Source: a virus
Virus record (IMG/VR): IMGVR_UViG_3300035099_000030
Span: 1 to 35,853 of that record
DNA: 35,853 nt
Strand: one strand, 5' to 3'
Position 1 is the stretch's first letter, and every line of letters starts with the position of its first letter. A program made the translations under genes and the position numbers. Below the pieces are notes generated by a model that saw only the letters and a list, made by a program, of their open reading frames with translations, was not told the DNA's origin and did not search any database. Of the stretch, positions 1-35,853 are shown piece after piece.

Positions 1-1
1 T

Positions 2-1729
2 CTGTCCCGGCACGGCAAGTCGGACTTGCTGGCTTTGGGTAATGCGATGCTTTATGATCGTATTCCGGTCGACCCTGATAGGTGGCTTGACGATCCAGAG
101 TACATGGGCAACGTCGGCAAGGAGATGTTTCCCAAACTCAGGGAAGACTTCATAGATACGTTTGAAGGCGACTACACTGAAGTTATTCTCACAGGCGCAA
201 TCGGATGGGGCAAGTCTTGGTGGACGGAGTTGGGTATTTTAAGATGCGTTTATGAAACCTCTTGTTATAGAAACCCACAACGGGCTTTCGGCTTGGCTAC
301 CGGAAGCCAGATCATGTTAGTCAATATCTCGGTCAAAGAAGAGCTGGCGCGCAAGGTTATTTTTCAAGGCATAAAAACAAAGGCCGCGCAAAGTCCGTTT
401 TTCACGAACGTATTTCCGTTTGATAAGCACATTTCAACGGAGCTTAGATTCCCGAAGAACTTGACGATTTTTCCAGCGGCTTCCACAACGACGTCGGTTC
501 TCGGTCTGAACATCATAGGCGGCAGTATAGATGAAAGCAATTTTATGCCGATTGCGGGCACAAGGGGAGAAGTTGATGCGCTGACAGGTAGAAAGAGGAC
601 GGACAAGGCCGAAATGCTTTACACCGCTTTTTCCCGAAGAATGAAGTCGAGGTTTTCGGAACTTGGCTCCATTCCGGGTAAGCTGTTCTTGGTTTCGTCC
701 ACGGGTGTGCCAAGTTCGTTTCTTGAAAAGCGAATCGCCGAGGCGGAGAATGAGCCGAATGTTAAAGTCATAAGATACTCGCAATGGGAACCGAAGCCGA
801 GAAAGAAGTTCAGCTCCCGCACCTTCAAAGTTGAAGTTGGAGACTTATCGCGGCAATCGCGCATTCTTCGAGACGACGTGGACAAGAAGACCATTCGCGG
901 CAGAGTTATTGAAGTGCCGGAGGATTTCAGACCGGAGTTCGAGAAAGACATCGAAGGAAGTCTTCAGGACTACGCTGGCATTGCGGTCATGTCGATCCAG
1001 CCGTTCTTCAGGGATTACGATAAACTGATTGCTTGTTTTCATTCGGATCGCAAGCACCCATTCAACAGAGAGGTTACAGACCTTGAAGACGGCGTTGATA
1101 TTCTGATCCCGGAAATCACGCAAGTTGATCCAGAAACGGGCAAGAGAACCCCCAAGTTGAATCCTAACTGCCCCAGATGGGCGCACATCGACTCGTCATT
1201 GACGACAGATGCCACTGGCATATCAATGGGTCATGTTTCGGATATGGTTCCATCGGAAGACGGGGATGCGCTGGTTCCATGTGTCACGTTAGATTTCATG
1301 TTGCGGGTAGTTCCGCCTCGCGGCAAAGAACTGTCATTGTTGAAAGTGCGGGAGTTGCTGTTCAAGTTTATCAGTATAGGATTTCCGTTGGTAGGCGTAA
1401 GCATGGATAGATTTCAGAGCGCCGACATGCTTCAGCGCTTTCGGGACAACGGAGTGTACGCAGTGGTGGCTTCAGTCGATGCGTTGGAGCCGTATAAGAT
1501 TTTCAAGAATGCGCTTTACGAACGGCGCGTCAATGCGTATTACTACGAACCGATAGTTATGGAAGCAAGAATGTTGCAGTGGAGACCGGATTTGAAGAAA
1601 CCGGACCACCCGGCCAAAGGATCGAAAGATGTTCTCGATGCGGCTTGCGGCGTGGTAAACGCTTTGCATACCTATAGATTAAGAATGCCAGTGGAGGATG
1701 ACGATGGGGCAGGAGTTACAGTCCTTTAA
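2..1729 (+). CDS. terL: Terminase large subunit (5'-partial)
   Basis: This is the ATP-driven DNA packaging motor and nuclease that docks on the portal and cuts concatemeric phage DNA. The Walker A motif reads TGAIGWGKSWW. The hydrophobic strand ending in IIGGSIDESNF supplies the Walker B Asp-Glu. The C-terminal half has the RNase H-like nuclease acidic positions: HIDSSLTTDATG, GVSMDRFQSAD and KGSKDVLDAACG. The reading frame is open to the left edge (it begins LSRHGKSDLLALGN), so the true start probably lies upstream; the in-window TTG at 26 and ATG at 47 are less likely starts. The remaining length, about 575 residues, is normal for the family. The 3' end overlaps the zinc-ribbon gene, and the portal follows, the usual order for a packaging module. 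Confidence 0.93.
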   Translation: MSRHGKSDLLALGNAMLYDRIPVDPDRWLDDPEYMGNVGKEMFPKLREDFIDTFEGDYTEVILTGAIGWGKSWWTELGILRCVYETSCYRNPQRAFGLATGSQIMLVNISVKEELARKVIFQGIKTKAAQSPFFTNVFPFDKHISTELRFPKNLTIFPAASTTTSVLGLNIIGGSIDESNFMPIAGTRGEVDALTGRKRTDKAEMLYTAFSRRMKSRFSELGSIPGKLFLVSSTGVPSSFLEKRIAEAENEPNVKVIRYSQWEPKPRKKFSSRTFKVEVGDLSRQSRILRDDVDKKTIRGRVIEVPEDFRPEFEKDIEGSLQDYAGIAVMSIQPFFRDYDKLIACFHSDRKHPFNREVTDLEDGVDILIPEITQVDPETGKRTPKLNPNCPRWAHIDSSLTTDATGISMGHVSDMVPSEDGDALVPCVTLDFMLRVVPPRGKELSLLKVRELLFKFISIGFPLVGVSMDRFQSADMLQRFRDNGVYAVVASVDALEPYKIFKNALYERRVNAYYYEPIVMEARMLQWRPDLKKPDHPAKGSKDVLDAACGVVNALHTYRLRMPVEDDDGAGVTVL

Positions 1730-1982
1730 TAAAATTTGTTATGCGTGCGGAGAGGATGTTCTCGTCGAAGATTTCTATTGTTGGAATTGTGGCGCTCCGC
1801 TTCTCACAAACAAAAGTCAGTGTTGGCAGTGCAAAGCGGTCACGGATACGAAGTTTGTTTTTTGTCCGATGTGCGGTCATGCTCTTGTGGGAATCAGGCA
1901 GATGAACTGTAAGTTGTGCGGCAAGCCATTCATTGCAAAGTTGCCGAACGACGAGTTATGTGCTAAATGTAAAAGCAAGTAA
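1704..1982 (+). CDS. Small multi-zinc-ribbon protein
   Basis: A 92-residue protein with six CxxC pairs (CYAC, CWNC, CWQC, CPMC, CKLC, CAKC). This is enough for three zinc ribbons in tandem, and little else is present. It overlaps the end of the terminase gene and sits directly before the portal. An upstream ATG at 1698 directly abuts the GGAGG at 1693-1697, so the ATG at 1704, six bases after that site, is the better start. Zinc ribbons of this type bind nucleic acid or protein, and the position suggests a link to packaging or to terminase/portal function. That role is inference; no specific family was recognised. Confidence 0.8.
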   Translation: MGQELQSFNKICYACGEDVLVEDFYCWNCGAPLLTNKSQCWQCKAVTDTKFVFCPMCGHALVGIRQMNCKLCGKPFIAKLPNDELCAKCKSK

Positions 1983-1992
1983 GGAGAGCGGT

Positions 1993-4752
1993 ATGGCTGA
2001 GGATAAAGTCGCGGATCAGAAAGAGCTTGATGGATTCATAGAAAGTCGCAAGCATCGGCAAGATCGTCATAGGGAGCAGAAAGCAAAGTCGGAAGACCTG
2101 CTTCTCAAAGTGATAACAGTTGGGGATAATATCCCGCCCCCTGAATCCAAGCAGCTCGATCCGACGCTGTTTGATATGTGCGAGCAGGTCGGGATTATCA
2201 TGCAACCGCTTTACAACCCGTTATTGTGGGCTTCGTTATTGGAGCAGAACACCCGTCTCAACCGCTGTATTGGAGCGATGTCACTAAACACAGTCGGCCT
2301 TGGATATGAATTTGTTCCCATCAAAGATTCCGAACAATGGCTTGAAGAGAACAGAGACGAAATCGCAAGAGAGAAAGAAGTCGTTGCGCCGTTGTTTGCG
2401 TATCCGAATAAAGAGTACCCGTTTCCTGAAATGATGCGTCGCATCAAGATGGACGAAGAATCGACTGGAATGGGTTACATGGAAGTGTCCCGATCCGCAG
2501 ACGATGTAATCAACGGAATGTACCACGCGCCAAGCCATACGATTCGCGTTCTCGCCGACGAGACCGGGTACGTCCAGTTGAGAGGAAAGTGGTTGAAGCA
2601 GCTTCCCAGCAGTTTGACTGGAAAGAAACCCAGCGGGCAACCGTCGGAAGAAGTGGTAAGAGCTGCGATGAAAGAAGCGCACGCGGTTTATTTCAAAAAG
2701 TTCGGCGACGATAGAATAATGGACGCGAGGACCGGCCAGTTTGTAGAGCCGGGTTCCATTCCTATCGAGCAGTATGCGAATGAAATGATTCAGTGGACGT
2801 TATACACTCCACGCTCATCTTTTTACGGAGTTCCAAGATTCGTGAGCGCCGCGCCCGCTATAACCGGCAATCGTCTTGCTCAGTTGGCCAATGTGGCGTT
2901 GTTTGAAAACGACGCGGTTCCAAGAATGGCAGTCATAGTAAGTGGCGGACAGTTGAGCGCGAAGAGCATGAAGATGATCGAGGACTTTATCACCTTCAAG
3001 GGGCGCGGTCCACAGAATCGCGGAAGAGTGATGATCCTTCAAGCCGCTCCCACTCAAGCCATCATAGACAAGGAAAACAAAACAAGCATTGAGCTCAAAC
3101 CGATCACTGTTGGAGTTACCGACGACGCGAGCTGGATAAAGTATCAAGATCGTAACGATGAAGAAGTTCGCGAAGCGTTCGGCATTGGAAAGATTTTTCT
3201 CGGAACCGCCACCGACGTGAACCGTGCCGTAGCATTTTGTTATTCCGCAGACACCGAGACGCTGACCGTAGACGGTTGGAAAAACTCGGCGGAATTAAAA
3301 AGCGTGGAAAAAATACTAGCCGTCGATCCCACTACCGGGCGCTCCGAGTTTATAGAGGCGAAATTGCATGTTTTCGATTACAAGGGAAAAATGCACAGGT
3401 TTGAAAATCAGGGCACTTGTTTTGAGGTAACGCCGGATCACAACGTATTGTATAGGACCGAGGGCAACGCATGGAAACGCGGCAAGGCGTCGAGCCTAGC
3501 TAAGATGAACAGGGTCTTCGTCAGAACGTGCCCCGACGGTATAAATAACCACGATACTCCTAACTCGATAATACCGGCGATGGAGGTCAAACGCGGAGCC
3601 AGTAAACTTTCGGCGGAGCGCAACAAAGAAATGGCGGTCAGCCCTAAAGCTCTGGCCGAGTTTGTAGGGTATTTCGTGTCCGAGGGTTTCTTGGGCGATA
3701 ACGAAAAAACCAAAAGGTACGTCGTAGGCGTCTCGCAGAACGAAGAAAAAAACCCTGTTGTGGCAAAAAAGATTCGCCGATGTCTGTCTAAGATTGCGCG
3801 TTTTTCCGAGACAAGCTACGACGATGGGATGGTTAGGTGGGCTACGAGCCTCAAAACTTTATGGACGTGGCTACGCGATAATTGCGGCAAGGGCGCGGCC
3901 AACAAACGGCTCCCCAAAGATTTTAGAACTTGGGGAAAGGAATATCTCGACGCGCTCTGGCAAGCGATGGTAGACGGAGACGGTCATACCAAGCCCGGCG
4001 ACAACGGAGGTCTTTCCGGGACTTATTTCACGATTTCAAAAACTCTTGCGGATCAATTTCACGAGTTGTGCGCTCTCACAGGCCATAGAGCGCAGATTAA
4101 GCCAGTTTTCGACAAAAGAAAAAATAGAAAGCCGGGGTTCGTTATTTGTTGGACGGAGCGGCGAGACATACAAATGTTTTTGAAGCAAGGCGAAGTGGAA
4201 GAGTACGATTATGCCGGTAGCGTGCATTGCTTTGAATTACCTCGTTGGCATTACTACGTTACTAGGAATCGAGGCAAGCTCGCGGTTCAGGGCAATACGA
4301 TGAAAGAGATCACGCTTGAGCAGACGTTCGAGCCGGAGATTCTTAGATACGAGTACATCATCAATGCTACCATCATGCGTTCGTTCGGCATCAAATACAT
4401 CAAGTTTGTTTTCAAAAGGCCGCAAGCGGTCAACAAGCAAGACATTGCGCGTTCGTTGCTCGACCTCGGCAGACTCGGAGGGGTTACTCCCAACGACGTG
4501 AGGCAAGAGAGGGGCAAAGAAAAGTTCCGTGCTTCGTGGGGCAATACTCCGATTGAGGTTTTGAAACTCGGACTCATGGAGCCGTCGGAAGAAGGAGGAT
4601 CAGAGATTTCGTTCGCGCCTTCGCAAGTACAAGGACAACCACCAGCGCTGACGGGAGGCGAAGAAGAAATTGAAGAGCTGAAAGCGCAATTGATTGCACT
4701 AGAAAATAAGCTCTCGGAGATAGAAAGAAAAAAAGTTTCTATTGCCAGTTGA
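1993..4752 (+). CDS. Portal protein, intein-containing precursor
   Basis: The portal forms the dodecameric ring at one capsid vertex through which DNA enters and to which the neck attaches. The N-terminal part (for example YNPLLWASLLEQNTRLNRC) and the segment FYGVPRFVSAAPAITGNRL are typical of PBSX/HK97-type phage portals. The precursor has 919 residues. Residues 416-768 are an intein, so the spliced portal is about 566 residues, a usual length. The join falls in the conserved stretch NRAVAF/TMKEITLEQTF. A coiled coil rich in Glu and Lys ends the protein. The ATG at 1993 was chosen over an in-frame start at 1933 because AAGGAG lies at 1981-1986. The -35 box of the only clear promoter in the window overlaps the stop codon. 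Confidence 0.92.
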   Translation: MAEDKVADQKELDGFIESRKHRQDRHREQKAKSEDLLLKVITVGDNIPPPESKQLDPTLFDMCEQVGIIMQPLYNPLLWASLLEQNTRLNRCIGAMSLNTVGLGYEFVPIKDSEQWLEENRDEIAREKEVVAPLFAYPNKEYPFPEMMRRIKMDEESTGMGYMEVSRSADDVINGMYHAPSHTIRVLADETGYVQLRGKWLKQLPSSLTGKKPSGQPSEEVVRAAMKEAHAVYFKKFGDDRIMDARTGQFVEPGSIPIEQYANEMIQWTLYTPRSSFYGVPRFVSAAPAITGNRLAQLANVALFENDAVPRMAVIVSGGQLSAKSMKMIEDFITFKGRGPQNRGRVMILQAAPTQAIIDKENKTSIELKPITVGVTDDASWIKYQDRNDEEVREAFGIGKIFLGTATDVNRAVAFCYSADTETLTVDGWKNSAELKSVEKILAVDPTTGRSEFIEAKLHVFDYKGKMHRFENQGTCFEVTPDHNVLYRTEGNAWKRGKASSLAKMNRVFVRTCPDGINNHDTPNSIIPAMEVKRGASKLSAERNKEMAVSPKALAEFVGYFVSEGFLGDNEKTKRYVVGVSQNEEKNPVVAKKIRRCLSKIARFSETSYDDGMVRWATSLKTLWTWLRDNCGKGAANKRLPKDFRTWGKEYLDALWQAMVDGDGHTKPGDNGGLSGTYFTISKTLADQFHELCALTGHRAQIKPVFDKRKNRKPGFVICWTERRDIQMFLKQGEVEEYDYAGSVHCFELPRWHYYVTRNRGKLAVQGNTMKEITLEQTFEPEILRYEYIINATIMRSFGIKYIKFVFKRPQAVNKQDIARSLLDLGRLGGVTPNDVRQERGKEKFRASWGNTPIEVLKLGLMEPSEEGGSEISFAPSQVQGQPPALTGGEEEIEELKAQLIALENKLSEIERKKVSIAS
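3238..4296 (+). mobile_element. LAGLIDADG intein in the portal gene
   Basis: An in-frame, self-splicing protein insertion of 353 residues. It starts with Cys (CYSADTETLTVDGWK, splicing block A), has a block B with TPDH (Thr480, His483 of the precursor), and ends LAVQGN followed by Thr (blocks F/G; the upstream WHYYV supplies the block F His). The middle carries two LAGLIDADG-type helices, LAEFVGYFVSEGF (from about residue 554) and YLDALWQAMVDGDG (from about residue 651). It is therefore a homing-endonuclease intein that could spread into intein-free portal alleles. The penultimate residue is Gly rather than the usual His. Boundaries follow from the Cys1, terminal Asn and +1 Thr rules and from restored portal homology; the splice itself is inferred. 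Confidence 0.92.
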
Positions 4753-4777
4753 CAACTTGTTTTTGTTGATGTATAAT
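4749..4777 (+). promoter_or_regulatory. Consensus sigma70-type promoter
   Basis: TTGACA at 4749-4754, a 17-base spacer, then TATAAT at 4772-4777: a perfect match to the housekeeping bacterial promoter. The -35 box overlaps the portal stop codon. The expected transcript start is near 4784. The short leader contains the palindrome ACCTTAAGGT (4804-4813), which could be an operator or simply a restriction-type palindrome. The promoter would drive the two small genes at 4842-5254 and, by readthrough of the terminator at 5289-5328, the capsid genes. Confidence 0.85.
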
Positions 4778-4841
4778 ATGGTCATGTATGGCGCGAAACT
4801 GTAACCTTAAGGTATGAAAAAAGTATAGGAGGAAAAACGAA

Positions 4842-5033
4842 ATGGCTAGAAATCAAGTAGCTCCGATGGGGAATGTTGGAGTAACGGGAAGACGCACACA
4901 GATAGCTCCGGCGGGATCGCAGGATAACAACCCTGCATCCAGTCCGGCATCAAAAAGTTCCCAGAATACTCCGAATCTGGTTCAGCCCAACCAGACCCGC
5001 TCGCGTGGAATGAACAAAACCGCGAAGAAATAA
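4842..5033 (+). CDS. Small Asn/Ser/Pro/Gln-rich protein of unknown function
   Basis: A 63-residue basic protein of low complexity (for example NNPASSPASKSSQNTPN), predicted disordered, with no recognisable domain, membrane segment or signal peptide. It has an excellent ribosome binding site, AGGAGG at 4827-4832, with nine bases to the ATG. It is the first gene after the consensus promoter, so strong expression is expected. The downstream small gene begins five bases after its stop, and an intrinsic terminator follows. Its bounded position suggests a moron-like accessory gene rather than a virion component. No function can be assigned. Confidence 0.65.
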   Translation: MARNQVAPMGNVGVTGRRTQIAPAGSQDNNPASSPASKSSQNTPNLVQPNQTRSRGMNKTAKK

Positions 5034-5038
5034 GTCGG

Positions 5039-5254
5039 ATGCGGCACAACGATCACTGGATAAATCAGGCAATTAACGCTGCGAAAAAAGAAGGTTGTCA
5101 GAAGGGTTTCTTCGGTGAAGTGGCGATCCGACTGAAAATTCAGGACGGAACGATTCAAACAGCGTTGGTTGAAAAATCTATCCGGCTGCGGTCAAGCAAG
5201 GACGCGAAAAGGTTATTGGATTCCGCAAGTACGTTGATAGAAAAAAGTAAGTAA
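5039..5254 (+). CDS. Small protein with DUF2292-like C-terminal pattern
   Basis: A 71-residue basic protein. The middle reads KGFFGEVAIRLKIQDGTIQ and continues to EKSIRLR. That spacing recalls the short DUF2292/YezD-like family (G-x-V-x-I, QDG, EKxIRL), whose function is unknown. The resemblance is from memory and should be treated as weak. No convincing ribosome binding site precedes the ATG, so translation is probably coupled to the gene ending five bases upstream. It ends 34 bases before the terminator stem, making it the last gene of the short promoter-to-terminator unit. Confidence 0.6.
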   Translation: MRHNDHWINQAINAAKKEGCQKGFFGEVAIRLKIQDGTIQTALVEKSIRLRSSKDAKRLLDSASTLIEKSK

Positions 5255-5258
5255 GAAG

Positions 5259-5328
5259 CCGGTGTTTCAACCGGGCGTGAGTACCGAGAAAGCCGCCGAG
5301 GGGTTTTGTTCCCTTGCGCGGCTTTTTT
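5259..5328 (+). terminator. Intrinsic terminator (with preceding small hairpin)
   Basis: AAAGCCGC (5289-5296) pairs with GCGGCTTT (5318-5325). An inner AGGG/CCCT pairing (5299-5302 with 5311-5314) continues the structure, and a run of six T covers 5323-5328. A small hairpin, CCGGT/ACCGG (5259-5263 with 5270-5274), lies just before it. The protease gene's Shine-Dalgarno sequence (GGAGT, 5331-5335) starts three bases after the T-run, so a terminated transcript would lack it. The element could end the small-gene transcript, or act as an attenuator that sets how much transcription enters the capsid genes. Confidence 0.8.
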
Positions 5329-5339
5329 ACGGAGTAAAC

Positions 5340-8300
5340 ATGAAAGAAGATTTCATTCCAATTGAGTTCGGGATGGTGGTTGAAAAGACCTTCGAGGTTG
5401 ATGGTAGGAAAATGGTAACCGCCGTTGTTGCAGATACCGAGTTTGACAGAGACGATGATAGTTTCACTCCAGATGTCATTCGACGTTTTGCTGAAGAACT
5501 CAGTAAAGGCATTGGGCTTTATTCGTCTCATAAAGAAAGTTTTCCGTTTGGAAAATCAGTTAGAGGACGGGTGTTCGATAACGATAAGGGTGGATTGACG
5601 CTCGAAGCAGATTTTGTGCTCGATGAGAGGTATCCGCAGTCCGCGGTTTTATGGGAAGAGATGCAATCCGGCGGCACGGATAAACAGCTATCCGTCGGAG
5701 CGAGGATAAACAGGAAGAACCCGCAAGCCGTAAAATATGTGGGAAGTAAACGGAAGTTGGCAGATTGCAGCTTGGATCACATTACGACTACCCGCCCAAA
5801 GATCGCGTGTAATCCCCGCACGCGCTTCCTATCCGCCGAGGTATTGAAGTCGTTGGATGAATCCATGCCCGGCTGGGATCAGGCGTTCAAAGAGAGCGAC
5901 GTAAGCTCCAACGTCGTAACCAAGCCCTACTCCGGTCCGTCTGATCCCAGCCTTCCCCCATCAGTGCGAAGACGCAACGATCAGTTCCGGCGAGTGTGGG
6001 TTAGCGCTTTCAATTCGGCAATGTCAAATTGTGGTGAGGGGGAAACGCAGGGTGAGTGTGAAGGCCGCGCCTTCCGGTTGGCCAACGGAGTATCGAGACG
6101 GTACGCCAAAGGACTGATACCGGAAGAGATGATCGAGAAAGAACTTCCCGGTCTTCTTCGTTTGATAGGGTTGATGGATGACGACGATGAGACCGAAGAC
6201 CCCCCGCGCACGCTCAAAGACCTTCCGACTATGTTGGAAATGAAACTTCGTGGGTACACCGGGTACGTTGCTCCGATTGTTTATCCCGGATCATCGCTTT
6301 ACGACGCAATCAAAGACGTGAAAGACCAGCACAAGAATAAAGTTCTCGTCTCGATCCACCCCGCTACTAAGACGACCTTAGATGTCGTTAAAGAACTGAT
6401 GATAAAGAGCGGAATCAAGAAACCCGAAAAAGAGATGAAGGGTAGCGAGATGCCGCTTTTTATGATGGAAGTCGGATCGGAAGACCTGAACAACAAAGAT
6501 GTAGGTCTTTCGTTCGATGGCCGTCCGGTGCTATACGTTAAGGCGGAACCCGATCAGCTTAACAATGGCGGGGAGCGGGAGTTCGGGGACAATAGCGAGC
6601 TGACTGGAGGAGGTTTTCACTTTGTCGAAGAAGGAAGAAAACTTCCCGGAGAACCCGGCTACTCTCCCATCTGGCCGATACCGTCCATTATCGAGCTTCA
6701 GATTTTAGCCCCTGAGCAGATCGAAAAAGTAAGAGGAAGACGCAACGACGATGAAGAAGATGAAGACACGGACAAGTTCTTCGGTCTTCCTCCAAATGAA
6801 GACGAAAAGAACCAGAACGGTTCGGGAGTCATCGGTACTTCCGAACCCGGAATGGTTCATCGTATATTGGTGCAGACAAGCAGAGTGGAAGGACATTCCC
6901 ACGCGCTCTTTCTGACGCTTAACGCGAAGAACGAAGTGATGTATGGGAAGACCGATATGTTTTTGGGACACTATCATCGCGTGTCCCCCGATCTCGGTAG
7001 TTATCTTGCCCGCGCCGACGACAATCAAATTGTCGAGCAGTTAGTCACCGAGAAAGATCAGACGAATCATCAGCACACGTTCACGCTGAACTTCGATCAG
7101 ATTGCGAATCAACGCACCCGCCTAAGCACGGCTTCGTATAAAGAGGAAGACGATTTTCCCACGGATGAATTTCAGAAGTCTGGTGTCGAGTACAAGGCGC
7201 TCGGTAGTGTTTATTTCGCATCCCACCCTGAGAAGGGCATCGAAGTTTGGGACATGAAGCCGGATGCAGCCCGCCTTTGCAGAGTTCCGTGGACGTATGG
7301 CATTGTCGAATTTAATGAAAGCAGCGCCAAGTTTTACAGGATAGGTCAAACGACCAAAGTCGAAGCGGTAAGACTTGCGTCTGAAATTGCTCATAAGGAA
7401 GGTATCAAAAATGTCTGGATAGGACGAACGGTTGGAAGCATTGGACACCGTAAACTATTCAAAGGAGTGTACGACGTGAGTAAATCTGCTAACGCCAAGA
7501 TCGTAGATCACACGGAAGATTTGGTTGAGAAAACTGTGGTGCCGTTCAAGAGCTACCCGCGCAACGATTCCGCAGGATGGTCGTTTACCGCAGCCGAAGG
7601 TAATGCCATTCTGAACAAGTTCGGAGGAATGGAATCGGATGCAGCGTGGTCGGCGTTCAGGGACGCACACACTTGGTATGACCCGGAAGCGGGGACAGAT
7701 AATCCACCGAGAGTTAAGGGGGCCTACGCATTCCCCCATCACAAACTTGACGGTGGAACAATGAAGACGTATCGAAGCGCCCTTACCGCCGCTATGATAA
7801 GATTGAACGGCGGTCGCGCCCCGGTACGTTGGTACAGTGAAAGAGAAGGCATGTATAATCACCTTGCCCGCCATTATCGAGAGTTTGATCTCGAACCGCC
7901 TCCATTGCGTAAGGAGTCGGAACTGTTTGACGAGGAAGCGTTCGTAGCCTTCCATGTTAAGCAGGGAATAGACGAGCAGTGGATGAGGAAGGTGATAAAT
8001 CAAATACAGGAGGAAGATAAAATGAAGGAAGAAGAGAAAGTCGAAACCACGCCTCCTGCCAAAGAAGAGGTTAAGACCCCTTTGATGGAGGCGGAGCAGG
8101 CCAAGAAGGACGAAGGCATCATTATGAAAGTGCTGAAGGCGCTCGGAGGCAAAGAACCCAGCCTGAAGCAGATCAAAGTTGGTGCGCTGGCAAAGGCGAT
8201 TCAAGAAGAAATCGCCGGTCTGGAAACATCAGACGATGTTTCGGGTCTGCTTGAACTCATGTCGGTGCTCGGTGGAGCGCGCGGCATGGTAATGAAGAAG

Positions 8301-8861
8301 CTGGCCGAGGCAGACATCGAGCAGCTTCCCTACGGTGTCGCGGTAAAGGTGATGGAACTTCGCAAGCAGACGGAAGCTCCCAAGACCGAGGAAACCAAAG
8401 ACGCGCCCAAGACCGAATCCGAAGACGCGCTGATCGACAAGATCGCAGCGAAAGTCATGAAGAAGGTCGGACGCGGAGGAATCCCGGAAGAACAAAAAGA
8501 GGAGCAGGAATCCCCGAAGACCGAGGACAAGAAGGAAGAGACTCCGGCAGAGGAGACCAAAGTCCAAGATGAGGGGAAAGTCGAAGCGCCCGCCGACCTG
8601 CAGAAGCAGACCGAGGAAAAGAAAGAGGACGTAAACAAGTCCGCAGAAGACGTGATCGTCGAGAAGGTATCCGAGCGAATGCTCGGCACCCTCCAGCCGC
8701 TCATGGACAAGGTGGACAAAATCGCGCAGAAGACCGGCGTGCAGAAGACCAAGAAGTCCCAAGAGGATTTCAACACCGTGACCCGCAAGGGTTCCAAGCC
8801 CGGCATATTCAAAGGTATCCTTGCGAACACGATGAACCACCAATCGTCGGATGAAGAATAA
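5340..8861 (+). CDS. Prohead protease-scaffold polyprotein
   Basis: A 1173-residue protein, far longer than a usual HK97-type prohead protease (about 200 residues). Residues 1-175 form a U35-like serine protease with catalytic-type His64 (SSHKESFPFG) and Ser118 (KQLSVGARI). Residues about 203-252 resemble a ChaB-like domain (RVWVSAFNSAMS, GRAFRLANGV). Residues 518-579 carry three HxH motifs (GHSH, GHYH, NHQH). Residues about 755-870 match a helical region often fused to phage proteases (AYAFPHHKL, YNHLARHYREF). From about residue 890 the chain is Lys/Glu-rich and scaffold-like. ATG 5340 follows GGAGT; an in-frame GTG at 5262 would read through the terminator and is rejected. Internal starts with good ribosome sites occur at 7476 and 8022. 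It probably directs capsid assembly and maturation with the capsid protein encoded next. Confidence 0.88.
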   Translation: MKEDFIPIEFGMVVEKTFEVDGRKMVTAVVADTEFDRDDDSFTPDVIRRFAEELSKGIGLYSSHKESFPFGKSVRGRVFDNDKGGLTLEADFVLDERYPQSAVLWEEMQSGGTDKQLSVGARINRKNPQAVKYVGSKRKLADCSLDHITTTRPKIACNPRTRFLSAEVLKSLDESMPGWDQAFKESDVSSNVVTKPYSGPSDPSLPPSVRRRNDQFRRVWVSAFNSAMSNCGEGETQGECEGRAFRLANGVSRRYAKGLIPEEMIEKELPGLLRLIGLMDDDDETEDPPRTLKDLPTMLEMKLRGYTGYVAPIVYPGSSLYDAIKDVKDQHKNKVLVSIHPATKTTLDVVKELMIKSGIKKPEKEMKGSEMPLFMMEVGSEDLNNKDVGLSFDGRPVLYVKAEPDQLNNGGEREFGDNSELTGGGFHFVEEGRKLPGEPGYSPIWPIPSIIELQILAPEQIEKVRGRRNDDEEDEDTDKFFGLPPNEDEKNQNGSGVIGTSEPGMVHRILVQTSRVEGHSHALFLTLNAKNEVMYGKTDMFLGHYHRVSPDLGSYLARADDNQIVEQLVTEKDQTNHQHTFTLNFDQIANQRTRLSTASYKEEDDFPTDEFQKSGVEYKALGSVYFASHPEKGIEVWDMKPDAARLCRVPWTYGIVEFNESSAKFYRIGQTTKVEAVRLASEIAHKEGIKNVWIGRTVGSIGHRKLFKGVYDVSKSANAKIVDHTEDLVEKTVVPFKSYPRNDSAGWSFTAAEGNAILNKFGGMESDAAWSAFRDAHTWYDPEAGTDNPPRVKGAYAFPHHKLDGGTMKTYRSALTAAMIRLNGGRAPVRWYSEREGMYNHLARHYREFDLEPPPLRKESELFDEEAFVAFHVKQGIDEQWMRKVINQIQEEDKMKEEEKVETTPPAKEEVKTPLMEAEQAKKDEGIIMKVLKALGGKEPSLKQIKVGALAKAIQEEIAGLETSDDVSGLLELMSVLGGARGMVMKKLAEADIEQLPYGVAVKVMELRKQTEAPKTEETKDAPKTESEDALIDKIAAKVMKKVGRGGIPEEQKEEQESPKTEDKKEETPAEETKVQDEGKVEAPADLQKQTEEKKEDVNKSAEDVIVEKVSERMLGTLQPLMDKVDKIAQKTGVQKTKKSQEDFNTVTRKGSKPGIFKGILANTMNHQSSDEE
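7476..8861 (+). CDS. Possible internal-start product of the protease gene
   Basis: An in-frame GTG at 7476 (residue 713 of the polyprotein) lies eight bases after AAAGGAG (7461-7467). Initiation there would yield a 461-residue protein, starting MSKSANAKIVDHTED, without the protease and HxH regions but with the helical PHHKL region and the scaffold tail. The start coincides with an apparent domain boundary. This is a candidate only: the Shine-Dalgarno match is seen, but translation is inferred. Confidence 0.4.
   Translation: MSKSANAKIVDHTEDLVEKTVVPFKSYPRNDSAGWSFTAAEGNAILNKFGGMESDAAWSAFRDAHTWYDPEAGTDNPPRVKGAYAFPHHKLDGGTMKTYRSALTAAMIRLNGGRAPVRWYSEREGMYNHLARHYREFDLEPPPLRKESELFDEEAFVAFHVKQGIDEQWMRKVINQIQEEDKMKEEEKVETTPPAKEEVKTPLMEAEQAKKDEGIIMKVLKALGGKEPSLKQIKVGALAKAIQEEIAGLETSDDVSGLLELMSVLGGARGMVMKKLAEADIEQLPYGVAVKVMELRKQTEAPKTEETKDAPKTESEDALIDKIAAKVMKKVGRGGIPEEQKEEQESPKTEDKKEETPAEETKVQDEGKVEAPADLQKQTEEKKEDVNKSAEDVIVEKVSERMLGTLQPLMDKVDKIAQKTGVQKTKKSQEDFNTVTRKGSKPGIFKGILANTMNHQSSDEE
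8022..8861 (+). CDS. Nested in-frame scaffold protein
   Basis: An in-frame ATG at 8022 (residue 895 of the polyprotein) is preceded by a perfect AGGAGG at 8008-8013 with eight bases between, as good a site as any gene start in the window. The product would be 279 residues, starting MKEEEKVETTPPAKEE. It is highly charged, predicted helical and coiled, and typical of capsid scaffolds. Nested protease/scaffold genes sharing a frame are established in lambda (C and Nu3), which makes separate scaffold production likely. The major capsid gene follows 34 bases downstream. Confidence 0.65.
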   Translation: MKEEEKVETTPPAKEEVKTPLMEAEQAKKDEGIIMKVLKALGGKEPSLKQIKVGALAKAIQEEIAGLETSDDVSGLLELMSVLGGARGMVMKKLAEADIEQLPYGVAVKVMELRKQTEAPKTEETKDAPKTESEDALIDKIAAKVMKKVGRGGIPEEQKEEQESPKTEDKKEETPAEETKVQDEGKVEAPADLQKQTEEKKEDVNKSAEDVIVEKVSERMLGTLQPLMDKVDKIAQKTGVQKTKKSQEDFNTVTRKGSKPGIFKGILANTMNHQSSDEE

Positions 8862-8895
8862 TCGAAAAAGAAAAATTTAAGGAGGAAAAAGTATA

Positions 8896-10203
8896 ATGAA
8901 AAAGAACGCCAACGAAGAACTGATCGAGAAGGCACTCGAATCAAGTTCGTTCTTCGCAGGTGGAGCGATTCAGCCCACTCAGCAGGCCGAGTTTGTCCGT
9001 CTCGTGAAGGACTTCTCGGTTCTTCTCCAGAGAATCAGATTCGTGGAGATGCCGACTCCGCAGTATATAATCGACAAGATTCATCTGGGAGAGCCGATCA
9101 CCCGTGGCATCGGAGAGAACTCCAACGCCGCCACAAACCCGGTGTCGCCGAAGTTCAACCAGCTCACTCTGAGCACCACGAAAACAAAGTCGTACTGGTA
9201 CATCACCACCGAGGCGATCCAGAACGCTTTGAATCAGGACAACATCGAAGACACCATGATGGAGATGGCTGCGAAACGCATCGCCACCGATCTCGAACTC
9301 CTGTTTATTCAGGGCGACAGTACGATCACCGGAACTACACCGCTGGACGAGCTGTTGAAGGTTAAAGACGGTATCGACAAGCTCTCCGATTCTGCTCACA
9401 TCGTCGATGCCGGAGCGAACTACGTCAGCGATGCTCTGTGGTCGGAAATGATCCGGCGTATGCCCGAACAGTATCTCCAAGACCCCGATCTGCGGTTCAT
9501 GGTGTCCAGAATGATATGGCTGGATTATCAGGAAACCCGCGCAAAACGAGAGACCGATCTTGGAGATCGCGGATTGCAGGGAGAGGTCACTGGACCGTTC
9601 GGTATTCCGGTAATCATAGCGCCGCTCATTCCGTCGAATAAGTCCATAACGATTGTCGCCGACAACCCTGTCAACATTCTCGGTGCGGAGTTCGGTCCGT
9701 TCGAGATTCTGACCGGAGTCAACGATAAGCTGCTCATTTCCGTAAACGGTGATGATGATGTTACCGTGACCTTGCCGCAAGGGGTGTACCTGCCTGTCGA
9801 GATCGCCAACATCCTCAATACCTATGCCGGACTGAGCGCTACAGTGAGCAGGGATAGCGGAGACGGTCGCCTGTTGATTCAGAGCCGTGCTTCCGGCGCC
9901 GATCAGACTATCGAACTGAAGACTGTCGAACTCAGCGCGTATGCCGAACTCGGTCTTACGGTCGGCTTGTACACCGGCGCCGATGTCGGCAAAGGAGGCT
10001 CCTCGCTGAATCAGGGTTCGATTATCATGCTGACCAACCCGATGAACCTGATATTCGGAATGCTCGATCAGACCCGCGTGTATTCCGAGTTCAAGAAAGA
10101 CTTTGACCGCGTTGAGGTTGTAATCTACAACCAGATCGAGAACGCAATCGAGAACCTCGATTCCATCGTCAAAGCGATCAACGTTCGCCGCAAACTCGCG
10201 TAA
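8896..10203 (+). CDS. Major capsid protein (HK97 fold, with inserted domain)
   Basis: The 435-residue shell subunit. Residues 1-247 and 373-435 read as one HK97-type capsid protein. These include the N-arm and E-loop area, the spine-helix region (KRIATDLELLFIQGD), GIPVIIAPLIPS, and the returning strand SIIMLTNPMNLIFGML with the closing RVEVVIYNQIENAI. Between the last two strands sits an insertion of about 125 residues (248-372). Its core, about 268-362, looks like an independent beta module (VTVTLP, EIANILNTY, RLLIQS, ELGLTVG). Related patterns occur in the genes at 12864 and 33372. The gene has a strong site, GGAGG at 8881-8885. It follows the protease/scaffold, the standard order. Confidence 0.93.
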   Translation: MKKNANEELIEKALESSSFFAGGAIQPTQQAEFVRLVKDFSVLLQRIRFVEMPTPQYIIDKIHLGEPITRGIGENSNAATNPVSPKFNQLTLSTTKTKSYWYITTEAIQNALNQDNIEDTMMEMAAKRIATDLELLFIQGDSTITGTTPLDELLKVKDGIDKLSDSAHIVDAGANYVSDALWSEMIRRMPEQYLQDPDLRFMVSRMIWLDYQETRAKRETDLGDRGLQGEVTGPFGIPVIIAPLIPSNKSITIVADNPVNILGAEFGPFEILTGVNDKLLISVNGDDDVTVTLPQGVYLPVEIANILNTYAGLSATVSRDSGDGRLLIQSRASGADQTIELKTVELSAYAELGLTVGLYTGADVGKGGSSLNQGSIIMLTNPMNLIFGMLDQTRVYSEFKKDFDRVEVVIYNQIENAIENLDSIVKAINVRRKLA

Positions 10204-10235
10204 GCGGACAGATCAAGTAAAAGAAGGTGCATGAT

Positions 10236-10643
10236 ATGTCCACTTATTTTGTTCCGAAAGACGCAAGGTCGCTCAAACTGATCGTGAATCAGCGTCCGTA
10301 CCTTTTCATGGCGGGGACTCCGACGCTGGTGGAGAATCCACGCGACATCAACTATTTCAGGCAGAGAAGCGACTCGCTTGTTGAGGTAAAGCCGGAAGGT
10401 GTTCCTGTTCTCGAACAGAAAAAAACCCTTCCGCTTTCCTATAACAAAGTGGTCAACGATAAGCCGACTCAGCCAATACCGCCGGATGCTCCGGTAAGGA
10501 TGACCAAAGAAGAGGTCGTCAAGAAGATCATGGTTGAGCAGAAACCGCCTTACACCTGCTTGCTTTGCGGTAAGTCGGGGATTAAAAACAAAGTCACTCT
10601 CAAAACGCACGTTGGTTCGACGAAGTGCGTCCCGGCAGAGTGA
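10236..10643 (+). CDS. Post-capsid protein with C-terminal zinc finger
   Basis: A 135-residue protein. The N-terminal part (MSTYFVPKDARSLKLIVNQR) is unrecognised. The last 30 residues hold CLLCGKSG then KTHVGSTKC, a C2HC zinc-finger pattern. The ATG at 10236 is preferred over the GTG at 10227 because AAGAAGG (10221-10227) is correctly spaced only for the former. It lies between the major capsid and connector genes and is followed by a strong hairpin. Small genes here often encode decoration or head-completion proteins, but the finger could equally bind nucleic acid. No function is assigned. Confidence 0.78.
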   Translation: MSTYFVPKDARSLKLIVNQRPYLFMAGTPTLVENPRDINYFRQRSDSLVEVKPEGVPVLEQKKTLPLSYNKVVNDKPTQPIPPDAPVRMTKEEVVKKIMVEQKPPYTCLLCGKSGIKNKVTLKTHVGSTKCVPAE

Positions 10644-10661
10644 TATGCCTTGAGGGAAGAT

Positions 10662-10691
10662 GATTCCCGCTCGCTATAACGGGCGGGAATC
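10662..10691 (+). terminator. Strong hairpin after the capsid genes
   Basis: GATTCCCGC (10662-10670) pairs perfectly with GCGGGAATC (10683-10691) around a 12-base loop. The following bases (tcttaaattg) are A/T-rich but not a proper T-run, so it is at best a weak terminator. It may instead be an mRNA-stabilising or processing hairpin that separates abundant capsid mRNA from the neck genes. It lies 17 bases before the next start codon. Confidence 0.55.
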
Positions 10692-10708
10692 TCTTAAATT
10701 GAAAGAAG

Positions 10709-11695
10709 ATGTATGGATATACTACATTAGCGCGAATGAGAGCAGTGTTTACCGATCCGGCTGTTTACCCGGATGCGCTTTTGTGGAGCAAGATCGTCGA
10801 GGGTACAAAGTTTGTTGATGTTCGTACCCAACAGTTTTTTGCGGCACGGTATGAAAAGTGTCGTATCGACGCGAAAGAGAACTCGATTATTCACAGGGAC
10901 GATTTGGTCCCGATGCTGAAGGTTGAAAGCGTGAGCATGGACTTGGATAAAACCACCGGAGAAGTTAGAGTCGCGGACGAGATGCTTGGTGCGCGAAATC
11001 TTCCGTTTGGTTTTGTGTCCGGTGGCATTCAACCATTGGATTTGAATTTGTTTGGTTTTATGAATGATAATAGAATCATGCGCTGCTCGGCCGGGATACT
11101 GAGCCGTGGCGCTGGCAATATAATAGTTAAAGGGTTCTTCGGATGGCTTGATCCGATTGGAAAGTATATTGATACTACCCTTGCCGCCAGCTTGAAAGTT
11201 GACGACACAGTGATAGTATTGAACGCAGTAGAGAGTGACGATGGACGTATCGAGATCGGCGATTTCATAAACGTCATTCTCAAGGAACCGACGGGCGGAG
11301 CGCAAGGACTGTTATTTCAACCGATTGCCCAAGCGGTTGATTACGCCACGAAAACCATCACTGTGGATAAGATAAGCGCCGGTCTTATCCCGGCTATGTT
11401 GCCCCTCCCTGCAGGCATGAGAGTCGTGGTCGTCGGCGCTCCGCCCGTTGGTATTCAGAACGTCGTCGAATACTTGGCGACGAAGTTTGTGAGGGATGCA
11501 GTCAGCGGTGGCGGCGTGCCGCTGATTGATCCGAACAGGATTAAGAAAGAGACCACGGACAATTACAGCTATGAGTTGGATAGTTCCGGGTCGGATGCGG
11601 CGGCGTTGGCGGGCTATGGAGCAATCACTGGAGACGCGCAGATGGACGCTATTCTGGCTACGTTCGCGCAACCTCCGTATTGGGGGTATGCGTAA
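10709..11695 (+). CDS. Head-tail connector (adaptor), with inserted beta module
   Basis: A 328-residue protein read as the portal-adjacent adaptor (HK97 gp6/SPP1 gp15 type). The N-terminal helices (TLARMRAVFTDPAVYPDALL), the strand NIIVKGFFGW, the helix VGIQNVVEYLATKFVRDAV and the C-terminal NYSYELD then a helix ending in a proline-rich tail fit that family. Adaptors are normally 100-200 residues. The excess is explained by an insertion at about 157-243 (VIVLNAVESDDGRIEIGDF, TKTITVDKIS, LPAGMRVVVVG) that resembles two insertions in the sheath. The start has only a weak purine-rich site (GAAAGAAG); the hairpin upstream may affect it. Confidence 0.72.
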   Translation: MYGYTTLARMRAVFTDPAVYPDALLWSKIVEGTKFVDVRTQQFFAARYEKCRIDAKENSIIHRDDLVPMLKVESVSMDLDKTTGEVRVADEMLGARNLPFGFVSGGIQPLDLNLFGFMNDNRIMRCSAGILSRGAGNIIVKGFFGWLDPIGKYIDTTLAASLKVDDTVIVLNAVESDDGRIEIGDFINVILKEPTGGAQGLLFQPIAQAVDYATKTITVDKISAGLIPAMLPLPAGMRVVVVGAPPVGIQNVVEYLATKFVRDAVSGGGVPLIDPNRIKKETTDNYSYELDSSGSDAAALAGYGAITGDAQMDAILATFAQPPYWGYA

Positions 11696-12135
11696 TGGTT
11701 CTTGGACCGTTACCGAGGAGGATGAATCTCCATAACATTACGGTAAAGCAGTTGAACCTTGCCACGCCCGCCCTCGATCCCGTGTTTGGAGAACCGGCGG
11801 GAGGACAGGAGAAAGTGTTTGGAGCTGATTTGATTATTCAAGGTCAGATAGTTTATGGAGTGAAGGATTCAGTTCGCCGAACGCTGACCGGAGATGCGAC
11901 CAACGCCAATGGGCATGTTACAGTTTCGATCAACGAGCTTGTCGCCAAAGGATTTGATCCGCTCGGTGTTGGAACGAATCTCAAGAAGGGCGATAAGATA
12001 ACGAAATTAGCGGACGTTTCGGTCGATTATCGTGTTCTTGAAGCGAGGCCGGTCGGCCACCTTCGCGGCAATCCGATGTTGTTCATGTTTTTCTTCGGAC
12101 AAGACATGGACGACAAAGCGCCAGTAACGAGGTGA
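11695..12135 (+). CDS. Probable head-closure / neck protein
   Basis: A 146-residue, mostly beta protein (LIIQGQIVYGVKD, NLKKGDKITKLADVSVDYRV). It follows the adaptor, where the head-closure or stopper protein (SPP1 gp16-like) normally lies. The start ATG overlaps the preceding stop (TAATG at 11693-11697), with GGGGG eight bases upstream. An ATG at 11722 abuts a GAGGAGG too closely to be used efficiently. Assignment rests on position, size and beta character rather than on a clear motif. Confidence 0.6.
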   Translation: MVLGPLPRRMNLHNITVKQLNLATPALDPVFGEPAGGQEKVFGADLIIQGQIVYGVKDSVRRTLTGDATNANGHVTVSINELVAKGFDPLGVGTNLKKGDKITKLADVSVDYRVLEARPVGHLRGNPMLFMFFFGQDMDDKAPVTR

Positions 12136-12136
12136 T

Positions 12137-12862
12137 ATGATGGATTATAAACCTGAGATTCAAGCGGTTGCCGCCGGAGATCAGTTTACCGGATTAGCCG
12201 GAGCCGGACGATTCCAACCGCAACCGATTCCACAAAAAGGATGGAGCGTTGCGTGCGTAATGGTCGCTATGGGCATGGAGGCCAAGACGGTTTCCATAGA
12301 CATAGTTAAGATGGATGGAACGCGGTATCCGATTGACACAAGAGTTGCAAGCCTAGTAAAGAAGTTGGTTTTACTCGGTTCCATTCCACTTGGATTGGGA
12401 GACCATATTGAGATAATTACGTCGGGCGCTATATCGGCTATGCGTGCCGAGGTTTTGTTCGTCCTCAGCGACACGTTGATGGGAATGATAAAGATTATCG
12501 ACGGAGTGACGGAACTCGGCAACACCACAATTGAAAGCCCGACCATTGAAGTTAATCTCGATGCCGCTACAGATAGCGTTAAGATCGGCGCTCAGACCGG
12601 GGGGGCGAGCGGAAAGAAACATTTTTCAGGCAACACTCCAGCGGATAATGCGTGGACGGCGGCGCTTGTATTCGGATTTCAAAGTCAGGCTATCAGAATT
12701 GAAAACCGTGGGAGTTTGTACCTGTTGGAGTATAGCTTCGACGGAGTAAATGTTGCCGGGTCGATGTTGCCGGATTGTGGAAACGTATTCGACCATCGAC
12801 ATGAGACCAGTATTTACTTACGCAGCGTTGCTCCTACCGCATACTATGTAGAAGGGTATTGA
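12137..12862 (+). CDS. Neck-region structural protein, unknown
   Basis: A 241-residue protein of alternating beta-strand character (SIDIVKMDGTRYPI, IKIIDGVTELGNTTIE). The C-terminal part resembles a beta-sandwich surface domain (AIRIENRGSLYLLEYSFDGV). It sits between the head-closure candidate and the beta-helix protein. The ATG at 12140 is an equally possible start, three bases further from the GAGGTG site. Most likely a virion surface, collar or head-fibre base protein, by context only. Confidence 0.6.
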   Translation: MMDYKPEIQAVAAGDQFTGLAGAGRFQPQPIPQKGWSVACVMVAMGMEAKTVSIDIVKMDGTRYPIDTRVASLVKKLVLLGSIPLGLGDHIEIITSGAISAMRAEVLFVLSDTLMGMIKIIDGVTELGNTTIESPTIEVNLDAATDSVKIGAQTGGASGKKHFSGNTPADNAWTAALVFGFQSQAIRIENRGSLYLLEYSFDGVNVAGSMLPDCGNVFDHRHETSIYLRSVAPTAYYVEGY

Positions 12863-12863
12863 C

Positions 12864-14354
12864 ATGAGCGGTGGATACTCATTAGGAAAACCGTCGTTCG
12901 GTGAGCGGTATATCATCGGCAACGACATCAAGGGAATAAGAAATTCGTTTCCTACTCCGCAGATGGCGCTCGCCCAGATAGCAGCGTTGGGGACAGGTCA
13001 AGGACCCGCGCCGGACAAGGTGTTTTTACTTGAGCACCAGCAAGGCACTTTTGGTCTCGGTGGCGGAATAGTAATCCCAGATTTTGTTTGGGTGGAAGGA
13101 AAAGGACCGGACTTAACTAGGTTTATAAAAACCGCCGCCGGACCGTATGCCGTGCAATTCGGCATAGGGTCTTTAAGAAATCTTTCTGTTTTCGATCTGG
13201 GAACTCCGCAAACCGTTGCAGGGGCGTGGATGAGGGATAGCGCGAGCGTGTATTCGGTTTTGAAAGAACCTTTTTCTATGCTTGATGGGTTGACGCTCAA
13301 TATTAGCATCGCAGAAGATTTGCCTTTTACAGTTACGTTTGCAAGTTCAGATACGACCGCCGCCGCCATAGCCGCTAAAATAAACGCCGCTTTGGATAAG
13401 CCCGCAGATGTGATCGCGTTGGACATAAGTGGGTTTTTACGAATAGGATGTCACGGTCCAAGGGGAGAGATTGTTGTTCATCCCACAAGCACAGCATTGT
13501 CTGTTTTTGGTTGGCCGTCAACCGGAATAAGTGGGTATGATACCGATGACATTTTGGGCGAGATACGAAGCAGCGATGATGTTGAGATTATCCTTGGAGG
13601 AGATGATACAAATTTATCCGCCGCATTCATGGACGACGACATTGCATCGAGCCTATCAAAAATTAAAAGTTTACGAGCAAGTAACTTCCGCCTCAACGGT
13701 ACTGGTTATTTGTATCCGGGTGGGTTGAAGGATTTGTTCGATTGTCATTTTCAGGGTGACAATGCAGCTATACGTTCCAACGTTGTCGTAAACTCCGAAC
13801 AGAACTCATATATCAATATGTGGGGAGGCGCATTAAACAACGATTCTCCGCTACTGGAAGGAACGTGGGCTGTTAATTTTGCCACCGAGGGAATACAACT
13901 GTTTTTATATGGAACGATGGTTAACATGACTAAGATCACTACTCATCCTCTTAGCCGGGTTAATCAAAGAGTTCCGCCTTATTTGTGGTCGGAGAGTGCG
14001 GTTGAGGGTGTCATTCAAACTTCAAGCGCGGAGTATGTAGATGTTGTAGCTCCTGTCGGAATACTGGAACCGATTTACCACGGACGGTATTTGTTTGAAG
14101 CAACGTTTGAGTCCCAGAGCGATCTTGCTTCTCCCCCCAGAGAGTGTTGGGTCAGGGTAATAGACCTCGCTACCAAGGACGTTATTATGGAAATGGTTAA
14201 TTCTGAATTGAGCTATCGAAGCAATGCGACATCGTTTATTAAAGTTTTAAATAGTAACCTTTTTTTCACTCCAATGGTTCAAGTAAGAACTTCAGTCACA
14301 GGTTGTACCGTAAGTATTAGGCGTGTCAGAGTACAACTTTGGAAGGTGGGATGA
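12864..14354 (+). CDS. Beta-helix fibre-like protein in the neck module
   Basis: A 496-residue protein. Residues about 55-110 look like the start of a right-handed parallel beta-helix of the pectin-lyase type (KVFLLEHQQGTFGLGG, FVWVEGKGPDLTRFI, SLRNLSVFDLG). Helix rungs resume at about 275-365. Residues about 136-225 are an inserted beta module (FTVTFA, AIAAKINAAL, FLRIGC, VFGWPSTG) similar to that of the major capsid protein. The C-terminal 100 residues look like a beta-sandwich. Such proteins usually form trimeric fibres or bind sugars. Finding one between head-closure and tail-completion genes suggests a head, collar or whisker fibre. It starts one base after the preceding stop. Confidence 0.62.
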   Translation: MSGGYSLGKPSFGERYIIGNDIKGIRNSFPTPQMALAQIAALGTGQGPAPDKVFLLEHQQGTFGLGGGIVIPDFVWVEGKGPDLTRFIKTAAGPYAVQFGIGSLRNLSVFDLGTPQTVAGAWMRDSASVYSVLKEPFSMLDGLTLNISIAEDLPFTVTFASSDTTAAAIAAKINAALDKPADVIALDISGFLRIGCHGPRGEIVVHPTSTALSVFGWPSTGISGYDTDDILGEIRSSDDVEIILGGDDTNLSAAFMDDDIASSLSKIKSLRASNFRLNGTGYLYPGGLKDLFDCHFQGDNAAIRSNVVVNSEQNSYINMWGGALNNDSPLLEGTWAVNFATEGIQLFLYGTMVNMTKITTHPLSRVNQRVPPYLWSESAVEGVIQTSSAEYVDVVAPVGILEPIYHGRYLFEATFESQSDLASPPRECWVRVIDLATKDVIMEMVNSELSYRSNATSFIKVLNSNLFFTPMVQVRTSVTGCTVSIRRVRVQLWKVG

Positions 14355-14569
14355 TGATAAATTATATCTATCCGAATAAGCCCATCGCGCCGGACATCGA
14401 GCAGCTGCACGTCGATGTGGCGAATAGCGCCATGACCAACAAACAAATCATCGGCGCTACTTGGAAAGAAGATTTTGCAGAGCTTGTTGTCCACTGGACG
14501 GTGGACATTTCTCAGGCCGATAAGACTATACTGGATGCGCTCGTGGCAGCGCTCCCAAGCGGAGAATAA
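14351..14569 (+). CDS. Small protein, unknown
   Basis: A 72-residue protein (starts MMINYIYPNKPIAPDIEQLH) whose ATG overlaps the stop of the beta-helix gene (ATGA), with GGAAGG upstream. It is acidic and contains a strand-helix pattern (ELVVHWTVDISQADKTILD). Tight coupling to the fibre-like gene suggests it acts with it, for example as an attachment or assembly factor; that is inference. Confidence 0.65.
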   Translation: MMINYIYPNKPIAPDIEQLHVDVANSAMTNKQIIGATWKEDFAELVVHWTVDISQADKTILDALVAALPSGE

Positions 14570-14570
14570 A

Positions 14571-14816
14571 ATGCCGAAGCCGCCCAAAAATAAAACGTTG
14601 AAAAAGTGGGTTGTGGATTGCGTGGTCGATGGAAAGTTAAACGTAGAATCGCAAGCCCGCCCCACGGTTTGTCCTATTAACGTCGCGCATCAATTAAACT
14701 CGGTGAAAAAAATAGGTTCCTATAATTCGTATATTATTCTCGTTTCAGAAAATGGAACCAAGTATGCCGTGTATGTCGAAAACAACGGCCAAGTTAAGTC
14801 AGAGGTAACGGCATGA
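14571..14816 (+). CDS. Small basic protein, unknown
   Basis: An 81-residue basic protein (MPKPPKNKTLKKWVVDCVVDG) with a strand-rich C-terminal half (SYIILVSENGTKYAVYVENN). GGAG lies six bases upstream of the ATG. It overlaps the next gene by four bases (ATGA). No family recognised. Confidence 0.65.
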   Translation: MPKPPKNKTLKKWVVDCVVDGKLNVESQARPTVCPINVAHQLNSVKKIGSYNSYIILVSENGTKYAVYVENNGQVKSEVTA

Positions 14817-15100
14817 CTGGAATAAACCCGGAGACTTGGCTTCAGCACGGCGCTCTCGGTTTGCTTGGGATCGGGATGCTGTTTGCGGCCTTGATATTCA
14901 GGCAAGTTCTGTTGAAGCTGCTAGATGCACGCGCTCAGGAGCAGATGGCGCTGATTGAGGCTTTGCAGAACAACTCCGCAGCGATGGCTGGGCTACAAGC
15001 CACAATCCAAGCAATGTCACAGGTGGTAATAAAATGCAAAGGACACGATGATGTTCGGAGCGAAGAAAAAGGCAAGGGAAAAGACCCCTGCAAAAGTTGA
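14813..15100 (+). CDS. Single-pass membrane protein, holin-like topology
   Basis: A 95-residue protein with a short N-terminus and one hydrophobic segment at about 13-30 (GALGLLGIGMLFAALIF). A charged helix (LLDARAQEQMALIEALQNN) and a Lys/Glu-rich tail follow. Short leader, one membrane span and a charged coil is the layout of BhlA/UviB-type holins, which permeabilise the membrane at lysis. The same layout could serve as a membrane-anchored accessory protein. It overlaps its neighbours on both sides. Its place among neck genes, far from the lysin at 34865, is unusual for a holin. Confidence 0.6.
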   Translation: MTGINPETWLQHGALGLLGIGMLFAALIFRQVLLKLLDARAQEQMALIEALQNNSAAMAGLQATIQAMSQVVIKCKGHDDVRSEEKGKGKDPCKS

Positions 15101-15257
15101 TTTTCATTCTATGCTAGGGGCTGTCCTTGCAAGCCACAGACAATCCGTCAAGAGTTTGTTAAATGCGCTGGAAGAGTTCAATCTTAGCATCTCAGGCAAC
15201 GGGGACGGGGTAGAGAAAAAGGACAAAGGAAAAGGAAATGGGAAAGATAAGCGTTAG
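15048..15257 (+). CDS. Small Lys-rich protein, unknown
   Basis: A 69-residue protein, highly basic at both ends (MMFGAKKKAREK; EKKDKGKGNGKDKR), with an amphipathic helix in between (VLASHRQSVKSLLNALEEF). It overlaps the end of the membrane protein gene by 53 bases in another frame and the following gene by 20. AAAGGA at 15038-15043 serves ATG 15048 or ATG 15051. The charged ends could contact DNA or membrane. Moderately sure it is expressed. Confidence 0.55.
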   Translation: MMFGAKKKAREKTPAKVDFHSMLGAVLASHRQSVKSLLNALEEFNLSISGNGDGVEKKDKGKGNGKDKR

Positions 15258-15720
15258 TTTCTCCGGTGACTTCAACAGGGTTCAACGCTTGTTGGACCCG
15301 GATCACTGGCAGAATGTTCTCGAAAAAGAAGTACCGGATATGATCGAGAACGACGCTGGTCCGCGGATTGCGGATAATATTCGTAATGTTATTAGTAGCG
15401 GTAGCGCTGGAGGACCGGAATTGTCCGCTCAAACCATTGCCCGCAAAGGTAGTTCAACAAAGTTGTATGATTCCGGCGCCATGGCCGCTGCCGTCGGTGT
15501 TAAGAGAGTTGATGAGCAGACTGTTTTTGTGGGAGTTCTATCCGGCGAAGGTTCGCATAACGGGGTTGATCTGGCGGACTTGGCGGCAATGCACGAAGCG
15601 GGTACTTCACAGATGCCCGCAAGACCGTTTATGGCTTCGGCTGAAGACGCAGTGCCAGACATACTTGCCGGTGCTTTGTCGAATTTGTTTTCGAGCGCTG
15701 GCTTTTGGAGTAATTTTTGA
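15238..15720 (+). CDS. Tail completion / neck protein (HK97 gp10-like)
   Basis: A 160-residue protein that fits the phage virion-morphogenesis/HK97-gp10-type family. An N-terminal helix is followed by LSAQTIARKGSSTKLYDSG and strands, then the hallmark AAMHEAGTSQMPARPFMASA (the usual form is HExG...RPF). This family joins head and tail or completes the tail end. The start overlaps the upstream gene by 20 bases, with purine-rich sequence (AAAGGAAAAGGAA) upstream. Its end overlaps the next gene's ATG. Confidence 0.8.
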   Translation: MGKISVSFSGDFNRVQRLLDPDHWQNVLEKEVPDMIENDAGPRIADNIRNVISSGSAGGPELSAQTIARKGSSTKLYDSGAMAAAVGVKRVDEQTVFVGVLSGEGSHNGVDLADLAAMHEAGTSQMPARPFMASAEDAVPDILAGALSNLFSSAGFWSNF

Positions 15721-16991
15721 TGCCCGAATTTTTCTTTTATATGAATGATCCTGAAGTCATGTTTGATCCCGCCGAGGTTTTTATTCGGGACGGGGTAGCG
15801 CAACTCATGGCTTATAATTTTAATAATGAGGATGAAGTTGCGTTGGGTGGTTTTGATGGATATTTTGTTCCCGTCGGAGTTGTTACAACCCGCGCCCTCA
15901 AAGCGAGTGCTATCACGAACATTTTTTCGTTGGAATCCGATGCGTATGTCCCGGATCGGTGTGCTGTTATGTATAGGATGTCTCCGAACGATGGCGCAGA
16001 TTGGTTCGTGTGGAACGGAGTTGCGTGGGTTGCCGCTTTGCCTGAAGATTTCAACAATTTCAACACGCTGGAACAAATCAATGCTGGCTTAGGCGCTATG
16101 ATAATTGGCGTTCCTACGGCATTGAAGTTTCAGATAGCGTTGTATTCGTCGCCGGATAGATTAAGCGCTCCCTGCGTCGGAGAGTTGAAGTTGGGAGTAA
16201 CGTATCGGTTCGACTTCACAGACGATATTGTGCGGACAGTCTACGACGCTATCAAGAACAAGAATGAAATTTTAGTGACTGTTCCGCTCACATCCAACGG
16301 CACGAATAAAGTTGGTCTCGTTTTGGAAATGCAATCAATTGCACTTTCTGAAGTTTACGATTTAACCGCCGATCCGTTTCAGACTGTGAATTTATTTTTG
16401 TCTTATTCCGGCACGGAGATTACGATGACCAGATCAGTAGTCACTGGTCACTCGCTTCTTGTAAAAGGAACGGCGAAGGTCAACGTTGCGGTAAATCCAG
16501 ACCCTGATTATGTTTTATCGCATCTTCCAATTTATTGCATCGAAATGACCAGAGAGGAAGATTACGCTCCCGCGCGCGGACAAGGAGATGAAAGGACAAC
16601 CAATTGTTCGCTGAAACGCGGCAGAGTAAGAACTTGTTTTCGCAGAAAGGATGTAAGCATCTCCCTGCATTGCGCGTCCAAGTATGAGAGCATGTCTCAG
16701 AATATGGTTGATGCGCTTGATAGATTGTTTCACCCGGAAGAGGTAAAAGGCGCTAATCCATTGGTGTCTTTGGCGACTGGAATGGACTTAGGCGTTGTTG
16801 ACTTTTCTCCGTTGGTGAATAATAATGTTATAGAGAACAAGTTACACGAAAAGACATGCAACCTCATCGTATCGGGTAGGGTATGGAGAGAAGACGGTAT
16901 TGAGGTTCCGGTCGCCGAGGAGATTAACGTAACGTTGGAAAACAAGGTCGAAATAAGACGGAACACAAATCCCGGTCTTTTTGGAGATTAA
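15720..16991 (+). CDS. Neck/tail-completion region protein, unknown
   Basis: A 423-residue protein. The N-terminal 180 residues look like an exposed beta-sandwich with a Trp-rich turn (DGADWFVWNGVAWVAAL), a type common in virion surface proteins. The middle part, near LPIYCIEMTREEDYAP and SLHCASKYESMSQNMVDAL, recalls the layout of tail-terminator proteins that cap the tail tube. Located exactly where the tail terminator is expected (before the sheath), it may be a terminator with a decoration domain. The ATG overlaps the preceding TGA. Assignment is tentative. Confidence 0.55.
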   Translation: MPEFFFYMNDPEVMFDPAEVFIRDGVAQLMAYNFNNEDEVALGGFDGYFVPVGVVTTRALKASAITNIFSLESDAYVPDRCAVMYRMSPNDGADWFVWNGVAWVAALPEDFNNFNTLEQINAGLGAMIIGVPTALKFQIALYSSPDRLSAPCVGELKLGVTYRFDFTDDIVRTVYDAIKNKNEILVTVPLTSNGTNKVGLVLEMQSIALSEVYDLTADPFQTVNLFLSYSGTEITMTRSVVTGHSLLVKGTAKVNVAVNPDPDYVLSHLPIYCIEMTREEDYAPARGQGDERTTNCSLKRGRVRTCFRRKDVSISLHCASKYESMSQNMVDALDRLFHPEEVKGANPLVSLATGMDLGVVDFSPLVNNNVIENKLHEKTCNLIVSGRVWREDGIEVPVAEEINVTLENKVEIRRNTNPGLFGD

Positions 16992-17014
16992 CGTAGCTTG
17001 GCATAGGAGGAACA

Positions 17015-17260
17015 ATGAAGCTGAAGAACGCGACGCCGAGAATAATGCCTCTTAATGTGCCATCTGGTTCGTTGCATGTACGTCCCGGTGAAGTTATCGA
17101 AGCCACCGCAGAGTTACTCGAATCGAGGGATGTGCAGAAGAGCATCGAGTACGGATGGCTTAAAGAGGTAACGGAGCCGGTGCAACACGCGCCGCAACCG
17201 GAAAAGAAAAAGTTTGGAAAGTCCTTCGATAAGGACGAGAAGAAAGGTGGAGGTGAATAA
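17015..17260 (+). CDS. Small pre-sheath protein
   Basis: An 81-residue protein with a strong AGGAGG site. The pattern LKNATPRIMPLNV then LHVRPGEVIEATAELL and GWLKEV matches short proteins commonly encoded just before the sheath in myovirus clusters. Their role is not established. The tail is Lys/Asp/Gly-rich. Its TAA overlaps the sheath ATG (TAATG). Confidence 0.7.
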   Translation: MKLKNATPRIMPLNVPSGSLHVRPGEVIEATAELLESRDVQKSIEYGWLKEVTEPVQHAPQPEKKKFGKSFDKDEKKGGGE

Positions 17261-19236
17261 TGAGTCAGTACGCACCGGGATTCTATATTCGAGAAGTAGA
17301 GACCCCTTCACAAGTCGAGGGAGTAAGCGTTGAGCTTTCGGGTATGGTCGGAGTTACCGAACGCGGTCCTGTAGATCGACCCATCTTGACGTTTTCCGAA
17401 GACGACTGGAGACGAAGATTCGGTGGCTACCTTAACGGCGCACCCGCGCCGATGTGCGTTAAGGATTACTACGAGCAGGGAGCGAGACCGCTGTACTTTG
17501 TTCGAGTGGTCGGCGCAGGAGCGGCAGAATCTCTTGGAGAGATCAACCCCTTCGGTGGCACATTAAAGACCATTGACCTGAAGGCAGCTTCGCCCGGAGA
17601 GTGGGGCGACAACATAATTATAAACACTCTCAAAGTCAGCTCAGTGCTGACCGCCGCGACGGCGGCTGGGAATTACACTGTAGTCGTAAGTTCGGTCGCG
17701 GGCTTCCAGCTCGGAGACGTAGTAAAGGTCGGCGCTGCCGGACCGTTCTTCATCGTCGGAATTACGACAACGACAAAGACGTTACGTCTTCACGCCCCGG
17801 TCGGAGCAATAGTCCCCGTTGGTAGCGCTGTCTATACGGCGACGCGACATAAAAGCCGCACGGCTTTGCAGGATGCGATACCGGACCCCGGCGATGCCTC
17901 ACAGATGCACGTTTCCGACATCAGTAACATTGGAGTAGGAGACGTGCTGATAGTTTACACCGGAACCAGTCCAACATCCCAAATTCTCCTCGAATTGTTG
18001 GTCACGAAAGTCAACGGGACGTATATAACCTATAGGCCGCTTAACAGCGTCATTGCAGGTCTTACTTCCGTTCCGGCGGGAGCGTGGGTAACGTCTACGG
18101 ATTTCAGCATAGACCTGTTCAATTCCAGCGAGTTCATCGAAACGTATGAATACCTTTCGATGAGATCGGAAGACAAGCAGGATTATGTCGATGTCAGGTT
18201 GGGTCCGTCCGGTGCAGATGGAAGCATCTGGATTGAAGTGACGGATTCCGTCAACACAGAGTTGATGAATTTCGAGTCGTTCCGGTATCCGATGCCCGTT
18301 TCAAACTACTCGCTTTCCGGCGGTCTCGACGGATCAGCGCCGTCGGATGACGACTATCTGGGGCTGAACGCCACAAAGACCTATCGGCACGGCATCAAGT
18401 TGTTTGACGGTATTGTCGGACTGGCCCAGGTCGGAATTCCGGGAGTGACAACCGCTGGAGTCCTCAAGGGCGCGGCGGCATGGGCGTATGCCAGACGGAC
18501 AACGTTGTTTGTCGGAGACATTCCACCCACGATAGACACCACCGAGGAAGCCGTGAACTTCCGCGAAGTCGATCTGAACTTGGACAATGACGAAATCTGC
18601 ATCTACCTGCCGTGGCATTACGACAGGCACCCTAAAGTGCCCGGCGCGGAGCTTCTTGTTCCGCCGTCCGGCAGAATGCTCGGAATAATGTCCGAGGTGT
18701 CGGCGCGAAGAGGCGTAAACAAAGCTCCGGCCAACGAACCGTACACAACGGCGATCAAGTTGGCGTGGGATGTCCCGCAAGGAGACCTTGGTCTGCTTAA
18801 CGAAGCGGGTATCAATGTTATCAGAACGTTCCCCGGACGCGGCATCCGCCCGTTCGGAGCACGGACGCTTGCGATGAACAAAGACGGCAAGCACTTCATC
18901 CCGATTCGCCGGGTTCTGAACTACGCGAAAGAATCCATCGCGCAGATAGGAAATAGATTCACGTTCGAGCCGATTACGGAAGACCTGTGGAGACAGTTGG
19001 AGACGGCAATATTGAGGTACTTCCGGCAATTGTGGCTCGAAGGCGTGCTCTATCCGAGAAACGATTTTTCACGAGCTGCGTTTGTCAGAATCGATGCCGG
19101 ACTTAATCCGCCAGACGTGGTTATTTCCGGTCGAGTAAACGGAAAAGCCGGGATTCAGCCCACACCGCCTGCGGAAGTAATTCTTTTCGACTTCTCGCTG
19201 TTCAGCGGTGGCGCTGAGTTTACCGAATTAACGTAA
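17260..19236 (+). CDS. Tail sheath protein with two inserted beta modules
   Basis: The 658-residue contractile sheath subunit that drives the tube through the envelope. Diagnostic parts are the N-terminus (YAPGFYIREVETPSQVEG, GMVGVTERGP), the segment LYFVRVVGAG, and the C-terminal domain (QLWLEGVLYPRNDFSRAAF, DVVISGRVNGKAGIQP). At SPGEWGDNIIINTLKVS the family sequence breaks off at about residue 128 and resumes near 282 (FSIDLFNSSEFIETYEYL). The intervening 150 residues hold two similar beta modules (about 128-193 and 206-280), which probably decorate the outer tail surface. GGAGG precedes the ATG. Confidence 0.95.
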   Translation: MSQYAPGFYIREVETPSQVEGVSVELSGMVGVTERGPVDRPILTFSEDDWRRRFGGYLNGAPAPMCVKDYYEQGARPLYFVRVVGAGAAESLGEINPFGGTLKTIDLKAASPGEWGDNIIINTLKVSSVLTAATAAGNYTVVVSSVAGFQLGDVVKVGAAGPFFIVGITTTTKTLRLHAPVGAIVPVGSAVYTATRHKSRTALQDAIPDPGDASQMHVSDISNIGVGDVLIVYTGTSPTSQILLELLVTKVNGTYITYRPLNSVIAGLTSVPAGAWVTSTDFSIDLFNSSEFIETYEYLSMRSEDKQDYVDVRLGPSGADGSIWIEVTDSVNTELMNFESFRYPMPVSNYSLSGGLDGSAPSDDDYLGLNATKTYRHGIKLFDGIVGLAQVGIPGVTTAGVLKGAAAWAYARRTTLFVGDIPPTIDTTEEAVNFREVDLNLDNDEICIYLPWHYDRHPKVPGAELLVPPSGRMLGIMSEVSARRGVNKAPANEPYTTAIKLAWDVPQGDLGLLNEAGINVIRTFPGRGIRPFGARTLAMNKDGKHFIPIRRVLNYAKESIAQIGNRFTFEPITEDLWRQLETAILRYFRQLWLEGVLYPRNDFSRAAFVRIDAGLNPPDVVISGRVNGKAGIQPTPPAEVILFDFSLFSGGAEFTELT

Positions 19237-19248
19237 GGAGGCGCTTAA

Positions 19249-19761
19249 ATGGCACAAGGATATGTAACAGGTAAGAGAAAAGACCCGTATCGGCAGTTCG
19301 GTTTCCGAGTAATCAGAGCCGATGGAACGGTTCTGGGAGCCTTCCATAAGGTGTCGGGGCTTCACGCGGAAATAGAAGTTACCGATTACCGCGAAGGTGA
19401 CGAAGCGGCTCGCGTCAGAAAGATACCGGGTCTTGCAAGTTTCGATAATATCGTCCTTGAACGCGGCATCGACACGGACAACATTATGTATAACTGGTTC
19501 CGAAAAGTATTTAATCTTTTCGGCCAAGCCAAACCGGACGACGAGTTCAGGGACGACATCTTTATTATCCTTCTCGATCATCGCGGCATCGAAGTGAAAC
19601 GATGGAAGTGCTACGAATGCTGGCCTGCCGTCTATGAGGCCGATGACCTCGATGCGCAATCGTCCGATATTCTGTTCGAGAGGATAGAGCTTGCGAATGA
19701 AGGCTGGGAGCCGGTGGAGACCGGAGTGAATGTAGCGAAATTCGTAAACCTCCCTTTCTAA
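19249..19761 (+). CDS. Tail tube protein
   Basis: A 170-residue T4 gp19/P2 FII-type tube subunit that stacks inside the sheath. Typical elements are PYRQFGFRVIRADGTVLGAF, the FHKVSGLHAEIEV loop, NIVLERGIDTDN and the C-terminal ELANEGWEPV. It follows the sheath with TAAGGAGG as stop plus ribosome site, the standard sheath-tube pair. Confidence 0.94.
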   Translation: MAQGYVTGKRKDPYRQFGFRVIRADGTVLGAFHKVSGLHAEIEVTDYREGDEAARVRKIPGLASFDNIVLERGIDTDNIMYNWFRKVFNLFGQAKPDDEFRDDIFIILLDHRGIEVKRWKCYECWPAVYEADDLDAQSSDILFERIELANEGWEPVETGVNVAKFVNLPF

Positions 19762-19840
19762 ATAATAACCACGATTGTTCGTTGAACGCCGTATGTCGAT
19801 GAGTCGTTCATACGAGGCAGCTACGAATGAGGAGGATTAA
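19762..19840. other. Short intergenic region with a weak dyad
   Basis: A 79-base gap between tube and chaperone genes, one of the few real gaps. It holds an imperfect inverted repeat (GTATG 19791-19795 with CATAC 19809-19813; CGA/TCG inside). AGGAGG lies just before the next ATG. No convincing promoter or terminator was seen. Confidence 0.4.
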
Positions 19841-20695
19841 ATGTCTGATGAGAGGAAAAATTACAACGAAGTAGTTGATGAGGCCCCGCCGCTGGGAGTC
19901 CAAACCCCGGACCCCGGAGTTGAGGCACCTTCGGCAAACGTCGCAGTAGGAAGCCAAGTTTTTGAGCTTCCCTGCGGCGTTTTGCTTGATGGAATAAACC
20001 ACAAGGAAGTGGAACTTACGCCGCTCACCTCTGGGGACAGAAAAACCGTCATTGACACCAAAGTAAGACGAAATAGCGGAAAGATCATTACGTCGCTTCT
20101 CGCCAAACGCATCAAACGTATTGGGGATTTGCCGCCGAGCGAAGCTATTGTAAAGAAGATGCTCGCGCCGGACAGGGACTTTTGCGTATTGATGGTTGGA
20201 AAGATGACCGTCGGAAACATTCTCCACATGACCGCGCAATGTCCTAGCTGCCAGTCGGACTTGGACGTTGACATCAACGTGGACGACATCGAAATTCGTC
20301 GCATGACCCCAGAAGACTATGCGAGAGTTACCGATAAGGGAGAGTGGTATTTCGACGGCACGCTTCTCAATAAATATAAAGTTCGGTTCAAGTATCCGTC
20401 GGGAGAGGTGAACGAAGCGATAAGCGAGAACGCCCGCGCCAATCCTATTGAAGCGGAGTTCAAACTTTTAGCGAAGATGATGCTGTCGTGGAATGGCGGC
20501 AAGCCGCTTTCGATCGTCGACTTCGAAAATCTTCCGCTTCCGCTCATGGATGCGATGGAAGATTTAATCCTGAAGAATGCGAAAGGACCAGACCTGACTC
20601 CGCAGATGCGATGTGAGCAGTGCGGAGCGCAGACGCGCATTCAGATAGACCTGACGGATTTTTTATTCCGTCGCCGACTCACGCGCAACAAATAG
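19841..20695 (+). CDS. Tail assembly chaperone (zero-frame product)
   Basis: A 284-residue protein of the T4 gp26-like/lambda G-like group that keeps the tape measure soluble during tail assembly. Recognisable parts are the strand-rich start (VFELPCGVLLDGINH, VELTPLTSGDRK), NSGKIITSLLAKRIKRIGDL, the helical MVGKMTVGNILHMTAQ, and two CxxC pairs (CPSC near residue 135, CEQC near 259) that could bind one zinc. Near its 3' end is a T_TTT_TTA heptamer that should send a fraction of ribosomes into the -1 frame. It has a strong GAGGAGG site. It lies directly before the tape measure, as expected. Confidence 0.82.
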   Translation: MSDERKNYNEVVDEAPPLGVQTPDPGVEAPSANVAVGSQVFELPCGVLLDGINHKEVELTPLTSGDRKTVIDTKVRRNSGKIITSLLAKRIKRIGDLPPSEAIVKKMLAPDRDFCVLMVGKMTVGNILHMTAQCPSCQSDLDVDINVDDIEIRRMTPEDYARVTDKGEWYFDGTLLNKYKVRFKYPSGEVNEAISENARANPIEAEFKLLAKMMLSWNGGKPLSIVDFENLPLPLMDAMEDLILKNAKGPDLTPQMRCEQCGAQTRIQIDLTDFLFRRRLTRNK

Positions 20696-20704
20696 CAACG
20701 ACGG
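20659..20704 (+). promoter_or_regulatory. -1 programmed frameshift signal
   Basis: The heptamer T_TTT_TTA at 20659-20665 is in the correct register for the chaperone frame (codons TTT 20660, TTA 20663). A perfect six-base stem follows: CCGTCG (20668-20673) with CGACGG (20699-20704), whose loop contains the zero-frame stop (TAG at 20693-20695). Slippage moves ribosomes into the frame that runs to 20889. The two-base spacer between heptamer and stem is shorter than usual, so the real stimulator may be a different fold. Confidence 0.8.
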
Positions 20705-20889
20705 TAGATCGAATGATGTTTGCCCTCGCTTTGGAGTTGGGGTGGGGGTATCAGGAAATGATGGAAATGTCGTATGGAGAATTAACCAAGTTTTATCAAA
20801 TGCTCGAAGAGTATTTGGATGCCAAGCATCGCGCCGAACAAAGAGCAGCATCAGCAGCGCGGGCAAAAAGAGGAAGAAGGAGACGATAA
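20665..20889 (+). CDS. Frameshift extension of the tail chaperone (T-like domain)
   Basis: An in-frame -1 extension of 74 residues, starting IPSPTHAQQIATTVDRMMF after the slip, giving a fusion of about 349 residues. It is helical (ALALELGWGYQEMMEMSYGE), then strongly basic (RAKRGRRRR), much like the T part of lambda G-GT and equivalents in P2 and Mu, which contacts the tape measure. The ATG at 20713 and the GTG at 20620 lack a convincing ribosome binding site. Independent translation is therefore less likely than frameshifting. The tape measure starts immediately afterwards. Confidence 0.78.
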   Translation: MPSPTHAQQIATTVDRMMFALALELGWGYQEMMEMSYGELTKFYQMLEEYLDAKHRAEQRAASAARAKRGRRRR

Positions 20890-23271
20890 GTGGGACTTGT
20901 CGGCAGGGCAGGGTTCGGAATAGATATTTCGATCAACGTTGATGGCGTTGCTAATCTTGAAGCCGCCAACGACGCACTCGCTGAAACCCAGCAGAATGCG
21001 AAGGGTGTCAGCGGTAATCTGAACCAAGTAAGTAGCATGGCCAAGAAGACGGGGGCGGTTATGGTCGGCATGGGCGCTGCTATTGCCGCCCCGTTGGTCA
21101 TGGGAACCAAGATGGCGATTGGTTTCAACCAGTCGATGACCTTGCTCTCTGCTATTGATCCGAGCGCCAACATCAAGGAGTTGGGAGACGCGATTGTTAA
21201 AGCCGCCGCGCCAGTTCCAGCATCCGCGCAAGACATGGCGGATATGGCGATTGTTGCCGCCAAGATGGGTGTTCAGGGCAAGGATGCGATCATAGCGTTC
21301 GCTCAATCGGCTATTATGTTGCAAGCGTCCACCGACATTATGGGTGAAGACGCGGCGAATGCGCTGTCCAGAATCAATGACACGTTTCAGACATCGGTAA
21401 AGTTTGGAGGCGATCTTCAGAAAGCCATTAACGCGATTGGATCGTCCTTGATTTCGTTGGATAGCGCGTCGAAAGCCAGCGCGAGTGAGATTGTAGACGT
21501 CACTCTCCGCGCCACGCAAGCCACGAAAGCGTTTGGATTGTCTGAAGGAGAGACGATGGCGGTCGGCGCAACGCTTCTCGATATGGGTGTAAGCGCTGAA
21601 ACAGCCGGAACCAATCTGGGCAAAGTTCTTAACACGATTCTGATAGGTCGTGATAAAATATCCAAGTTTGTCGCTTCTCAGAAACTCATGGTGGACGGCA
21701 CTCGATTGACCGCGCGAGGGTTTAACGATATGCTGACAAATAACCCGGCGAAGGCTTTGACCACTTTGTCGTCAGCGTTAGCGCAGGTAAATCCACAATT
21801 GCGTCCACAAGTTCTCGCAGACTTAGGTATCAATGGTCAGGGGGCAATCCGTGTAATGGGTGGTCTCGCAGATGCGACCCGACGTGCCGCTGTCGGACAA
21901 ACCGAATTTAACATGGAGAACAACGCTCTCGTTGCCATGATGCAAACTGGAAACTCCGAGTTTGCTAAGGGCACTGCGATGGGGGAGCGCTATGCGATAA
22001 TGATGCAATCCACCGCCGCCAAAATAGACATCGTAAAAGGAAGTCTTGAAACCTTCTTACAGCAAATGGGTAACTTTTTCCTTCCGATCATCGGCCGTGT
22101 TTTGGATATGGGAGCAAAACTGCTCGATTGGTTAATTAACTTGCCGGAGCCTGTTAAAAAAGCGATTGCGTATTTTATGACGTTCGCGTCTGTGGCGTTG
22201 ATTATCGGTGGACTGGCTTTGATCTTTGTCGGAGTCGTCGCTGGCATCATGGCTACAGTTGCCGCCGCTGGAGGGCTTGCCGCTGTTTTCGCAGGAATAG
22301 GAGGAGTTGTCGCGGCGATTGGTTCAACGCTCGCGTGGTTCATTGGAATCGTCGCCGGAGTAGCCGCGATAGGGTATGTATTGTGGAATGTTTTCGGCAC
22401 TGTTCTGAAGCAGGCATTCGCCGACCTCATGCCTACCATCATGGCGGTATGGGATGCGTTGGGTTTATTGTGGGCGAAGATTACCGGAGGGGTGTCCACT
22501 GGTCAGACCCTCATAAATATATTTAAGGCGATAGCGGGTGCAGTATGGACTCTAGTAGGACCGATTTTGCAACTTGGAATGATCATCTTGTCGTATGTTG
22601 TGATGTCGCTCCAGACGGCGATTGCGACGATAAGCGGGTTAATCAATTTTGTTTATAACATGGTCGTCGCCATTGCCGCGCTCGCGTCAGGGTTCATCTC
22701 GTTGAGGGATTTTGTGAACTTGTGCCTGATTTCACTGATGGAGTTTGGAATCAAGATCGTCAAGGTTTTGCTCACGCCGCTCCAAAAGTTACTCGATACG
22801 CTTGCCGCAGTTGGAGTGATGGGTCAGAAAGACATCTTGAGTGGTGTCGATAACATGGTGAAGGGACTCGAATACGAGCGCGAGCAGATATTGAAGACGC
22901 AGGAGCAGGAGAAAGCCGCCGCCGTTTCCGCGCAACCAACGGTTCCCGGAGCGCCCGCGCCCGCTGGAGTGAAGCCCGCACCCGTCGCAGGAGTGCCCGC
23001 TACCGCTCCCACTGCTCCTACAGCGCCCGCAACTGGAGCCGCCGCTCCTCCAATCGCCACGGTCGCGCCTGCAGGCGCCGTAGGCGTCAGAGTGCCCCCG
23101 CCGGGCGCGATGCCGGGTAAAGGATTCAAGGCGACGGTTGAAGTGAAGAACGCAAACACATTGAAAGTCGAATCGACGGTTAAGATGGATAGTTATGTGT
23201 TCGGCAAAGCCGTGAAAGAAATTACGAACGAGCTTATCGACCGCCGCTTGGCAGCGGTGACGCAGGAGTAA
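20890..23271 (+). CDS. Tape measure protein
   Basis: A 793-residue protein that sets tail length and leads DNA ejection. It has the TP901-type core (MAKKTGAVMVGMGAAIAAPL, GFNQSMTLLSAI, GVQGKDAIIAFAQSAIM). It also has a strongly hydrophobic central part (about 420-540) that can insert in the host membrane. A Pro/Ala/Val linker (about 675-743) and a short beta-rich end (TLKVESTVKMDSYVFGKAV) follow. The usual 0.15 nm per residue rule would give a tail of about 120 nm, a rough inference. The GTG start directly follows the chaperone extension's stop, with AAGGAG upstream. Confidence 0.93.
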   Translation: MGLVGRAGFGIDISINVDGVANLEAANDALAETQQNAKGVSGNLNQVSSMAKKTGAVMVGMGAAIAAPLVMGTKMAIGFNQSMTLLSAIDPSANIKELGDAIVKAAAPVPASAQDMADMAIVAAKMGVQGKDAIIAFAQSAIMLQASTDIMGEDAANALSRINDTFQTSVKFGGDLQKAINAIGSSLISLDSASKASASEIVDVTLRATQATKAFGLSEGETMAVGATLLDMGVSAETAGTNLGKVLNTILIGRDKISKFVASQKLMVDGTRLTARGFNDMLTNNPAKALTTLSSALAQVNPQLRPQVLADLGINGQGAIRVMGGLADATRRAAVGQTEFNMENNALVAMMQTGNSEFAKGTAMGERYAIMMQSTAAKIDIVKGSLETFLQQMGNFFLPIIGRVLDMGAKLLDWLINLPEPVKKAIAYFMTFASVALIIGGLALIFVGVVAGIMATVAAAGGLAAVFAGIGGVVAAIGSTLAWFIGIVAGVAAIGYVLWNVFGTVLKQAFADLMPTIMAVWDALGLLWAKITGGVSTGQTLINIFKAIAGAVWTLVGPILQLGMIILSYVVMSLQTAIATISGLINFVYNMVVAIAALASGFISLRDFVNLCLISLMEFGIKIVKVLLTPLQKLLDTLAAVGVMGQKDILSGVDNMVKGLEYEREQILKTQEQEKAAAVSAQPTVPGAPAPAGVKPAPVAGVPATAPTAPTAPATGAAAPPIATVAPAGAVGVRVPPPGAMPGKGFKATVEVKNANTLKVESTVKMDSYVFGKAVKEITNELIDRRLAAVTQE

Positions 23272-23274
23272 TGT

Positions 23275-23805
23275 ATGGACAGAGCAGCGACTCAAAGAGG
23301 AAGTTTGAGCAGTATTCCGACCGGCCTTCGTCTCAATTTTCAGTATAATCCCGGAAGTCTTCAGGAAGGGTACGAAGCTGGTTGGGCTGAAGTTGTGATA
23401 CCCGGACTCGAAAGTCCGATTCTTCAGTTTTCCGCTGGAAAGATCAGGGAGATTCCGCTTGAACTGTTCTTCAACATTCACGGACATAACAGCAGAACGA
23501 ATCCGATCAATAGAATCAACATGCCGAATGCCGGGGATTTGAACGAGGTCGAAGAAGCGTTGCTGTTCATAGATCAAGCGTCGAAGCCGAAGAAGATTAA
23601 TTTTGGACCGCTTTCTTTTTCAGCATCCCCAGATTTGATGTTGTTTCAGTTTGGTCGCGTCCGATTTGGCGACCCCAATCCCGGAATGGTTTGCGTTATC
23701 AAGAACGTGAGGATTGAACGAATGATGTACAACCCCCTTACGTTGCAGGCAACACAGGCAAGAGTTCAATTGTCGCTCGTTAAGTTCGCCTTCAGTAGCT
23801 TATGA
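23275..23805 (+). CDS. Baseplate/tube-initiator protein (Pvc7/Afp7-like)
   Basis: A 176-residue protein with the pattern LRLNFQYNPGSLQEGYEAGW, PGLESPILQFSAGK and REIPLELFFNIHGH. It resembles the contractile-injection-system proteins that sit at the tube/baseplate junction. It follows the tape measure, as in such systems. GGAG is seven bases before the ATG. Confident it belongs to the baseplate; the exact homologue is from memory. Confidence 0.72.
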   Translation: MDRAATQRGSLSSIPTGLRLNFQYNPGSLQEGYEAGWAEVVIPGLESPILQFSAGKIREIPLELFFNIHGHNSRTNPINRINMPNAGDLNEVEEALLFIDQASKPKKINFGPLSFSASPDLMLFQFGRVRFGDPNPGMVCVIKNVRIERMMYNPLTLQATQARVQLSLVKFAFSSL

Positions 23806-23812
23806 GGAAACC

Positions 23813-24127
23813 ATGTCTATCAAGATAACAAAAAATTCCAGATACTCGATTGAGGGAAAGTTTTTGGTCATTACTGAAAACGAGATAGAGAAGGTTTTGC
23901 TCATAGAGAGGCGGGTATTTGGATCAGATGATCTTGGTGATTCGTTCTCGAACCATCTTGTTCAGGATGGAGATAGATTGGATAACTTGGCTTATAAGTT
24001 TGGAAACGATCCGACGAAATGGTGGTTGATAGCCGAGATGAATGACTTGGTTCAATGGCCACTGGTTTTAGTTCCCGGATCGGAGCTTAAAATACCGTTC
24101 GCAGAGGTGTTTAGCAGAATTGGGTAG
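23813..24127 (+). CDS. Baseplate LysM / gp53-like protein
   Basis: A 104-residue protein whose C-terminal half is LysM-like (LVQDGDRLDNLAYKFGNDPT, WWLIAEMNDL, LVPGSELKIP), as in T4 gp53 and Pvc8-type baseplate proteins that link wedge to hub. It starts seven bases after the previous stop and overlaps the hub gene by eight bases. Confidence 0.8.
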   Translation: MSIKITKNSRYSIEGKFLVITENEIEKVLLIERRVFGSDDLGDSFSNHLVQDGDRLDNLAYKFGNDPTKWWLIAEMNDLVQWPLVLVPGSELKIPFAEVFSRIG

Positions 24128-25373
24128 CAAAGGCAAAACAAAACCAGTGGTTTCCGTGACGGCTCCGTTCGATCCGAAAGCGAAGTTTGATCGAAGGTCT
24201 CCAGTCAGAGCCATCTTGTTTAAGGACCCCAAGACCAACGTGTCGTATGATCTTGGAGCGCTCAATGCCTCTTTGCTTGTAAAGAGCGTCGAGGTGATTG
24301 AATCCGACAAGAGTAAGGATTCGGCGGCTACTATTGTTTTGCATGATCCCAATGGTATGCTCACGTCTTCCGGCATCATTAAAGAGGGTGTGCTTTTTCG
24401 CGTCTGGCTTGGCTATGTTTATTTCGTAGAAGATTTCGGGGAATGGGTGGCGAAGGAAGTGAATTGCACGTTTCCTTCAACTGAAGATCAGACCTTAACG
24501 ATAAAAGGTCAGTCCAGAATGATTTCGTTCGCTCAGAATGAAAACTCGGAATCGTTTGTCGGAGCTACAGATAAACAAATTGCAGCTCTTATAGCAATGC
24601 GGAATAATTTGAAACTTGATGCGGACAGTGCTGGGATTACTCACGAAGAAATAGCAAGAAGCAGTATGAGCGAAGCTGAGTTTCTTAAAACCCGCGCCAA
24701 AGCTCTCGGATATGAATACTACGTCGATGATGATGTTTTGCATTTTCACCGATATAGATATAACGAGCTTCCGTTCGTTTTGAAATATCGCTCGGAGTTT
24801 CCCGGAGAGAGCAACATCATCGAATGTTCCATCAAGACCAAGACGATGAAGAAGCAGCGCCACGCCAACACAAAGGGCGTTGATACCAAAAAAGGCAAAC
24901 CGATAAAAGAAGACATAACGGATGCTCCTACTCCAGTTGATGAGTGGGAAAAGCAGGCGTTAGGACGGCGCATTAACAATGGCCTTGAGTCGTTGAGGAC
25001 CGAAACGTTGACTGGAGGCCTGACTGCCGAATCGTTACGGTTTAATGACGACGACGAGGTTCCAGAGATTATCAAGATTCTTTCGGCGGCGCAAACGGCG
25101 GCTGAAAGATGGACTGTTGAGCTGGATGTCAAGACCATCGGCAACCCGCTTATTCGTCGTGGAAAAACAGTTATGATTAAAGGCATCGGCAGCAGATACG
25201 ATGGACCGTACTATATCACGGAATCGCGCCATTTACTTAGTGATACTGGGTATCAGTCGTCACTTTTAGGTAAATCGACGCTGGTCGGCAAGGGCAAAGC
25301 CCCGCAAAAGCCAACGAATACCGGGATAAAGATTCTTTATAATCCCAAGAATCGTAAGTTCGAGTTTGAGTGA
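24120..25373 (+). CDS. Baseplate hub protein (gpD/gp27-like)
   Basis: A 417-residue hub protein, the trimer on which the spike sits. Features are DPNGMLTSSGIIKEGVLF (first barrel), the swapped second barrel (TLTIKGQSRMISFAQNEN), a helix with ARSSMSEAEFLKTRAKALGY and YYVDDDVLHFHRY, and RGKTVMIKGIGSRYDGPYYI. That matches the phage late control D/hub family. The start is TTG at 24120, overlapping the upstream stop; the nearest other start (GTG at 24147) is possible. No ATG is suitably placed. Confidence 0.85.
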   Translation: MGSKGKTKPVVSVTAPFDPKAKFDRRSPVRAILFKDPKTNVSYDLGALNASLLVKSVEVIESDKSKDSAATIVLHDPNGMLTSSGIIKEGVLFRVWLGYVYFVEDFGEWVAKEVNCTFPSTEDQTLTIKGQSRMISFAQNENSESFVGATDKQIAALIAMRNNLKLDADSAGITHEEIARSSMSEAEFLKTRAKALGYEYYVDDDVLHFHRYRYNELPFVLKYRSEFPGESNIIECSIKTKTMKKQRHANTKGVDTKKGKPIKEDITDAPTPVDEWEKQALGRRINNGLESLRTETLTGGLTAESLRFNDDDEVPEIIKILSAAQTAAERWTVELDVKTIGNPLIRRGKTVMIKGIGSRYDGPYYITESRHLLSDTGYQSSLLGKSTLVGKGKAPQKPTNTGIKILYNPKNRKFEFE

Positions 25374-26518
25374 TGAGACTTCTAGTTGATGGACAGTATG
25401 TTTTTGTTGGCAAGTATAGAGGTGTAGTTACCAACAAACAAGACCCGTTGAAGCAAGGACGGATTAAAGCGCGCGTGCCCGGAGTAACGAACGATGTTGA
25501 AACTCCGTGGGCGCTCCCTTCCTTGCCGTCGAACGAGCTGAAGCTGCCCGCGATCAACTCGATGGTGTGGATAGAGTTTGAACACGGTGATCCATCACGT
25601 CCGATTTGGACTGGGTATATTCCGAGCAGCGCTACTGGAGATCAGCCGCTTCCAGATTTAGTAAGAGGTGTGCCGGATAGTTCGGTGTTCGCGCCGAGAG
25701 GCACGGCGACAGTAGAGCTTGGTTCCGGCAGAACGTTGAAAGAAATGCCGTCTGCTTTTGCCGGGGAGTACGGAGAAAATTCAGGCGTAACGACTCCCGG
25801 TGGTATTCGGATTGAGAGAGACGACACCGCTGGACAGGAACGAATCGCTGTTTATCATCCTGCTGGAACATCAGTGGAGATAGTCAGCGATGGAGGCGTC
25901 AGGGTACGAGCTGCGAAGTACAACGAAGTAATCAGACGGGACAAAACCATTCACATCATGGGCAAGGAGTTCAAAGCTGTCGAAGATGTTTCAGAGGTGA
26001 TGTACGCCAAGCAGCGCAAAGAAACGTACAACGGAGATTTCCTTGAGCGGAAGGTGAAGGGTAAACTGATTGAGGAGTTTAACGGGTCGGTTGTTAAGAG
26101 AAAAATCCGTGGGCGGTTGTATGAAGAAATCGGCAGTGGTGTTAATAGAAATATTGGAGGAACGAAGCGTGAGAACATAATCGGCGGCTTGCAGCAAGGC
26201 GTGACGGGTCCAGTGCAAGTGATTGCACTAGAAACATCTTCAGAGATTATTGGCAATACGTCGTTTGGAGTTTTTGCGAAGCAGGTCATCGCAATGTTTG
26301 GAACGATATTGATAGAATCGACGCTTGGGATTCTTCAGCTCTCCGGGTTGATAGTAAGACTGGGTGGGTTGTTCGCGTTCGAGCCGCTGGTGAAAGGTTT
26401 GTCGTTTGCCGCGCTTTATAATTCGCATGTTCACACTACTGACAGCGGCCCGACTTCTGTTCCGGTTATACCAATGATTCCGGGTCTTCATACATCCATT
26501 AAAGTGTTCACAGAATGA
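25373..26518 (+). CDS. Baseplate central spike (gp5/gpV/VgrG-like)
   Basis: A 381-residue spike. Residues about 5-80 form an OB-fold (GKYRGVVTNKQDPLKQGRI, WIEFEHGDPSRPIWTGY), typical of gp5 and VgrG. Residues about 215-280 contain eight- to nine-residue repeats ending in Gly (KVKG, EFNG, KIRG, IGSG, NIGG, IIGG), as in the gp5 beta-helix needle. Near the C-terminus HVHTTDSGP recalls the metal-binding tip of membrane-piercing spikes. The ATG overlaps the hub stop (TGATG). Confidence 0.86.
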   Translation: MRLLVDGQYVFVGKYRGVVTNKQDPLKQGRIKARVPGVTNDVETPWALPSLPSNELKLPAINSMVWIEFEHGDPSRPIWTGYIPSSATGDQPLPDLVRGVPDSSVFAPRGTATVELGSGRTLKEMPSAFAGEYGENSGVTTPGGIRIERDDTAGQERIAVYHPAGTSVEIVSDGGVRVRAAKYNEVIRRDKTIHIMGKEFKAVEDVSEVMYAKQRKETYNGDFLERKVKGKLIEEFNGSVVKRKIRGRLYEEIGSGVNRNIGGTKRENIIGGLQQGVTGPVQVIALETSSEIIGNTSFGVFAKQVIAMFGTILIESTLGILQLSGLIVRLGGLFAFEPLVKGLSFAALYNSHVHTTDSGPTSVPVIPMIPGLHTSIKVFTE

Positions 26519-26733
26519 TAGGACAAAAGACAATAAATCCAAAAAACCTCCCGATCATTAAGAGGTTGAGGAGTATATCCGATAAGATGAATAAAGTGGC
26601 CGAAGCCCTTCAAGCTCAGCTGGAAGAAAAGAAAGCATTTTTGAAAGTGGTGCAGAATGGCTCAGTGGAAAGTAGTGAGTCTCGCGGACATAGCGCCGGA
26701 GGAGATTCAAGGGATAGCGACAGCCGCGAGTAG
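26515..26733 (+). CDS. Small helical protein after the spike, unknown
   Basis: A 72-residue protein with a helical, coiled-coil-like N-terminal half (MNKVAEALQAQLEEKKAFLK). The tail, rich in Ser/Asp/Arg/Gly, lies entirely over the next gene in another frame (26657-26733). The ATG overlaps the spike stop (ATGA), and the ribosome site is weak. It may be a real chaperone- or hub-like small protein; the low-complexity tail is constrained by the overlapping frame. Confidence 0.5.
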   Translation: MIGQKTINPKNLPIIKRLRSISDKMNKVAEALQAQLEEKKAFLKVVQNGSVESSESRGHSAGGDSRDSDSRE

Positions 26734-27595
26734 TGTCGTCGGCGGAATCGCTACTGTATTCTCAAGGCTGGCAAACGTTTTAGAGATTGCTAAGACATTG
26801 CTTATGATGTTTATTGATCCTCTTGCGACAATAGTCGGAGAACTGATTCAGGAGATTGAGGACTTTGTTACCGATCTTCGTGATGCTGGTGTGTATGTTC
26901 TAGTAATCGCACCGCTCACTAAAGAAGATCAGAGGGGGACAGCGGAGTTCATATCGACGGTTGTCAGCTCGTGCGAAGACGAACTTGATGAAGAGCGTCC
27001 GCAATTTTCTGCATCGTCCGAAGTGGCCGCGTATGTCTTTCTTGTCGGTGTTGAAGATTTTATTTTGCTGTGGCATAATTTTCTGAAAGCGATGAGCAAG
27101 ATTTTTGATTTTGATGCCTTCAGGGAATTGAAATGGGTTGATGAAGACCTTCCTCCCGACTGGCCTCCTCTTTATTACAGATCGAAGGCCGGAAAGTTGC
27201 CGGACTGGAGAAGCATAACAATCGGAGATATGATTAAGCCGCTCGGAGAGGCGCTGAATGAGATTGAAGCGCTGATGGAAGACATGAAGGGCTTGCTTTC
27301 CGACACTCAGGAATTTATAGACGAGTTTATAGGAGCGCTTCAGAAAAAGATCGATGACATTAAAGCCGCCGCGAAAGCCATTCGGGATATAGCCAATGCG
27401 CTCAAAGATTTTTTTGATATTACTGGTGTGTGGTATCTCGATATTCAGACAAAGGGTGTTGATGGATTCAAGAACGAGCTTATATCTTCCACAAACCGGC
27501 CTCCGTTTGGAGATACGTCGTGGACGGCTGGAATTGTATTTCTCGCTGGCGGACCCGGAGTTCCTCCGCTTGTTAGATTACTTGGAGGACTATAA
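26657..27595 (+). CDS. Baseplate-region protein, unknown
   Basis: A 312-residue, mostly helical protein. It has a hydrophobic amphipathic N-terminal part (ANVLEIAKTLLMMFIDPLA). Long helices occur at about 185-250 (EALNEIEALMEDMKGLLSD, KKIDDIKAAAKAIRDIANAL), followed by a small beta end ending in PGVPPLVRLLGGL. It lies between the spike and the gp25-like wedge, with 77 bases of out-of-frame overlap at its start. Likely a baseplate or tape-measure-associated protein. No family recognised. Confidence 0.68.
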   Translation: MAQWKVVSLADIAPEEIQGIATAASSVVGGIATVFSRLANVLEIAKTLLMMFIDPLATIVGELIQEIEDFVTDLRDAGVYVLVIAPLTKEDQRGTAEFISTVVSSCEDELDEERPQFSASSEVAAYVFLVGVEDFILLWHNFLKAMSKIFDFDAFRELKWVDEDLPPDWPPLYYRSKAGKLPDWRSITIGDMIKPLGEALNEIEALMEDMKGLLSDTQEFIDEFIGALQKKIDDIKAAAKAIRDIANALKDFFDITGVWYLDIQTKGVDGFKNELISSTNRPPFGDTSWTAGIVFLAGGPGVPPLVRLLGGL

Positions 27596-27969
27596 TGCAG
27601 GTTGAAGTTCTTATGAACGTTCTGAACGACATGCTCGGAGAATGCACGCCTGAAATACTGCGAAGGTTGCGTCAAAGCCTGAGCGATGTTAATAAAGAGC
27701 TTGAGACGGCAGAGCGCGACCAAGCCGCCGAACGCGCCAAACTCAGCGATGTCGAAGTGGCGTTGGAGGAAATAGACGGACTTTCCGAATTTAGTTTTTT
27801 GCGCTATCTTCTTATCAGTCGAAGGTCAACGATAAAATCAAGATTAGACCTTGACGGACGAGCGCAGAAATTGGTTAATAAGAAAAACAGAATTGAGGCA
27901 GAGTTGCACGACAAGGAAGAGTTGGCGAAGGCTGTCGATAAATTTGTGGAGATGATGAATGTCAGATAG
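27595..27969 (+). CDS. Coiled-coil protein, unknown
   Basis: A 124-residue protein with two long heptad-like helices (VNKELETAERDQAAERAKL; KLVNKKNRIEAELHDKEELA) separated by FSFLRYLLISRR, probably a helical hairpin. It starts at TAATG after GGAGG and overlaps the wedge gene by 11 bases. A structural or assembly role in the baseplate is inferred. Confidence 0.7.
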   Translation: MQVEVLMNVLNDMLGECTPEILRRLRQSLSDVNKELETAERDQAAERAKLSDVEVALEEIDGLSEFSFLRYLLISRRSTIKSRLDLDGRAQKLVNKKNRIEAELHDKEELAKAVDKFVEMMNVR

Positions 27970-28396
27970 CAGAAACTTTCTTGGGAAGGGTTGGGCTTTT
28001 CCATTCAACTTCGACGCAAACAAAGGCGGCGTTAAAACGACTGCCGACCGACAAGATGGAAGCACGTCTGATGACGGGCAGAAGAGACATCTTGTCGGAG
28101 CCGTTCGTCAGATTCTCGAAACTTCTATTGGAGAACGTTTGATGCAGTGCGATTTCGGAACGAAGATCATGGATTTGGTTTTTGAACCGATGGACGAGTC
28201 GCTCTCCGGCTTGCTTTCTTACTATGCGGCGGCGGGTATAAGCAGGTGGGACAAAAGGGTGGTTTCCAAGTATGTTGAGGGGATGCCTGATGAAGTCAAG
28301 GGTTTATTCCGGCTCCTTATCAGGTATGAAATTGCTAATACGAACATCAGTGGAAATATGGTGTTTCCGTTCTATACGAGGGGGGTTATCGCATGA
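27959..28396 (+). CDS. Baseplate wedge protein (gp25/gpW-like)
   Basis: A 145-residue member of the gp25/lysozyme-like wedge family, which links the sheath's first ring to the baseplate. Key elements are FPFNFDANKGGV, the EPR-type motif region ILETSIGERLMQCDFGTKI with DLVFEPM, and VVSKYVEGM. It overlaps the preceding gene by 11 bases and the J-like gene by four (ATGA), the usual W-J order. Confidence 0.9.
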   Translation: MSDSRNFLGKGWAFPFNFDANKGGVKTTADRQDGSTSDDGQKRHLVGAVRQILETSIGERLMQCDFGTKIMDLVFEPMDESLSGLLSYYAAAGISRWDKRVVSKYVEGMPDEVKGLFRLLIRYEIANTNISGNMVFPFYTRGVIA

Positions 28397-30090
28397 GTGG
28401 CGTTCCCAAGTTAGATTATTCGGCGCGTGATTTTCAAACAATTAAAGAGCAAGCGATTCGCTTGATTCAGTTCTTTACTCCTGAGTGGACGGATCACAAC
28501 GAAGACGATTTTGGAATAGTCCTTATCGGTTTATTTTCCGGCATGGCCGACGTTCTTCATTGGTACGTTGATCGTTGGGCGGCGGAGAATTTTCTTGAGA
28601 CCGCTCTGACCAGAAGGAGTGTTGCCAGACTTCTTCGTTTGATCGGCATAGAACTGAAAAGCCCCGCGCCCGCGCATGTAAACCTTGTTTTCAGTATTAC
28701 ATCCCCGCTCGGATCGAATCTGTTAATTCCCAAAGGCACTAAAGTAGCTACCGTCGCTCTCGAAGAGCAGATTTATTTTGAGACCGATCTCGATACGTAC
28801 ATTATCGCTGGAGAGTTGACATCGCCTCCGGTTGCCGCTACAGAAGGTCAAACGTATAGTGAAAGTCTCGGCATTTCGGACGGAACTCAGTTCCAAAGAT
28901 ATACGATCAGCAGGTATCCGATCATAGACGGATCGCTTTATGTTTTTGTTAATTCAGTGGCGTGGAACAAAGTGGAATCGCTCATTCTCAGTGCGGCGAC
29001 AGACGAGTCCTACCAGACGTATAAAGACGAGAACGAGCAGATCACGGTTCAGTTCGGCGATAATGTCAATGGAAAGATTCCTGTTCCGACGCTTCCGATT
29101 GATTCGCAGTATCGTATTGGCGGCGGCACTTACGGCAACGTCGGCGCGGGCACTATTTCGGTTGTTATATCGACGATTTATTACATGGGAAATCCCATCG
29201 GAGTAAGCGTAACAAATCCAACTGCATCAAGCGGTGGGGAAGATGCCGAGTCCATAGAGAACGCAAAGCGGCGCGGTCCGGCGGAGTTCAAGTCGTTGAA
29301 CAGAGCCGTAACGTTGTCGGACTACATAAGTTTGACAGAAGGCATCTCCGGGGTTCTTCGCGCCGATGCGATAGTAACCGGAGTCGCTCGAATCACTATC
29401 TATGTCGTTCCGGTCGGCGGGGGCGTTCCATCACAGGCTTTCATAGACTTCATAGTCGATGAGATGGAAAAGTTCAGGATGGCGACGGATGGAGTCATCG
29501 TCGAAGGTCCGACGTATGTCGAAGTAGATATGGAAGGCATTATCACAGTTCTTTCCAATTACAGAAGGACAGATGTTGAAGACGCCGCCAACGCAGCCAT
29601 AGATGATTTCTACGATGTCGAGAATCGTGATTTCGGGCAAGATGGAACTCCGAGAGGTGACGTTCGTATTTCAGATGTCTACGGTTTTCTCGAAAACGTC
29701 AGAGGTGTGGACTTCATCGAGCTGACCAAGCTGACTATCCGACCAAGCGCAAAGTGGTTGGTACAGACCGGAGATGCGGCTTTTTCTGGGGTTATCGTTG
29801 TGTCTGCATCAACTAAGTCGGAATGGTGGTCGGTAACGTTCACCTCGCCGACAACTTTCAAAGTTGAAGGTTCGGTGTCCGGCCTTCAGGTCGCTGTTGG
29901 AACGATTGGCGTGCTGTATTCGTCGGACAACAACGAAGTAACATTCCAGATAGACAATGCAGGCGCTCCAATGGCTATAGGAGACGCGGCGCAGTTTAGA
30001 ACGTCCGAGTTGCTCGGAAGCGTTGATATTCTGCCCGGAGAGATTGCGAGAGCTGGAACGATTAGTATGACGTATCAAGGCGGCGTATGA
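28393..30090 (+). CDS. Baseplate wedge protein J (gp6-like)
   Basis: A 565-residue baseplate J-like protein, the wedge subunit that forms the baseplate ring. The N-terminus (LDYSARDFQTIKEQAIRLIQ, NFLETALTRRSVARLLRLIG), the middle YRIGGGTYGNVGAGTISV and the segment ENAKRRGPAEFKSLNRAVTL are characteristic. A C-terminal beta extension (about 455-565) is not part of the minimal family. It overlaps both neighbours by four bases. Confidence 0.92.
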   Translation: MSGVPKLDYSARDFQTIKEQAIRLIQFFTPEWTDHNEDDFGIVLIGLFSGMADVLHWYVDRWAAENFLETALTRRSVARLLRLIGIELKSPAPAHVNLVFSITSPLGSNLLIPKGTKVATVALEEQIYFETDLDTYIIAGELTSPPVAATEGQTYSESLGISDGTQFQRYTISRYPIIDGSLYVFVNSVAWNKVESLILSAATDESYQTYKDENEQITVQFGDNVNGKIPVPTLPIDSQYRIGGGTYGNVGAGTISVVISTIYYMGNPIGVSVTNPTASSGGEDAESIENAKRRGPAEFKSLNRAVTLSDYISLTEGISGVLRADAIVTGVARITIYVVPVGGGVPSQAFIDFIVDEMEKFRMATDGVIVEGPTYVEVDMEGIITVLSNYRRTDVEDAANAAIDDFYDVENRDFGQDGTPRGDVRISDVYGFLENVRGVDFIELTKLTIRPSAKWLVQTGDAAFSGVIVVSASTKSEWWSVTFTSPTTFKVEGSVSGLQVAVGTIGVLYSSDNNEVTFQIDNAGAPMAIGDAAQFRTSELLGSVDILPGEIARAGTISMTYQGGV

Positions 30091-31580
30091 GCTACGAAGT
30101 ACAGAATCCACTGATTAGACGCGGCGCTGAAGGTCCCCAGCTTGTGCTGACGTGGGATAGTCCCGTCGAGCGTATCGTCGCTTCGCAGGAGAATTGCGAT
30201 TCGACGTATCAGTGGGGTCATCAGACTTACTGCCAACGCCTTGCTCAGTTTTATGCGTTGTTGGTTCCGTCGATCTCTGTTAATTTGGTTGGGGTGAAAC
30301 TTTCAGTACCGGCTCCGGTTTCCGATTCTGTACGGTTGGCGATTTACAGCGCCGTTGGTGGTGTTCCGTCTACATTGTTGGCGTACTCGACGAACGTTAT
30401 CAACGGTGTCGATATTCCGCCTGAAGACCCGGTTCCCGCTAACGTACCTACGACTTTTTTTGAGTTCGCGCCGCTTAACATCACGACTGATTTTGCCATA
30501 GTTGTTGAGAGGACTGGTCCAGTTCCCGGCCCGATGATTTTGTCCGGCGTGGAAACGGTTACAAGCGGCGGATTGATGCTCGCCGATGTCGGTGGTAGCT
30601 GGCTTGCTATAACAAACAAGAATATGTTTTTTGAGGTTTACATCGTAATGGATTTCGCAGTGCGCCGTGGCGTGCTGGACTTTCCAGATGAGACGAGTGG
30701 GGACTTGGTTTATTCCGGCACTGACCTGCATTTTATTGATTTGAACGTTGTGCCGTTCGTGACGTATTACTACACAATTTTCTCAATCATCGGTGGAACT
30801 TGGTACTGGTCAACCAAGACGCAAGTTTATGAGTTTGCGATGGATAATAGCAACACCCCGCTTGAGTTATACAAGTTGCTTCCACGGATTTATCGAAGCG
30901 AAGATTTGAAAGGTACGCTTGTCCCGCTTGAGTATGCCGAGGGTGAAGACGGAGAGCAGTTTAATTTCAACGAAGACCACAACGTAGGGTTGGGGCAGTT
31001 GAGGAGGTTTTTGAAGCTCTTCGGGCTTGAGTTTGGAGACATCCGTGGACTTATAGAATACTTTTCTTATTTCTATGATGTGCTCAATGTTCGTTTGGAC
31101 TTCCTCGGTCTTCTTGCTAATTTTATCGGATTGACGTTGATACCGTTCGAGACGCAGCAGCGCTCTAGGTTTTTGATTCTGAATGCGATCTATTTGTATA
31201 AGATCAGAGGGACACTGCAAGGACTGTCTTTGTTTGCCGGAAACATCGTCGGAGAGATTCCGTTGATTAAGGAGTTCAGTAACAACATCATTTACATGAA
31301 TGAGGTTGACAGCACACACTTCGAGGGTGCGGATCCACCCGGAACTGGTTTCGATCCGGCCACCATTGCGAAGATTGGAAAGTATATAGATCAGTCGGAT
31401 TATATGTTGGACTTTTCGATGGGAGCGATGTACTCTCCTCGTTCGATAGGTTTCTTTTTCACGTCGATTGATCCGATGCCGCACATTGATCTCATCTTGG
31501 CTTACTTCTCGGATTTCATTCCGGCAACTGTTAATTGGTTTTTATTTTATAACGACGTTCAGGTTTACCCTGTGCCGTAG
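30087..31580 (+). CDS. Tail protein I-like (baseplate wedge, with N-terminal beta domain)
   Basis: A 497-residue protein. The C-terminal 230 residues carry the phage tail protein I/gp7-like pattern (LYKLLPRIYRSEDLKG, LGQLRRFLKLFGLEF, RSRFLILNAIYLYKIRG). The N-terminal 180 residues form a beta-sandwich (GVKLSVPAPVSDSVRLAIYS, PLNITTDFAIVVERTG) of the kind that displays or attaches surface domains. The order J then I is standard in P2-like baseplates. It starts in an ATGA overlap. Confidence 0.82.
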   Translation: MSYEVQNPLIRRGAEGPQLVLTWDSPVERIVASQENCDSTYQWGHQTYCQRLAQFYALLVPSISVNLVGVKLSVPAPVSDSVRLAIYSAVGGVPSTLLAYSTNVINGVDIPPEDPVPANVPTTFFEFAPLNITTDFAIVVERTGPVPGPMILSGVETVTSGGLMLADVGGSWLAITNKNMFFEVYIVMDFAVRRGVLDFPDETSGDLVYSGTDLHFIDLNVVPFVTYYYTIFSIIGGTWYWSTKTQVYEFAMDNSNTPLELYKLLPRIYRSEDLKGTLVPLEYAEGEDGEQFNFNEDHNVGLGQLRRFLKLFGLEFGDIRGLIEYFSYFYDVLNVRLDFLGLLANFIGLTLIPFETQQRSRFLILNAIYLYKIRGTLQGLSLFAGNIVGEIPLIKEFSNNIIYMNEVDSTHFEGADPPGTGFDPATIAKIGKYIDQSDYMLDFSMGAMYSPRSIGFFFTSIDPMPHIDLILAYFSDFIPATVNWFLFYNDVQVYPVP

Positions 31581-31589
31581 GAGGATAAT

Positions 31590-32849
31590 ATGGGAAATAG
31601 ATCAGGCGGATATTCCGGCAACATATTCAAAGAATGGAAGCGATACGTTGCTGGCTTGGCGCAGTCAGTAGGACGAAGGCCGTTAATAGACAGAGATGTC
31701 AACGATGTCTTGGAGAGCGCATTCCATCAGTTACAGCGTGCGATAGGCGTTGCGTTTGGAAAGCAGTTTGTCGGAGATTCGTTCAAGGTCATCGGTTTAG
31801 GAATCGCAAACAATTTCAGCTTGAACGGCAATGGAGCGTCGCTGTTGCTCCCGGATTCGTGGGCACGCGGTTGGGTAAACGGACACCAGGTTCTATTGAC
31901 GGTTGATCCGTCTCCATACGTTCCAAGTTCGCCGACAGTGCAGACCAAAGATGAGTTGTATCATCGTTCGACGGGGCTCACGGCGCTTACGCTTCAAGAT
32001 AGTTCGATGAAGTGGGTTGTGAACGAACTTGTTGGTAGGACGTTGTACCCGAACGTTGACAGCGTTACAGGTTTCACGATTATAAGCAACACCGCCAACA
32101 CGATAACAATAGGCGCTGGCGACATGACCACGGTCGCGGCGGTTGGAGATAATTATTACATAGGCTTGACCACGCCGACCGTCGATAGAGACGATCTTGT
32201 TTATCTCGATGTGTTTGTCGACGAGTGGGACGCGACCGAAGACCCGGACTTGCTCCATCCCATCGCAACGGGAGTCGAAAGTTGGCGACGGTTAAAAGTG
32301 GTGCAGGCGCTTTGCGTCAGTGAAGGAATCACGTCGGTTTCGGATTATGTGGATTCGGATGGGAACCAGCACTACGTCGTTAAGCTGGCCTACCTTCACC
32401 GCTTGGCTGCGAATCCGAACATAACGTCGGGCATGGTTGAAGACCTCCGCGACGCTTGGTACGGATCGGGACCGGAAGTGGTAGAAGCACGCGGAGTTAT
32501 GCGTTCTCTCGAAGAGCGCATTTTCAGAACATACGATCCCATAACCCAGCTACCCGTCACGGACGGCGTAATCAACCCTGATGGTACGTTGAATCCAGAC
32601 GCGGTGAATCTGACGATCAACCATGACGACTTGGCCGACATGCCCGACATCGCGCCCACGCCCGCAACCGCAAACTCAGACCATGACAAGAGATACGGCG
32701 GGTTGGATTATTCGTTGGGACCGATAGCACAGTCGTCCGGCGTAAGCATAGTTTCAGATAACGAGTCGCACCGTGATGCGATTTCGAGGCTAAACCATGC
32801 CACGTTAAGAGCTGCCCAGTCGGTTATACTGATGTGGGCTAATGCGTAA
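31590..32849 (+). CDS. Baseplate-attached tail/fibre protein
   Basis: A 419-residue protein beginning GNRSGGYSGNIFKEWKRYVA with VGRRPLIDRDVNDVLE. This pattern occurs at the N-terminus of baseplate-anchored phage proteins that carry fibres. Beta-rich segments follow (TGFTIISNTANTITIGAGD, DLVYLDVFVDEWDA), then a region containing MRSLEERIFRTYDP and a C-terminal helix. It probably connects the baseplate to the adsorption apparatus encoded downstream. AGGAGG follows its upstream stop. Confidence 0.68.
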   Translation: MGNRSGGYSGNIFKEWKRYVAGLAQSVGRRPLIDRDVNDVLESAFHQLQRAIGVAFGKQFVGDSFKVIGLGIANNFSLNGNGASLLLPDSWARGWVNGHQVLLTVDPSPYVPSSPTVQTKDELYHRSTGLTALTLQDSSMKWVVNELVGRTLYPNVDSVTGFTIISNTANTITIGAGDMTTVAAVGDNYYIGLTTPTVDRDDLVYLDVFVDEWDATEDPDLLHPIATGVESWRRLKVVQALCVSEGITSVSDYVDSDGNQHYVVKLAYLHRLAANPNITSGMVEDLRDAWYGSGPEVVEARGVMRSLEERIFRTYDPITQLPVTDGVINPDGTLNPDAVNLTINHDDLADMPDIAPTPATANSDHDKRYGGLDYSLGPIAQSSGVSIVSDNESHRDAISRLNHATLRAAQSVILMWANA

Positions 32850-32860
32850 GGAGGATTAAG

Positions 32861-33361
32861 ATGGCAGAGCTTCCGATTGAGGGAAAACCGTTGGGTGAAG
32901 TCACGTTCTGGTGGCAGAAACCTTCCAGCACGACGGAGGACGAAGCGATAAGAGCGGTTGTTGCGTTATATACCGCCCCCGCCAACAAAAGAGCGATAGT
33001 TAAAGACTTGAGGGTTCATTTGTCGAAGGACGGGGGCGGGCAAAACTATGCCAACGACCCGACTTTCAAAATAACCCTTACAAATTCTTTGAATGCCGCC
33101 GCGAGTATGAAAATTTATGCGTTTGTAGGTAAGTCGTTGGTTATGAAGTCGGAGTCCGTGTATGGTTCCGATGGTGATTTGCCGAAAGCGCTTTATTTTC
33201 CAAACGTATCGGGTGGAGTGTTGCCCACCCTTGAGGTTAATCCCGGTGAAACGTTGTTTGTGATGATGGATTTCAATTGGGGTATAGTTTCAGCGAACAC
33301 CGGAGGTTTGATGTTTAATGCCCGCGCCCACGGCGTTGAAGTTATGTTAGAAGCGGCATAA
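32861..33361 (+). CDS. Tail-tip / fibre-cluster beta protein
   Basis: A 166-residue beta-rich protein (EVTFWWQKPSSTTEDEAIRA, KRAIVKDLRVHLSKDGG, LEVNPGETLFVMMDFNWG). It looks like a single jelly-roll or beta-sandwich virion domain. It is one of four short genes with a TAAGGAGG-type junction between the fibre carrier and the lysin. A role in receptor contact or fibre decoration is inferred from position. Confidence 0.62.
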   Translation: MAELPIEGKPLGEVTFWWQKPSSTTEDEAIRAVVALYTAPANKRAIVKDLRVHLSKDGGGQNYANDPTFKITLTNSLNAAASMKIYAFVGKSLVMKSESVYGSDGDLPKALYFPNVSGGVLPTLEVNPGETLFVMMDFNWGIVSANTGGLMFNARAHGVEVMLEAA

Positions 33362-33371
33362 GGAGGATGAC

Positions 33372-34100
33372 ATGAGTGGATTTCCTGTTCAGAAACTAGA
33401 TCAGTTGGTTATTGTTAAGTATGCTTCCATTCCACCGTATAATCTGGTGGCCAACTTCGCTGTTCCAATGGGACAGATAAGTAATTTCAGAGGCTCGTTG
33501 CTGCCGATGGTCAACATCCCGGTCGCCGGAACGACGATAGATTACAACCAGAAGCCGTTCTGGGTGCAGTTTAGTGGCAGTTCGACGTATGACTTGTATG
33601 CGTTCCGGGTAAGCGGAAAGAGGGAGTTTATATGTCATGCTCTTGGCGCTCCGTACAGCCCATTCGACCCGACCAATGTCGCGCTTTACACGCCCGCAGA
33701 ACTTGTGTCTTCAGGCGTGTCGTTCCCCGTAAGTTTCGGAGGCGCTTCGCCCGCCAGTTTCAAAATCGAGTTCGACAATTCCGGCATACCTATCACGGTG
33801 GATTTGTCGTTGGCGACTCCGGTCGGGGACTTGAATGCGATAGTCAGGTACTTGAATGGCGTTCTCGGAATAAGTTCTCAGGGCTTGGCATATATAGTCT
33901 ATGAAGGCAACCGTCCGCGTCTAGCTATCAAGACCAAGAACATCGGCGGCAATCCGGGTCGCGTGAAAGTTTGGCACGACGGGTCGGGAACAGACGTGTC
34001 GGCCATCATGGGCTTCGATGTCGGAAATGACGATAACGACGGCGACACGCCTGAGCTTATTTGCAAGTTCCGATCATATCTGAATCAGTTGATTCCGTAA
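33372..34100 (+). CDS. Tail-fibre-cluster protein with shared beta module
   Basis: A 242-residue beta-rich protein. The N-terminal half (IPVAGTTIDYNQKPFWVQF) is unrecognised. Residues about 127-218 (ITVDLS, AIVRYLNGVL, RLAIKT, IMGFDVG) follow the same strand-helix-strand order as the modules in the capsid and beta-helix proteins. Strong TAAGGAGG junctions lie on both sides. Probably part of the adsorption apparatus. Confidence 0.62.
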   Translation: MSGFPVQKLDQLVIVKYASIPPYNLVANFAVPMGQISNFRGSLLPMVNIPVAGTTIDYNQKPFWVQFSGSSTYDLYAFRVSGKREFICHALGAPYSPFDPTNVALYTPAELVSSGVSFPVSFGGASPASFKIEFDNSGIPITVDLSLATPVGDLNAIVRYLNGVLGISSQGLAYIVYEGNRPRLAIKTKNIGGNPGRVKVWHDGSGTDVSAIMGFDVGNDDNDGDTPELICKFRSYLNQLIP

Positions 34101-34111
34101 GGAGGTAACGT

Positions 34112-34597
34112 ATGAGTCAAAATCAATTTCCAAACCCCATAGGAGATAGTGAGGTTGAGGTTGCGCTTGCCGCGCTGTTGACGGAGCTTCAAAGCATTAA
34201 TTCCATCCTTAATACCATTGAGGGTGAAGTTGATGGTTTGGAATCCGGGGTTCAGTATATCAAAGATACCACGAAGGATTCGTTGTCTATTACGGGCATT
34301 TTGTCCTCCAACGGAACAGTACCCAACACCGCAGGATTTTTTATGCCGTTAGTTATGTTACGGTTGTCGGCATATGGTGGTACTTCTTCTTCTGCTACGG
34401 CAACTGTTAGTATAAATTCCACTGTATTGGGAACGGTTACGTCTCCCGCAGGTGAAGGGGAAAAGTTCTGGCCTGAGTCTCCCGATAGATGGATTATTTT
34501 CAATAATCTCAAGACGAGCACGGGTATTACTTTTTCCCGTACTGGTGGTGTTGGTTCCTTTACTTATCTTGACTATATCATAACCAGAGCAGCATAA
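34112..34597 (+). CDS. Tail-fibre-cluster protein
   Basis: A 161-residue protein with a short predicted coiled coil near the N-terminus (ALLTELQSINSILNTIEGEV) followed by a beta-rich Ser/Thr/Gly region (SSSATATVSINSTVLGTV). A trimerising coil plus beta head is the layout of short fibre or tip proteins. No family recognised. Confidence 0.6.
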   Translation: MSQNQFPNPIGDSEVEVALAALLTELQSINSILNTIEGEVDGLESGVQYIKDTTKDSLSITGILSSNGTVPNTAGFFMPLVMLRLSAYGGTSSSATATVSINSTVLGTVTSPAGEGEKFWPESPDRWIIFNNLKTSTGITFSRTGGVGSFTYLDYIITRAA

Positions 34598-34607
34598 GGA
34601 GTATACT

Positions 34608-34853
34608 ATGATTGAATATCGAGTTACGTTTGTTATAGTAGTTGGAGGCAATTTAAGCGACATTAGTGTCAGTAAAGCTATTGGACAGGTATCCAATCAA
34701 GCTGAATATGATGCCGCTATTTCACCAAATCAGTTTATCGGACAAGACTGGAACACAGATTTATGTTATCGTAAATTGGAGTACATCGACCCAGACCCGA
34801 CCATTCCGTTTGATCCGACCGGGTGGGACGATGTGACTCCAGAAGTTTCATAA
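34608..34853 (+). CDS. Small protein before the lysin, unknown
   Basis: An 81-residue acidic protein (MIEYRVTFVIVVGGNLSDIS; ending WDDVTPEVS). AAGGAG precedes the ATG. The stop TAA is fused to the lysin's ribosome site. No family recognised; perhaps a fibre accessory. Confidence 0.6.
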   Translation: MIEYRVTFVIVVGGNLSDISVSKAIGQVSNQAEYDAAISPNQFIGQDWNTDLCYRKLEYIDPDPTIPFDPTGWDDVTPEVS

Positions 34854-34864
34854 GGAGGTGGCTT

Positions 34865-35853
34865 ATGCCGCCTAAAGCTCCAAGTAATCTGAACTGGTAC
34901 GATATGCCGATTCTGAAGTCCGGGTCTTCTGAGCTGGATGCCGTCAAGGTGTTGCAGTTGTTTTTGTGGTGGCAGGGCGCAGTCGGTCCAGAAAATCCAT
35001 TCTGGCAAAGCCGAGAGATAGTGCGTCTTGGTATCACCGGACCCGAACATCCACTTGCGTTAAAGACGTGGACGGATGGAGTTTTCGGTTCATGGACTGA
35101 ACGCGCTCTTGTTTATTTTCAGCAGTTGGCTGTTGGAAAAGACAAGATTCCACTCGACGAGATTTGTCCGGTCGGCACGTGCGACATGGATACTTGGTGG
35201 GCGTTGTTTAACTACGATGCCGTAAGTCAAGATCAAGGCGTGCCCGCGCCCGCGCTCCCACAAAAGAAAGGACTCGGTTTGTGGGTTGTCAGCGTGTGGG
35301 AGCATTACTTGTCGCTCGGAGTGAAGGAGATACCGAAGGGATCAAATCGTGGTCCCAAACTTGCCGGATTGAAAGGCGATGGTGGTATTGACGTATGGAC
35401 GCGCTATCTAGGCAAGGCGGCAAGCGTCAAAGGTCCGGCGTGGTGTTGCTGGTCGCGAACAGGCGTCGAAGATGAGGCCAACGAGTGCTTCTGTGGGGAG
35501 CGCAAACCCATTGTTCGTCGAGATGGTTTGTGCTACGCTAACTGGCAGTACGCGAAGAAAATGGGATGGGCGATACCGAAGGAAGATGTGATTTCAGGTA
35601 AAGTTCGCATCCCAGTGGGCGCGGCGTTCATAATGAACAATGGAGATATAACTGGACACACCGGAACTGTCGTAAACACGGTTGGGCAAGGGAAGGCGAC
35701 GAGCATTGAAACAATCGAAGGCAATATCAGCGATGCTATTGGACGAAGAAAACGTTCCCTTAGTCAAGGTACGCTCAAAGCGTTCATTGTGCATCCGTCC
35801 ATTCTTGTTGGAGCCGTTTACGAACTCGATTCAAAGGGCGTGTCCGCCGACAA
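34865..35853 (+). CDS. Peptidoglycan-binding / CHAP lysin (3'-partial)
   Basis: The gene is open to the right edge (329 codons seen). Residues about 15-115 form a peptidoglycan-binding domain (VKVLQLFLWWQ, DGVFGSWTERALVYFQQL, MDTWWAL). Residues about 150-310 form a CHAP-type peptidase/amidase that cuts wall peptides (EIPKGSNRGPKL, then PAWCCWS with the catalytic-type Cys194 or Cys195, GHTGTVV with His265, and IEGN with Asn287). A Cys-rich insertion (ECFCGE) separates Cys and His. It has an AAGGAGG site. It could be the host-lysis endolysin or a virion-borne lysin; position right after fibre genes allows both. Confidence 0.85.
   Translation, partial: MPPKAPSNLNWYDMPILKSGSSELDAVKVLQLFLWWQGAVGPENPFWQSREIVRLGITGPEHPLALKTWTDGVFGSWTERALVYFQQLAVGKDKIPLDEICPVGTCDMDTWWALFNYDAVSQDQGVPAPALPQKKGLGLWVVSVWEHYLSLGVKEIPKGSNRGPKLAGLKGDGGIDVWTRYLGKAASVKGPAWCCWSRTGVEDEANECFCGERKPIVRRDGLCYANWQYAKKMGWAIPKEDVISGKVRIPVGAAFIMNNGDITGHTGTVVNTVGQGKATSIETIEGNISDAIGRRKRSLSQGTLKAFIVHPSILVGAVYELDSKGVSAD

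Follow-up and report, generated by a model that had tools for sequence, protein, structure and literature searches.

The chaperone gene and its neighbours

The stretch of DNA analysed here (henceforth the window) is IMG/VR virus record IMGVR_UViG_3300035099_000030, a single record of 35,853 bases from an uncultivated contractile-tail phage. Its tail genes follow the order sheath, tube, chaperone and tape measure, which places the chaperone where lambda has its G/GT genes. The features that concern us are these:

17260-19236, + strand: tail sheath (phrog_23, E 4.8e-52)
19249-19761, + strand: tail tube, gp19 family (PF06841, E 3.9e-36)
19830-19835, + strand: Shine-Dalgarno AGGAGG of the chaperone gene, identified by its sequence (duplex energy -12.3 kcal/mol)
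19841-20695, + strand: T4 gp26-type tail assembly chaperone, short form, 284 aa (PF12322, phrog_150)
20240-20251, + strand: first CXXC pair, C134/C137
20612-20623, + strand: second CXXC pair, C258/C261
20659-20665, + strand: slippery heptamer T_TTT_TTA, in register and homologous to the invariant T_TTT_TTC of relatives with a -1 extension
20665-20889, + strand: -1-frame extension, 74 aa and stop, a gp51/T-like helical basic domain of the putative long form
20668-20704, + strand: candidate stem, arms 20668-20673 and 20699-20704, judged a chance complement
20693-20695, + strand: zero-frame stop TAG
20713-20715, + strand: possible internal start ATG in the -1 frame (weak anti-SD duplex, -3.4 kcal/mol)
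20890-23271, + strand: tape measure protein (phrog_28, E 2.5e-40), GTG start

The chaperone matches the PF12322 (T4_baseplate) HMM with an E-value of 1.3e-12 and a score of 48.4 bits, above the curated cut-off of 24.5 and so within the family, and it matches the baseplate hub family phrog_150 with an E-value of 1.1e-12. Both CXXC pairs are invariant across the aligned family members (n=9); the gp26-like chaperone of the initial annotation is borne out, with two such pairs. An AlphaFold2 model of the protein (pLDDT 87) resembles T4-like baseplate hub assembly proteins in BFVD (E about 1e-17 to 1e-15), its best match overall being an uncharacterised protein of Bacillus phage BCD7 (1e-20). Among PDB structures, residues 24-134 of the model come closest to YqbN (3klu, Z 7.1), the HK97 tail assembly chaperone (2ob9, Z 6.9) and RBSTP2171 (3fgx, Z 6.2), after which Z falls to 4.9; all of these values are below 8 and of a size that can reflect a common fold. 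We take 3klu and 3fgx to be tail assembly chaperones as well, and the comparison is suggestive of a predicted fold closest to the HK97-type tail assembly chaperones. A profile of the chaperone found no match among the sequences of solved structures.

Frame geometry and the -1-frame extension

In the zero frame the chaperone gene ends GAT TTT TTA TTC CGT CGC CGA CTC ACG CGC AAC AAA TAG, and the heptamer T_TTT_TTA lies in register within it, nine codons from the end of the gene. In the -1 frame, ATT at 20665-20667 leads into 74 residues (IPSP...GRRRR) that finish at TAA 20887-20889, directly adjoining the GTG of the tape measure gene at 20890. Both the register of the heptamer (GAT TTT TTA TTC CGT, 20659-20665) and the open -1 frame, claimed when the locus was first described, are therefore as claimed, and an ORF in a second frame overlaps the chaperone with an in-phase slippery site inside the overlap, an arrangement of the lambda G/GT type. 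Taken alone, T_TTT_TTA is only mildly unusual: the window holds 27 in-frame X_XXY_YYZ heptamers in 9603 codons, the chance that any such heptamer falls within the 25-codon overlap is about 0.07, and the in-frame rate of TTTTTTN in the window (0.0005 per codon) implies about 1% for the same overlap. Its significance comes instead from its position and type, which match those in relatives.

The case that the -1 frame encodes protein rests first on homology. A profile of the extension domains of relatives, built without the window sequence and compared with all 441 stop-to-stop ORFs of the window, ranked the -1 ORF first of 441 (E 3.5e-5; the next scored 2.8). When single-group profiles were used, only the 'firm' group (SP-15-like) found the window extension by itself (E 6e-4), and the cyano, jumbo, brock and mar2 profiles, each alone, gave no match to it; the homology of the extension thus rests mainly on the pooled profile. 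Aligned by hhalign with 26 extensions, mostly from relatives with a +1 arrangement, the -1 extension reached a probability of 72% against 0.6% for a +1-frame decoy, and the tail protein family phrog_337 matched it with an E-value of 0.0011. Codon statistics across the extension region, expressed per codon, are 0.064 for the -1 frame, -0.024 for the +1 frame and -0.45 for the zero frame. They favour the -1 frame over both others, though the real genes of the window score 0.19 +/- 0.07, so that the extension lies 1.8 SD below them, which counts against it. On these comparisons the -1-frame product is a genuine protein domain, in keeping with the basic helical domain first proposed. DUF6760 was tried as its family and rejected, since the BRock extension reached only E 0.2 and the window gave no match.

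The initial annotation also placed a perfect six-base stem two bases after the heptamer, with the zero-frame stop inside it. The complement is real (CCGTCG at 20668-20673 and CGACGG at 20699-20704) and it does begin 2 nt past the heptamer, where the usual spacer is 5-9 nt, but the stop sits in the loop and outside the stem itself. The stem does not rise above chance, because a 6-bp stem beginning 0-9 nt after the site is found at 6% of random sites and the minimum free energy z-scores of the region, relative to random sites in the window, are not unusual (-0.75 to +0.9). In folds of at least 60 nt, the minimum-energy structure does not contain it; RNAalifold returned no consensus structure for the 60 nt past the heptamer in 73 relatives; and no Shine-Dalgarno-like stimulator is evident upstream. 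The window lacks the stable structure, 5-9 nt 3' of the heptamer, that marks a stem-loop-stimulated -1 signal, and the suggestion that the stem acts as the frameshift stimulator is unsupported.

A putative recoding site shared by distant relatives

Searches of viral contigs, phages and plasmids, whether by DNA or by the protein of the chaperone, tube or sheath gene, found no close relatives, and the comparison is with distant members of the T4 family. The cyanophage-type gp26 genes taken from IMG/VR (77/77) have an invariant in-frame T_TTT_TTC at homologous FF codons, two codons upstream of the stop, and the extension follows in -1; third codon positions upstream are conserved 59% on average, by comparison with this invariant heptamer. 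The same heptamer and -1 extension occur in the isolates S-SM1, P-SSM4, S-CAM22, Atu_ph07, Phosso, Vibrio 2.275.O, PA5oct, Munch and CBB, several of these relatives being jumbo phages, and in six further IMG/VR loci (L048, L051-L055), while one locus (L056) has T_TTT_TTT at the homologous place. The slip site of the window falls on codons homologous to the Phe codons of these relatives, and the arrangement is conserved at the level of the family, as T_TTT_TTC (once T_TTT_TTT) wherever distant relatives have a -1 extension; in other relatives the extension is in +1. The small ORF annotated as 'gp51' in cyanophages (L058, L059, L067-L146) most probably forms the C-terminal end of the gp26 -1 product and is no gene of its own.

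An alternative is that the extension in the window is a separate small gene of 58 aa with ATG 20713 or 20716 as its start codon, in the manner of the usual cyanophage 'gp51' annotation. The 58-aa ORF that begins at ATG 20713 does resemble the small genes annotated in relatives. Yet its ribosome-binding site is weak (-3.4 kcal/mol for ATG 20713/20716, whereas the chaperone has -12.3 and the tape measure -8.8; a value of -9.1 for ATG 20716, obtained with a longer anti-SD string, is attributed to an additional GAUC there), the open -1 frame extends upstream across the heptamer, the heptamer of relatives is invariant beyond what the protein requires, and T4 has its long form as a fusion. We consider a separate gene improbable.

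In two clades of T4-type chaperones (L016-L046 and L147-L161) the extension lies in +1 (or -2), and in the records read these extensions are either annotated as a separate gene or unannotated. Their usual site is GAR TTY TTT CGT or CTN TTT C, mostly with TTT_C: SP-15-like loci often have GAR TTY TTT CGT CCN, and BRock-like loci have CTN TTT CNN, with TTT used at the site in 11/11 distinct genes against 42% elsewhere there. The sites of both clades are likely +1 frameshift sites.

The BRock-type Streptomyces phages are the nearest known relatives of the window by identity, with limited tree support, and a +1 extension in such neighbours counts against a -1 shift here. A tree of 43 sequences joins the window (94/85) to the +1 clade of BRock, the branch being very long (1.92). 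Two changes of the -1/+1 label are required on this tree; the pattern suggests that slip direction has flipped at a fixed site, the placement of the window being unsure. It could accordingly be argued that ribosomes in this phage enter the +1 frame, which is open for 81 codons past the chaperone stop (20696-20942), and that the -1 ORF is open by chance. We think this very improbable: the +1 product matches none of the extension profiles, its codon score is the lower of the two (-0.024 vs 0.064), the +1 ORF overlaps the start of the tape measure gene, and the window site is without the TTT_C motif, so that by codon score, extension profiles and slip site the gene does not belong with the +1-class chaperones of BRock or SP-15 type. 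It is just as hard to credit that an indel of sequencing or assembly in the T run has split one continuous gene, even though the break sits in a homopolymer (T6), where such errors are common, and the sequence comes from a single record, since a two-frame layout at these codons is also seen in isolate genomes of T4-family relatives and two forms are a requirement of the family.

A further reading, which we rate somewhat below even odds, is that the T4-type chaperones are one family with a fixed recoding site at Phe codons, shifted +1 at TTT_C in two clades and -1 at T_TTT_TTH in the others, and that this phage is an independent -1 lineage. If so, slip direction can flip while the output of short and long forms is kept, here in a phage whose neighbours are +1 Streptomyces phages. 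A match to Gordonia phage Pupper was set aside as chance, involving small genes at the genome end.

Proposed mechanism and known systems

A -1 programmed frameshift with G/GT-type logic, the central claim of the initial annotation, is supported by the in-register heptamer, the homology of the extension and the conserved arrangement in relatives, and is very likely real. We consider it highly probable that a short form ending at the TAG is accompanied by a minority -1 slip on T_TTT_TTA that adds the 74-residue domain, and we infer the occurrence of slippage, its rate and its role in assembly as follows. Most ribosomes would end at TAG 20693 and release the short form of 284 aa. A minority would slip back one base on the heptamer, simultaneous -1 slippage being the simplest reading: the P-site Phe-tRNA would move from TTT to TTT, and in the A site either a Leu-tRNA would move from TTA to TTT or a Phe-tRNA would arrive straight in the new frame. 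The shifted ribosomes would then read ATT CCG TCG and onwards, adding the helical basic domain that ends at 20889, to give a less abundant long form with DFL/IPSP or DFF/IPSP at its junction. If lambda gpG/gpGT is a guide, the short part would coat the tape measure and the extension would recruit tube subunits.

The HIV-1 gag-pol site has the identical heptamer, U_UUU_UUA, in an unrelated gene. HIV frameshifting uses a 3' stem-loop at normal spacing, for which the window has no supported counterpart. In the HIV case, the second slip codon is decoded as 70-80% Leu and 20-30% Phe (PMC5009743). According to the same source, U_UUU_UUA shifts far less readily in E. coli than A_AAA_AAG does, which counts against a -1 reading, although a low slip efficiency would fit a long form made in small amounts. 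The source also reports that shifts in tail chaperones are -1, -2 or +1, depending on the phage.

The closest parallel is the gp26/gp51 system of cyanophages (Kyanoviridae: S-SM1, P-SSM4, S-CAM22), which has a PF12322 chaperone, a helical -1 extension and a poly-T heptamer near the end of the gene; it differs in the heptamer itself (T_TTT_TTC, where the window has T_TTT_TTA), and the chaperones are about 13-17% identical. Lambda G/GT likewise yields short and long chaperone forms by a -1 shift, immediately upstream of the gene for the tape measure. The lambda heptamer is GGGAAAG, unlike that of the window, whose chaperone is about twice as long, has zinc-binding CXXC pairs and shows no demonstrated sequence homology to lambda G/GT. 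The BRock-type (Streptomyces) and SP-15-type (Bacillus) chaperones differ in having the extension in +1 (or -2), mostly at TTT_C, and the BRock type is without an X_XXY_YYZ heptamer.

In T4 itself, gp26 corresponds to the short form and gp51 to the PF12322 domain with a C-terminal extension. The two forms are two separate genes with no frameshift, because both proteins match PF12322 end to end, gp51 being about 48 residues longer, and the genes lie on opposite strands. That T4 makes its short and long forms from two genes is already published, on the evidence of the passage in PMC10885494 that cites Vladimirov et al. 2022, and PMC12846349 attributes to Vladimirov et al. 2022 the finding of -1 signals of poly-T type in the genes of T4-like chaperones. 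Since frameshifting in T4-like chaperones has been reported, at least as these citing papers describe it, the window is a divergent addition to a known system; the phage strategy is known, and this phage probably uses it in a very divergent lineage and with a slightly different slip sequence. A deeply divergent phage thereby joins the T4-type chaperones that use frameshifting, which supports reading the small 'gp51' ORF, often annotated separately in cyanophages and jumbo phages, as the C-terminus of a frameshift product. With +1 and -1 recoding at a single conserved site, the family also lends itself to a natural comparison of the two.

Elsewhere in the window, the portal gene (1933-4752) looks to be interrupted by an intein: a match to PF04860 extends to about residue 429 and is followed by CYSADTETLTV..., a weak LAGLIDADG_3 match (E 1e-3, residues 671-751) and ...LAVQGN, after which the portal sequence resumes. 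Just upstream of it, 1698-1982 encodes a small double zinc-ribbon protein (PF12773, E 2e-10).
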